Positions 1 through 64,000 of a stretch of DNA of 64,000 nt are shown piece by piece. The stretch lies in NCBI GenBank assembly GCA_947184155.2, contig CAMXCT020002702.1, positions 418,966 through 482,965 of the forward strand, written 5' to 3'. Source of the DNA: Cladocopium goreaui (Eukaryota > Sar > Dinophyceae > Suessiales > Symbiodiniaceae). Positions within the stretch are counted from its first letter, which is position 1. Every line of letters begins with the position of its first letter. The notes under the pieces were generated by a model. It was not told where the DNA came from. It made no database searches and was given only the letters and a program-made list of their open reading frames with translations. The position numbers and the translations under genes are program-made.

Positions 1-728
1 GTCATATCATCGAAGGAATCGCACGATGTTTTGTTCCATTTGCGGATCAATGTGGCGCTGGCCATCACCTTTTGGGAATGTGAAAACAATCGTTGACCGT
101 TCTGGACAGTATGTTCGAGCCCGTGCGATTCTTTGCGTCTACATCACATCCTTCAATGGTAGACTCTGGTAGACTGGCACTGTCATGCTTATTTTGTTCA
201 CCATCTCCCTGGCATCCTGTTTCCCCTCATCCATTCCCCCAAAAATCTGCCACCGATTCATCCCCTTCCAACAAAACCCGAATCGGCCAGATGATTCTGC
301 TGGGTCACCAGTTTTGGCTGGTGGATCCATTGGCTGGCATTGGTATTTCTGTTGGGACCCAGCATCTGACTGTAGCCGCTGTGTCGTGGGATGTTGATGA
401 GGTTTAAATAATCTGGCAGACACAGGATGATTGAACATCTCAAATGGAGGGCAACAACAGTTCTTTGCAGCTGGAAATTTCTGAAAACTAACGACAGAAA
501 CCTTTGAAGCATCCCTTAATAGAGATGAGACCCAGCGTATCACTCTTCTTGTTCCGATGAGTTTTGCGATCTTCCAGGATCATTCAAGTTGGATGTTCAG
601 TTCAACTTCCAATCCACATCATTTTGAGATGGGTTGAAACCACCATTGATGATTAACTGACGATACCTGTTTTTTTGTGCACCGGAAATTTAAAAAAGGC
701 TCAGACTTTTGGATAGTTGAGAGTAGAG

Positions 729-882
729 GCCGTCAATGACGGCTGTGATTTTGCGCCTGAGAGATAGATTGCTGGGGTTCTTCGATGGTGCAGAGGGTGC
801 AGATGCCGAATTGGCTGCTGATCCTCTCTTGGATGTAGTTCACCAGTATCCTGCGACTTGGCCAAACATGTTCCAACCATGA
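729..882 (+). CDS. candidate internal or terminal exon, unknown protein
   Basis: An open frame begins after an AG|G junction at 728/729 and ends at TGA 880-882. It gives about 50 residues with strong coding character, including DGAEGADAELAADPLLDVVH, which is acidic and looks helical. The frame contains ATG at 736, but a stop lies just upstream of the AG, which fits an exon better than a free-standing small gene. I do not recognise the family. The opposite strand is also open here but its product is low-complexity and less protein-like. No flanking exon was identified. Confidence 0.4.
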
Positions 883-1149
883 CTAGAAGATCCATGACAA
901 CTCTTACTTGGGGCGGGCAGGCATAGATTCGACTATGAGATGGTACGATGATTTATGAATCTATGACTAACATTTCATAAGTTGCCTCAAGGTCGCGTAG
1001 GAATAGATGGCTGCTCTATTCAAGGCTGCAGGCTTCTGAGCCGACAAGAATCTTGCAGACATCCATAGAGATTTAGTAGTGCATGGTTGCCCTTTGAGAA
1101 TGGTGTGAGGTGTTTATGTGTGATATGATATCTGTATTTGAACTGTTGC

Positions 1150-1490
1150 CAGCTTGTAGTTGGGAAAGGAAATTAAACGATTTTGCAGTACCCAGTCCTT
1201 TAATGCGAAGGTTGAACGAGTAGGGAGTAGAGGTAGCTGAACCAAGCTGAACCCCTCTGGCTCCATCGCTGGGTGTTTGGTTCCGGTGGGGTTCATCGGC
1301 TTCCAACGTTTTCCAGGAGGAGGCAGCCTGGTTCATCAAAGTTGTCATGTTCTTCGGGAGCATCTCTGGTGTGATCATTTCAATTCCCTGCGGAGTTTTC
1401 CTTACGATGTACTGGGATCCTTGGATGCCCTTGGGGGATGGCCTTTTGCAACAGACTGGAGATGGTGCGGGAGGCAATTTGACAAAGTTT
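1150..1490 (-). CDS. coding-like relic or exon, unknown
   Basis: The - strand reads open for roughly 110 residues with protein-like composition, for example EMLPKNMTTLMNQAASSWKT and a Pro/Ser/Thr-rich stretch. The + strand is open too, but with a skewed hydrophobic product. It could be a fragment of an intronless (retroposed) gene. No domain is recognised and no start or splice site is secure. Confidence 0.25.
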
Positions 1491-2197
1491 TTTTTTTCCA
1501 GACAGCATAGAACACATGGTCACTTTAAAGGCAAGGAGCATTTGAGGTGAATATCTGGAAAACTTGTTTGATGCAACCAACGGATTTTTTTTACATCACC
1601 AGGAGTCGTGGCAGAATAGAGATGACTAGTTCAAAATGGCTCAAGATGATCAAAGCTTGACGCTGATATTGGATGATTGCCGCCCACATGATGCCGCACC
1701 TCAGAATCTCTGGTTAAATACCTCCAAATCCTTTGTAATTAACTAATATTTTCCTTATCAATCCTTGCTGGTTCATATTCTTGAGCCACAGCCATGCTTA
1801 GATACGAACTGTTCCGAGTCAGACCCGAGATGTTTTGAGTCATTCCGAGTCATTCTGAGGCGCCCTGCGGGCAGTGTAATCGCCCCTTGCGCTATTGGAT
1901 CCTTGTACATTGTATCTTGAGCTGTTGAATTGGATCTGGTTGCTCTGATGCCATCGTGAAGCCAAGGGTTGTTATATGTTGTTATCTGGATGTTTCTGGT
2001 CTCGTTCTTTGCCTTTTCTGCCTTGATTTCTGACTTTTTGGGCAGGGCGGTGCTATTCTGGGTGCAAATCTGGATGCTTTCAACCTTTCAGACCCTTGAA
2101 GCCACAGATGCGCCCGCAACGGGCCCGGAGGTATTTTGCAGTTGCTTCAAGCGCCGGTGCGGCTAGTTTTCTTCCTACGCCTTTGCCATGTCCAAAG

Positions 2198-2348
2198 CTT
2201 GAACAACAACATCCAGGAATGTGTCCGCCAGCTGACCCACAGCATGGCATGGAGAACCAGCAAGGCGCGGCAACGCGGCAACGCGTCTATGACAGGGCCA
2301 GTGTCGTATATGAATGGCGGTGATTGCCAGCTCACCATGCATAATTAA
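2198..2348 (+). CDS. candidate exon, unknown protein
   Basis: After a pyrimidine-rich stretch ending CCAAAG (2192-2197) the frame reads LNNNIQECVRQLTHSMAWRT, followed by a basic and Ser/Gly-rich segment, and closes at TAA (2346-2348). The composition is typical of coding sequence and clearly different from the A+T repeat that follows at once. Family unknown. The donor may lie before the stop. Confidence 0.4.
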
Positions 2349-2575
2349 TATATATATATAATATATATATAATGTATATTATATATAATATATTAAATTA
2401 TATTATATTATATTACATTACATTATATTATATTATATTACATTACATTATATTATATTATATTACATTACATTATATTATATTATACTATACTATACTA
2501 TACTATATTATATTATATTATATTATTATATTATATTATATTATATTTATCATATATGTATATATATATATGTGT
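2346..2575. repeat. A+T simple repeat, TATTA and TACAT pentamers
   Basis: Starts as alternating TA and grades into interleaved pentamers TATTA, TACAT and TACTA, ending in another TA run. Open frames within it are low-complexity and not genes. Confidence 0.9.
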
Positions 2576-3721
2576 TTGTTATGCCTTTATATACTATACT
2601 GAGTTACTGAGTATATAGTTATCCCAATGAGAAATTGGCTCCTTTCAGTGCCAGCCAGCGATACGCACCAACTTGAACTGAGTGCCATTGCCTCCTGCTC
2701 AGGTGGTATCAATTATCACCTACGGATGGTTCATTCTGGGTATCTGCGGCTTCAGATTCATATGCATCTGTTTGGTGGTTTGCTGCTTCTCATTGGGGAT
2801 GCCGTAAGGAAAAGATCTGTAAACTATAACCGATTTCATGATCAAGGTCCAGTTGTTTTGCAGTAGCAGTGGTTTGAGATGCCTTACATATATTATCATA
2901 TTTATATATATATTGAACTGTTGATGCATGGGGCAACATCCAACTTGATATACTTCGACCAATATACTCCAACCGCAGCAACACATGCATACAAGAGATC
3001 CCTGAAGGGACGAGATCAATGGTGAAGCTGGCAATCTGGAAATGGTTCTGAAATTAAAAATCAAATGGTCTCCATATGTTTTCATATGGATGCACCATAT
3101 GTCTAAATTCCAACACTTCATTTTTCAAGGTCTCATGCAGAGGCACCTGTGGTGAAATGTCACAAATACATCAGAATCTGAGCATGTAACCGAGCGGCTC
3201 TCCACCTGTTTTCCAGATGTTGGGTGGTTGGATTGACATGTTCCATCCACTGCTGGATGTCGGAAATTGATGGAAATTGAAACATCCAAGGTATCGTTTG
3301 GCTTTTGAACTCTACATATTGTAAGCCATGTCCAGGACATGGAGCTGCGGTGTTTTCGGGGCAAAGTGGATCCTCAAAGGGTACGCCATGGACACAATTC
3401 GGGTTATTTTCCGATATTAAAATATGTTAAACCGTACGAATGATGATATATAGAAAGATAGGGTTCAAAGAATCTCAAGTCAGGTTGATATGACCAGTCA
3501 TGGAAGCAGTTTCCACGTTTGATGATCAAAGGTGAATCAATATTGTTCTCGTTTATCGTTGTGGAGAAGCAACTCTGACTTTTGATAGAACGGAGTAAAG
3601 AACACTGCACTTTCTTGTAGCGACAAGTGCTTGGAACAGAATATAACAGTTGTAAGGCAAGGTTTCACCAAAAGACTTGAACTCTACAAACAACTATAGA
3701 GACGTTCCATGAACGCCCTGG

Positions 3722-3860
3722 GTGACCGGGGCACCAGCAGCAGGATTGTACCGTCTCTCGTTAGCGGTGATTTTCGCTGCAGTGGCCAGACTTTTGATGA
3801 CCCTCATTGTTTTCTACCACTCCTTTCCACCTCGTTTCCAGGGCCACTTGGATATGGATA
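3722..3860 (+). CDS. candidate membrane-segment exon
   Basis: The + frame encodes a likely transmembrane helix (core LSLAVIFAAVARLLMTLIVF) followed by HSFPPR. A second frame starting after GCAGCAG|G is also open, so the frame choice is uncertain. Nothing around it identifies the protein. Confidence 0.28.
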
Positions 3861-4149
3861 TGGGAGATTTTTGTGACACGGGGGGCTGTTCTAGACATGG
3901 ATTTTCAGGATTCCTTCTACATATTACATCGGTATCTATGGACAACCCATTCCACACTGTGTACTAAAAGCGGAGAATCTTGTCAGTTCCTCACATCTAG
4001 TTGTCCGTTCCCCAAATCAGCGCACTTCTTCATGTCAGTGAATAGATTCATCTTGTACTTAAGCACATTTTAGGAACGATGACCTTGAAGACAAGATTTG
4101 ATGCCGACAATGTGATGGTGATTTATGTGATGATCAACATCACAGTTAT

Positions 4150-4250
4150 CACAGTTGTCCATGGAATAGTGAGGGTCCTTCTCTTGATCCACTAAGGCCA
4201 AGGATTGCCCCCGAAACCCCGGGGAGCTAATCAAGAGCTCATCGAGCCTT
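4150..4250 (-). CDS. candidate - strand exon, unknown
   Basis: On the - strand after TCAAG|G the frame reads LDELLISSPGFRGQSLALVD and continues QEKDPHYSMDN, with good coding character. The + strand also carries a 162-codon open frame (4249-4737) that runs through the tandem repeat at 4647-4697, so the coding strand is not settled. Family not recognised. Confidence 0.3.
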
Positions 4251-4646
4251 GACCAAATCTTGGTTGGAGTGGGGCGATGTCGGTTTTGCCCATGGCAAGG
4301 TGGAAAATCTGGATTTGGGGACCAGGGGTGGCCTGCTGCCAGTGCTTTGGGACTTTCTGACCAGTGATTTTCCACCTCACAAGAGATTCCACATGCCACT
4401 GCGTCACAACAAACAGCAAATATATTATGTCGCTCAGTATTCTTCCATGAAGCTATCAATCGAGCATTGCGTCTCTTTGTGTTTGACGTGCAGTATCTCT
4501 AATCCCTTTGATGGCAGCTCCACTTGCATAACGGACAGGCTAAAAAACGATCACAGAAAACTAGGAATGATTACCCTGCTAGAATGCTATAGAGATTTGT
4601 TTTGGACACGTGGTCTGAAAACCCCAAAAAATGGTCAAACATCTGC

Positions 4647-4697
4647 ATTTCCCATCCATTTCCCATCCATTTCCCATCCATTTCCCATCCATTTCCC
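4647..4697. repeat. 11-bp tandem repeat (CATTTCCCATC)n
   Basis: About five near-perfect copies of an 11-bp unit. Intergenic or intronic minisatellite. Confidence 0.85.
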
Positions 4698-5318
4698 ACA
4701 CAATTTGATGGTGAATCCTGCATCGCTGGGCATCTAAGGACTCCATGCCTCTCATCGTCTACTCCCAAGAGATGCGGGGAGAGGCCAGGTGTTTACCAGG
4801 TGATTTGGTCTGGCTATGGACTTGTGGAACTTGTGGATGTGATTTCCCAGCACTTTTATGGCTCAAACCATGAGGTTTTGGATCTATGATGGATTCACTA
4901 TATAGGTTGTGTGGGTATGGGTTTAAAAATCCTTCGGTAGCCCAAAGAGGCATGGGTATAGAAGAAACACGAAAAGTGACTAATTAATTAGTCTAAGGTT
5001 CCCAGGGCCCAAAATTTCTTGGCACGTCACACACCCCTTCCTGGTGATTGGCAGTTGCACCTCTTCACATGAGGAACTGACCAGGATGTGTTTTTTCAAC
5101 GCACTGATAATTCAGGGGATGGCCTGGCCATGCAATTCTGATCCTTCACAGGAAAATCATGGGAAACCATGTGCGTCAGGTGATCTACTGTACCCCCAAC
5201 AAAGGACAACGTGAGAAGACTTGAACGGACCAAACGGACCCAACACCGAAAGTCTATGTAAAGCAAAACAACCAACTTTGCAGACCAATTCCATACCTAT
5301 GTACTGCTTGAGCTTCAG

Positions 5319-5376
5319 GCAGCTTCAGGTGGATTTTAATCCTATCAGGATGGTGGATACTCTTTTTGGAACCTGG
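5319..5376 (+). CDS. candidate short exon with consensus donor
   Basis: A CTTCAG|G acceptor at 5318/5319 is followed by QLQVDFNPIRMVDTLFGTW, ending exactly at a textbook GTAAGT donor (5377). The splice borders are the main evidence; 58 bases are too few to name a family. Confidence 0.35.
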
Positions 5377-5990
5377 GTAAGTGCAGGCAGATTTTCCTTC
5401 GTAGCTGCAAAGCCGAATGATCCCATGGTTCTGATATGTCTCCAGCATTCAAAGAATCCTCTCTGGTTTGTTGAAGTTATTGTTGTGGAAGTCATTCCAA
5501 GGCTATTCTTTTCAGAGGATATGTCACCCTTGTCGAGCAGTGTATTCCAAGTTCTATGAAATCCAAATTCCAAAACCGACAGAGTTCGGGCTGGGATTGA
5601 CTTCCTGGAACTTGCTTCCAGCTGCAACTGACACCAAGTCCTTCCATGTTTCAGACTAGTGAGGTCTCCATCTTTTTCAATGGTAAACCCAGTAAACCCG
5701 GTAAACTCAATGAGAAACCTCAGTTCTGATCAGATTCACTCAGCCAACAACCCCCAGATGCTGCAATCTTTTTTTGTGACCTTCAAATGGGCCAATGATC
5801 CCCATGTGATTGGCCAAAATGATGATCCTCCCGCAGGTTTGCTGGGAGTTCCATCCCCCAGTTTCGGATGTAATCACCCCAAAAACGAATCGGAAAGACA
5901 TGAAAAGGCTCAGTTTACCGTTATATTATAAGATTTTAGATGATCTTGGATGATCCTAGATCTTAGTTGATTTTATGGATTTCCCAACAG

Positions 5991-6024
5991 ATATACCATG
6001 ATATACCATGATATACCATGATAC
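5991..6024. repeat. 10-bp tandem repeat (ATATACCATG)
   Basis: Three exact units and a partial fourth, just upstream of the first RING exon. Confidence 0.85.
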
Positions 6025-6048
6025 ACCCATATTTTTGGGTTGCGATAG

Positions 6049-7083
6049 ACCCAAGCATTTCTTGCCCTGAAATTGGTGACGCCGGAGGAGACGAGTTGTG
6101 CGGTCTGCCTTAGCGACTTCGACCGGGACGCCGTCCTGCGGCGGCTTCCCTGTGGCCACAGCTGCTTGGAAAGAAGCGGCTGGGATGGGGATCCCAAGTT
6201 ATGGCCATTTTAGAGGTGGAAGAAAAGGATTATGATTATGGCTTATGTTAGATGATTTTGGATGGATTTTGGATGATTTTGGATGGATTTTTGGGATATT
6301 GATGAGAGAATGATGACTGTATCTCATCAATCTCCCTTAAGATTTTAAGACTGGGATGAAGCCAAGGCATTTAACACCAGTCATCAAGCCATTTCATCTC
6401 AGTTCTGGGATCTAAATGTTTGGGTGTATTCATGGAGGCACAATTCATGACTCATTTTCAGGATCTGAAGTGGGACCTGCTAGATCTACATAAAGGGGTC
6501 AAAGCAGATAAGACCTGGTTGAATTCATATGTGATGTAGAGTGACCTAATCTTCTTGGCCACAAATAGAGGAATGTACGACTACAGTTACTACAGTATCC
6601 CACTCAAAGCAACAACGCTATCTCCTGGGGTGCGAAGGGTGGTAAGCTCGGCCCAATGGAGCTCTAGAATCCCAATGAACTGCTTGTCACGGGTTCATTT
6701 TCCAGAACCCCATTGAAAAATCTGCGACTAGTGCGACTAGGGCCTGTCGGAGCCAACTTGAGACAAAATCAGAATTCCAGTGATATTTGCTTCATTTGCA
6801 CCAGATGTGGATCCGAAGTGCCTCCAGGCTTCCAGGTGCCATGGTTTTTTTCATCTTTGGCCAAGACATCATCCCAGGTCCACCAGGTCCACCAGGTCCA
6901 CCAGGTCCACCAGGTCCACCAGGTCCACCAGGTCCACCAGGTCCACCAGGTCGACAAAGCCGAGGTTTTCACCGTGGCTGCATCGACAAATGGTTGAAGC
7001 GGAACAAGGTCTGCCCGTTGTGCCTCCAAGACATCGAGGTCACGGGCTCACCGCTCTCGCGACCGTCCAAGAAGGTGCCGTGA
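6049..7083 (+). CDS. RING-H2 zinc-finger protein, C-terminal part (probable E3 ubiquitin ligase)
   Basis: Two exons rebuild a complete RING-H2 finger. Exon one (open from 6049, end 6160) gives CAVCLSDF through RLPCGH; exon two (6965-7083) gives FHRGCIDKW then CPLCL and a short tail ending in TGA. Joined, the spacing is C-x2-C-x14-C-x-H-x2-H-x2-C-x10-C-x2-C, with all eight zinc ligands present. The join needs a GC donor at 6161 and an AG|G acceptor at 6963-6964, giving Ser between the two His-containing motifs as in many RING-H2 proteins. RING-H2 domains recruit E2 enzymes for ubiquitin transfer; the substrate and any membrane anchor would be encoded in upstream exons I could not identify. The 804-base intron carries the 9-bp minisatellite at 6874-6951. 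The start of exon one is uncertain (between 6049 and 6088). Confidence 0.8.
6161..6964 (+). other. GC-AG intron of the RING-H2 gene
   Basis: Inferred intron. The donor is GC and the acceptor CGAG|G; any other junction nearby breaks the RING consensus or the frame. Non-GT donors with AG|G acceptors are a known peculiarity of dinoflagellate genes. Reading through it from 6787 gives Gly-Pro-Pro repeats fused to the second half of the finger, which would lose the first zinc site. Confidence 0.7.
6874..6951. repeat. 9-bp minisatellite (CCAGGTCCA)n
   Basis: About eight and a half exact copies inside the RING-gene intron. Because 9 is a multiple of 3, all frames stay open, and one + frame reads (Gly-Pro-Pro)n. 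Each unit contains CCAG|GT, a minimal acceptor plus donor. Confidence 0.95.
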
Positions 7084-7330
7084 ACGGCGATTTTCTGTGG
7101 CGATTTAGGTGTGGGATGATGTGAATGAATTCATGGGGAGGGGGATGGAAATCCAATAATATGGTCATACATGGTCTATATTTTTTGAAAAATATCATAT
7201 AGTTTGTACACATATATATATATATACACACATAATCCCATTCGAATATATGGGGAGTGGGATCGACCTAATTTATTGATTGGATATATGTAATATTATG
7301 TAATAATGATTCAATAGTGTGGATGGGTTA

Positions 7331-7438
7331 GATTCAAATCCCCGATGGTGACGCCCGGCGAGGCCATCTGATCCCAAGGATCCACGACGCCAAAGTCGGC
7401 GATGTCACGTCGGTCTGCCCTTGGTGCACCCAACCAGT
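7331..7438 (-). CDS. GC-rich candidate exon, strand uncertain
   Basis: A GC-rich island in A+T-rich surroundings. The - strand reads DIADFGVVDPWDQMASPGV with high GC3. The + strand also reads well and includes CPWC. One strand is probably coding; I lean to -. No family assigned. Confidence 0.28.
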
Positions 7439-7439
7439 C

Positions 7440-9968
7440 ATATGAGGTTGACATAGAAATAGAGATTAGGATACATGGGCATTGTATATATGAATTGTAT
7501 ACATTTATATACTTATATATAGAAAACCAATATAGCTGAGGTTGGTGGTTTCAAAGACTTGCGAATGTCCCATCCCTCAAGTTAGTATTGTGATTGTCGA
7601 TTGACACATGTTCTTGGGATGTGTCGTTGAAACCACCAAGCAGCTGTGTTGGCGCGACAGTTTGTATGAGAAGAAGGTTGAATCAAGATGTGCCTTTTGA
7701 AGGCCATTCTTAGATTTGAGGATGTTGGGTACAATGGATTTGCAGGGCAAGACCTATGCCATGCATTTTCTCATCGACAGATAGCTTTCAAGACTTGGTT
7801 TGCTCCAGAAATGTGTGGAAACAGCAGAGCAATAATAATGAACAAGATGGACGGTATATTCGTTTTGGAATTTTGCACTTTTCTTACGATCATCACTTCA
7901 AAAGATTTTGCACATGTTGAGACCATATGGCAAGACCAAGTAGCAGAGCATTCACGGCCCGAAATCGAATTTCACCCAGCCGGGCCCTGAATTCCGCTTT
8001 CCCAGGCGCAGGGAAACAGCCACCCAGCCACCGGTCAGTGTGGTCAGATCCTCCTGAAATATGGAGCGGTCCAATCATGGGATTGGTTTCCTCCAAGCAA
8101 GACGTTCCCTTCTAATGTGGAGAGAAGCAGAAAAGTGCGAGGCGAGATGGGAACCTATTTATCAAATTTATCATCATCATATGTTTTCACTATAATCACA
8201 AAATGACTCACAGCGCTCCTGTCTATAGGTTGATCATGGTTGATTTGAATGGTGACAATTGTGGCCTCCCTGTTGGAATTTTATGGCGGATTCAGTTTTC
8301 CGGTCCACTCCTGGTCAACCGCAACTGAGATCTACATCATTTACACCTGGTTGGTCACAGGGTCAGGAGCCCAGAGAGATGGGCAGCGACTCGTCAAAAT
8401 AAAACACATTGGATTGGTTTAATGGATTTTTTAAACCACTGAATTGGGGGGTTCCGAAAAATATTGCAAAGTGTTATACAATACAATGTTCCTTTGAAAC
8501 AATTTCAGGAACTACCAAGCCCAAATGTGAATGTGTGAAAAGGTCTTTTTGATGGCGCAAACCAAAACATTATCATCCTTGTTCTTTGGGCTGAAACGGA
8601 GCGGAGTTTAAGGGGCAGACCTTTGAAACCTGAAACCATTTGTTCCCTTCACTGACACATTATCTATTGGGAAACCTGAAACCATCAGTATCGCTGCAGA
8701 ATCCGGAAGGTTTGATCCTGGGATGGATGCGGGCCCCTGCAGTACAGTCCAGTGCGACTTATATAAGTTGCTTTGATAAAATCTTTGAAATGGTTCCACA
8801 TAAAGTGAAACATCTGATTGTGTTTCAATCATGACAGTCATGAACCAATCCCGTTCGAACGGAGTAGTATACAGTATTAATGGCGATTTGTACGTTTCTG
8901 CTTTGGTAAGGAGAGAGTTTCACAGGTTGATGGCTGGGTATACGTTTCACCTCTCTGGATAGATGAAGGAAGGTTTCTGAACAACGACCTACAGTGTAGA
9001 AACCTGTTCACATCAAAGGATTGATTTGAAGGAAGATTTACAGGAAACCATGGTTTGTACATGTTTGTACCTCTTATTGAAACAGTTCATCCATTTTGTG
9101 CATAAACCGCTGCAATCGGATTTAGAATGTTATCCATTTCTGCAACAATATACTCAACTGAGCCTCGGGATTTTCCCTTCCAGACGACCAGACATCGGTG
9201 TTGAGGTTTGAACAAGTGGAGATGATCGTTGGTAGCTTAACACCCGGGGGGTGGACATTCACATCCTGCATTGAACGGTTGGTTCTCATTTTGGCAGGTG
9301 TTGACGGTTGGACAAGACATGACAAGACCATCCAACACGATTGGCTTGGGAGAAAGTTGAGAACTTGAGTCTTGTTTCACTCATTGGATCATATCATATC
9401 TATTGGAATATGATCCAATATATGATTCACCATATAGTTGGTTCCATCCACATATAAAATATCGACCATATCTATTGGATCCTTGGATCCCAAGAGCCAT
9501 ACATCCCATGGATCTGATAGCTTCCGGGATTCTCCCAGCAACTTGCTCATCGCTAAAGCACTACGTATAGCATCGTATAGCTGGAATGAGCATCAAAAAT
9601 CAATCACCAATACCTAGCTTGTTGAATTTCGATTTCGCTTCTGAGATGGAACTTTGGAATACTTTGTAATATTATTGCGGAACACATAAAGCACATAAAT
9701 ATGAAAACAAGTGAAGAGAGGGATGGACAGAGAGAACATTGTTGTTCATTTTGGTAGATGGTCGTGTGATTTCCCAGGTTGGAAAGCGTGCCGATCCGGA
9801 CTTTCTGCAGAAAGTTTACAGCATTGTTGAGGTGCAGCACGTTTGAAATTGATTGAGTACCTGCTGACATTGGAAGGGCACAAAAAAGCAAGGGGTACTT
9901 CCTTCCCTTTCTTAGCTTGCCTGTGATGAAAGATTTCAGTATCGGCATTGGCTGGGGGCTCTCTACAG
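7440..9968. other. 2.5 kb without a supportable gene
   Basis: Contains open frames up to 100 codons (for example 7688-7990 +) with unremarkable composition, short direct repeats near 9390-9490 (TATCTATTGGA), and no motif I recognise. Probably intron or intergenic DNA. Confidence 0.5.
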
Positions 9969-10590
9969 ATGAATGGGGAATCTACGACACGGCGCTGCGG
10001 CAGGGGCACGACACGCGAATGCAGATGGATCAGCTCAACGCTTATCACTTCGGGCCCAAGTGACCAAGGGCGGAAGAGTTGGATTGTTTTGGGCGCAGGC
10101 AAACTCAACATAACAGTTTTGTTTTGAGGGATGTCAAAGATGATCTTGTTTTGAGAGACCTCTTCTTGGTGATTGATTACTTTAGGCTGAGCTTCCCCTT
10201 TTCTTGTTAAGACTTGCTTTGTCCAAAATGAATCTGACTGTGATGACAAAGTCCCCCAAGTCATCATCTTTGAAGGGCAAGCAACATGCCAAAATGAGTA
10301 TGGAGCATTGCTCAAGCCCAGAAAACCTCAATGTTTGGTCATTATTGCTGTAGATAGTAGATATTATATGATATTATCAGTATGAACCAGTCAAGTTTTT
10401 GAAAGTATTCTCCCATCTTCTCATTCTTGCTGATCAACCCCCGGTGCCAATGTTACTTGGATCATCCCTGTGGATCAATTTCTGGTGCTCAAGGGATCGG
10501 TGCCAACAAGCACCTTGCGGCAGGTACCTTGTAGAGCTTGAAGTGGTCATGCCTGAGGCACCGGCGCAGCTGATAAACAGACTGGTGAAC
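9969..10590 (+). CDS. CDF/SLC30-type metal transporter, two C-terminal-domain exons
   Basis: Exon one, after CTCTACAG at 9968, encodes DEWGIYDTALRQGHDT and MQMDQLNAYHFGPK. A GT donor at 10060 and an AG|G acceptor at 10522-10523 join it in frame to YLVELEVVMPEAP. The joined segment matches the CDF cytoplasmic domain, where a helix is followed by AYxFG-x-x-Y-(L/F)VE-(V/L)-(D/E)-(I/V) and an acidic-Pro turn. CDF proteins export zinc or manganese from the cytosol by proton antiport, and this domain dimerises and senses metal. The following family segment (about ESHDxG...LE) was not found downstream, so exon two ends somewhere after 10560. Transmembrane exons that should precede it are not visible upstream; CDF transmembrane exons instead occur at 23.8-24.8 kb. 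Confidence 0.6.
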
Positions 10591-11794
10591 GGTTGCTGAA
10601 CGTTGTTTCAGCCAACACGGTAAGTGAGAATGGAGGAATATCTCCAGCAGGCAAACCTGGACTTCATAAAATCAGTATCTAAGGTTGACCATCTTTTTTT
10701 TTCCCTCTAGCCTGTAGCTTTCCACATTTTAGAGACATGGATGTCCAAATCTGCTGGAACCATGGTCTTCAGGTCCTCAGAGGTGATCTTTGAACTCCGG
10801 AAGGGCTTTTGGTTCAACCACCACGCTTCGCTGCGGCGCGTGCCTGTTAGAAAAAATCAACACCGCCTGCGCCATGGCAGCGAGTCTGGAAAAAGAATCT
10901 ACACCCCACCAGCACTTCTCTGATGATGACGACACATCAGACGAGGACCCGGGCTCCAGCTGCAAAATGACAGTAAAGTTGCCGGAGAGATGTAGAGAGA
11001 TTCTTGCCTCCGGAACATGCTGGCGCTCTTGGTATGTGCTGGTGATGTTTAGTCATGAGGCAGACGTGAATTCTACCAGCCACAGGGGACCATGAAAAAT
11101 GAACATTGACAGCTACATCTTGATCGAGAGAATGCCATCCTTGATTGGAATTCTCACTGGATAGTATATAAACACCCAATTTTTGTGGTTCCATTGGTAC
11201 CAAATTTTGAGCCATAGCCAAACGAACAGTGAATCTGTGGTGACATGCCCTGGAACTGGGCCATATGTGTCATTGAGACCTCCCGTCGAATTGCCCCATT
11301 TCATTCCTTGATCATGGACCTTACTCTCTGACAATCAAACATGGTAACGGAACAAATCAATATTTATGTAGTTTTGGTTCATTTTTGGCAGATTTTCATA
11401 GATTTTCCAGAAACATGTTTTTTTTTGTCCCCAGCTTTGGCATGCTTTGAAGACCGGAAAGGGACTTCAGATCCTGGCTATTTCCCTGCAGGAAGCGTCG
11501 GATGCTTTCGTGACGGAGGAGGTCATTCCCACTTGCTAAAAAAACACTTTGACGAGCTACACATGTATCAACACAGATATTCTATACCAAATGATTTTAC
11601 ATGTATGCTGTATGCAACATAGCAACATATATAATAGTTGTTTTATGGATATAATATGATATAATATATAATTAAATTATAGACATATTAATACACACAT
11701 AAATAATAATACATATATATATAGTATATATAGTATATGTAATCCCCAAAAGTGGATGATCTCCAACCTGCCAACATTTTAAACGAAGCGCCAG
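10591..11794. other. intergenic or intronic stretch
   Basis: Holds a possible short - strand terminal exon at 10777-10843, which follows a strong TTTTTTCTAACAG|G acceptor and reads QRSVVVEPKALPEFKDHL then stop, and an acidic + frame at 10880-10960 (DDDDTSDEDPG). Neither is linked to a family. Simple A+T sequence lies at 11630-11735. Confidence 0.3.
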
Positions 11795-11926
11795 GTAGAG
11801 ATGGAAAATGCCCAGCTCTCCAAGGCGCCGGTCTTCACGGCTGTCATGGCACCTCGGTCGATTTTGGGGATCGAGCTGAGGACTTTGGGGCGATTTTGGG
11901 GAGGAAAAAGTTGGGAAAAACCATGA
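11795..11926 (+). CDS. candidate exon, unknown protein
   Basis: After GCGCCAG|G (11789-11795) the frame reads VEMENAQLSKAPVFTAVMAP and continues RSILGIELRTLG with marked GC3 bias, then runs into low-complexity sequence and a TGA at 11924. The true donor is probably near 11890. Family not recognised. Confidence 0.4.
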   Translation, partial: VEMENAQLSKAPVFTAVMAPRSILGIELRTLGRFWGGKSWEKP

Positions 11927-12489
11927 AAAACCATGAAAATCCATGAAAATCCATGATTTTTTGGAGGATTTCCATAGATTTTAGAAGTTTTTTTCTGACT
12001 TGATCGCCCAGATGTTTGAACATCATGTTTTCATGATTGGATTTATTACATGACTCCCCCGAGAAGAAAAGTAGAAACGTCATGTCTGACATCACTATTT
12101 TTAAGTGGATTTTGTTTTGACATTATTTTGAGGGTTGCTAAATGAAATTATTTTGGTTTAGTGATTTTCCATCACTATCTCAATGATTTTCCAATTTTTG
12201 ATGATTTTGACATCACTATTTTGACTTTATCTCCAGAAATTGGATTGGGTCGAGTTTTGCTATACCTCAGAGGATTGATGACTGATGTTTCTATAGCACA
12301 GTGATCTTTTTCCAGGGCACCTGTGAAATCTCAACCATCTCAGGGTGCTTTGGGTGTGTCTGAAAATAGGCTACCCCCCAAAAAATTGATGATGGTTAAT
12401 CCGGTTCATCACTACTTAAGTACCAAAATTTCATGGTTCATCACAGGAATCACTGCTTATCACTGCTTATCTATGTTCCCTATTTTTTT

Positions 12490-12576
12490 GTGGCCAGCAC
12501 TGGCGGCCCTTTGAGCCTTTGAGTTTTCAACCAAGGCAGAGAGTTTGGAGACCGCGGAGGCCCCTTGGTCGTCCAT
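12490..12576 (-). CDS. candidate first exon, unknown protein
   Basis: The - strand ATG at 12576 opens MDDQGASAVSKLSALVENSK followed by AQRAASAG, a helical, GC3-rich product. No acceptor precedes it, which fits a first exon. Too short for the family to be named. Confidence 0.35.
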
Positions 12577-12954
12577 TTGGGGATGGCGACATTTAAGCGG
12601 CCTTGATCGATTTAAGGCACATCATCCAAGTTTTCTGTGATTACTATATATTACTATCATCGATTGGACGTATTTTTATGTTGTCATGATAAACTGTGTC
12701 ATGAACTACTGTGTCATGATGATTTTTACTCTTGTTCATCCCAAGTTATCATGTCATATCACGTCATGTTCACGGAAAGGAACTCGGGAAATCATCCCTC
12801 TGGGCAAATTATAAGAGCCTCACCAGCCCTCATCATCAATGATCAGTCTCAAAGGAAAACCACCCCAAAACGGGTTTATTGCTGATAAACAACCTGTTGG
12901 TGACTCTTATCTCCAACTTGCCCAGATTTCTTGCCACCCAAAGCTTTTATCATT

Positions 12955-13120
12955 TTCCAAGCCGGGAACCGCCATGTTTCGCCCTGGATGTTTCTCCAGT
13001 GCCGCCCAGGATACGAAGGATGGGAGTCGTCACAGTACCTACAAAAGTTCTAAGAAGGCGAGAAGATGTACTCCAGAGGCCCATGGATGTGGGGCTGCTG
13101 TGCATTTGGTTTGCTGGGGA
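12955..13120 (+). CDS. candidate exon truncated by a MITE
   Basis: The + frame reads AMFRPGCFSSAAQDTKDGSR and a Lys/Arg/Cys-rich continuation, and stays open into the MITE at 13121. Other frames are also open, so this is a weak call. Confidence 0.25.
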
Positions 13121-13230
13121 TACCCTCTGGTAAACGTTTACATAACTATGGAAAATCACCATTTTCCATTGGACAATTCACGAACTAAATGGTGATTTTC
13201 CATAGTTATGTTAGTCATTACCAGAGGGTA
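13121..13230. mobile_element. MITE copy 1, TA-flanked foldback element
   Basis: Begins TACCCTCTGGTAA and ends TTACCAGAGGGTA (here CATTACCAGAGGGTA). The arms are about 44 bp with few mismatches (inner arm ACATAACTATGGAAAATCAC) around a loop of about 22 bases. With TA as target-site duplication the element is 106 bp. It has no coding capacity. TA targets and short inverted termini suggest mobilisation by a Tc1/mariner-type transposase, as for Stowaway MITEs. Confidence 0.85.
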
Positions 13231-13345
13231 GATCACCATTAATCACCATTAATCACCATTAATTATCATTATTAACCACTAATGAACTATCATCATTGAA
13301 CACTATTGACCACTATTAACCACCATTAACCACTATTAATCACTT
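13231..13345. repeat. degenerate 10-11-bp repeat (ATCACCATTA)n
   Basis: Begins directly at the right end of MITE copy 1 with three close copies of ATCACCATTA, then diverged variants (CCACTATTAA). Confidence 0.75.
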
Positions 13346-13856
13346 TGGTATGGGCTGTTTCAGCAGGAAAAAACACCATCCCCGGTGCTTCGTATGAAAC
13401 AGCCGGAGACCGGGATCCTCACAATACGAGTCGTCGCAGTCGCATTTGACACAAATTGAAAAGTAGCACTTAAATTGACACAAAATGAACATCCCAATTG
13501 TATATCTTTGTATTGTGGATTCACCCCTTCAAGGACTCTCCTTTGAAGGTAGACCTTAGAATCATCTACCATGGGTCCATGGTTGGAATCCCAGCACTAC
13601 GCCATGCTGCGGCCGCCAGGTGAAGGCTCTCTCAGTTTCTGCCGTCCTCTTTGGAACGATCACTGTGGTACAGATCTTCGCAGCAAGAATCGCGAATTCC
13701 CAAGCCCTGATGATGCCCGGTCGAGAACATGTTCAAGGAAAGCCACACCTCTTGGTACTGGCCATTTCTAGCGGGTAGATATATATATATATATAATATA
13801 TATTTATACGGCAAATGCCTGGGCTTTGCCCGGAAGCGCAACCACAACAGGCAACG

Positions 13857-13886
13857 CATCAGCATCAGCATCAGCATCAGCATCAG

Positions 13887-13942
<56 letters not shown>
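13857..13942. repeat. trinucleotide microsatellite (CATCAG)n(CAT)n
   Basis: CATCAG units grade into a pure CAT run. Homopolymer Met/Ile/Ser/Asp frames across it are artefacts. Confidence 0.95.
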
Positions 13943-13945
<3 letters not shown>

Positions 13946-13946
13946 T

Positions 13947-14058
13947 CAAACCCTTGTTGAAGATCTTCAATGAATGTAGAAGTTTGACGGGGGTGGGAGA
14001 ATTAAACCCTTATTGAAGATCTTCAGTGAATGTAGAAGTTTAACGGGGGAGGGATTTT
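13947..14058. repeat. 56-bp tandem duplication
   Basis: Two copies with period 56 (13947-14002, 14003-14058), both containing GAAGATCTTCA and GAATGTAGAAGTTT, differing at a few positions. It abuts the preceding microsatellite. Confidence 0.85.
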
Positions 14059-14604
14059 AGTATTCCCTAACACCTTTGTTGATCTTCCCAATTGAATGCA
14101 GAGTTGCAACAACATTTGATTTGGAATGGGGACCCTCTACGCTGCAACGCCTGGGCAAATAATGTAATATAATATACTGTAATATAAATAAATAAATATA
14201 TATATATATGCCAAGAGGCACCTCTGTGATCTACCATGGAAATGCTGGAATGCATCGGATTGATGCTACAAGACAATTTTTGCACGCACGATTGAAAATA
14301 CCTTCAACCACCATTGTCTGACACCAATTGCCCAGCCTGGAGATGGCCGTTTTTGTGGGCCTGGCACTGGCAGTTGCATGGATTGATGTGGTAATAAGTT
14401 GGTCACACAAGCAAGTGGACATACCTTCAGCCAACATTTGCTGACAAAAGCTGCCTAGCCTGAAGAGGGCTGCTGTGGTGAACGCAGCTGGCCTAGACAG
14501 GCAACGCTGAATGGAGAAGAATTGCTCTTAAGCATTGGTGCTAGCGCATTGCAAAGCAATTCGTTTCAAATGCGAAGCAGACGGAATGATTTTTTCTTGC
14601 TCAG
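14059..14604. other. intronic or intergenic, with a degenerate duplication
   Basis: Two diverged copies of a segment starting ATACCTTCA and ending AGCCTG, near 14300-14345 and 14421-14466, plus TA simple sequence at 14160-14210. No supportable gene. The polypyrimidine tract at 14590-14604 belongs to the next exon's acceptor. Confidence 0.4.
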
Positions 14605-14773
14605 ACCTTAGGCGGAGAGTTGAGGCTCCCCTTTGGCACAGCAGTGTCAAGCTTCAAAGAGCCCAGTGGCCTGAAAGCCTTTCCCAAAATCTTCGACCAC
14701 AGCCATCTGACTTATATTCATGCTAGAATGGGCTATGTGAGGAAAAATCATTCAAGGACAAAGATTTTTCAGG
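14605..14773 (+). CDS. internal exon with canonical splice sites, unknown protein
   Basis: A strong acceptor (TTTTTTCTTGCTCAG) ends at 14604 and a consensus GTAAGT donor starts at 14774. The 169 bases between give 56 codons plus one base, open in one frame, including LPFGTAVSSFKEPSGLKAF and IFDHSHLTYIHARMGYVRK. The composition is convincing; I do not recognise the family. It lies tail to tail with the - strand gene that ends at 14863, so at least two transcription units converge here. Confidence 0.6.
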
Positions 14774-14862
14774 GTAAGTTGAAACTTGAAATTGTCACAC
14801 GACACAAAGATTCACCCGGGAGAGGCTCCCTTCAGGATCATCTTAGCGCCATGCATCTGCTA

Positions 14863-16122
14863 TCAGCCCTCTTTACTGTTGAAGCGCTTCAGCGCAGCAC
14901 TGCTATCATGGACCAATGCGTTCAAGGCCCTCTTCTTCTCTTTGCCCACATCTTCATGCTGGCGGACCACTTCCAAGTCCAAGGTGGACGCAGCAAGGTG
15001 GATGATCTGTTGCAGAGCTGCGAGATCAATTCGGGGGAGCTCGGGAGGCACTTCCAAAGCCTGAAACATTTGCCCTGGCCCTCGCAGAGACAAAGTTTCA
15101 TGCTCACAAAGGAGCTTGGAAGCGTGAAAGCGCTCCTGGTAGTCAGACGTGGCCTTTTGCTGGAACATGACCGAGTAAGCTTTCATCCGTGTTTCTGACA
15201 CTGCTGCCAGCTCTCCGATGACTGCCAGAATGTCCTCAGCCGATGGCTCTCCGGGCTTCAACTTGCGGGCCACATGCACCAAGCGCAGTAGGCTCATTTG
15301 GTTTTCAAGCTGAGCTGGCACTGATGCTGGGATCTCACACAGAACTGCCTGCGCTCCACTAGTGACCTTTACCACCAAGATCCGCTGGCTGGCACACCCG
15401 CCCCATTTGTGGCCACAGCGGGCGCAAACCCAGGTGCGGCGGCTGGTGTGAGGCGACTCCAGCAAATACCAGCTGGCTGCACACGCAGGAAGCAGGTGAC
15501 ACACCTGACAAGAGTAGAGAAGCTGGCAATCCAAAATCTCTGCTTTCACTTCAGTGCTCGGCAATTGCGAGACCCAGTCTGATGCCTTTGACACACGGGT
15601 GTCCCGAAGTGTCGTCAAGTCTACACGTAGTTTCTGGGCTGTTTCCTGGCCAAGTGTCCTTTCCACACGACCCAAGAGGTTTCTCACAGATTCTTCACTT
15701 GCCTCACTCTTCATTGTTTTGTTGCTAAGCTTTTTGAACTGGTTGTTCGGCACTGACGGCTCGATGCAGGCACCATTTGCCATCTTGGCGAATGCAAACT
15801 CATTGTTGTGCAACTTCAGTCCACAGCACTTGAAGCATGCCTGGACCACTTCCTTTTGCCCCAACCTGCGTCGACATTTCACCTTCTCCACCTCAGTCAG
15901 ATCCAACTCTGCGCCTGAGGCCTTTGCGGTCTCTTCTGCCTCAATCCTGGCCATGAGCACCTCGATGTCAGCATCCCGGAGGGAAGCGAATTCCCAAACA
16001 TCGGACTTCTCAGCACTCAAGTATGCAAAGTGGCTGGCGTGCTCATGCTCATATTTCTTGCACAGCTGACACTGGATTGTTGTTGCCCAGCCCCTGCGTC
16101 CACCCGCAAAGGTAACGCTCAT
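14863..16122 (-). CDS. intronless 419-aa protein with three Cys clusters (putative zinc-binding), unknown function
   Basis: A single uninterrupted frame from ATG at 16122 to TGA at 14863, the longest intronless complex ORF outside the tandem array. Cluster one is CxxC-x4-HxHxxH (residues 18-31). Cluster two includes CFKCCG near residue 96. Cluster three is SCQVC...LLPAC followed by WVCARCGHKWGG, the classic look of a zinc ribbon. The middle and C-terminal parts are helical and charged. There is no transmembrane segment or signal peptide. Lack of introns among split genes suggests a retroposed gene, or a gene carried by a mobile element, but no transposase or reverse-transcriptase motif is present. 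It could equally be a lineage-specific nuclear protein. GC3 is high throughout and no disabling mutation was seen, so it is probably functional or recently so. Confidence 0.72.
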   Translation of the reverse strand: MSVTFAGGRRGWATTIQCQLCKKYEHEHASHFAYLSAEKSDVWEFASLRDADIEVLMARIEAEETAKASGAELDLTEVEKVKCRRRLGQKEVVQACFKCCGLKLHNNEFAFAKMANGACIEPSVPNNQFKKLSNKTMKSEASEESVRNLLGRVERTLGQETAQKLRVDLTTLRDTRVSKASDWVSQLPSTEVKAEILDCQLLYSCQVCHLLPACAASWYLLESPHTSRRTWVCARCGHKWGGCASQRILVVKVTSGAQAVLCEIPASVPAQLENQMSLLRLVHVARKLKPGEPSAEDILAVIGELAAVSETRMKAYSVMFQQKATSDYQERFHASKLLCEHETLSLRGPGQMFQALEVPPELPRIDLAALQQIIHLAASTLDLEVVRQHEDVGKEKKRALNALVHDSSAALKRFNSKEG

Positions 16123-16880
16123 GGTCTAATCTGATGGGGAACTGGCAACCGTTTGCTGCTCGAGAAATAAAAACCACAGCATGTGTTAGTTCAGCGGAAG
16201 CTTAGCCAGAAAGTTAAGACAAGCGAATGCTGCAAGACAGTGCAAAAAACTGCGACTGCGAATGAACATGCTGCACACCATCCCTTCCCTGGCCCCAAGT
16301 GTGCCTGCTCCGAATATGGCGATATTCTTGAGCAGCTGGGAACGCAGTTCTGTCAGAAAAAGGTATCCCTTTCAAGAAAGGCTAGGACATTTAATCTATT
16401 TTTCAATGTTTCTCCACAACATTCCGAAGGTTTACCCAAAGATGCAAAGGGCTAGGATTAGGTCAGAAGAAATGTTCCTGCAGCGATGTAACTCTGGTGT
16501 ATCATCAGGCTAGCAAGGAACGTGTTTGCCAAGCAAACGAAACCAAAAACGAAACCTGCTGACTTTCATGTGTGGATAATGGAGTGGCAACACCATCTGT
16601 CCACCTGTGCATCTAATCAGCTTAAAGCATTTCATGAGTTGGGCATCAGACAATGTTTCTTTGACTTCCTTAAAACTCAGTCCTAGTTCATGAGAATAGT
16701 AAAATGGAACAGAATGCCAACAGATGTTTGTTTCTGCATGTGACCCAAAGACTGACTACAAAAGTAGCTAAAGCACAACACTGATGCGCAATGAAAACGC
16801 TATTCGAATAGTGTGTTCAGCTGCAGTCTATGTAAATATCGTGAAACATAAATGACAACAGACGCCCCTATTTATATACG
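16123..16880. other. upstream flank of the - strand gene
   Basis: Moderately A+T-rich; no recognisable promoter motif (dinoflagellates generally lack TATA boxes) and no coding frame I trust. It ends where the A+T island starts. Confidence 0.4.
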
Positions 16881-18720
16881 ATATATAGTACAAATATATG
16901 TTTTATTTAAGTAATAAACAGATAATATTATATATAACAAATTCTATATATATCATAATATATATAAATAAAATATTTCATATTATATATTAAATAAAAA
17001 ACATATATATATTTTTTAAGTTATAATATTTATATATAATATATATATATATTTAATATTTAATATTATAAAGATAAGATATAAATCATACATGTTATAT
17101 ACATGCTATATTAAATATATAATTTATAGTTAAAATATATTAGATTATATATATTATATACTATATATGTATTATATATAATAGAAATATATCATATTAA
17201 TAATACATATTATATTTTTTATTTATTATATATATTGTAAAAAGCACAACTATATCATATTAATTAAACAAATTAAATCTTTTATACATAAATATTTATT
17301 ACAAATTTTGAAATGAACATATTTATCAATAATTTAAACACATATATTTTGTAAATTATATGTGTTATGTAAACGAATATCAAAAATATAATATACAGGT
17401 AAAAAAAACATATATATATGCATATATATTTAAAAGATTGAAAAAATGAAAAAAATAAAAATAAATAAATATAAACAATATATATATGTATATAAATATA
17501 TATATACTGTATATAAAATATTTAATATATATAAATATATATAATTTATATATTATATAATATAATATTATGTATATATATATATTTATATATATATATA
17601 TTTATATATATATATATTTAAAAATGAAATGTATAAATATATATATATAAATATTATATATATAATATATAAATAAATATATATATATAATAAAATATAT
17701 ATATATAATATATAAAAAATAAAAAGAATAGACATATATACAATAATAATAAATTTTACGATATATAATATATAATATCGTATCTAAAATATATAATATG
17801 TAAAAAATAAATAAAAATATAAAATATATATATACTATATAAAATACATAATATATAATTTGTAAATGTTTTATAATATATAAATTATATAAAATATAAT
17901 ATATATAAAATATTTCAAAAAATAAAAATATAAGTAATATATAAATAAATAATATATTCAAAATACATAATGTAGATTAAATATAATATATATAATATAT
18001 GCAATTTTTACAATGTATATAATATATTATATATATAATACATATAATAAATATAATATATATAGAATATATAAACTTAATATAATATATATAATATATG
18101 TAATATAAATAATATATTTAATATACTAAATATATATAATATTTCAAGAAAATATATTTAATATATAATATAATATTAATTATATATATATATTCTATAT
18201 ATTATATATATTATATAAATATTATATATTATATATATATTATATATATTATATATATATAAATATTATATATATTATATATTTTATATATATTATATAT
18301 ATATTCTATATATTATATATATTATATATATATATTATATTATTATATTATATGTATATTATATTATATATTATATTATCTCTATCTATTTTGAAACATA
18401 TTATAATATATAAAATAAAATATTTAAAATATATATTATATGTATATAAAATATTTATAGTTTTGATAATAAATATATATACATATATATAATTTATATA
18501 TATAATATAATATATTATTATTTTTAAATAATATAATATATATATAATATATTAGTTTAAAAAATACATATTGTAAATAATATATATATATATATTTAAG
18601 TAAAGATTCGAAATTACATATATAATATATTTTATATATTGAAAATATGTTAAATCAATATATATATATAAATAAATACTAAATGTATATATAATAAATA
18701 AATAAAAAATAAACTAAATA
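16880..18720. repeat. 1.8-kb A+T island
   Basis: Almost only A and T, mainly TATATA, AAATAT and TAATAT strings without a strict period, with isolated C/G. A Tyr/Ile-rich open frame (17602-17961 -) is a by-product of composition. Boundaries are abrupt, against ordinary sequence on the left and the 9-bp satellite on the right. Confidence 0.9.
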
Positions 18721-18734
18721 TAAGAAAAATAATA

Positions 18735-20010
18735 AATGAAATTTGAAATATTTGGAATATTTGGAATATTTGAAATATTTGAAATATCTGAAATATTTAA
18801 AATATTTGGAATATTTGAAATATTTGGAAATATTTGGAATAATTGAAATATTTGGAATATTTGAAATATTTGAAATATTTGGAATATTTGAAATATTTGA
18901 AATATTTGAAATATTTGAAATATTTGGGATATTTGACATATTTGGAATATTTGAAATATTTGAAATATTTGAAATATTTGAAATATTTGAAATATTTGAA
19001 ATATTTGGAATATTTGAAATATTTGAAATATTTGGAATATTTGAAATATTTTGGGGGAAATATTTGTAGATATGAAAATAATTAAAAATGGGAATATGAA
19101 CACTCAAATATTGGAAATATTTGAAATATTTGAAATATTTGAAATATGGAGGGAAAAATATGAATTTGAAATATATTTGGTGAAAATATTTGAAATATTT
19201 GAAATATTTGGGATCTTTGAAATTTTTGAAATATTTGAAATATTTGAAATATTTGGAATATTTGAAATATTTGAAATATTTGAAATATTTGAAATATTTG
19301 GAATATTTGAAATATTTGAAATATTTGAAAATAATTGAAATATTTGGAATATTGAAAATATTTGCAATATTTGAAATATTTGAAATATTTGGAATATTTG
19401 AAATATTTGAAATATTTGAAATATTTGGGCTATTTGAAATATTTGAAATATTCGGAATATTTGAAATATTTGAAATATTTGAAATATTTGGAATATTTGA
19501 AATATTTGAAATATTTGGAATATTTGAAATATTTGAAATATTTGAAATATTTGAAATATTTGAAATATTTGGGATATTTGACATTTTTGGAATATTTGAA
19601 ATGTTTGAAATATTTGAAATATTTGAGATATTTGAAAATAATTGAAATATTTGGAATATTGAAAATATTGGAAATATTTGAAATATTTGAAATATTTGAA
19701 ATATTTGAAATATTTGAAATATTTGAAATATTTGAAATATTTGAAATATTTGAAATTTTTGCAATATTTGAAATATTTGAAATATTTGAACATAATTGAA
19801 ATATTTGGAATATTGAAAATATTTGCAATATTTGAAATATTTGAAATCTTTGGAATATTTGAAATATTTGAAATATTTGAAATATTTGGAATATTTGAAA
19901 ATATTTGAAATATTTGGAATATTTGAAATATTTGGAAATATTTGAAATATTTGAAATATTTGAAATATGTGAAATATTTGGGATATTTGACATATTTGAA
20001 ATATATATAT
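18735..20010. repeat. satellite of 9-bp unit GAAATATTT, with higher-order pattern
   Basis: About 1.27 kb of GAAATATTT with the recurring variant GGAATATTT and rarer GGGATATTT and GACATATTT. The unit contains the palindrome AAATATTT. Because the period is three codons and no stop occurs, long frames of Phe-Glu-Ile, Tyr-Leu-Lys or Ile-Ser-Asn arise on both strands; none is a gene. A marker block (TAATTGAAATATTTGGAATA) recurs at about 19331, 19638 and 19793, pointing to higher-order units of roughly 155 and 307 bp. Confidence 0.95.
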
Positions 20011-20196
20011 TTGGAATATGTGATACTTCTGAAATTTTGTTTTTTTTTTAACGTTTCAATCCTTTCAAAACTTCTGTTCTGCTAAAGTTCTTGAACTATA
20101 TAAGTGAAGGTAAAGCATGTTTTTTAAAGAACAAAATGCAAGTAGATCACAGGGCCGCCTGTTGCCATATATATATATGTCAGGTTATACTTATAT

Positions 20197-20230
20197 GGCG
20201 GTTTGGGTTGGTGGTTTGGAAGTCTGGGAA
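20197..20230. repeat. outer left arm of the palindrome
   Basis: This 34-base segment is the reverse complement, with one mismatch, of 23304-23337 (core GTTGGTGGTTTGGAAGTCTG). It shows the inverted repeat extends outside the gap and simple repeats. Confidence 0.85.
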
Positions 20231-20287
20231 ATCAGAGTTATGTGCAAAATAGATTTGAAAAATGTGTTTTTGTTTTGTGTGTTTTGT

Positions 20288-20387
20288 NNNNNNNNNNNNN
20301 NNNNNNNNNNNNNNNNNNNNNNNNNNNNNNNNNNNNNNNNNNNNNNNNNNNNNNNNNNNNNNNNNNNNNNNNNNNNNNNNNNNNNNN
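20288..20387. other. assembly gap, 100 N
   Basis: Exactly 100 undetermined bases, the usual placeholder for a gap of unknown size. Confidence 0.99.
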
Positions 20388-20640
20388 CCTAATTCTAAAT
20401 CCTAATTCTAAATCCTAATTCTAAATCCTAATTCTAAATCCTAATTCTAAATCCTAATTCTAAATCCTAATTCTAAATCCTAAGTCTAAATCCTAAGTCT
20501 AAATCCTAATTCTAAATCCTAATTCTAAATCCTAATTCTAAATCCTAATTCTAAATCCTAATTCTAAATCCTAATTCTAAATCCTAATTCTAAACCCTAA
20601 ATCTAAATCCTAAATCTGAATCCTAAATCTAAATCTTAAT
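20388..20640. repeat. 13-bp telomere-like tandem repeat (CCTAATTCTAAAT)n
   Basis: About 19 copies of a 13-bp unit starting exactly at the gap edge, with AAGT variants. The unit looks like fused degenerate CCCTAAA heptamers, and one AAACCCTAAA sits at 20592-20601. TTTAGGG is the telomere repeat reported for dinoflagellates and most plants. The array may be an interstitial telomere-like tract, or the gap may join a chromosome-end contig. Confidence 0.85.
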
Positions 20641-21130
20641 CTTAATCTAAATCTAATCTAATCTAATCTAATCTATCTTTCTAAGTATCTGTCTATCTGT
20701 TTGTATCTGTCTATCTGTTTGTTTGTCTGTCTGTCTGTCTATCTATTTACTTATCTAATATATCATATCCAATATATCTATTTGTTTGTCTGTCTATATA
20801 TCTATCTTTCTATCTATATATCTATCTATCTATCTATCTATCTATCTCTCTCTCTCTCTATCTATCTATCTATCAATCTATCAATCTATCAACAAATCTC
20901 ATATATCTACATAATCTATCTATCTATTTATTTGTTTGTCTATTTGTCTATCAAACTAGTCTAATCTTCTCTGATCTTATCTAATCTAATCTAAGCTAAT
21001 CTAATCCAACCTCTCTAATCTTTCAAGTCTGTCTATTAATCTATCTAATCTATCTAATCCACCTAGTCTACCTTTTCTATCTGATCTATCTAATATGCCT
21101 ACTCTATCCAAGTGACCTTACCGATCTATT
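20640..21130. repeat. TCTAA / TCTA / TGTC-rich simple sequence
   Basis: Continues the 13-mer array into CTAAT pentamers, then TATC/TGTC tetramers and a CT run at 20848-20860, then decays through TCTAATC. Low complexity, no gene. Confidence 0.9.
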
Positions 21131-21173
21131 CTATCTAAATAATCTACATGAAAGCAAAGCAGAGAAAAAAAAA

Positions 21174-21960
21174 GTTTCTCTTGAAACAAATTCCATTGCG
21201 GTCCTATCCTGTACAGTACTCTGACTGATGCAGGTTTCATGGAGTTTCCATGGAGTTTCCATGCAGTTTCCATGCAGGTTTCATGTTGGTTACATGCTGG
21301 GTTTGCTGATTTAGCTTACTGGTGTGTAACCTCCATGAGAACTCCCTCGAACCTGCATGGAATCTGCATGGAACCTCCATGGAACCTGAATCAGGCAGAG
21401 TGCATGGTAAAACCAACAAGTGTAGATAGAGGCATCACCTCCATAACGCACATGGAAACTGCATGAAATCTACATCAATTCTCCATGGAACCTGCATGGA
21501 ACCTCCATGAAAACTGCATCAGTTAGAAGGCGCCATGCAACCATCACGTTTAGACACAAGAAACAACGGAACCTACATGAAACCTCCATGAAACCTACAT
21601 CAATTCTCCATGGAACCTGCATGGATACTCCATCAAAGAAGCGCCATACAAGCACCAGGTGTAGATACAGGGAACAGAGACTTTTTTTTTAGTGGACACT
21701 ACGTGGAAACCATCAGACGCTTTGACGCAAATTGATCGCAAATCGATCGTAAATCGATCGTAAACTGATCGTAAAAAAACGCACAAAAACTGTCATAGCA
21801 TCTGTGCATTTTGATGTTGTTTTCACTAGGTCATTTGTCTTTGTTGATGTCCCTTTTTGTTTCTGCACTGGAAAAGTCAATTTCTTCCAGAGTTTCTATT
21901 TATCCTGAGTGTTCACTGCTTGGTGGTTTCGATTTTGGCAAGGTTTCAAATGTGAATTTT
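21174..21960. repeat. inner left arm of a large imperfect palindrome
   Basis: The reverse complement of this block is found at about 22300-23043. Exact anchors are GTCCTATCCTGTAC (21201-21214) against GTACAGGATAGGAC (23011-23024), and matching GATCGATTTGCGATCGAT-type repeats. Inside are short motifs built on CATGGA and TGCATGGAACCT, and an 11-bp repeat AAATCGATCGT at 21728-21772. The arms differ by many substitutions and small indels. Confidence 0.85.
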
Positions 21961-22299
21961 TGTTTGATGTCATTTTGATGGAGTTTTATGTCTGTCTCGG
22001 TGTCAACTTGATGGAGGTTCCTAACATATAATATTGCAAACTAAGTTAATTAAAAGACGAAACCACCAAGAGAAATGAACTCACTTATGTCATCTTGGAT
22101 TCTATGATCACCAAACCATATGAATATATGAATTGGCAAGTGCCGTTTTCTACAGGCCTTAGGTTCTTGTCGATGTCATATTGATGTTGTTTTATGGCCT
22201 TCTTATTCGTTTTTAGGCCGATGTCAAATCGATCGACAAAGGATCGCAAAATGATCGCAAAACAACGTCGAAATCCTACATCAAAATGACACATTACAA

Positions 22300-23043
22300 A
22301 GTCCACACTTGAAACCCTGGCCTTGCCAACATCAAAACCGCCAAGCAACGAACACTCAGGATAAATAGAAATTCTGGAAGAAATTGACTTTTCCAGTGCA
22401 GAAACCTCAGCAAAGACAGATGGCCTAGTGAAAACGACATCAAAACGCACAGATGCTATAACAGTTTTTGTGCGATCAATTTAGTTACGATCGATTTGCG
22501 ATCGATTTGCATCAAAGTGTCTGATGGTTTCCATGTAGTTTCCATTAAAAAAACTCGAACATGTTCCCTGTATCTACACCTGATGATTGTATGGCGTCTT
22601 CCTTGATGGAGTATCCACGCAGGTTCCATGGAGAATTGATGTAGGTTTCATGGAAGTTTCATGTAGGTAACCGTTGTTTCTTGTGTCTAAACGTGATGGT
22701 TGCATGGCGCCTTCTAACTGATGCAGTTTTCATGGAGGTTCCATGCAGGTTCCATGGAGAATTGATGTAGAATTTCATGCAGTTTCCATGTGCGTTATGG
22801 AGGTGGTGCCTCTATCTACACTTGTTGGTTTTATCATGCACTCTGACTGATGCAGGTTCCATGGAGGTTCCATGCAGATTCCATGCAGGTTCCAGGGAGT
22901 TGTCATGGAGGTTACCCACCAGTAAGCTAAATTTGCAAACCCAGCATGTAACCAACATGAAACCTGCATGGAAGCTCCATGGAAAATCCATGAAACCTGC
23001 ATCAGTCAGAGTACAGGATAGGACCACACGGTTTCAAGAAACA
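22300..23043. repeat. inner right arm of the large palindrome
   Basis: Inverted partner of 21174-21960, followed by outer partner 23304-23337. The region between the arms (about 21960-22300) is only partly symmetrical, with GATGTCATATTGATG-like pieces on both sides. No coding frame in either arm looks real. Confidence 0.85.
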
Positions 23044-23303
23044 GTCTTTCCCCCATTTCAAAAATAAATAGACAAGTACAGAAAAATGCACTAGAATTCA
23101 AGAATCAATTAAACAATCACGTGAAATTATTGGACATTAAATAAGTGTACATTTTCCGAGATAAAAGATGAATATCAATTCAAAAACAAACCTAATCTGG
23201 TAGCAATCATTGTTGTTTTAAATTTGTTTTCTTTATTTTCAACGATTTCATTGTTTGCAGGGTTTGATATTTTTTGTTTTTTCTAAGTTTACAAAACCAT
23301 CAA

Positions 23304-23337
23304 TTCCCAGACTTCCAAACCACCAACCCAAACCACC
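23304..23337. repeat. outer right arm of the palindrome
   Basis: Pairs with 20197-20230 (one mismatch in 34). The spacer 23044-23303 has no counterpart in the left arm, where the gap and telomere-like repeats lie. Confidence 0.85.
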
Positions 23338-23769
23338 ACGTAAGCACAAGTTGAGTATGTACACATAACGTTTAAACACCTATATTAGAGTGGATCGTAG
23401 AGTTCATCGTTTTGCCGACTTCATCATGCATGTTTGCCGCTTTGCCGCCGCAAGCCAAGGATGGACTGTATCTCAATGGGTGTTGATGCATTTACATATC
23501 TTGGACACTCGTCATTTTTTATCCTCTGCGGTTCCACCCCCGTACCCATTGGGAAAATGGCACCATGCCTGAGCGATCTATGCCATGAAGATATTCCATC
23601 TGAGACGGGAAAAATCCGTGCCGCAGACGTGTAAGATGGGTCGCAGACTCCCCTTGGAAATGGATGACCCCTCTTGAGCAAATGGTCATGGCTCAAGCCG
23701 ACCTGGCTAGGATGGTGGCATGCTCTGTTCTTATCTACGATTTTACGGACAATATTTTGATTACCAGAT

Positions 23770-24822
23770 GCCACTGACAGGAAACATCGTGGTGGAATGC
23801 CGAAAACGTGATGGTGAGACCCACGCCATTTCACAGCTTATCATCGTGGCGATGTCTTTGGGACTTCTGTGCTTTTTCACTGCAGACGCAATGAAGGAGA
23901 GGCTGTTCCAGCGTTGCCAGGTGTTTCTTTTTCCATCTGAAAACAGGGCTGTGAAATGTTGTACTGTAACAACGTTTTTGGTTGTTACTTTCTGCCCTTG
24001 AACGTGCTGGATCCTTGTAGGACCGTTGGGTGCGGCTGGCGAATAAGGTATCTCAAGGGCCGAGCATGGGTATGGCTCAAAATTTGCCCCCAAACATGAT
24101 TTAAACACATTTAAATTGGACCGCTATTAAACATATTAATAGGACACATCAATATCTAAACTATATTGCTATTAAACATTAATTAAACCACAAAGTCTAA
24201 AAATGACAGTTCTTGTGGATCCAGACTTGGTACTCTCAGGAGAGCTGGAGCACGGTCCAAGTTTGCCGGGGCAAGAAGGACGCGGAGGATGAGGATGACG
24301 TGAACGGTTGGATCACCTTGGGTTTTGCCCTGGGGGGTGTGGGGTTCGACCTGATGTGTTTGTTGGAGTTTTACAAGAGCAATAAGAAACCTGACGGTGT
24401 TTCGGTGTATTAATTGTGTGTATTATAATTGTTTCTATTTTTGTTGCGGAGACTCGAGAAACCGGGACCCTAAAAAAAAAATATATATAATATATATATA
24501 TATCTATATATATATATATTCGTATCCTGAGCTCCTCCAGCAACCAGCCATAACCATCCCTTGGCTCAGGAAGACTGGAAGCGGTAAGAGTGTGAACATG
24601 TTCTCGGCCTTTTTGCACGTCAGCGCCGACTTTCTTCGCTCTTCTACCACCCTGGTGATGTCACTGATGATTTTGTTGTGCAAGGTTGACTCCTCCACCT
24701 GTATCGATGCCTACTCCAGCGTCTTCATTGGTGTGACCATCTTTGCTGGTGCCTTCGTGGGTTTCTTCAAATGGATTAAGCTGCTGATCACTTTCGTCTG
24801 CAAAGAACGGCCCGAGAAGTGA
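23770..24822 (+). CDS. CDF/SLC30-type zinc transporter, transmembrane exons
   Basis: Three exons. The first (about 23770-23960, borders uncertain) has a membrane segment, ISQLIIVAMSLGLLCFF. The second (24240-24385) encodes an acidic loop DAEDEDDVNGWIT and the membrane segment LGFALGGVGFDLMCLLEF. The third (24570-24822) encodes SVNMFSAFLHVSADFLRSST and a following membrane segment to TGA. FLHVxxD-x-LRS matches TM5 of CDF transporters, whose His and Asp bind the transported zinc in the H-x3-D site; both are present. Exons two and three join in frame using a GA donor at 24386 and an AG|G acceptor at 24568-24569 (184-base intron). The usual cytoplasmic domain does not follow directly; the C-terminus reads KERPEK then stop. 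Role: metal efflux or vacuolar sequestration, inferred from the family. Confidence 0.65.
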
Positions 24823-26417
24823 TGCGGCTGGATTTCAGTAACGGAGAGGTGTGCATTGATTTCGCAACCCAAAGAATCTGATATTGACCCTGGCATGAAT
24901 GGCATGGGGATAAAGTGTATGAGTTGATCTTTCTGAGTGAAATAACAGATGGTATCCAAAGGGGGAATTCCATCGCTTCCTACAGCAGGGATAGGCCGTA
25001 AGATGATGATTTCACACGACATCTGCCGTGAATCCATGGTGAATTGGGTGCAAAACGTGAACTTTCCATGGCTTCCGTGAAAGGTAGACACTTAGTGACT
25101 TAGTTTGGCTGGAAACATCCTGAAACCAATGCCCTCGATACTGAGTGATGATGGGTTCTCCCGTCATTGATTCAGATGCGCAAGTGACGCATAGCTGTCA
25201 CCGCAGTGGAGGCTTTTGGAAACGGTTAAAGGGATGACCCATGATCTCGTCAATGAGAAAAGCCGTTCGGAATCATGTTTTTGTAAATGTCTGTTCTATT
25301 TCTTTTTCGAAGGTGGTGACAACCTTCTCTGGACCAATCGAACAAGTTGACAACCAACTCCCGGCAACTTCGTTGTTCACACGCGATTGTCGAGGACTTG
25401 AGTTGCAGCTTCATCCACTGTAAAGCTGTTGTCCCCCTGGCAAAACAGCAGAAGCACCGCTGTCTTGCCAAGAGTTAGTATAGCCTTGCAGCTCTAGCTG
25501 CCAAAGGATTTGTAACTTCTGGTTGTAGACCTAGACCCTCAATTTACCCGTGAAGATAGATGTTTTGAATTGTTTTGACAACTGGCGTAACCTTTGGTAG
25601 TTTCACGCATCTATATGGGTACTTTGAGGATGCTTGAGATGTCGAGTAGGTCAGAATCACTGCCACGTTCTGACCACCTCTGCCTGTTTAAGTCGCCCAG
25701 AAAAGCCGAGATGCTGGCAGCAACTGACAGTACACTGTTGATTCAGATCGCACTCAGAAAAAATGTAGATCGATGCAATGTCGATGTGACCTTTGAATCT
25801 GGCTTAAACTATGCTAAAGTACTATATTAATCTATATATATATATATATCGATATGCATCATCTTGTGTTTGTTCATATTATGTGTATTACAGTCGTAAA
25901 CTTTCCCACCTGGAAACCGGCGCCAGTCCACCACACTGCGTGATTCGCACGACTGCGGTATTTTGCTGCAACATAAGATCGAGACCTTGGAGGCGTCGTT
26001 GCTATGGCTGGGGGCAACCATGGAACTTACCCGGAGCGGCTGCTGCTTTTCAAATGTGGCTGACTGGAAAACCCTCCATTTAAAACCATTTAAAACAGTG
26101 GATAGTCCCAGCAAAATCCATAAAAAAAAGAATTTTCCATTGCCAGCCACATTTGACTACCAGAGGGTACAACTTATAACTTACAACCCATTGATAGTTG
26201 GAAAAAAAACAGTAGAATATAGTATAACTATAACATATTGAAACTGTTTAACACTATATTACTTGCGTGACATCCACAACTGTAACTGGAATAACATCAA
26301 TACACTGGTAGTTCTCGACTGGTAGAAATTATGTATAACTGGGGGTAGTAACTGGAAGAACATCTATACTGCAGCAGTTGATAACTAGGATCTAGAGATA
26401 GCGGAGGACAGATGTGA
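24823..26417. other. CDF gene flank or introns
   Basis: A possible + exon lies at 25625-25745 (RSESLPRSDHLCLF, then KSPRKAEMLAATDS), without family assignment. A 12-base inverted pair CAAATGTGGCTG (26051-26062) and its complement (26144-26155) with a nearby CCAGAGGGTA (26160-26169) looks like a decayed MITE. TA repeats lie at 25833-25850. Confidence 0.35.
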
Positions 26418-26522
26418 TACCCTCTGGTAATTTAACATAGCCATTGAAAATGACCATAGAAATAGTGGATTTGCCCATTAAACATTGTGAATTTCCATAG
26501 TTATGTTAGTTTACCAGAGGTA
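26418..26522. mobile_element. MITE copy 2
   Basis: TACCCTCTGGTAATTTAACA at the left and TTAGTTTACCAGAGGTA at the right (one G lost), with internal ATTTCCATAGTTATG. TA at both ends. Same family as 13121-13230. Confidence 0.85.
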
Positions 26523-26773
26523 ACTGGAATGGAGGGTTATTTGCCAGATACCAAGTAAGATGACTGATTCTCCAAGTGCACTGGTTCTGGACTGGTGATT
26601 CGCTTCTTTGGGATGACATAAGACCCTTCACGACTTTCATTCACGAAACCGAAAGTTCAAACAAGTTCATAGACCAGTTGAACTTTCTGAAATGTTGGGC
26701 CGCTGCACCAGAAAGAAGACCAAGAGAGGTTTCAGGCCATCCAATCAAGCGTGAGAACACCCACCGATCGCAG

Positions 26774-26850
26774 GAAGTGGAACGATGCTTCGTTCACATT
26801 GACTACCAGCCGCGCACCCAAAACGCATCAGATGCATCTCTATTGCCATA
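26774..26850 (+). CDS. CDF-type transporter, C-terminal exon (candidate)
   Basis: After GATCGCAG (26766-26773) the frame reads EVERCFVHIDYQPR, then a short tail to TAG. VE-R-(C/A)FVH-(V/I)D(Y/F) is the last beta strand of the CDF cytoplasmic domain. It lies 2 kb downstream of the CDF transmembrane exons on the same strand, so it may end that gene. The middle of the domain is not visible between them. Confidence 0.5.
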
Positions 26851-26930
26851 GGCGGTTTTGAAATGAAGTAGCCACCGATTTGGAACTGCTTCGAGTATCC
26901 AACTACTCTATTTCATTTTTTCCATATATA

Positions 26931-27062
<132 letters not shown>

Positions 27063-28452
27063 TACAATAATATACATATTATATATAAATATGTGTAAAT
27101 GTTTCGTACTCGTACCTCCTTGTCATATTTTAGGATCACGGGGTGCTGTGAGGGTCCATATTTCTTTCGCTTGCCGTATGAAACCAGTTCACCTCGAACG
27201 GCTCGTTGGCAACTTGTTACTAACTGACTGAACCTCTGAGAACAAAACTCCTGACCACTAACTTTTATTTCCGATCATCCCTCTATGCCCCCGTTTGAAC
27301 TCAATAGGGTGCACCAGGATGACATTTTATGGCATTTTATGTCTTTCGCATTCATGTCTCAGCCAAAAGATGCTGTTATTCAAGGTGAACTCCTCCGGGG
27401 GTTTTGCGTCGTGTGCATTTCCGGTGTTGGTTCTCTGCCCTTTAAAATGCTTAGACCGAAGTGCCAAGCAATCTCAATTTTTGGACTTCCGTAAGAATGA
27501 GTAGCTGGGTTGGAGGGACTTACATGAATCATGCAACCCTTTTGTTTTTTCATCTTTTACCGACAGTGGGGTCTTCCTGCAATATTTTACCAGGAAAGAA
27601 ATGACATGTTACTTCGGGAGATCAAAATCAAACAAAACAAAACTTAGGCATCTTACGCCAACTCTGGAAAATGCAAAACCCTATCCTGAAGATGTTACTC
27701 ATGCCCCCCTCGTTTGAATTCCAGCGGCTGAGGATGCGTCTGCACGATGATCATGACCCTGAGGTACCAGTCGATGCCAAGGTGCCATGAGATTGCTCTT
27801 CCTGGCAGCTTTTAAGGCTGTTAAATTGACGGGTGATTCTTGTAGATGTGGGGGTTCCCCCAATGAAATTTTTACTTGGTTGGTGTCTTGTTGTTAAATA
27901 TGTGAGGTTCAAGAGATTAAGCGGTCTGGTCGAGTTTTACTATGCAAGCATCTCATTTGTCTGGGGGCTTCTGACTTTGACTCCTCATTTTTGGTGGTGC
28001 ACCCGGTGCACCCGTGCAACCAGCGCATGTCTTAGGGGTTCCCCAATGACTTGACGCACCTGGTGGATTCTTCGCATGGCCAGTTGTACGGGGGGCCGCG
28101 TCGAAGCTCACCACGTGCAGAGGGTGCAAGGTTTGGATTCCACAACAGGCGCGGGGTGAGGGCTTTGGAGATGGTTTGGAGCAACCCTCGAGTGACAAAA
28201 CTTGGGTATGGTTTGTGGTTGGGGTTGCCACGTGAAACCAGCATGATAAGGTTTTTGATGGGGTATGTTTGCTTGAATCGACCGTGCCAGGGATCTATCA
28301 TCCCTCTCAGAGACTAAGCAGCATCTGTGGTCATTACCCTTCAGCTGGTTCCTTGTTTTCAATGCTATTTGGAATTGTTTGGGATGGCGACTAATACACA
28401 ATACAATATGTGTGTTTGTACATATAATCATTAATCATCGATCCATTTGCAG
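27063..28452. other. no supportable gene
   Basis: Several weak open frames; a GC-rich piece at 28070-28135 reads FFAWPVVRGAASKLTTCRGC on + but is equally open elsewhere. No motif recognised. Confidence 0.35.
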
Positions 28453-28584
28453 ATGATTTCAAGACATGATCTTCCACGAAGCCAGCCATTTGATCAACAG
28501 ATCAACTCGACAGCGCCAGGAGTGGGGATCTCAAAGGCACAACAAGATATCAGGGAAGAGCTGTTGGGACAGACAGTGACATAA
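28453..28584 (+). CDS. candidate terminal exon, unknown
   Basis: After CATTTGCAG the frame reads MISRHDLPRSQPFDQQINST, continues APGVGISKAQQDIREELL and stops at TAA 28582-28584. It has a balanced, polar, protein-like composition. Family unknown. Confidence 0.35.
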   Translation: MISRHDLPRSQPFDQQINSTAPGVGISKAQQDIREELLGQTVT

Positions 28585-29239
28585 CAAGCGCCGGTTCACT
28601 CTGGTACCTCAAAATTGGAATCAAGCTGCTATCATGAATTATGGCAAGTGAAGCTCAGAGTAAATTTCAACTACTATCATAAACCATTAATCATTATGAA
28701 CTGTGACAGTATTACTACTATTTTGGGGACCCTATCAATCAACCTGGGTTGTCATTGGATCTTGATTGACGCTACTCTCAACTGATAGAGATCCCAGCAG
28801 TTTATTCATCAGACACGCGATGGTGGTCAATCCCTCAACACATGTTGGCAAAGTTTTTTTTACACGTGGTGTTTTATTTGTTTGAAGGCTTTAAATGTGT
28901 TTTCTCGTTTTTGTCTGAACATTTGAAAATGGGGTAATACGGAAATACCCCCAACATTTGATTGTTTATCGTAATCACTTATCATCATGTTCCCTATTGG
29001 AGTGGCCATAAATAACATTAAATGTGGTATACTCATGTATACTCTGTTTTCAGACACACTCATTGGGAACGATGTGGAGGTTCTTCTTTGTGAATTCAGA
29101 TTCAGGACGTGTGGCTTGTAGAAACAATAACGATCTGCCCTCAAAAATTTAACGGATTTGGATAGTTCCCAGTAATTTACTTTGGCTTATCATTGTTCAT
29201 GAGTATTTGCTGAACATCTGACTACTCCCTAGGTACCTT

Positions 29240-30300
29240 ATTTCTTGCCACTTGAATCCACTTGATTTTCGCCGAAGACTTTGCTTTGCTGCCAGGTGCC
29301 AACGGGAATGTCTGAGAAATTCAATGCATAGAGGCATAGAGGCGCAGGTCGATTGCATTCCTACAATATTCGACGTGCGTACCCTCAGAGATCGATGTTT
29401 CAGCAAGGTGACAAGTTGTAGTTTGACCAGATGTTCTATGACAAACTCTGAATTGCCCGTGCTTTTTGAGAAATTCGGGTGTGGAATCCGATGTGAAATC
29501 TGAGGGATGCACTTGTTTCTTTGCCAATCTTTGCCATATGAAATGGATAAATGGTTTGTCTGAAAATAAGGTGATTATCCGTAAATCTGCTTTAAGGTCT
29601 TTAAGATTGCCATTGTGCGAGTACATGGGTGTACCCCATTTTCAGACACACCCGGACGGAAAGCTCGTCAAGTTGAACGCATAGCGTGCGAACTGGCAAT
29701 TGAAATTTTCCTGATCGTGCCCTGGTCGCGTGTTCCCTGCCATGGTCGCGATGGCTGTTTCTCGCAGGGGTTTCAGCTGCTGGATGACTTTGGACAGTTG
29801 CCCACAGTCGCTTAGCGTGTCTGATTTTGTCCCACTGTTTTGCGCAAACACATGTTCAATGGCTGTGTTAACCTGTCAACGAATGGTTGGCTTGTAATCT
29901 GATGGGCCATTTGTCCATACTTCCAAGTCCACTTGATGGATCCAGTGCTACACAGACGGACTGTATGGAGGAACGGAGACATTTCGACTCACCGTGTATC
30001 ACGAGTGTGAGCCCCTGTGCTGCTCTTTGACCACAGGATAAGATATTTGAGTTACGAACTTGGCAACAACTTGCCACAGCAAGGGGTTCGCGCATGACCT
30101 GTATATATTTGAACTCCTGTGAAAGTCCATTGTTTTGAAAAAGTGCCGCTTTTCGCGGAGGGAGTTTTTGGGGGAGCCATAGCATTCTCCAAGCTTTGCA
30201 TCCCAGCAACTTGCCCCGTTGGATCCGCATGGGGTTTTGGATTTCAACGTCAACATCGTCGATGATGCATCTGAAATAACGACACCTCCTGGAGGGAAGA
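29240..30300 (-). pseudogene. decayed - strand coding region (candidate)
   Basis: Consecutive - strand frames (29868-30300, 29642-29851, 29321-29626) each have coding-like composition but are broken by frame changes, as expected for a decaying intronless gene. Fragments include KLLGCKAWRMLWLPQKLPPR and MAGNTRPGHDQENFNCQFAR. No domain recognised. On the + strand 30219-30340 also reads well (VLDFNVNIVDDASEITTPPG before an Ala/Thr run), so part of the region may be a + exon instead. Confidence 0.25.
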
Positions 30301-30307
30301 TCAATGA

Positions 30308-30341
30308 AGCAGCAGCAGCAGCAGCAACAACAACAACAACA
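30308..30341. repeat. (GCA)n(ACA)n microsatellite
   Basis: Six GCA units followed by five ACA units. In the + candidate exon this would encode short Ala and Thr runs. Confidence 0.95.
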
Positions 30342-30560
30342 AATCGATATCAATTTGTACTGATCTTGCATAAGACTCTTTGGAATCTTTCAGGTTGGAA
30401 AACCATTGGTAACAGAGGGATCCAGCAAGTGGAAACTCATCGATTTTGCTTCTTGTGGCTTCGAAAGAATGAGTGATCATTATTATTCTCATTATTTCAT
30501 TGACACCTGAAACAACTTCACAACTTGGGTAATGGGCCGCATAGGGATCCCTATTAAGAG

Positions 30561-30693
30561 ATGGACATGCAAGCAATCCCAGCAAAGTTGTGGGAATCCC
30601 CCATGGACAGCACCTGGGAAGCCAAACGTTGCAGCCATGTCGCTGTGCGTGGCGCCACCTGCGCTTCATACAGTGCCAGCCAATCGGAGCAAG
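30561..30693 (+). CDS. candidate exon, unknown protein
   Basis: Open from ATG 30561 to a GTAGGA donor at 30694, 44 codons plus one base. It reads MDMQAIPAKLWESPMDSTWE then AKRCSHVAVRGATCASYSAS, with good codon bias. An in-frame stop sits just before the AG at 30559-30560, so this is an exon or a gene start. Family unknown. Confidence 0.45.
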
Positions 30694-31014
30694 GTAGGAC
30701 AGCGACCGTTGCACTGAGACAGTTGCACTGAGATGTAGGCAAACTGTTGATATAGAGGCTCAACAGGTTTAACTGGCGAATCCACCTTTAATATTCCTAT
30801 GGATTCCTATGGAATATTACTTTCCGGTTTTTGTAGGTGTCTACTTTCATGATTGTTTCAAAGTTGGATAAGTTCCAATAATATGAACATGGGGCAATAG
30901 CTTAAATATCTCACCATATCTCACCATATCTCACTAAAGACTCTACATATTTTGGATATTAAGATTATTAAGCTAACTCGTTCCCATACTACCATGCAAT
31001 GCATGACCTTTGTC

Positions 31015-31110
31015 GATGGTGCAAGGCCATCTACTGTGACTCTGTGGGATGTGAAGTTCCAGAGACTGTGGGACCGCGTCACTTCAGCCTGCTCCGGATG
31101 GGCTGGGCTG
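31015..31110 (+). CDS. candidate exon, unknown
   Basis: The + frame reads VDGARPSTVTLWDVKFQRLW then DRVTSA. A second + frame is also open, so the call is weak. Confidence 0.25.
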
Positions 31111-31454
31111 TGCTGGCCTCAGCCACGGCTGCTCCAGGGCCCCAGGGCTTGCAGTGGGGGTCTTTTCCCCTTGTCGTTCTGAGTGGTTTGTGAACCAGAA
31201 ACACAAACTGTGCGCTGGGGGGTTCAAAACATGGTCACTGACTGTCACTGTCTATTGCATTGTGCTCCTTACTTGGGCGATATTGGGACGATTTCTCAAA
31301 TGGGTTTGAAACCACCAACCAGCTGCCCCGGTGGCTGTTGCACCCTTGGCCCAGTACTCTTCGCACGCATGGCTTGGTGTGTCCAATGCCTGGGCGAAGC
31401 GGCGCATGCGGCAAGCATGGAGATGTGGAAGAGAGGCGGGGAGAGCCAGAGCCA

Positions 31455-31565
31455 CTGGTTCTCCTGTATATTGAAGTGGTGATGATGATAGTGGACTATA
31501 TGGATGGGAATATAGTCCATATAGTCCACTATCATCATCACCACTGGAATATACAGTGAAACCAG
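31455..31565. repeat. long hairpin, about 50-bp arms, 11-base loop
   Basis: The inner 29 bp (31476-31504) pair perfectly with 31516-31544 around the loop TGGGAATATAG. The stem extends outward through CTGTATATT and CTGGTT with few mismatches to 31455 and 31565. It lies outside any convincing exon. It could be a very young MITE, a snapback duplication, or a small-RNA precursor. Confidence 0.9.
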
Positions 31566-32397
31566 TCCATCAGGGATTGTTGATGCCTTGCTATGCCTTT
31601 CTCAGGGAGATGGAGAAGATCCAGCTGCGCTCTTTCAATCCTCGGCCGTGATGGGCGTAAATTGTTGCCTCGTTGGTTGAGTGGAAGATCTATAAACTAT
31701 TCCGAAGTGACGTTGGGTGAAGTTTCCCATCATATTCCCCTTTCTTTCCAAATTGTTACGTATGACACTACGAAATACTATGAATCATTATCAGAGTTCC
31801 CACAATTTGCGATCTTTTCGTACTAGAACCATCGGGGAAACAACAGGGGAAACTGCACCAGGGCGTCTTCTTGAACATTGACATGCTCACGAGCCTGGAG
31901 ACGCTAACTCAGCCGGGTGCCCAGAAGTGGTGGGAAGTGGGTAGCTGGTGATGTAGTGATCCCTGAAGTTGATAAATTAATCTAAAATGATGTAGATGGG
32001 GATGAGACGAACAGCCATTCATTTCAACTGTACCATGTATTTTTGGATGTTCACCAGGTTATTTGAGTTGTGGAGATGAGAAGGACCTCCACTTGCCAAC
32101 TATTTTGCAGTTTACCTACTGGTACCAGGGTTTTGATGCATGGCCACATTTGTTGCAAATGGATCTGCTACACCGCTAGCTTTGGCGATTTCTGGTGTTT
32201 CCTGCACCTGTTGCAAACTGCTGTCGCTGGGTGCACAGGGCAGCTGAGCCATTGCAGCGCCTGAGCTTTGAAGGTGCGGCTGCCTGGGAGGTTATATACT
32301 TCATTCGTTCGACAAGAACCTCCTGGGAAATCTGGGAAGGTGTGGTGTCTCCATCAGTCGAGTCTGACCATTTATGTTCATTTATCACGAAAGCTAG
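31566..32397. other. no supportable gene
   Basis: Ordinary composition, short weak frames only, no family motif. It ends at the first GC-rich foldback copy. Confidence 0.4.
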
Positions 32398-32490
32398 CGT
32401 CAGCTAGCTGGAGTCTTCTTGCTTTAGCAAGTATTGGGGGGGCTGCTCAAGGACATCACGTGATTTTTCACGCGAAAGGGCCCCCCCCCC
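32398..32490. repeat. GC-rich foldback repeat, copy A
   Basis: Starts CGAAAGCTAGCGTCAGCTAG, contains the self-complementary CTTGCTTTAGCAAG, a G run, CAAGGACATCACGTGATTTT, GCGAAAGGG and a C run that could pair with the G run. Directly followed by microsatellites. Confidence 0.8.
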
Positions 32491-32668
32491 CCACCTCCCC
32501 CACCACCACCACCACCACCATCACCACCATCCCATCATCATCATCATCATCATCATCAGCATCCTCGTCATCATCATCATCATCATCATCATCATCGTCA
32601 TCGTCCTCTCCTCGTCCTCGTCCTCGTCCTCCTCGTCATCATCGTCCTCATCATCATCATCATCCTCG

Positions 32669-32766
<98 letters not shown>

Positions 32767-32790
32767 CATCATCATCATCATCATCATCAT
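32491..32790. repeat. compound microsatellite (CCA, CAT, CGT/CCT, TCATCAT)n
   Basis: CCA/CAC units, then CAT, then GTC/CTC triplets, then CAT, then a heptamer ATTCATC array, then CAT again. Poly-Ser and poly-His frames are artefacts. Confidence 0.95.
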
Positions 32791-32838
32791 CGTTATTCAA
32801 TTACATTTTATCATTATTGGCAATTATTGTCATTATCA

Positions 32839-33093
32839 CGAAAGCTAGCGTCAGCTCGCTAGAGTCTTCTTGCTTTAGCACGTATTCCGGGGCTCCCCAA
32901 GGACATCACGTGATTTTTCCCGCGAAAGGGCCCCCCCCTGCCCCCTCCCCCATATATATCATTGTTATATATCATATATCAATATATCATTGTTGCATCC
33001 TCGTTGGGACGAACAATGCCGCGACACGATGATGACAGTCCCTCCGCAACTCACCTCTTCCCTTCCTTCTTTCTCCTACCCCGCTAGCTTTCG
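32839..33093. repeat. GC-rich foldback repeat, copy B, with inverted ends
   Basis: The left part repeats copy A (CGAAAGCTAGCG, CTTGCTTTAGCA, ACATCACGTGATTTTTC, GCGAAAGGGCCCC). The right end 33082-33093 is CGCTAGCTTTCG, the exact inverse of the left 12 bases, so this copy looks like a complete 255-bp inverted-repeat element. Confidence 0.7.
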
Positions 33094-33555
33094 TCATCCA
33101 CCCCCGGCCTCAAGTATTATTATATATATATATATTTAATATATATATACATATATATATATATATATTTTTTCATGTGATGTACAGCTGCAGTAAGCCC
33201 AATCATAAACCTCCAACTGAGGATGGTTTTGTAGCACCAAAATTTCTGGCAAACCAACTGGGGTGGTTTTAGTCAAACCCACCTGGACTGAACCTCGAAA
33301 TCCCACTGGCTGTTGCGCATCTGGAAAAAATGCCATTACCAATGGATGTTCTACCCCATCTATATGAATCTATATCCAACAATAATCCAAGTTACTGTAC
33401 ATATTCCCATCCATTCTTGTTGTTGGCCAAAAATCGTTCATTGCTTTGGTCAGAACATCCGCATGATCCTGAAACATTCTTCATATAAAACTATACATCA
33501 CACCATATTGTACCCATCAAATATGCCACCAAGGATCCCATTGATCTCCCAAAAG

Positions 33556-33677
33556 GTCTGAAGAGCTCCGAAGCCACCTCCGCCTTCAGTGCAGATCACC
33601 AGGTCTTTGGCCGGGGACCTCGGCCTTGGTTTATTCCAGTGGGGAGCAGAGATTTTGGAAAAAACCAAGACTATTGA
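33556..33677 (+). CDS. candidate exon, unknown protein
   Basis: After CCCAAAAG|G the frame reads LKSSEATSAFSADHQVFGRG then PRPWFIPVGSRDFGKNQDY and stops at 33675-33677. It has strong coding composition, and the frame is also open about 60 bases further upstream. Family unknown. Confidence 0.42.
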
Positions 33678-33721
33678 ATAGACCTGGATAAGTATTGCTG
33701 CATTGCTTTGTATGAGCGCAT

Positions 33722-33991
33722 GTGAGCGCCAAGACTGTCAGAGCGCTTGCATGTTCTTGGGATTTCTTGGGTTTGTCTGAAGACTGGGCACCCTACCGAG
33801 TTCCCAAGGCAGCTACGGCAGCATTTGGAGTCTCTTCGCTATGGCAGATACGAGGCAGAGGGTTGAACAGCCAGGAGCAAACACTGGGGCTTTTTGCCAC
33901 CCACAAGCTAAACCAAATAGAATGGGGATATCAAATGATATCATGGAAATATCAACGCAGAAGACTAGGGATATTTGGGGGTCATACTTAG
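33722..33991 (+). CDS. candidate exon or short ORF, unknown
   Basis: Open for 89 codons; the best part is SEDWAPYRVPKAATAAFGVS then LWQIRGRGLNSQEQTLGLFA. It lies 45 bases after the preceding candidate exon in a different frame, so the two may be parts of one gene separated by a very short intron or an indel. Confidence 0.35.
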   Translation: MSAKTVRALACSWDFLGLSEDWAPYRVPKAATAAFGVSSLWQIRGRGLNSQEQTLGLFATHKLNQIEWGYQMISWKYQRRRLGIFGGHT

Positions 33992-34663
33992 GTTACTTTA
34001 GCCAGCAGCAACCGTTTTTTTGCATCCACTCACTGCAACTTTTTAAATAAAAGATATTGATCGATGAAACTGGGAAGAACTTTGTTTTCATCCAGTGGGA
34101 GACTGTCTTGATCTGGGTAAACCTTGCTTCGGCTGGTTTCGATCTTCTGTATGATAATTATATATATATATATGTGTGTGTGTCCTTCGAGATTTTGAGC
34201 CATACGTGGAGAAATGTGTAGCTGCCCATCAAGAATAAACTTCTTTGACGGATGTCCTTTTCCTACTGGTAGGTTTATGAACAACCAATAGAATCAATTT
34301 AATGTGCATGGGTTGACGGGGGCCCATCTTTGTGCATCCAGGTCATTGGTCTAATTTTACACAAGGAAATTGCGATGGTGAGAATAGGGATACCCTAACT
34401 TTCAGAGACCCGCAAATGATACTATTATATGATGTCTTGTATCTGGTATTGTATGCATGTATAATGATAGTAATACTAATTAGCAATGATCATAATCATT
34501 ACACCAATTACTGCAATACTGATAATGAGAAGAACAATACTAACAATCATTCACAACTGACATTATATATATATATACATATACAATATCCATATACAAT
34601 ATCCATATACAATATCTATTATATATATATAATACAGATGGATAGATTCCCCCAGAATCTAAG
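33992..34663. other. intronic or intergenic, TA repeats
   Basis: TA microsatellites at 34160-34182 and 34564-34632; otherwise nothing supportable. Confidence 0.5.
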
Positions 34664-34803
34664 CCTCATGGCTTCACCATCCACACCTTTTCCAGTCGTT
34701 GGACTTTTGCCAATGGCTCGGCGGCCTGTGCTGGAGCCTGTGCCCATGTGGTCGCGCTGCTGCACCTCGTGGCGGAGGCCATGACCGACGTGGGACTGCG
34801 GGG
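34664..34803 (+). CDS. candidate exon, unknown protein
   Basis: After AATCTAAG (34656-34663) the frame reads GFTIHTFSSRWTFANGSAAC then AGACAHVVALLHLVAEAMTD with high GC3, ending near a GGG|GT donor at 34804. The surroundings are A+T repeats, so the island stands out. Family not recognised. Confidence 0.4.
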
Positions 34804-35412
34804 GTTATGGGGAAACAGTCATTATAGTGATATATGGTTATGGGATGTTAAGGGACAAAAATAATCATATTATCATCATAGTATCATCATAGTATAATGG
34901 TAACAATATGGTGGTAATATGGTAATAATTTTTATGGGATAGTGGCATAATATGGTGATAGTATGGTGATCATATGATGATCATGGTTTTTCTTTTGGGT
35001 TACTGACACAACTAGAACCATCTGAAAAAAAGGAACACATTTGGAGAGATTCGGGGTCTAATAAGATTACATTATAGGTCCAACTCACCCCTAATAGCGA
35101 ATTATTGGAAAGCCTTTGGGGATATTTGGGGGAGTCTCAAGCAATGAACCCAACTATAACTGGTAAAAGAAGTGGATATGCACATAGTATTATATATATA
35201 TATTACATGGGTTGGGTCAAACATTTAATACACCACAAGCCCACATATTTTTACACGAGTTTTTGGTACGAAGCATCCAAGGACTTGACCCAAACTTCTG
35301 CTCGCATGGCCGTTTTGTGGATGAAGGTCATACTCTGTCGGGTTTAGGATGATTTAGATTCCTGTAGATGGCAATGTTCTTAAATCAGGAAAACCACCAA
35401 GGAGTCCATTCT
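34804..35412. other. A+T-rich, short GATAATATGG-type repeats
   Basis: Imperfect repeats of ATAGTATCATC and ATATGGTAATA at 34860-34985. An open frame at 35105-35347 crosses a TA run and is not supported. Confidence 0.45.
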
Positions 35413-35468
35413 TTAAAGCAGGAGTCCATTGTGAGCTTCCCAGGTCGACACGTGGCGGAAGTTCTCGC
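35413..35468 (-). CDS. candidate terminal exon on - strand
   Basis: On the - strand after CCTCGCAG|G the frame reads ENFRHVSTWEAHNGLLL and stops. The acceptor and composition are good, but it is short. It lies 75 bases from MITE copy 3. Confidence 0.35.
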
Positions 35469-35543
35469 CTGCGAGGCAGAGATTCGTTTCTGGATTCTTT
35501 ACATCCGACAATTTCTCGCCATTTTTTTCTGCTAAAGTGGTGT

Positions 35544-35659
35544 TACCCTCTGGTAAACTAACATAGCTATGGAAAATCACCATCTCTAATAGGTAAATCA
35601 ACTATAGAGGGCCATTTTCATCCATTTTCAATAGCAAACTGTTAAATTACCAGAGGGTA
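35544..35659. mobile_element. MITE copy 3
   Basis: TACCCTCTGGTAAACTAACA at the left, TTAAATTACCAGAGGGTA at the right, TA at both ends. The arms share GGAAAATCACCAT on the left; the right half has diverged. Confidence 0.85.
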
Positions 35660-35956
35660 GATGGTATGTGGACCTGGCACTCATCAACTTATCCTCATCG
35701 AGTCCATTTTTGAGAGAGCGATCACGGAGATCTCCACGGGAGGGGGAGCCACAATCAACTGGTGGGATAGAACGAGAGACTTATATTATCTTATACTCAA
35801 GAGGTTATGATATATGGTTATAATATATGATAATATATGGTTATAACCATAGAGACTTATATTCAAGAGGTAAGTTATGGTTATACCTCGAACCCCCGAA
35901 TCATCTTCCCTACAATCATAATTACTGCTTTTCTATCCATAGCCCGCCAATCCCAG

Positions 35957-36056
35957 GCGGTTGCAGGAAATGCAACAAGTCCTGGCTCCGCTGCCGATGC
36001 TAGAGAAAGACCAGGAGCAAAACCACGGAGGGGGTGTTTTGTTTTCTTCAACTTAA
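35957..36056 (+). CDS. candidate exon, unknown protein
   Basis: After AATCCCAG|G the frame reads RLQEMQQVLAPLPMLEKDQE then QNHGGG, a charged helical stretch. The donor may be the GT near 36033; otherwise the stop is TAA 36054-36056. A second + frame is also open. Family unknown. Confidence 0.4.
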
Positions 36057-36370
36057 TTGGCTATCTATCTATTACTGTATATATATATATATATATTATA
36101 TTATATTATATTATATTATATTATATTATATGGCTCAGATTGATTTAATGGATATCCTTTACCATTCACAACCGAGAAAGAACAATTTTTGACAGTTTCT
36201 GTGGGTCCATTGGCAATTTCACCCATTCTTTCCACATACCTTTGCCAAAATCCCACGGAACCATCCTGATTTGTCAGGGGTATCTCAGCTATCCCACATC
36301 CCACATGTCTGTTGCTTCAAACCGTCCCCCATTTGTTGGCTTTGAAAACATCCCAGCGTGATCATCGCAG

Positions 36371-36473
36371 TGATCCATCCGTGGTCGCGTGGTGGCACTT
36401 TTCTCAGGACTTCTGGGCTGTGGTCACTTGGGCTTGGCGGCGCCTGGCAGATGCCTGGAAGGAGGAGCCCTGA
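36371..36473 (+). CDS. candidate terminal exon, Trp-rich
   Basis: After ATCATCGCAG the frame reads DPSVVAWWHFSQDFWAVVTW then AWRRLADAWKEEP and stops at 36471-36473. The Trp-rich amphipathic composition suggests a membrane-associated helix. Family unknown. Confidence 0.42.
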
Positions 36474-37229
36474 AAAGCCACCGTCTGATCTTTCTTGGCT
36501 GGTGGAAAAACCAAACCAACATCCCAACGTTTTTGGAAGTATATATATATATATATGTATAATATTATAACACAGATAAGTGTTCATGGGTGATGTAGGT
36601 CTGGCTGAATGGTTACACCCCAGGACTCCGCTTGGATCCTGGCACAGCTGACAGAAACGCAGCGCAGCTGTTTCAATGCCTTGGCCAAGATGGAGGCACC
36701 GTTACCAGCTGGGTGACGTAGAATCAGTAGAACTACGGTAAGCCATAGCTTAGGTCCGCGAGTTTCTGTATAGAAACTCGGACTTGTGAATTGACCACAT
36801 GTTCCATTCTTTTTCCATTCTTTTTCCCATTTGTGCTTTAGGTTTTCGAAGGTTTTACCCATGATTTGCATTGGTGGTCCCTGCTTCTGCAGGTGACCTT
36901 TGAAAGCTGGAGAGATCCTCCAGCGGAGTGCCAGGCAATAGAGATGGCCCGGCTGGGAAAATACAACGTTTGTAGGCCATGAGTGTTCTCTATACAGTTT
37001 ATAGGCCATTTAGGCTGGCCATTTGTCGCCTATGTTCATCATGAAGTTTGTCCATAGATGAAATTACAATGAAGAAATGGATTTTCTGATGAGACCTTTG
37101 AATACTAATGTAAATTTGGTCAATTTTGGCCATGTCCATGGAATGACAGAGCGCTGTAAATTGAATCAAGAGTAGCACTACAGGCAGAATTGCTTTAGGA
37201 AAGCAACACTGGCACGTTCTGCCCCCAAC
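36474..37229. other. weak coding signals on both strands
   Basis: At 36640-36715 two + frames read plausibly (one LTETQRSCFNALAKMEAP, one AAQLFQCLGQDGGTVTSW), and the - strand is open for 141 codons (36584-37009). I cannot choose between them. Confidence 0.25.
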
Positions 37230-37584
37230 CTTGGAGAAACAGGCACCAAATGCCATGCCAAGCGCGTTCATCGCGGCTAGCATGGTGAGTTGGGGCGCTG
37301 AGTTCGAACCATTTTGTGGGGGAGAGCCATATGGTTTAATTCACAAAAAATTAGGGTCTCCTTACTACTCATCATACTGATTTAACATGTTTTAACCATA
37401 TTTTCCCATATGAATCAGTGGAGCCATGGTTTAATTCATAAATGTTACTGATTTTCCAAACATTTCACCCATCAACTCACCCAGTAGCTACGAACAAAAC
37501 CCTCAGTGGATCCCAACCGTCCGGTGGCCGGTCGCCGAGGCTTGGACAGCAGCAAGTGGATCACCTTGCGACCGAGCTTCAGAC
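37230..37584 (-). CDS. two candidate exons of one - strand gene, unknown
   Basis: The upstream exon (37584 to 37481) lies between a GGTCCCAG|GT acceptor and a consensus GTGAGT donor, 104 bases, and reads LKLGRKVIHLLLSKPRRPAT then GRLGSTEGFVRSYW. The downstream exon (37297 to 37230) lies between GAACTCAG and AAG|GTTGGG and reads MLAAMNALGMAFGACFSK, partly hydrophobic. The phases do not match directly, so another exon or a different border is needed between them. Family unknown. Confidence 0.45.
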
Positions 37585-39160
37585 CTGGGACCGGCACTCA
37601 GATGTTGATTTTTGATAGGTTTTTTCAATGTATAGCCCCATATTTAATGGGAAAATAACTCTGGTTTCCGGTTAAAATTTTCCCTTAAACCAATCCATTG
37701 TTTTTTTGCAAAATTCATCTATAAATTGGGAATTAAAGCAATATGTGGGTTATTTTGCGTATTTTTGGGAAATCAAGTCATGCTCCATTTATGGTCCAAA
37801 ATTGCAAATGATGTTTGGAGATGTTTGGAGTCGTTGGGAGTTGATCTGAAAGGAAACAATGGATCAGAGTTTATGTGAGTTTACGTAACTCTGCTGGACT
37901 GAACATTTTTTCTTGATAGTTGAGAAACTTTAAAGCATGGATAATCCTGTGTTCACCAGTCAAAATGGTTGTTGGTAGCCACTCCTTCCAGATGTGACAT
38001 GTAGTGTATCAAACCCCTGGCTCAGCGTTGCTCAGGCACAAATGGCGCATTTGTGGCATGCCAGGACGAATGTCAGAATATGGTGTTGTCGTGATTTTTG
38101 CCAAGAACAACATATTGATGGGTTGAGGTTTGATTCATCCGAAACTACAGGTTTGATCCCGATATAAAAGAGGGATGAAGATGGATGAGCTGCTTTAGCT
38201 GCTTTGTATGACATGGATGCCCGAAAGCCTTCTTCGGAGGAGGGGTCAGCCCCGTGTAGACTTGGCTAAGCAAGCCAAAATGCAGGATATCTTCTGCTGA
38301 AATCTTCTAGGATACGTGTTTTGAATCTATACATACATCAATGTTGCTAGTATCCCCAAGACCGCCAAGCTTTCCATCGTTTTTTTTCTACGTGATCCAG
38401 CCATGGGGCAGCTGCGCTTTGTGGCACGCAGGAGATGTCGTCAAGCGAGATCTGGGTCTGGGTGGAAGGCTTGAAGCGACTGTGTCACTTGGCGAGGCAG
38501 AGATGGTGATGCAAATGACCAGGGAGCCTTGACCACCTTGGGCTATTTGTCATTTGTTTGTCGGGTGAATTTACCCATGCAAGATATAAGATATATCAAT
38601 ATATATATATATCAATATATATATATATCAATATATATATATATATCAATATATATATATATCAATATATATATATATCAAGATATATCAAGATATATCA
38701 AGATATATCAAGATAAATATATATATATACTATATATACAGCCTTAAGATTGGTCATGTGGTATGACTTAGCTACATTGGTGATTTTTCGTTGATTCGAA
38801 TGCTTTTTCCTGCACCGAAAAAAAGCGAGGCTTGGCGCCTGGGCGGAGGCCAGTTTAAGTCCTGGCATTCTGGGTGGATGAGAAGGGGAACACCCCAGTC
38901 ATGATGTTTTTATTGGTGATTTTTGGAACTACCCCAGAATGAGCCAATGTTTTCAGGTTGGTGAATTTTGAAGTGGTTGATAGCTGATAGAGATATATGA
39001 TTATAAATTTACACATATGAATATATAATATTATATACACATTCTCACAAGAAATTGGACCCACACCATTTGCAAAAGGATTCTTTTTCTTTTCACTTGG
39101 AGTTTCAAAAAACCGGGACCATCACCAGCCCTTTTCTATCCTTTCACCATGTCATGACAG
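37585..39160. other. mostly non-coding, with weak exons
   Basis: Weak + frames at 38216-38298 and 38389-38532 (the latter after TACGTGATCCAG, ending [16 protein letters not shown]). No domain. Contains the tandem repeat at 38590-38727. Confidence 0.3.
38590..38727. repeat. tandem repeat of about 16 bp (ATCAATATATATATAT)n
   Basis: Five or so copies, then a shorter ATATATCAAG variant repeated four times. Confidence 0.9.
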
Positions 39161-39240
39161 GAGGATGGATCGGCTTGGGAGGCCAAAGTCAGCAGCCACT
39201 GGATGGTCATGACATGGTCATCGGGTTTGGCCGTGTAACT
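39161..39240 (+). CDS. candidate exon, possibly DOMON-like
   Basis: After CATGACAG|G the frame reads GGWIGLGGQSQQPLDGHDMV then IGFGRVT. The pattern GWIGxG...GxDMVIG resembles the heme or sugar-binding DOMON fold core, but the segment is too short to be sure and a second frame is also open. Confidence 0.28.
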
Positions 39241-39595
39241 TGATCCCTGGAAGATTCCTGGAGAATTTGGGGAGGATAGGTTAGGATTCACTGGTTATGG
39301 CATGTTATGGCACAATTGAGACCTCGGCAGGATGAAGATCCACATGTGACACAGGAATCCTAGGATTGGGACATCCGCATCCCTCGTCTTCTGGGCATTT
39401 GGACACTTAATGCACATATCTTTTGGTAGGTGATTGCCCATATATAGAGGGAGACATTTGGTTACTTGCCATCCCATCATTATTGTTTATCTTCTCATCA
39501 CCATTACCGTATTTCGCATATACAATACACGCATGATATCCCACAGCAATCTCACTGAAATCTCCAGACCTACCCCACCTTTCACCTTTCCACAG

Positions 39596-39715
39596 CATCG
39601 GAGGTGGAGCTTTCACTCTTCGTGGCACCCAGGGATCCCTGCGTGCTGGTGGACGGCGTTCCTGCCTCGTCTTGGGATAGGAGTGTCTCCGCTTCACCTT
39701 GGGCTGGGTCACCAG
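39596..39715 (+). CDS. internal exon with strong acceptor, unknown protein
   Basis: The acceptor (CACCTTTCCACAG after a long C/T tract) ends at 39595 and a GT donor starts at 39716. The 120 bases read SEVELSLFVAPRDPCVLVDG then VPASSWDRSVSASPWAGSP. Composition and borders agree. Family unknown. Confidence 0.5.
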
Positions 39716-40062
39716 GTGCTGGAAACTAAGAGAAACCAAACACAAAAAAGGTTCCGCAAGTGTACCAACTTGATCTTCTCGATCAAACTATCGAATAAGT
39801 TTCAGGACAATGACGTCATGGACTCATTGACATGACAGGTCAGAGGCTCTTCCAGACACATCCTCAGTACCTTGGCAGAGTGGAGGTGCTGAAGTGTGGG
39901 GGGAGAGATTGGATTTCTCAGCTGCAGAAGCAGATGTCCTTGAGATATCCTGAGATATCTTCAGATGTTTGCAACCGAGTCTCATTTGGCTATGGATCAG
40001 AAGCATGAAAACGTCTGTTACCCTTTAATTGACATCAGAATAGGTGCTGACTAAATAGATCA

Positions 40063-40165
40063 CGAAAGGTAGCCTCCTAGCGGGCTACCTTGAGTTTTAC
40101 TTTGCGAAGCAAAGGGGGGGGCTGGACCCCTTATCCCTGAACGACCAGGAGAAAGGCCCCCCCCT
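40063..40165. repeat. GC-rich foldback repeat, copy C (diverged)
   Basis: The same architecture as copies A and B with changed sequence: CACGAAAGGTAGCC, hairpin GGTAGCC/GGCTACC, hairpin CTTTGC/GCAAAG, a G run, and a C run after GAGAAAGG. The hairpins are conserved while the bases differ, and again a microsatellite follows. Confidence 0.65.
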
Positions 40166-40678
40166 CAAAGGGAACTCGCCATATGCCTGGTGAGTCTCTT
40201 CACGCAGCAGCCCCTTCGCAGTGTCTCGTCATCATCACCACCACCACCACCATCATCATCATCATCCTCCTCCTCCTCCTCATCACCATCATCATTCGAC
40301 TTGCAATTCGGATTTTTCGACATCCATTTTCCAAGTACCCAACGGTGCGATGAAAGTGACAGGTTCGAGCATCCATAGGTACCGCAAAAAGAGACATTGG
40401 AGTTTGTGCTAACACTGACCGTGTTTTTTTTCCCCGCACGATGCGTGTGTCTGACAATGTATACCTCCAAATGGCTATTTAAATGGACTAAGTGATGAGC
40501 AACCATGGACATCGTGGGGTGCTCTCTTTTCGGATCCAGATATCTCCGCTCTGCTCTGAATGTCCAGTTCCATGCTCCCCCCCAAGTGAACTCTCGTCAC
40601 ATGCCTTGTGCGTCTCTTCACGCAGCAGCCCCTTCGCAGTGTCTCATCATCAGCATCATCGTCATCATCCTCATCATC

Positions 40679-40737
<59 letters not shown>

Positions 40738-41025
40738 CATTCGACTTGCAATTCGGATTTTTCGACATCCATTTGCCCCGTACCCAACGGTGCGATGAAA
40801 GTGACAGGTTCGAGCATCCATAGGTACCGCAAAAGCGACTTTGGGGTTTGTGCTAACACTGACGGTGTTTTTTTTCCCCGCACGATGCGTGTGTCAGACA
40901 ATATACCTCCAAATGGCTCTTTAAATAGACTAAGTGATGATCAACCATGGCAATCGTGGGGTGCCCTCTTTTCGGATCCAGATATCTCCGTTCAGCTATG
41001 AATGTCCAGTTTCATGCCCGTCCAC
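40160..41025. repeat. 418-bp tandem duplication enclosing CAT/CCT microsatellites
   Basis: Copy one spans about 40167-40583 and copy two about 40584-41025. Shared landmarks are CACGCAGCAGCCCCTTCGCA (40201 and 40619) and ACGATGCGTGTGTC. The enclosed microsatellites differ in length. No reading frame is preserved between copies, so it does not look coding. Confidence 0.88.
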
Positions 41026-41253
41026 GGTTCATGAACCACCCAAGCTGGAGTCACATCACAACGACAGTCAGAGTTATAACGTCTGACACAACTACCTTTC
41101 GTGTCACCCCTTCTCAAGTGTTTATCATTGTTTATCCCCTTATATGGTGTAATAGGTTCTGGCCATCCAAGTTCATCCAAGTTCAGAAATTCAGCAGATC
41201 TGTTGCCAGCGCCTCCAAGGAGCTACTTGACGCAATGGAGCTGCAGCATGCAG

Positions 41254-41555
41254 GATGGCACCACGGCCGTGAGCCAAGGCCTCATCGATGGTGCGGGACT
41301 CGCCAGCTCGGTGTATATGAGGAATTGGCTGCGCAAACAGGGTCTGGTTTACTTTAGAAGATTGCCACCCAACTTCCCAAAATCGAACGATTTACTAATC
41401 AACAACATCTCAAACCATCTTAAAAAGGGTCAAAATGCTGATCGCAAGGTCCCAAGCAACTGGTTTTCCACCGCCGCGCAGGCGCGGTGTCCTACTCGGG
41501 GACCGTGGCGCTGCTGCGGTGCCGCTTTGCATCCGCACCGAGTCGAAGTCAGCCG
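41254..41555 (+). CDS. two phase-compatible candidate exons, unknown protein
   Basis: Exon one (41254-41341) follows GCATGCAG|G and reads DGTTAVSQGLIDGAGLASSV then YMRNWLRKQ, ending at a GT donor with one spare base. Exon two (41482-41555) follows CCGCCGCGCAG and supplies two bases, then AVSYSGTVALLRCRFASAPS. The join gives Gly and continues smoothly. The second donor is GTGACG. I do not recognise the family. Confidence 0.45.
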
Positions 41556-42529
41556 GTGACGTTTGGGTGCCGAGGTTTTTGCACTTGAGATGGGGATGTT
41601 TTTTTTCCATGTTTTACTATATTGTCCCTGGAAAAGAATGTAATAGATCTTGCATGATCTTGCCATTTTTAGCATCCAAGTGATGGCATGTAAGATGATG
41701 TTAAATTGTTGGGGACCGCTTCAAGACATATATTTAGATGATTTCAAAATCTTTCGATTTTTTGGGCATAGACATGGTGTTAGTATGTGGGTAAAAGCTG
41801 CAGATTCATCCAAGAGAAGGGACGTCTGGATGACGAATATTGGTTCATCCCTAAAAGTGGATGATGGAGTGGACCTCTCAACAAGTAGTCAACTCCAAAG
41901 GCTTATCCCAGCTGGTGCAGTTTATCTTGGGTTCCAGGATGCCATCTAGCCTGGCCATGGGACATCGTTTCAATCATTCGGAAAATTGGGGAAAAATGGG
42001 GATGACAATCCCAAGTAACAACGAGATTTTGGGATGTGGGATGTGGGATGGGTCAAAACTACCAATGAGTTGGGTTGATCCCATGAACTTTTATAGTGCT
42101 CAGTGTTTCAAACCACTAGACCCAATATTGCTTTCAGGGGAATCAGGTCCTTCATCCTTAATTCATTCACTGGAAAGTTCCCAGTGAGGTTGACAGTCTC
42201 TTCAACTGTCGAAGCTTTGAGAGCTGCTGGATGGTCGTTGTCAGGACTGTCTTGCGGAACAGTTGTTGGATACAGAAAATCTGTGAATCTGACTTGCTGA
42301 GCTAAGGGGTCGTGCCGAGAATTTCTTTCTTACAACTTCCTGATTTTCATTGCCTGGTCATTCGCAGTCATGAACTTTTCAGATGCACCACGATGCACGG
42401 CGGCGATTGTCGCCATTCAGACAGCTTGTGGGACACCACTTCTTGTATCCCAGATTTGCTGATGGGGGAATTTACAGAGGTGCCATCCCATGGCATCCCA
42501 TTGCATCCCCATATTTGGATGGAACATGA
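41556..42529. other. weak coding signals
   Basis: A + frame at 42189-42297 (LTVSSTVEALRAAGWSLSGL) follows an AG|G site and may be an exon. The rest has nothing convincing. Confidence 0.3.
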
Positions 42530-42655
42530 TGGAACCAGCCAGCTGCCATAGCTGGCTTCCCTGTAGAGAAACCCTCCCGATCCGATGCACAGGACTCCGA
42601 CTTTGTCCTTTCCAGCCACTGCCAGCTGGGATCCGACAGCCGTGGGCAGCTGGAA
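42530..42655 (-). CDS. candidate - strand exon, unknown
   Basis: On the - strand, AACGTTCTACCGCAG is followed by FQLPTAVGSQLAVAGKDKVG then VLCIGSGGFLYREASYGSW. The hydrophobic strand followed by GxGGF is suggestive of a nucleotide-binding or enzyme core, but the family is unproven. The donor is not clear. Confidence 0.38.
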
Positions 42656-44051
42656 CTGCGGTAGAACGTTAGGATTGTAATATATAAGTTCAGTGTGTAT
42701 ACATAGTTCTATGATGTTCTATGAATTTCGTAGTTTCAATATGTTTCAATGTTCTTGTCATGATTATCAACTATATCATACTATATCTATATATATGTTC
42801 TATCTATATTTTGTAGTTTCAAGTCTCACGTATATCAATCCAATCAAGCCATCTTTGGACAACTCCTGTTCGCCCAGCATGTTTCACCTCAGGCCGTTCC
42901 TACTCCTGGGCCCTCACGGTCGCCCTATGCGTCTGGGGGCACGTCACGTGTCGTTCGATTTTCATCCCTGGGAGAAGCGGGCAAAGCAACTTCCACCTAT
43001 GGGAAAATCTATCACTATGGCTGATTCCAATGATCCAATTCCATATATTCCATCCAATGAAACCATGAACCAAACAGAACCAAACAGTAGAAGAAATCCG
43101 TACTGGTACCATGTTTTGCAAGCTGCTCACTTGAGAGAGGTTGAGTTGGTACCTTGGATGTTCCACGGAGTTTGAACATTGATTTCCACTGCATTATCGC
43201 CTTTCTGAGACTTCTGAGTCATCTCTTGAATGTTTCATTGTCGTAGTTATTTGACAGCGATTCAAACTTGGCAAGGGCGTTGAATGCAAAGTGTCATGTC
43301 ATTTCATGTCTTAAATGATCTTAAATGGTTAATTTGTCATCAATTCCTGAGCAGTTTGACACGTTGACGAAGGCGGAAACTGGTGGTGTGCAGCGAGGTG
43401 CTGTATGGCTTGCCACTTGGCACCGATCCGTGGCTGGGAAAGTTGTGCGGCCTCTATTGAAAATGGCGATCCGAAATAATATCATTCAATAGCTTATGAT
43501 GGCTGAAATAGTGATACCACGTGATACCCATGTGATGAAATAATTCAGATAGTATCAGCATCATTCAGAAGGAGTTCCAACTTAGATGTGATGCATTGTG
43601 ATGCTGATGAAATGTAATGAAATGGTGATAACCCCTATGAAGCCATGCCGCAAGATCTTTCGCTCAGGAAGGGCACCTACAAGTCTGCGTTGGTGCGGCA
43701 TTGGTTGGAATATCATCGGCCTGGATCCTAAGATTTTTCGGGGCCGTGTCCACTGGTGTGCTCTGATGCTTGGCATAGATTCATATCACGTGCTGGTCAC
43801 ACCACCATTAATAGGATTTCTTGATATTTTTTAACCATATTCATGAGAAACCGGAAGCCCCCGCAACTGGTGATTGGACGACCATACACTACATACATGG
43901 TACGTTGTTTTGATCTCGCCCCCCCCAAAACGTCACGACATTCGGAACTAAAGCCAATACGGACATGGTTTTTGCATCTCAATCACCCCACAATGCCCCA
44001 CAAGACTCTTGTGGCACCTCACGATCTGATCCCTGACTGCTTGATTTCGTA
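42656..44051. other. intergenic or intronic with ambiguous frames
   Basis: At 42880-42985 two + frames and one - frame are open with similar quality; 43640-43790 + reads CGIGWNIIGLDPKIFRGR. None is decisive. TA-rich 42765-42800. Confidence 0.3.
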
Positions 44052-44144
44052 TAGCCTCCGGTAAACTAACATGGCCATTTATAGTGGATTTTCCCATTGA
44101 AAATGGTGATTTTCCATAGTTATGTAAACATTTACCAGAGCCTA
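44052..44144. mobile_element. MITE copy 4 (variant termini)
   Basis: TAGCCTCCGGTAAACTAACA at the left, ACATTTACCAGAGCCTA at the right, and internal GGTGATTTTCCATAGTTATG. Shorter than the other copies (93 bp with TA ends), with changed outer bases. Confidence 0.8.
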
Positions 44145-44234
44145 CTGAAGTTGATCTGAGGATTCTGAGGATGGATTGAATCCCTCAACAAGTCGTTTTC
44201 AGAGTAGCCATTCTCACTCGATATACTCAATGAG

Positions 44235-44271
44235 GTTGATCGGTGTGGACCACTTCGTCATCTATGACCGG
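44235..44271 (+). CDS. short exon, possible glycosyltransferase family 92 motif
   Basis: Between an AG|G acceptor and a GTACGC donor the frame reads LIGVDHFVIYDR. GVDHF-x-(I/L)YD is the signature of GT92 (DUF23) and related glycosyltransferases, following the HxxxG of the YH-(R/L) helix. The remaining catalytic motifs were not located, so this could be an isolated or decayed exon. Confidence 0.4.
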
Positions 44272-44735
44272 GTACGCCTCCGAAGGGGAACTGGGGTGCT
44301 TGTCTGTCAGGAAAGGCATCCTGCCAAAACACAAAATGGATGGTGAAAGGCCAGTACAGTTGGCATCATCACCTAGAACTCCGTGGGATTCCTTGATTTG
44401 TTTCACAGACCGATTCCAAGTATATGTCAGAATGTTTTACGTCTTGCCCCCCAAAAACGGATGGTTTCAGGCTCAGGTGTCATACTTAGAATATCTTAGA
44501 ATATCTAAACAGATAGACATGGCAAACTTGTGGGTCCATCGCCCATTGGAACCACATGTTTCACTCATATCCAAGTGGTCCTGAGATGTCCTGAGGACGG
44601 GTCTCTGGAAGTTGATGGTGTCCTTCAGCCCTACATCCTCAATGGCTATGCACCTCGATGGCATTCATCGAACGATTTTTTTTTCCACCTACGAATCCGA
44701 TCGCCAGGCTAAATGAATCCAAATTGATGCCAAAT

Positions 44736-44842
44736 TACCCTCTGGTAAACTAACAGTTCGCTATTGAACATGGCCATTTAGAGTGGTTTTTCCCATTAAA
44801 TATGGTGATTTTCCATAGTTATGTAAACATTTACCAGAGGGT
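44736..44842. mobile_element. MITE copy 5
   Basis: TACCCTCTGGTAAACTAACA at the left, ACATTTACCAGAGGGT at the right (final TA lost), internal GGTGATTTTCCATAGTTATG. It lies about 590 bp from copy 4 in the same orientation. Confidence 0.85.
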
Positions 44843-45069
44843 CTCATTTGTGCATGAATATGGCAACATGGCATTGCATTCTTTGTCTCCACTATGCTCA
44901 GTTTTCGGGGGCCCTTGAGTTGATGACAAGACGATGAAAACAAATGGATACAATGGATGAACGGGGACCCACTTCACCAGACTCTTGATGATTTTCATAA
45001 TATGATCATTAGTTTTCATGATTCACAATGGTGCATGATTTCACCAGCATTGACCTTGGTATGTTGCAG

Positions 45070-45222
45070 TTCATCACGTCCATCATTGAGGTCACCTACT
45101 TCCCACGCTTCAGTTACTTCGCCTTATCAGAGCCAGGGAGCCCCGGGAATGGATGGCGAGAGTTTTTTGACCTGCGGATTTTGGCTGATTTTGGCCAGAG
45201 TTTTGAGATGAATGATGATTAG
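45070..45222 (+). CDS. candidate terminal exon, unknown
   Basis: After GGTATGTTGCAG the frame reads FITSIIEVTYFPRFSYFALS and then a charged tail, DLRILADFGQSFEMNDD and stop. Good acceptor; family unknown. It could be an upstream neighbour of the TIR-TPR gene. Confidence 0.35.
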   Translation, partial: FITSIIEVTYFPRFSYFALSEPGSPGNGWREFFDLRILADFGQSFEMNDD

Positions 45223-45982
45223 GTGTCCCAAGTGGCAAGCAGATTCTTGTGGCCTAGGATACTTGGAGCTTGGTGAAAACACTTAGACCTTCCATGTTCT
45301 GCTAATTAATCACACCATCGCGATGCTGGTTTGGAACATTTTGGAACATCACTGCAGCCATTGCCACCATATCAAGGCAAGTGTATTCATACGTTCCACC
45401 TATGGAATGGAAGTAAGGTTTGAATGCATCAGCGCCAAAACCACATCGGGGTTACGTTTTACCAGTCGCATGCGAGATGCTTCTCATTAAGAGTGTTGAC
45501 TGCTGGTTCGTGGTTACCAATACAGCTTTTACATACAGCGGACCAGACTTGCCGAAACACTAGTACAGCACCCCTGTCGTCGCAAAGGTGTTTGGGGCCC
45601 AGCTCTTGATGCGTAGTTAGTGTAGCTGGCCTTGTGTGTGTGCCGCATGTTGGCAACACGCAACTGACTTTGAGGCATGGAGACTGAGAAGCCTGGCCGG
45701 ATCTGGATGAACATTATATATATATATGTATTATATATATATATCATATCCAAACTGATCCAAACTGGATCTTCGTTTGACATATTTGTCCCAGACACGG
45801 CCCATGATTATATATTATATATTGGTTCTGGGCTGATGCAAACCTCCACATGTTTGTTCCCGTGTGGACAAAAACCCGTTTTGATCGTGAAAGTTACTGT
45901 ATAATTAAGATATATGTTTGACATTCTATTGATGCACCCAGCTTCGAACTAAAGACGTTCACCCATTCTTCGCGAATGTCAG
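45223..45982. other. no supportable gene
   Basis: Weak frames at 45424-45609 on both strands and a TA run at 45715-45745. It may contain undetected upstream exons of the TIR-TPR gene. Confidence 0.4.
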
Positions 45983-48900
45983 GTGGTTGGTGGAGATGTC
46001 GTCAGCGCAGGCAAACCCTATACCAACCGGGGTGGTGGATGGTGGAGCAAATCAAGTATGTTCTTGGGGGTTATATATGGTCGATCCCTTTTCTGTTGCG
46101 GTCTTCCAGTTGTTCTTCTTTCAGATCTTGCAGAGAGTGCTCTAGACAAAAGGTGTGTGATTAGATGGACCAAAAGGTATATCATAATATCATATAATAT
46201 CAACTTTACACTAATTTTAGGTAGAATCATAATAACCCCCATCATATCCATAACAGATCTCTTTCAATGGGTTTCGGCCAGGTGACACTCGCAGATGCAA
46301 CAGCCTTGACTCGGCACGGCTGGGAGCTGCTCTGCCAGGGACGCTGCCAGGAGGCCATCGAGGAGTTCTCCCGAGCCATCAAGCTGGACGAGAACTTCGC
46401 GGAAGCGTACAACAACCGGAGCATCGGCAAACAAATCGCAGGTGAGCAAGCCCCAAAATACCAACAACGCGTTGGAAGAATGTTATATATTGCTATGGGC
46501 CATGGGGGTAATACATGGTAATACTATGATCTACATTGTGTACCGATATGTAGCGTTGATATTGGTGGATATTTGGGGGACTATTGGTGATATTTGGTGA
46601 TTATCATAATCCATGAGCTGCGAACCTCTATAACAACACTAGTTGTCATGGGGTGGTTATACCATGTTATACCAATAAACATTATTTCACAGGCGAAGAT
46701 GCTGCAGACGATGCAAGCGTGGCAGATGCGTTGACGATGCATGACGCTGAAGCACAGATCAAGCTGCGACGGCAGCGGAAGTGGATGTGTGTCGGCTACA
46801 ACGCGCGGGGAGAACCTGAAGGTGAGAAAATAGCAGCAGATGCAGACTTTCTGATCTCCTTTGCGAGCCCGGACAGAGATGAAAACAATCGGATCCTCCA
46901 GGAACTCAAGACGGGAGTCTACTATGATGGGAGTCTTCGCCTCTTGCCGTAAAACTTGATAGTGGGTTTTGAACACAGTTTTCACTTCCACATGCCACGA
47001 AGTGTTGTCTGAGTGCATGAGGACCTGTGACCTTCTGCACCGACAAGTCACTTGGGATGGGGCTGCACATCAACGAAGGGCAAGATATGAAGCGCTGGAA
47101 CCCCATTTTTGCTGATTTAGATCAGCCCAGGCAGCCTGGAGAATATCCTCCATGGTTCAAGCATTACAAAAAGGCCGCGGAAAGAACGAGACATGGACTC
47201 CTCATTTTGCAGCTAACCGATTCTTATTTGAAGCTCCTGAGATGAGTTGGCGAGCTGTTTTCTGTGCCAATTTGCGTGACTAGGGAATATTGGGGGATGT
47301 GATGATGTGACAGGATTTGAATGTGATTTGTTTGATGCTGTTCATTGAGTTTTTCAGGTCCAAAGCCTGCCGGTGGGAGTTTGGCTACGTGCGAAAGCCC
47401 GAGCTTGTGCACGTCTATGTGCCTGGTGGTGACGCGTCTCCTGGTAGAATCGTCAAATGGGAGGAGCTGATGGATGATGCGGAGCTATGCAGGCAACCCT
47501 TCCGAGAGGCTTTGAATCACATGTTTCCAGCCAACCTGGATGCAGAAGATCCCTCCAAGGATGCAACCTCAGGCACCTTGATGCGACTCGAGAAGATGGC
47601 AGAGACTGCAGAGGAACAGGAACACCAGGCGTGGTGCGAGCTGCCTTTTCGACAATTGGCTTACAGCTTTGCCAAAAAATCATTCGCAGAGAACAGTGCA
47701 AAGGCGATGGCTAGTGCACATGAACTGCTTCTAGTCTACCTCCAGACCGGCTTTGCAGCCAGGGCCAAAAACCTTGGAAAGGATTTGTTGGAGACAATGG
47801 AGAGGACGATACCCCAAGGGCCCGCAGTAGCAACCCTTCTAACACATTTGAGCAATGCCCATGGAAAATTAGGTGAATACAGCCAACAGAAGGACCTGCT
47901 CGAGCGTGCTTTGAAAATCAAGGAGCGGCACTACGGGAAAGAACATCCCTCAGTAGCAGTTACTTTGACCAATTTGGCAAGTGCGCATGGAAGCTTAGGC
48001 GAATACAGCCAACAGAAGGACCTGCTCGAGCGTGCTCTGAAAATCAAGGAGCAGCACTACGGGAAAGAACATCCTGAAGTCGCAGTTACTTTGACAAATT
48101 TGGGCAATGCTTCTGGAATCGTGGGCGACTACGGGCTGAAGAAGGACCTGCTCGAGCGCGCGCTGAAGATCAAAGAGCAGCAGTACGGGAAAGAACATCC
48201 TGAGGTAGCCATTATTTTGACAAGTTTGGGCAATGCGCATGGAAGCTTAGGCCACTACAGGCTGAAGAAGGACCTGCTCGAGCGTGCGCTGAAAATCAAC
48301 GAGCAGCACTACGGGAAAGAACATCCTGAAGTCGCAGTTACTTTGATCAATTTGGGCAATGCTCATGGAATCATGGGCGACTACAGGCTGAAGAAGGACC
48401 TGCTCGAGCGCGCGCTGAAGATCAAGGAGCAGCACTACGGGAAAGAACATCTTGAAGTAGCAATTGCTTTAACAAATTTGGGCAATGCGCATGGAAGATT
48501 GGGCGACTACAGGCTGATGAAGGACATGCTGGAGCGTGCATTGAAGGTCACGGAGCAGCACTATGGGAAAGAACATCCCTTTGTAGCAATTCCTTTGACA
48601 AATTTGGGCAATGTGCATGGAGTCTTGGGGGACTATGGGCAACAGAAGGAACTGCTCGAGCGTGCTCTGAAAATCAGAGAGCAGCACTTAGGGAAAGAAC
48701 ATCCCGAAGTAGCAGATACTTTGACAAATTTGAGCAATTTTCATGGAAGCTTGGGCGACTACGGGCACCAGAAGGACCTGCTTGAGCGTGCGTTGAATGT
48801 CCTGGAGCAACACTACGGGAAAGAACATCCCAGAGTAGCAGTTACTTTGACAAATCTGGGCAACGCGCACGGAAGCTTGAGCAACTACAGGCTGAAGAAG

Positions 48901-49200
48901 GACCTGCTTGAGCGCGTGCTGAACATCAATGGCACTACGGGAAAGAACATCCTGAAGTAGCAGTTACTTTGATCAATTTGGGCAATGCTCATGGAAGCTT
49001 AGGCGAATACAGCCAACAGAAGGACCTGCTCGAGCGCGCGCTGAACATCAATGAGCAGCACTACGGGAAAGAACATCCTGAAGTAGCAGTTACTCTGTAC
49101 AACCTCGGCCTTGCCTATCAAGATACGGGCGACTGTTCCCGGGCAAAGGAGTGTGTGGAGCGTGCTTTGAACATCTTTGTGCAGCACCGCCATCCATATG
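45983..49200 (+). CDS. TIR-like domain protein with kinesin-light-chain-type TPR array (frameshifted copy)
   Basis: Exons: 45983-46055, 46125-46152, 46257-46441, 46693-about 46912, about 47022-47232, and 47358 onward. The first four introns except the fourth are GT-AG and keep phase; the last, 47233-47357, is GC-AG|G. Exon three encodes one TPR (GWELLCQGRCQEAIEEFSRA). Exons four to six encode a TIR-like fold: ADFLISFASPDRDE (first strand), FCTDKSLGMG (second strand region), and WFKHYKKAAERT...GLLILQLTDSYLKSKACRWE. The Glu of CRWE sits where TIR NADases have their catalytic Glu. Then come about ten 42-residue repeats of the form KDLLERALKIKEQHYGKEHP..VAVTLTNLGNAHG. A 4-base deletion at about 48931 shifts the frame; the next repeats continue in another frame from 48969. 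TIR-TPR proteins in other organisms sense or signal in immunity and cell death by NAD cleavage; that role here is inference. The 3' end and any upstream exons are unsettled. Confidence 0.7.
47867..49160. repeat. 126-bp coding tandem repeats (TPR units)
   Basis: About ten units of 126 bp, one 42-residue TPR each, with stretches such as GACCTGCTCGAGCG and TACGGGAAAGAACATCC nearly identical between units. The nucleotide similarity indicates recent amplification or gene conversion. Confidence 0.9.
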
Positions 49201-49490
49201 CAAATCGTGCAGAAACAGCTTTGCATGGCCTGGCGCAGCTTCCATTCCAGGGAGGCGTTGTTGGGGGCTCAGGACTGAGTCATGTGTTTGCCTACTATCG
49301 ATCTCCATGCAGCTTCCTAAGTCCTACTTTTTCTTTGTGCAGCACCGCCATCCATATGCAAATCGTGCAGAAACAGCTTTGCATGGCCTGGCGCAGCTTC
49401 CATTCCAGGGAGGCGTTGTTGGGGGCTCAGGACTGAGTCATGTGTTTGCCTACTATCGATCTCCATGCAGCTTCCTAAGTCCTACTTTTT
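49175..49490. repeat. 158-bp tandem duplication at the 3' end of the TPR exon
   Basis: Copy one (about 49175-49332) and copy two (about 49333-49490) are almost identical (GCAGCACCGCCATCCATATG at 49181 and 49339). Copy two is preceded by TTTTTCTTTGTGCAG, a good acceptor-like tract created by the duplication junction. Confidence 0.9.
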
Positions 49491-49589
49491 TTGTTTACGT
49501 CAAGCCATTTAGAGCCACCTCCAAAAACATTGGAAACTTGTCTGGGCAAATTCAGATTTCCTTTTTGCTGCATATGATATGACAAACAA

Positions 49590-50830
49590 TTTGGCAATGC
49601 CGCGGACAACATCATGAATGAACTCCTGCAAGAAGGCAACGGATTCTGGTTTCTGATGGCTGTTTGCCAGCCCCAATCATACACAAGCGCGCCGTGTGAA
49701 TCTTTCAAACCAGAAAGTGCTACTTGGCAGGCCATTGAGCCTTTTTGACAAAACAATCTGGTTCCAAACGGATTAAGAAGGGCAAGTTTCAAGCGGTCTT
49801 GAATTTAGATGAGTTTGGTACTCTTGCACTCCTGGACAATTTTATTGGCCCTTCCTTGGGAAAGTTCCTGCCTAACTCTACTGTAGGATGTTTGCTCCAG
49901 GAAATGCCAGCAAACCATTTGTGTGGCAATCAAAAGCAAGAAAACATGTCAAAATTAATCGAAATTATATCGACTGCGGTCATGTTGCATCCTGCTCGCC
50001 GCTAGCCGTAGGGACATCAGACTTTCTGACGTGTTGCGCGCTTACCGCACCGCAAACCACACCTGCTCAGAGACAGAGCAGCGGAAATGGACATCCAAAT
50101 TCTCAGTGTGCGACTGTGCGCGTCATAGAGAACGCTTTGGCACTTCATTTGACATGTTTTGGTTACGGTTGGACAGAAATCTGGCTACATCATGCTACAG
50201 CTATGACCACAAGTGTTGAGTCCAAGGTGCAACGTGTCAAGACAAGAATGATGCAGATTTTCAGAAAGCGGAGGTGGGAGGGCCCGCCACAAAGTTTGGT
50301 TCAAGACATGTTTACACATTGAGGATGTGATTGGATGTAATGAAGCTATATGATATATATATATATTATATATATATAGATGATAGCATCATAGAAATAG
50401 TTATCAGAATGGTTTTAGGATGTTTTAGGACAAGAACATTCTCAGTATATATTTCTACTCACTGACAGAATTGAAGAGTTTGCACACTTGCATCTCCCCA
50501 TTGCATCTTACAGTAACAATAGACCGGAAGTGTTGCAGTGCATTTTGATGCAAAATGCTTACAAAATCTTATAAACATTCTGAGGCGAAGCTGGGGCGTT
50601 GAACTTGATGTGGCAGATTCTGCTTTCTTTGACCCAAGACGCAGCCAGGCTTGGCTCCTAGAAGAGCTCCGATTCATGTGCCTTTTCGTCCCTGATTGCG
50701 GGCGCACAAGTTGTCAAAGCCGACTGACCATTGTCAGATCTCAAAGGGATCTTGGAACACGGGGTCCCCCTACTATTGTAGTTACTGGATGTGTTTCTGC
50801 AACAAGCGCAGGAATTTGACCCGGAAGGGG
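49590..50830 (+). pseudogene. decayed coding region (candidate)
   Basis: Successive + frames look protein-like but shift frame: DIRLSDVLRAYRTANHTCSE (about 50010-50070), FSVCDCARHRERFGTSFDMF (50100-50160), and ILRRSWGVELDVADSAFFDP then RRSQAWLLEELRFMCLFVPD (50577-50700). Together they suggest one broken intronless gene. No family recognised. Confidence 0.3.
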
Positions 50831-51673
50831 CGCTGCATAGTCTGTGCAGATGCTGAAATCGATTCCTACTCGTAGCAGCTTTGATGTCTCCGGCTGTGAG
50901 CCAGGGTCAGTTTTAATTTTAATTTTAGATCATGACCCTTTTTTGTGACGGCACTACTTGCCAAGGGAAACCACGGCTGGGAAGAAGAATTGGATTCACA
51001 AGACAGACAGTTGCCCGGTCAGGAAAATCGTGCGCCAGGATCTAGACACTGGTAACATGATTCAAAATGCAAGATTTTTTTTGCGGCACCGAGTGGTTTT
51101 TATAGGTCAACGTCCGTAAACTACTAATGATATGCCTGTCCTATCTGATCCCAGTGTGTCCCTAGCGAAGCTTGGAACCCAAGGCAGCACGATGCAGTCC
51201 ACGCGAAGCTTGGTTTGCCATCTGCTGTCCGGGGCCTAAGATTGGCAGGTCATGTCTCTGATCCCTCAGTTTTTCGTACACATTGGAGCATCCCCTGCTG
51301 AGCCCCTCCAATGTCCCTCCAAGGTTTCAATCAAAAGACATGGGCTCAACATGGCCTAAACATGGACTTTTCTTCAAAGCTGGTGGCACATTTTAGATTG
51401 ATATCTGATCCATATTCCCTCAATCTAGGTCATGGAAATTGCAATGCCAGCAAGCAGAGTGCAGGATTCCGCGGCTTGACATGCCACATGTGCCCTGAAC
51501 TTCAATTGATTGGGTCTGACTTGCTATTTGATGTGCATTTCATTGGGCCACTGCTAGGCGGCACCAGATGCACAGGCATGTACCTCCGATTTTCACTGTT
51601 GGGGATATTTTTTCCGTACCTGACAGAGCTTCTTGGTGGCGTGTCCTCTTCCCCATTCACAGGAAAACCTACG
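50831..51673. other. no supportable gene
   Basis: Open + frame 51311-51775 (154 codons) has plausible composition but no start context, domain or splice support, and runs into MITE copy 6. Confidence 0.35.
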
Positions 51674-51798
51674 TACCCTCCGGGAACTCAACATAGATAT
51701 GCAATGATATGCAAAATGCATGAACGTGGCCCATTTATAGATGATTTATGTTTGAAACAGGGTGATCTTTCATAGCTTTGATATGCGACCAGAGGGTT
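51674..51798. mobile_element. MITE copy 6, diverged
   Basis: TACCCTCCGGGAACTCAACA at the left and GACCAGAGGGTT at the right, with internal GGTGATCTTTCATAGCTTTG corresponding to the family's inner arm. The oldest-looking copy. Confidence 0.6.
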
Positions 51799-52909
51799 GT
51801 GGCAGAGATGTGTTTTTTTCTTTTTATCGAGCGAACCACAGGTTGTTACCTTTATCGAGTCAAGAATTCTGACATACATGTTGCAATAGCGTATTCTTAC
51901 ATTGCACAGAACAGAACATTGACTGTGAATCATCTCTTGTTTTGTTGCCGGTAGGTACTGACAGGCCTCGAAAACTTGCGTAAGCTTGGACAAACTCCCA
52001 ATTTGGCCTGACCCTGCCATTGCCTCCAGTGTAACGAAATCTTAAAATGTGTTTAAGTGTTGGATTTATCTTGTAGGATCATCAAACCTACCTGTTACAA
52101 GTTTGTGAATGTAATCAGGTTGATTTGCATGGAAGGTTTTTCCATCACAGGTTTGTTGGTCTTCGGTTCGAACATTTGAGGCTCCACCTCCATCAATTGC
52201 TGTGCAGGCTGCCTCTCATTGCCTCTTTATGCAACGTGGCTTAGCAGAATGGGCTAGGACCTCAGGAGAAAACTCGGTTCCTTTGAGGGTTGCATGGAGA
52301 ATGCTTCAAATCAGGGGTTGGGAGAAAAGCAGGATGTTGTTGCACATCTAAATTGAGGTGAAAATTATGTCATGTGGGCTCATGAAACTAGTTGTGGGTG
52401 GTTCCCTGAGGCACCATGTTTTTTCTACACCGTGTATCACGAATACTGATGAATACTGTACCAGTGTACCAGAGTGGTTGGTGGTTTGGAGTATTTTGTT
52501 GAACTTTCAATCCTGATTTTGGAGTGCTCCAAGCCCTTCACTGATCAACACACCAAGTGGATACAAATTGGGGATGAGTGGCTGATGCTGTCGATGATAG
52601 AAGGAACAATATCCAAACAACCGGCAAAACAAAGACACTAGGCTGTTGTTGGTGAAGTATCCCAAATGTTGATTGGAGTTACAGCGCCCGTCACAAAAGG
52701 AAGCACCGCTTCGTGAGGTCTCCTTTCTACATTCCCCGGACGAATATCTTTCCAATGAGCGCGGCTTGCGGCATGTGGAAGAGGTGTTAGGCCAGGTGCC
52801 CCTGCAGAGATAGCCACTGTATGCCACTGGGGATACAAGGTTTCCAGTGGAGAAAAACCATCATTTTTTAGGGCATGTCACCAGTATCGATGGGGATAAT
52901 GCCAACATC
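51799..52909. other. no firm gene
   Basis: A - strand frame at 52640-52838 (AISAGAPGLTPLPHAASRAH) is GC-rich and possibly an exon. A tRNA-like fold near 52224-52290 was examined and rejected. Confidence 0.3.
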
Positions 52910-53470
52910 GGATTAATCAACCCTCCCCCCCTCCCAGAAGGTCAGAACTCTACCTTGTAGCTCATTTTCTTGATCCCCCTTAATAAGAAGCAACTCTGAA
53001 CCATAAAACTTTGGATATGGCTTACGTCAATTAGATCTTAATAGAATTCCATTGGATTTGTTAAAATCTCATGGATCAGAAAGGTGGTTGATTAATCGGG
53101 GGCAAACCATGGTTATTATTAATGGGGGACATGGGCTCATGGGGGGTACCCTTTGGGAGCTATCCAAACTGATGATTTTTATAAAGATTTTAAATTAGAA
53201 ATCGATCATTTGGGGAATAGTAATTTTTTGAATTTTTCAATGATCAACTTAAACCTTAAGTATAACAATGATGATTTAAAAAATGGTAAAAACAAATTGG
53301 AAATAAATAGAATTGGAAATAAAAATTGTTGGATAAAAAATTGATTTCAGCACTGGTGGTTTTTTAATCGGGGGGGTTTATTAATCCTGGGGGACCACCT
53401 TTTTTAAATTACAAAAAAAACATGGGCAAAGGGGGTTGATTAATACCGCGGGGATTATTAATCCTAACTT
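52910..53470. mobile_element. A+T-rich insertion with inverted GATTAATC-G-run ends (putative)
   Basis: The left end GGATTAATCAACCCTCCCCC (52910-52929) mirrors GGGGGTTGATTAAT (53431-53444) on the right. The same GATTAATCGGGGG motif recurs inside at about 53090, 53366 and 53388. The interior is A+T-rich with a codon pattern unlike the rest of the window. Its nature (mobile element, organellar or foreign DNA) is unknown. Confidence 0.45.
53008..53344 (+). pseudogene. foreign-looking A+T-rich coding relic
   Basis: One + frame from 53008 reads GYGLRQLDLNRIPLDLLKSH then GSERWLINRGQTMVIINGGH. After about 53150 the protein-like frame shifts to DDFYKDFKLEIDHLGNSNFL and a Lys/Asn-rich tail, ending at TGA 53342-53344. 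A single-base loss near the G runs at 53138-53157 would explain the shift. The A/T-ending codons and Asn/Lys/Ile-rich protein contrast with every other candidate exon here, suggesting origin from an A+T-rich genome. Family not recognised. Confidence 0.4.
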
Positions 53471-54236
53471 GACATTACAATCTGCAAGAATGGGATAATG
53501 GGCAAGCGTGGTATGCGTGGCTTGCAAACGTGCATGGGTCAGAATTCAAAAATGTATATACCCCATCCATCCTCACCCCAGCGATTGATAGGTCTTGTTT
53601 GCTTTGGGACTGACGTTTGACCCATACCGTACCTCTCGCAGTAGATCCCTGCTGCGAAAAGAACGGTGTTTCGGTGGGATCCTATTCCTATCAGCCAAGA
53701 TGATATCGCTCAGACGTAGTGTGATAAGCGCAGAAATGAAGTGATTGTTCATAAATCTAATATAAATCCGACTTCCATAGTTTCTGGTTTCGGGTTTGCC
53801 ACGTTTCCAGCAAGTAATGCAATCATCATTTAGGGGTTTTATCGAGTCGTATCATGCTATGCCCTCACTATTGAAGGTTGATACAATCCATTTATCATTC
53901 GGTTTAAGTTTACTACGCTATCGCCCCTCCGCATCCTTGAGAGGTTTCTTGAGACCTCTCAGAGAGAAAGGCCTGGCAGCTTTAGATGTCAGGGAAGCTC
54001 AGCTGGTGATGGAGATGTGATATCCTCAGCAATGGGGGATCAACAAGCCATAGGCAATCACCAACATATTGGTGCTTAACGAAGTTGTGTATAACCCCAC
54101 CAACTGCGGATGATTTGCAAGAACCACCTCTGTTTGATAGGGGGGGTCTTGGTATTGTGGATCCCACATTGCGTTTGTTTATACGTTGGGTACAGGTGGT
54201 AACCGGACAAGCCAATCAGCTCCAGTGGGCCCTCAG
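53471..54236. other. weak coding signals
   Basis: A + frame ending at 54020 reads PLREKGLAALDVREAQLVME, possibly an exon; the remainder is unremarkable. Confidence 0.3.
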
Positions 54237-54358
54237 GTCACGGCCATCTATTTCACCCGCTCTGCGGATCCCATTCCGCGCGGCCCGGCACGTTGGAAAC
54301 CCAAGATGGGAAGCTGCGGATCCAGTGCCGTGGGGAAGGCTGTGACTCTGCACAAAAG
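54237..54358 (+). CDS. candidate exon, unknown
   Basis: After GGGCCCTCAG|G the frame reads VTAIYFTRSADPIPRGPARW then KPKMGSCGSSAVGKAVTLH, up to an AG-rich end. A second + frame is also open with similar GC3. Confidence 0.3.
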
Positions 54359-54849
54359 TTTCAGATAATGGAGGCAAACAGAATCAGAAAATCGTAGGAA
54401 CATCTATGAAAATATGAAAATCTGCTTGGAGAAAGAGTGTCGCTCTGAATCCCAAGCCTGGACGATGGTGCTGTTGAGATGTAGATGGGATTCCTGATCA
54501 CATCGATAGCGCATTTGCAGGTCCCTCCCCATACCTCTTCGGTCGCTACGTATATCGTGCCTCGGTAGGGGCGCCAAAATCTCACGGTGGCTGGGGTCAA
54601 GCGATTTCAGTGACAGCGAATGTATGCATGTAGAAAAGTGAGCGCACTAAGACTAAGTCATCCCTCATCAGCCCATCTAGTCTTCTTTGATTTCCAGAAG
54701 AAAGTTGACGCAGATATCCGGATATGTCATTGTTTGATACGTTGTTAGGTTGTTGTTTTTAGTTGCCTTCTTGACGGACCATATGTGCCCTTTTGATTGA
54801 ATGGTTTCTGTAGTGATTTGGATCCACCCCTTTCCCCCATGGTGGCTTC

Positions 54850-55090
54850 GCTCCCAAGCGTTTGGCCAGAAGCCCCTCCAACTGCGGAACTGGGGAAGCC
54901 CAGCCAGAAACTCAGGGCTGTCGACACTTCAGACCATTGGGACATCCCATATCATCCAGCTTGGAGTAGATGTACCTTCTCTTTGGAGATGGACGTGGAA
55001 TCTGTGGACAAATTGTTTGCAGATCTTCATCTTCAGTATATGAAGCGACAGTTTGAATCTCCAATGCTCCAAGCATCTTCCATGCCATAG
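54850..55090 (+). CDS. candidate exon, unknown
   Basis: The + frame reads EAPPTAELGKPSQKLRAVDT and later SLEMDVESVDKLFADLHLQY then MKRQFESPML, stopping at 55088-55090. Acidic helical C-terminus. Family unknown. Confidence 0.35.
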
Positions 55091-56070
55091 CGGCATAGCG
55101 TGTTCCCCTTAGGTTGATCGTTGACCCCGGTTCTCCAACTCAGGTTGCTGGCTTTCTGAACCGTTTCGGTTCGCCATTGGTGGTTCCTGATCGGGTCGGG
55201 TAGCTGGATGGGACGTTCCGAATGGAGACTTTTCCAACACTGAACCATATTGGATCCTCCTAGATTATTAACATTTATTAACTATAGATTTAATATTGAC
55301 ATCTATATAGATCATCTAATATATGAAACGTGATGAAACAAACATGAAAGACGACACAGCGTGGACACATGGAATTCTGGACAATCTTTAAAAAATTAGG
55401 CAGCCCCGTTTTAGAGGTTCATTGGAAAACTCACAGAGGTCTTTGAATGACTTCAGGACATAGAATGTGTGCCTCACCGACAGGTGGGTGACCTGGTTTC
55501 CGCCCATTATGCGCGACCCTCCGCCGGCACGTAGCTTCCCCAAGCCTGGTGGTGGGGATACCAATGGACCAACAAACCATTTGGGGATTATTTTTGGGGT
55601 CTGATAACTTGACCTATGACCAACAAACCATCCCATAGCCAATACAGGGAGCTGGGAACAACATGAAGCATGAATGGGTTCATTAGGTCATTGAGGGATG
55701 TAAGATATATAAGTTGCAGCGTACAGTATCAGGATGAAATGACGAATGCCCGCAAAGCTTTCGCCAGTCTTGGGTGCGCAGGCACATGTGAATGAAACAA
55801 ATAGCGTCGATTGAACACCCATTTGATGGCAGTTTTCTTTTTTTGTTGTGGTAGTGCCGCTAACTGGCCGTGTCGAGAGGATGGTTTTCTTATGTTTTCT
55901 TCATTCAAGTGGACTGATATGTTGATCTCAGGTGGAATCAGTTTGTGTTTTTCCCCTGTACCTTCTGGTGATGAATTTGTAAACATGGGATGTTGGCTGT
56001 TTGTTTTTCCACCTGTTGACAGACCTGGTGGCTACGAATTTCGACCCCCGGCCTTTGTTGTATCACCCAG
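55091..56070. other. no supportable gene
   Basis: A possible GC-rich - strand piece at 55495-55565 and an open + frame upstream of the next exon; neither is convincing. Confidence 0.35.
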
Positions 56071-56160
56071 GTTCTTTTTGGATGATGTGCCCATGAACTT
56101 CTTTCGTGCCAACCACTATGGCGAGGCGCCAGCTCCAGCCCTGTTGGTGATTTCTGATAA
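56071..56160 (+). CDS. candidate exon, unknown protein
   Basis: After TTGTATCACCCAG|G the frame reads FFLDDVPMNFFRANHYGEAP then APALLVISDK. Acceptor and composition are good. Family not recognised. Confidence 0.42.
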
Positions 56161-56491
56161 GTGGATCTCTCCGTGCCACTACTGCTACATGTAGAATGTA
56201 AAGGACTAATGTAAAGAACTATGGGGTATGGGTCAATATTTTAGAGATTTTTACAGACTTTGGGACCCATCACCGTGAAGAAATCGGACCAACTGTCTTA
56301 TTGTTTGGAACCTCACTCTGGACTCATATCCAATATGACAGTGGTAAAGTCCAACGGGGCAGACAAAACCGCGACAAATCGTTGTTTTTATTTCATCAGC
56401 TTTTGTGACGTTGATCTCTTGACACGAATGGCAGTACAACAGCACCGCCCCCAATCCACCACCAACAGCCGACGGGCGTGGCCAGAGCTAG

Positions 56492-57525
56492 GCCTTTCAT
56501 GTGCGGCCCACCATTGAGGAAGACGATGTGCCAGTGAAGGACCTGGCTTTGGCCGAAGGATTGGAGGAATTGGGGTCAATTCAATCATCATCCGAGAATA
56601 TGCTAATTGGGCATGGTTTATGATGTTTATGGCATTGTGGATCCCACATTGGGAAACAGATGGAAACAGATTGTTTGTCATTTTAGGACTTTAGGATGAC
56701 GTCATCCAGCTTCCCGGGGGGGTACACTGTACACTTGAGATTCTTGAGATCATAGCTGTGCTACCTTTCAGGTGGGGACCCTGACCGGTTGCAGCATTTT
56801 TTTGCCCAGGATGAAAGCATCCTTTGGGCGGAGGAGGCCGGCTGCCTACCGGATTTCGAAGGTTGATACGATGGGGATATGTATTGGGGGTGTGAATTAT
56901 TCGTTGGTGTTTACCGTATTGAACGACATGTTGGCTTGAAAAAATGTAGATTTACTGCGTTATTGGGGCACTGATTGGCCGTGTGATGAAGCTGGGGCGG
57001 CAACTTGCACAGATGCAAGTCTCACGTACCTGCTTTTACCCAGAGTTTCCACAAACTAGGTTCCAGGATTCACAATACTCTTGGATACTTTTGGGTTCAT
57101 TGACCAAATGTCAGAGCAAAGATTCTGACATCATCACTGTTTTTGTAGGGTTTAATATGGGTTTGTTTGAACATGGGGGCACCTCATATCCACTTGTTAC
57201 TCATCATTGCCTCGCTGAATATTGCCATGTTTGGAAATGTTTGGGGGTTTTGAGACCCAGGGGTGTGTGTTTTCATATGTTTTCATGCCATACTCCTACC
57301 ATATGTATCCATATGTTTCCCTCTTCCCTTCCCAGGCAATGTCTGGCTTGAACTTGGAGCCTTTGCCTCCTGGCCCTGAGCCACCCAGCTGACGAAAAGG
57401 CCATCTCCGCCGACGACTTCAACCAGGAAGCCCTGCAGCAAACATGTGGAGACCCTGCTGCTGAGTATTTGAGTAATAGCAGATATCGAGTATCCAATGT
57501 TCTGTCGTCATGTCGTAACCAATAA
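56492..57525 (+). CDS. multi-exon gene, unknown acidic protein (candidate)
   Basis: Three + exons. Exon one (56492 to about 56575), after GAGCTAG|G: AFHVRPTIEEDDVPVKDLAL then AEGLEELG. Exon two (56772-56861), after CTACCTTTCAG|G and before a GT donor: GDPDRLQHFFAQDESILWAE then EAGCLPDFE. Exon three (57389-57525), after GAGCCACCCAG: DEKAISADDFNQEALQQTCG then DPAAEYLSNS to TAA. Exon two, 90 bases with both borders clear, is the strongest. All are acidic and GC3-rich, which suggests one soluble protein, but the exon-one donor is not resolved and phases are only partly checked. No domain recognised. Confidence 0.5.
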
Positions 57526-58833
57526 AACATTAGTTGGAAAACGATGTGTAAATTGATATGATCTCCATGAACCTCCGAATCCATCATTGCCGGAATTCTG
57601 AGGCATCTTAAGAGTCTACAATTCTGGAAGCATTGGTGATTTCCGCCACCTAAAAGGAGGTGAAATGCAGCAAAGGTTTAGGCAAACCTTTTCATCTAAG
57701 CTAGCGCACGTCCCTCTCAGTGAATTTACCTATGAATACCTATGATGCATTGACTACCACCCCGCATGACCGGACAGTCGGTTCCTTAGATTGCCAAGTA
57801 GGTGCCCCAAAAATGAGAACTAGCACAAAGATGCACAAATTGCACAAAGCACATATTGGCCTAGATCCTGCACCAGCTTGGATGCAAGCATATCTCAAGC
57901 CTTGGGGACACGATCCGGGCCTAGAAAACATCTGTGTCAACAGTTTGGAATGTGGGGTTGTCTCAAAATTTGGAAGCCTTCAAAATCCCATGTTTTAGAA
58001 AATCATTGTCCGTAGTGGAACTGGAATGGCCATTTCGGGACACTTTGGGGACGTATGACATAGCCATTTTTTGAGACAAACCCGTATCATTCATCCTTCG
58101 AATGTTGGCCCGTTGGCCAGCGTCCAATTTTTGTATTGCTGGCGATGCATCCGTTCAAATTACCAGCGATTAATATCGATACATGATACCAAATATGGCC
58201 ATAGAATCTTTCATTTGGTGAATATCTCCAACTTCTGGTTGATGATAGAGGGTTATACCATGTTATACCTCCCATTGGTTGGTTGATTCATGGCGAGGTG
58301 TTAACCATCACCCCTTCACGACCTGGTGGCTAGACCTGGACCTCATCCGCAGCTGCCGTGGAACACCAGGAGGGGAAAATCTGGTCCGATGTTTGGTGCT
58401 ACAAACCATCCAGTTTCTGGTTCAGAGTTTCCCTTTAAACATTAAGTATAGAACTTATAGAACCAATCCATTGACGGTTTTTGGTTGCAACATGAGCTTT
58501 CAACCTTTTTTCTGTTGGAGGATGCTGCAGCAGGAGCCACAAGAACCATCAAAAACCATGATAGCTGCGTGGTAGTTGATGCATAGATTCTCAAAAATGG
58601 GCAGAGATGATATTGCTGTGCAGGTGTAGCTGCTTCGCGCCCCTGGGCCAAGTCGGTCGTGATGGTGAGGAAGGTGGGGTGGAGGCTACTTAAATCTCCA
58701 GTGTGTGCGCGTATGCGTTTGCATGCTTGTCATGGCAAGTTGTGGAAGTTGTTTTGAACCAAAATATCGGTTTGTCCAAAAAAATGGTGAAAAAACGAAA
58801 CGTCTATTTAGCTTAAAATATGCCTATTCTTGA
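57526..58833. other. no supportable gene
   Basis: Several short frames with no splice support; unremarkable composition. Confidence 0.4.
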
Positions 58834-59058
58834 ATGCCCATAAATTGGTTTGGTGAACATGATCTCTCCGATAGTTGGGTGATGTACCAAAAAATGCGTC
58901 TTCAAAGACTTGACATAGTGCAAAGGGGCCCAGGTCCCAAAGTAGTGCAAGTTGTAGCCCTCTCAAAGAGGTTCCCTGATGTACTCGTAGTGGAAGTCTT
59001 CTATCCTTATGAGTTGCCAAACATCATGGCAGCTGCTGACCAACCAGCCAAACTTTGA
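58834..59058 (+). CDS. candidate terminal exon or small ORF, unknown
   Basis: The + frame reads LQRLDIVQRGPGPKVVQVVA then LSKRFPDVLVVEVFYPYELP to TGA at 59056-59058, just at the left edge of the tandem unit. Good composition; family unknown. Confidence 0.35.
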   Translation: MPINWFGEHDLSDSWVMYQKMRLQRLDIVQRGPGPKVVQVVALSKRFPDVLVVEVFYPYELPNIMAAADQPAKL

Positions 59059-59145
59059 CTTCAACAAGCCATTTGTGCTCTCAAATCTCTCCCGACCTCC
59101 CTTACCAGCTGCTGTGAAGCAGCCTTCTCCCATCTAGCGATCAGC

Positions 59146-60920
59146 ATGTTTGGCTTCAAGCAGGTGGAGAACCTGGAGGATGGCAGCGAGCTTGAGGCTG
59201 ATGTTTCTATTCAAATGAAACGGTCCACGTTGAAGAAGACGGCTGTAGCACTGGCAACTGCGATGGTCGTTTGTGTTGGCATTTTCGCCTTGTCAACGAA
59301 TGGCTTCAGCCGCAGCTGCAGCAATGTTGGAGCTTTGCAAGGCAAGTCTTCTTTGGACCTTAGTTCCGCCATCCGCAGCACTAGTGAAAAACTGATCCAG
59401 GCAACCAAGAACAACCAAACTCTGGCTGATGAGACTGTGCTGAAGGCCATGGTGAAGGCAGGTCGCAAGGTTCAGGACCATTGGGAGAAGCACCACATCC
59501 GTAAATTGGACACTCTTATGACCATCAGAAGGGTGAAAGGATTCCGCCAAAGACAAAAGGCCAAACTTGCTGGAATGGCAGAATGCTCCTTCAACATCTT
59601 GGAGGCATTTGTCTCAGTGGTGGGTATGGGTGATGACATCAATGCCATCATTCGCACTTGCCCTGCACCTCGTGATGGTGAGTCTGAGTTGGCTTGCCAG
59701 GTAAACGGTGCCATCCTGGGTGCTTGGGTGGGCAACCTTGCTGCCAAGCTGGCCTTGGCAGCTTCAGATTGTGCCTTGAGCCTCAACGTGGATGCCATTT
59801 GCTCTGCTGGTGTCGCAGGCTTGGTGTCAGCCATGGGAGAGATTGCAGCTGGAGCTTCTTTGGGTGTGGCCTGTTCCGGAACTCCGCCACAACTGAGCAC
59901 CACCAAGGTCAGTGTCCTGGGAGATCAGACCGTCCGGGACAGCCGACGTTTGCTGATTGGAGAAGGCGCTGTCGGCAATGGTGTGCAGTGTGGTGTGGAT
60001 GTGGGCATGGTGGCAGCCAACATTGCAAACATGGGTCTTGCCATCAACAAGGCCGTGAATGTGAACAAGTGCAAAGCGAGCACCTTTCGCTCACCATTGA
60101 ACGTGTTCAAGGGCATCCCAGAGACACTTTGCACCATTGACATTGGTGGTGCTGTGGCGTACATCGGTGAGGTTGTTACCTTCATCAATCTCATTGTGGT
60201 TCACTGTAAGGACTGAATGGGACTGAGCACGGCCTTTTTCCGCTGCCAAAGTTTCTTCTCGTTTATCGTTGCCTCTCTGAAGTTTTTGTTTAATCCTGGA
60301 GCATCCTGGAACACTCTTCATCAGGCACTGTTGAGCTTGTTCTGTCTAGAGATGCTGACATGGAAACCCTATATGCCAAGCACAAACACTGAGTTATTGT
60401 AACTATTGAATGATAAATGATAACAGACACTGTTGGTGATGTTGGCTCTGTTCTGTCTTCTTTGCCTTCAACTGTCTCAAGATCTTGAGACGGGGTGCAG
60501 CATCGTATTTTCGGCCAGGACTTTCTGGATGTCAACGCACTTTGTGCTGGCTCCATAGCTGCGATCACCACGGGTGCAGCGGCCATTGTGCCCTACGGCG
60601 CAGCAGTGCACGCGGCCTGCGCGAACAACCATTTCTTGAAGACACCCAAGAGTCAAGCACAGCTTTCGAAATTGTGGTATTCCCCAGGCTATGATCCTGT
60701 GTCAGGCTTGCGTCGACGCTTGACGGAGGAGGAGACGGCTGCTAAGCAACCCTTGAAGGAAAGCTTGTCTCAGATCGCGGCGAACCGTGAGACTTTGGAG
60801 GAGCTGAAGAAGGCGACGGATGTTCCCAAGCCGGGCAGCACAGAGGCAGACATGGAGACTCTCTTGAACCTCATGGGCGGAGAGGACAAGGCGCGTGCCG
60901 CCTGGCCATTTGAATGCTAG
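59146..60920 (+). CDS. single-pass membrane protein with six Cys-bracketed hydrophobic units, tandem copy 1
   Basis: Exon one 59146-60210, exon two 60519-60920, joined in frame to about 488 residues. Residues 1-31 are charged and cytosolic in type; 32-52 form a transmembrane anchor (TAVALATAMVVCVGIFAL), giving a type II topology. Residues 60-146 are polar and helical. Then come six units of 25-28 residues that begin and end with Cys and are Ala/Gly/Val-rich inside: 147-172, 184-209, 219-243, 282-309, 329-354 and 364-389. The sixth lies in exon two directly behind the junction, which supports the splice. The C-terminus is charged (LKESLSQIAANRETLEELKK). The intron starts GA and ends AG; AGGAC occurs at both borders. 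If unspliced, the first ORF ends at 60216. No known family; function unknown. Near-identity of the copies suggests high expression or gene conversion. Confidence 0.75.
60211..60518 (+). other. 308-bp GA-AG intron, copy 1
   Basis: Inferred intron with AGGAC repeated at 60209-60213 and 60517-60521, so the cut can slide without changing the product (CKDFLDVNALC). The copy 2 intron has the same length. An alternative GT donor (T|GTAAGG at 60206) would pair with AG at 60488-60489 and replace CKD by a different linker. Confidence 0.6.
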
Positions 60921-60931
60921 GTCACGTTCAG

Positions 60932-60950
60932 AGCCGTGAGGACGGCTTTT
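60932..60950 (+). other. 3' hairpin with T run, copy 1
   Basis: AGCCGT-GAGG-ACGGCT followed by TTTTC, 12 bases after the stop codon. Perfect 6-bp stem, identical in copy 2 (63700-63718). It resembles a transcription or 3'-processing signal; its role in this lineage is unknown. Confidence 0.6.
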
Positions 60951-61087
60951 CTATGTGTGGCCTATTCAAATCGTGTGGTCAGATAGTGTCAGAAGATGAA
61001 ATCCAACTGACGCATCGCGAATCACAATTAATTTGAGTATACTTGGATGTATAGGATATATTTACTTGATTTATTTTGACTTAGTTT

Positions 61088-61168
61088 CTATCAGCTCAAC
61101 AGCTGATAACAACTGTTGGTGCTAGGTCAACATGACCTAACTACCTGAATCATGAAGGATTCGGGTAG
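61088..61168 (+). other. three consecutive hairpins, copy 1
   Basis: Hairpin one: TATCAGCT-CAAC-AGCTGATA (61089-61108). Hairpin two: TAGGTCA-ACA-TGACCTA (61123-61139). Hairpin three: CTACCTGAATC-ATGAAG-GATTCGGGTAG (61141-61168), 11 pairs with one G-T wobble. They lie about 170-250 bases after the stop. Confidence 0.7.
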
Positions 61169-61236
61169 GCTGTGTAATTACTGGGGTTGCTTCAGCTGAC
61201 TTGACGACAATCCATGTCGAATGGTACAGGCAATAC

Positions 61237-61824
61237 CCTGCAGATTGTGGCCTTTGCAGCTCCAAAAAGAGCTGCGACATCCACATTCCTGTCCATAGTG
61301 AACGGGCGGAAAAACATTCGCATACACATTACGGCATGTTTTGTTATGGGCGTTGTTGTTTGTGCTGTTGGCACATGAACAGTCTCGGATTGAATCAATC
61401 CACCCATTCTTCACCAAGCCTAAATTAAATGGCTGTCAAACTATCAGCAATGTTTTTTTTGCCCATCAACACGGTAGTTTAGCCAACAAAACAATTGGGA
61501 TTTGATTGAGCATGCAGTTCAGACAAGTTTGAGGTTGTTGTTTTGTCTTTTCCGTGACAGCATGACAATCGCAGGTGATGATGTGCATCAAACCCAAAGT
61601 TGTTTTTTCTTATGGTTTTGTGGCAGAATTGAGTTGCAAGGACTGAACAAAGTGATTGTCTTCTCATCACTGGATTTTTGAGTTCAATTGTCTTATTGGG
61701 TAGCGTTGGGTGTGGAAAGTTACTGTAAGATATGTTCTTGGAACTTCTTGCATATCCTCTTGGGATACCCTCTTGATGCTACCCGACCTTCGACCCAAGA
61801 GCATGCTCCTCGAAAATCTCGAAA
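61237..61824. other. spacer between tandem copies
   Basis: No supportable gene. The sequence does not recur before copy 1. It contains the rest of the copy 1 downstream region and presumably the copy 2 promoter. Confidence 0.5.
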
Positions 61825-61919
61825 CAATTTGACTTGAACAAGCCATTTGTGCTCTCAAATCTCTCCCGACCTCCCTTACCAGCTGCTGTGAAGCGCCCTT
61901 CTCCCATCTAACGATCAGC

Positions 61920-63688
61920 ATGTCTGGCTTCAAGCAGGTGGAGAACCTGGAGGATGGCAGCGAGCTTGAGGCTGATGTTTCTATTCAAATGAAACGGTCC
62001 ACGTTGAAGAAGACGGCTGTAGCACTGGCAACTGCGATGGTCGTTTGTGTTGGCATTTTCGCCTTGTCAACGAATGGCTTCAGCCGCAGCTGCAGCAATG
62101 TTGGAGCTTTGCAAGGCAAGTCTTCTTTGGACCTTAGTTCCGCCATCCGCAGCACTAGTGAAAAACTGATCCAGGCAACCAAGAACAACCAAACTCTGGC
62201 TGATGAGACTGTGCTGAAGGCCATGGTGAAGGCAGGTCGCAAGGTTCAGGACCATTGGGAGAAGCACCACATCCGCAAATTGGACACTCTTATGACCATC
62301 AGAAGGGTGAAAGGATTCCGCCAAAGACAAAAGGCCAAACTTGCTGGAATGGCAGAATGCTCCTTCAACATCTTGGAGGCATTTGTCTCAGTGGTGGGTA
62401 TGGGTGATGACATCAATGCCATCATTCGCACTTGCCCTGCACCTCGTGATGGTGAGTCTGAGTTGGCTTGCCAGGTAAACGGTGCCATCCTGGGTGCTTG
62501 GGTGGGCAACCTTGCTGCCAAGCTGGCCTTGGCAGCTTCAGATTGTGCCTTGAGCCTCAACGTGGATGCCATTTGCTCTGCTGGTGTCGCAGGCTTGGTG
62601 TCAGCCATGGGAGAGATTGCAGCTGGAGCTTCTTTGGGTGTGGCCTGTTCCGGAACTCCGCCACAACTGAGCACCACCAAGGTCAGTGTCCTGGGAGATC
62701 AGACCGTCCGGGACAGCCGACGTTTGCTGATTGGAGAAGGCGCTGTCGGCAATGGTGTGCAGTGTGGTGTGGATGTGGGCATGGTGGCAGCCAACATTGC
62801 AAACATGGGTCTTGCCATCAACAAGGCCGTGAATGTGAACAAGTGCAAAGCGAGCACCTTTCGCTCACCATTGAACGTGTTCAAGGGCATCCCAGAGACA
62901 CTTTGCACCATTGACATTGGTGGTGCTGTGGCGTACATCGGTGAGGTTGTTACCTTCATCAATCTCATTGTGGTTCACTGTAAGGACTGAATGGGACTGA
63001 GCACTGCCTTTTTTCGCTGCCAAAGTTTCTTCTCGTTTATCGTTGCCTCTCTGAAGTTTTTGTTTAATCCTGGAGCATCCTGGAACACACTTCATCAGGC
63101 ACTGTTGAGCTTGTTCTGTCTAGAGATGCTGACATGGAAACCCTATATGCCAAGCACAAACACTGAGTTATTGTAATTATTGAATGATAAATGATAACAG
63201 ACACTGTTGGTGATGTTGGCTCTGTTCTGTCTTCTTTGCCTTCAACTGCCTCAAGATCTTGAGACGGGCTGCAGCATCATATTTTCGGCCAGGACTTTCT
63301 GGATGTCAACGCACTTTGTGCTGGCTCCATAGCTGCGATCACCACGGGTGCAGCGGCCATTGTGCCCTACGGCGCAGCAGTGCACGCGGCCTGCGCGAAC
63401 AACCATTTCTTGAAGACACCCAAGAGTCAAGCACAGCTTTCGAAATTGTGGTATTCCCCAGGCTATGATCCTGTGTCAGGCTTGCGTCGACGCTTGACGG
63501 AGGAGGAGACGGCTGCTAAGCAACCCTTGAAGGAAAGCTTGTCTCAGATCGCGGCGAACCGTGAGACTTTGGAGGAGCTGAAGAAGGCGACGGATGTTCC
63601 CAAGCCGGGCAGCACAGAGGCAGACATGGAGACTCTCTTGAACCTCATGGGCGGAGAGGACAAGGCGCGTGTCGCCTGGCAATGCTAG
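61920..63688 (+). CDS. single-pass membrane protein with six Cys-bracketed units, tandem copy 2
   Basis: Exon one 61920-62984, exon two 63293-63688, about 486 residues. Exon one differs from copy 1 at one residue (Ser for Phe at position 2) and by a few silent changes such as CGT/CGC in the first 400 bases. Exon two differs by a 6-bp deletion near the end, so the protein ends ARVAWQC instead of ARAAWPFEC. The same anchor, six Cys units and GA-AG intron (62985-63292) are present. The 5' leader (61829-61919) is nearly the same as in copy 1 and includes TTACCAG (61874-61880), a possible spliced-leader acceptor, since dinoflagellate mRNAs are commonly trans-spliced. Confidence 0.75.
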
Positions 63689-63699
63689 GTCACGTTCAG

Positions 63700-63718
63700 A
63701 GCCGTGAGGACGGCTTTT
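63700..63718 (+). other. 3' hairpin with T run, copy 2
   Basis: AGCCGT-GAGG-ACGGCT then TTTTC, 11 bases after the stop; conserved with copy 1. Confidence 0.6.
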
Positions 63719-63855
63719 CCACGTGTGGCCTATTCAAATCGTGTGGTCAGATAGTGTCAGAAGATGAAATCCAACTGACGCATCGCGAATCACAATTAAT
63801 TTGAGTATACTTGGATGTATAGGATATATTTACTTGAATCATTTGGACTTACTTT

Positions 63856-63932
63856 CTATCAGCTAAACAGCTGATAGCAGCTGTTGGTGCTAGGTCAACA
63901 TGACAGCTACCTGGATCATTAATGATTTGGGT
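63856..63932 (+). other. hairpins downstream of copy 2
   Basis: Hairpin one is kept and lengthened: CTATCAGCT-AAAC-AGCTGATAG. Hairpin two is disrupted by a small deletion (TAGGTCAACATGACAG). Hairpin three is kept although its bases changed: CTACCTGGATC-ATTAAT-GATTTGGGTAG, with G-T wobbles replacing two Watson-Crick pairs of copy 1. Confidence 0.65.
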
Positions 63933-64000
63933 AGGCTGTGTAATTACTTGGGTTGCTTCAGCTGACTTGACGACAATCCATGTCGAATGGTACAGGCAAT

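Follow-up and report, generated by a model that had tools for sequence, protein, structure and literature searches.

In the window, by which we mean the whole stretch of 64,000 nucleotides of Cladocopium goreaui DNA that was analysed, positions 45983-49240 of the plus strand encode one gene, which is real and is a dispersed member of a tandemly expanded dinoflagellate gene family. The encoded protein would start with one TPR unit, followed by a TIR-like domain of divergent sequence; a linker then leads to a kinesin-light-chain (KLC)-type TPR array. On balance, we favour the reading that these genes encode a NOD-less TIR–TPR receptor-like family, probably intracellular, in which the TPR array would recognise and the TIR-like domain would signal. 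The proposal of the earlier note that the array acts as a sensor gains support from the tandem family, the 3 to 14 repeats per copy, the fast-changing face of helix A and the conserved TIR-like segment, whereas the innate-immunity-like role and the NAD hydrolysis that it also proposed are still matters of prediction.

The gene model of the window copy comprises five exons with matching phases, together encoding 759 amino acids (Table 1). Six exons with mostly fitting phases had been claimed before; the phases are borne out, but five exons were found and the first of these is unsupported, as a search of the cluster copies for its counterpart gave none. Exons 2 to 5 are joined in phase, the peptides DFLISFASPDRDE, FCTDKSLGMG and LQLTDSYLKSKACRWE are present as described, and the additional N-terminal TPR unit is confirmed by its Pfam match. 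The TIR elements are indeed assembled by way of a GC donor at 47233. Of 21 sequences, namely the window and 20 further stretches, 20 retain this donor, the exception being L053, which is without the region; the donor reads AA/GC or CA/GC (the slash marks the junction) and is preceded by TATTTGAA or TATTTACA. The acceptor of the same intron is AG/GTC in all 20 sequences holding the region, L051 and L056 included. The retention of the donor across copies shows that the TIR-like exons are indeed spliced to the TPR exon. Such a donor is ordinary, since dinoflagellate gene-prediction work describes programs set to accept GC and GA donors (PMC7245778). The donor of the intron between exons 3 and 4 is ambiguous, with a GA at 46915, a GT after GGGA and a GC at 46939, all in phase 1. 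The GC site is favoured, since L054 has a 1-nt indel just past it and L041 and L042 have in-frame 3-nt indels ahead of it; the choice alters 2 to 8 residues and leaves the conclusion unaffected.

Table 1. Features of the TIR–TPR gene in the window (positions are those of the window)
Feature	Position	Strand	Observations
Candidate exon 1	45996..46055	+	ATG, 20 aa, GT donor; phase compatible with exon 2
Exon 2, N-terminal TPR unit	46282..46441	+	TPR_11 E 2.5e-7; conserved in copies, there fused to exon 3
Intron between exons 2 and 3	46442..46692	+	absent from cluster copies
Exon 3, start of TIR-like domain (strand A and helix A, DADFLISFASPDRDENNRILQELK)	46693..46938	+	GC donor 46939 preferred; hhalign to bacterial-type TIRs
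Exon 4, middle of TIR-like domain (PVTFCTDKSLGMG ... QPGEYPPWFKHYKKAAERTRHGLLILQLTDSYL)	47022..47232	+	GC donor 47233
Exon 5, SKACRWEFGY Glu block, end of TIR-like domain, linker and about nine 42-aa TPR units	47358..48960	+	ends at frameshift stop
KLC-type TPR array	47836..49200	+	period 126 nt, 10 copies; frame change near 48931
Last TPR units and C-terminal cap, other frame	48927..49240	+	Pfam TPR_12 E 5.2e-17 on ORF; cap as in intact copies
Exact tandem duplication of gene 3' end	49174..49490	+	period 158 nt; repeat analysis

Exons 2 and 3 form a single fused exon in the cluster copies, and the 251-nt intron that separates them is specific to the window copy among those compared; because of this fusion, it was either gained in the window copy or lost in the cluster. 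An introner origin was dropped, since the intron is not a genome-wide repeat: a genome-wide search for a full-length second copy gave just two 41-nt matches. At the other end of the gene, a 4-nt deficit near 48931 shifts the frame of the window copy and leads to the stop at 48960, past which further TPR repeats and a cap resembling that of the copies follow in the other frame. The window copy itself is broken, which the earlier note had missed, and the note had no means of seeing that the gene is part of a large family; of its overall observation, the architecture, the peptides and the GC donor stand, while the exon count and the continuity of the frame do not. The duplication of the 3' end appears to be very recent or an assembly artefact. 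Elsewhere in the window, a 2.2-kb direct duplication (59054-61234 and 61828-64000) is 98.3% identical, each duplicate holding a 385-aa ORF with a hydrophobic stretch recognised by eye, of which the first copy has no Pfam match, and AT-rich satellites occupy 17460-21092, with a 9-mer repeated 139 times (18741-20004) in a stretch of very strong GC skew.

A search of the 1.166-Gb assembly of the same genome, in which the window lies on contig C2702, with 317 amino acids of the gene matched at least 81 stretches. The dinoflagellate spliced-leader core, counted in the sequence that we take it to have, has 172 exact occurrences in this assembly versus 0 for the reversed control, which marks the genome as that of a dinoflagellate; no relic spliced leader turned up in the window when up to three mismatches were allowed, and a 16-base part gave just two poor matches in the copy stretches read. 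Near copies were counted by exon 4, leaving out a 47% match on C119 and removing overlapping duplicates at contig ends (C4101/C3591 and C3591/C2851, 100% identical and counted once). Among the matches listed, this gives about 22 distinct near copies, the window included, with 16 on C4101, all on the minus strand within about 350 kb, two on C3591 and one each on C2851, C3646, C820 and C2702; matches that are more distant or without exon 4 lie on C1235, C4546, C2492 and C119. Identity among the matches listed is 74-80% for exon 3 in most copies and 82-89% for exon 4 in the full-length near copies. In the sequences read (20 stretches and one distant copy), 7 of 20 arrays contain a frame change, in two copies a frameshift precedes the array, and 8 of 17 gene models are intact to the cap, there being no spliced model for L051, L053, L055 and L056. 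Many copies are therefore decayed or misassembled, and either cause may apply. A search of viral contigs for the TIR-like domain gave no match, and searching 194 genomes from a single bacterial phylum with the family profile gave none either, a weak search without a positive control.

The assignment of the middle of the protein to a TIR-like domain, as put forward earlier, is upheld by profile kinship and by the accompanying controls, but not by the Pfam cut-off. TPR_10 does match the protein, and TPR_12 the ORF past the 4-nt deficit, whereas TIR_2, the sole Pfam family met by the TIR-like segment in all five members scanned, reaches E 0.076 and 13.9 bits on the window copy, below the cut-off of 28. 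Sequence comparison of the domain with the PDB gave no TIR match, NCBIfam gave no match, and PADLOC gave one weak TIR-like match (ThsB, E 0.029). A profile of 15 family members, which has little depth (Neff 1.16; L048 and L052 excluded), was compared by hhalign with 32 TIRs of the bacterial type, of which six bacterial genomes supplied 30 and contig C1 of this assembly two. With the GC donor of exon 3, the score is 24.45 (P 0.0014, HH probability 18%), a value reached by none of 300 column shuffles (mean 12.5, largest 22.41); the reversed profile scores 8.89, and two other parts of the same proteins, used as decoys, score 14.2 and 12.3. The other two donor choices give 29.3 and 34.1 (HH probability 49 and 77%), and two TIR_2 matches of the same genome, compared as single sequences, give 42.8 and 25.2. 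In the alignment, DADFLISFAS falls on strand A, and a long insert separates it from SYLKSKACRWEF, which falls on the Glu helix; with the insert removed, the TIR score is 37.4, a choice that was made after viewing the alignment and is not counted. Across strand A, helix A and the Glu helix, the profiles are more alike than expected by chance, and this supports a TIR-like segment that is probably homologous to TIR. Contig C1 (with L001 and L002) is 7.38 Mb long and probably a bacterial chromosome within the assembly: its TIR genes are uninterrupted, and one shares 63-67% identity with TIRs from six bacteria. A second TIR family of the genome (L003, L004 and L005, around 1456-2100) has the motif F-EQT ... 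YG-KTG-GYET--EL, unlike the SKACRWE family.

The Glu block is conserved. SKACRWE is present in 20 of 23 sequences, L051 having SQACRWE, L056 having SKACLWE and L053 being without the region; the Ser, Cys and Glu of S-x-x-C-x-x-E are kept in 22 of the 23, and a distant copy with 38% identity has SKPCRWE. The motif was counted anew without the filter of the dN/dS analysis, which admitted rows holding KACRWEFGY alone. For 14 cluster copies (L048, L052 and the window copy excluded), the TIR-like segment has a dN of 0.037, a dS of 0.157 and a dN/dS of 0.24, and compared with the window copy, these values are 0.078, 0.672 and 0.12. Purifying selection thus acts on the segment. NAD might be cleaved by means of the Glu conserved in SKACRWE, as the motif would predict.

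The claim of an array of 42-residue TPR units is confirmed: within the 759-aa model, Pfam matches TPR_10 with E 5.6e-66 and TPR_NPHP3 with E 1.9e-59, while an NB-ARC or NACHT match, sought with E up to 1, was not found. By sequence, the array is matched best in the PDB by kinesin light chains (KLC1, E 1.7e-29). An AlphaFold model of exon 5, made without an alignment, gives a regular helical array forming a TPR superhelix, with a mean pLDDT of 73; the array lies mostly between 77 and 95 and the first 116 residues below 50. In Foldseek searches with this model, O-GlcNAc transferase, designed TPRs and others have the best E-values; KLC1 and KLC2 rank near the top and have the higher target TM-scores (0.60 to 0.82). 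The array is thus of the KLC type by sequence and a TPR by its predicted fold. Between 3 and 14 units are matched per copy (none in L050, and 3 in L053, which is partial), and the mean DNA identity of units is 0.88 within and 0.87 between cluster genes, and 0.82 within the window copy.

The repeats were analysed as 116 units that passed a motif filter, each read in its own frame, of which 115 are unique. Among these, A25 and L26 are invariant and most of the remaining scaffold hardly changes, in contrast to a few freely varying positions. Relative to pooled dS, with ranges from a bootstrap over genes, the rate is 5.2-fold at position 42 (3.9-6.6), 4.4-fold at position 29 (3.0-6.5), 3.2-fold at position 11 (2.3-4.2), 2.8-fold at position 3 (1.9-4.0) and 1.8-fold at position 39 (1.3-2.5), all five lower bounds being above 1. 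Position 7, at 0.97 of pooled dS, is not above it in this pairwise test, and the 36 positions outside these six together evolve at 0.34 of pooled dS. In a tree-based parsimony count, 207 changes are synonymous and 502 nonsynonymous, with an omega of 0.70 overall and of 0.36 without the six positions, and the same sites lead (53.5 versus 4.5 at site 42). Against the local synonymous count, sites 3, 7, 36 and 42 of the nine listed have p<0.05, and sites 11 (p 0.078), 18, 27, 29 (p 0.12) and 39 (p 0.12) do not; as TPR repeats recombine, such tree-based tests may be inflated. The five sites still lead when the window copy is left out and when intact arrays alone are used, while the nine units of the window copy by themselves show a different order and a smaller excess.

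The predicted helix A spans 38 to 42 and 1 to 11, in which sites 39, 42, 3, 7 and 11 follow one another at spacings of 3, 3, 4 and 4 and would share one face of the modelled helix, site 7 less clearly. With helix A taken as 38 to 42 and 1 to 13, its variability is concentrated on one side (p 0.0027), whereas that of helix B is not (p 0.54). We take positions 42, 3, 7 and 11 to be TPR positions 2, 5, 9 and 13 of the ligand groove, a mapping to the concave face that depends on this numbering and on the helix spacing. The seven-position groove set presumed in the same numbering exceeds the remaining positions in variability (one-sided p 0.025; 0.16 in the window copy alone).

A recognition receptor is expected to pair a constant effector with a variable sensor, which is how the conserved TIR-like segment and the variable array may be understood. 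The groove of the TPR array would bind a peptide or protein ligand, while recombination would keep the repeats alike and add or remove them, and changes on the face of helix A (39, 42, 3, 11 and, less clearly, 7) and at position 29 on helix B would alter the binding surface. As neither an NB-ARC nor a NACHT switch was found, oligomerisation would need to be driven by the ligand or by TPR contacts; either ligand binding or the array's own contacts may gather the TIR-like domains and so start signalling, with an output of the TIR type, possibly NAD cleavage through the Glu of SKACRWE.

The same anatomy could also belong to a symbiosis or mating recognition family, with a ligand from a host or partner cell and a non-defence output. 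Such a role would suit a dinoflagellate genome, and a genome comparison ties varying numbers of TPR and ankyrin genes to host-symbiont recognition (PMC8045281); it differs from the receptor reading in the ligand alone, and we regard it as unlikely. Marginally less probable is a KLC- or NPHP3-like cargo or scaffold adaptor, in which the TIR-like domain would be a structural remnant and the variable positions would reflect cargo specialisation. The kinesin light chains among the top sequence and fold matches and the TPR_NPHP3 match all agree with an adaptor, but a tandem array of 16 copies with 3 to 14 units would be unexpected of one, some positions outpace the pooled synonymous rate, and the Glu block is kept within a constrained segment. 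A family decaying by unequal crossing-over under relaxed selection, its hypervariability being drift and recombination, would explain the frame changes within arrays, the two copies frameshifted upstream, the stops in the dispersed copy on C4546 and the fast sites that lack significance against the local synonymous count, but is improbable, as relaxation should lead to about equal rates instead of 2-5 times pooled dS at few sites with 0.34 elsewhere, the site ranking persists in intact arrays alone, the TIR-like segment retains a dN/dS of 0.24, and part of the frame changes could stem from faulty assembly, a parallel being a fungal repeat gene with a deletion that was considered a probable misassembly (PMC12222747).

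We therefore return to the receptor-like family, for which we infer receptor function, an intracellular location, NADase activity and a role in immunity or self/non-self recognition. In its furthest form, which we put forward as a tentative and somewhat doubtful proposal, dinoflagellates would own expandable NOD-less TIR–TPR immune or self/non-self receptors with specificity on the concave face and an NAD-consuming TIR readout, convergent with fungal NLR incompatibility. If true, this would provide a candidate innate or self/non-self recognition system for dinoflagellate cells, and it would show that conserved repeats, a variable concave face and a TIR-type effector can be combined without a NOD switch. 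If the species is in addition a coral symbiont, the family might carry weight in coral symbiosis, and symbiosis research would gain named genes, sites and residues to test. Among the matches listed from the open-licence literature, neither a recognition-receptor repertoire nor such a family was found for dinoflagellates.

Several known systems resemble parts of this architecture. The TPR domain of kinesin light chain shares with the array the 42-residue unit, the sequence match to KLC1 and the fold; kinesin light chain has about six diverged repeats and is not known to carry a TIR. An atlas of eukaryotic TIR clades based on EukProt describes divergent, uncharacterised TIRs as common across eukaryotes and mentions a few SARM1-like dinoflagellate TIRs, and the words TPR and tetratricopeptide are absent from its main text (PMC13142454). 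Plant TIR-NBARC-TPR proteins (TNPs) and the plant and bacterial TIR-NBD-repeat proteins combine TIR and TPRs in one protein, as here; however, all of these contain a nucleotide-binding domain, and TNPs are reported to be conserved among land plants (PMC9153377), whereas in the dinoflagellate family no NB-ARC was found, and an N-terminal TPR, tandem copies and hypervariable repeats are present. The candidate immune receptors of brown algae (NB-TPR and LRR-ROCO) are likewise algal, with shuffled repeats and positively selected LRR sites on the concave side, but are reported to have one exon per LRR, whereas the whole TPR array lies in one exon here; compared with NB-TPR, the dinoflagellate family has a TIR-like domain and no NB-ARC that could be found (PMC11378527).

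The nearest precedent is provided by the fungal NLRs with highly conserved TPR, ANK and WD repeats, as described for Podospora (Dyrka et al. 2014; PMC4986451). Their repeats are reported to be near-identical and to vary in number, from 2 to above 14 TPRs, with positively selected sites on the concave face of TPRs modelled on KLC, and their HET effector domain is remotely TIR-like (PMC4986451). In the dinoflagellate family, the repeats are also highly alike and variable in number, with fast change on the presumed concave face. However, the fungal proteins have a central NACHT or NB-ARC switch, and the diversity seen in the dinoflagellate is among paralogs of one genome. The dinoflagellate family would thus work like the fungal NLRs but is not an NLR, because no switch domain was found in it and it belongs to a dinoflagellate instead of a fungus.
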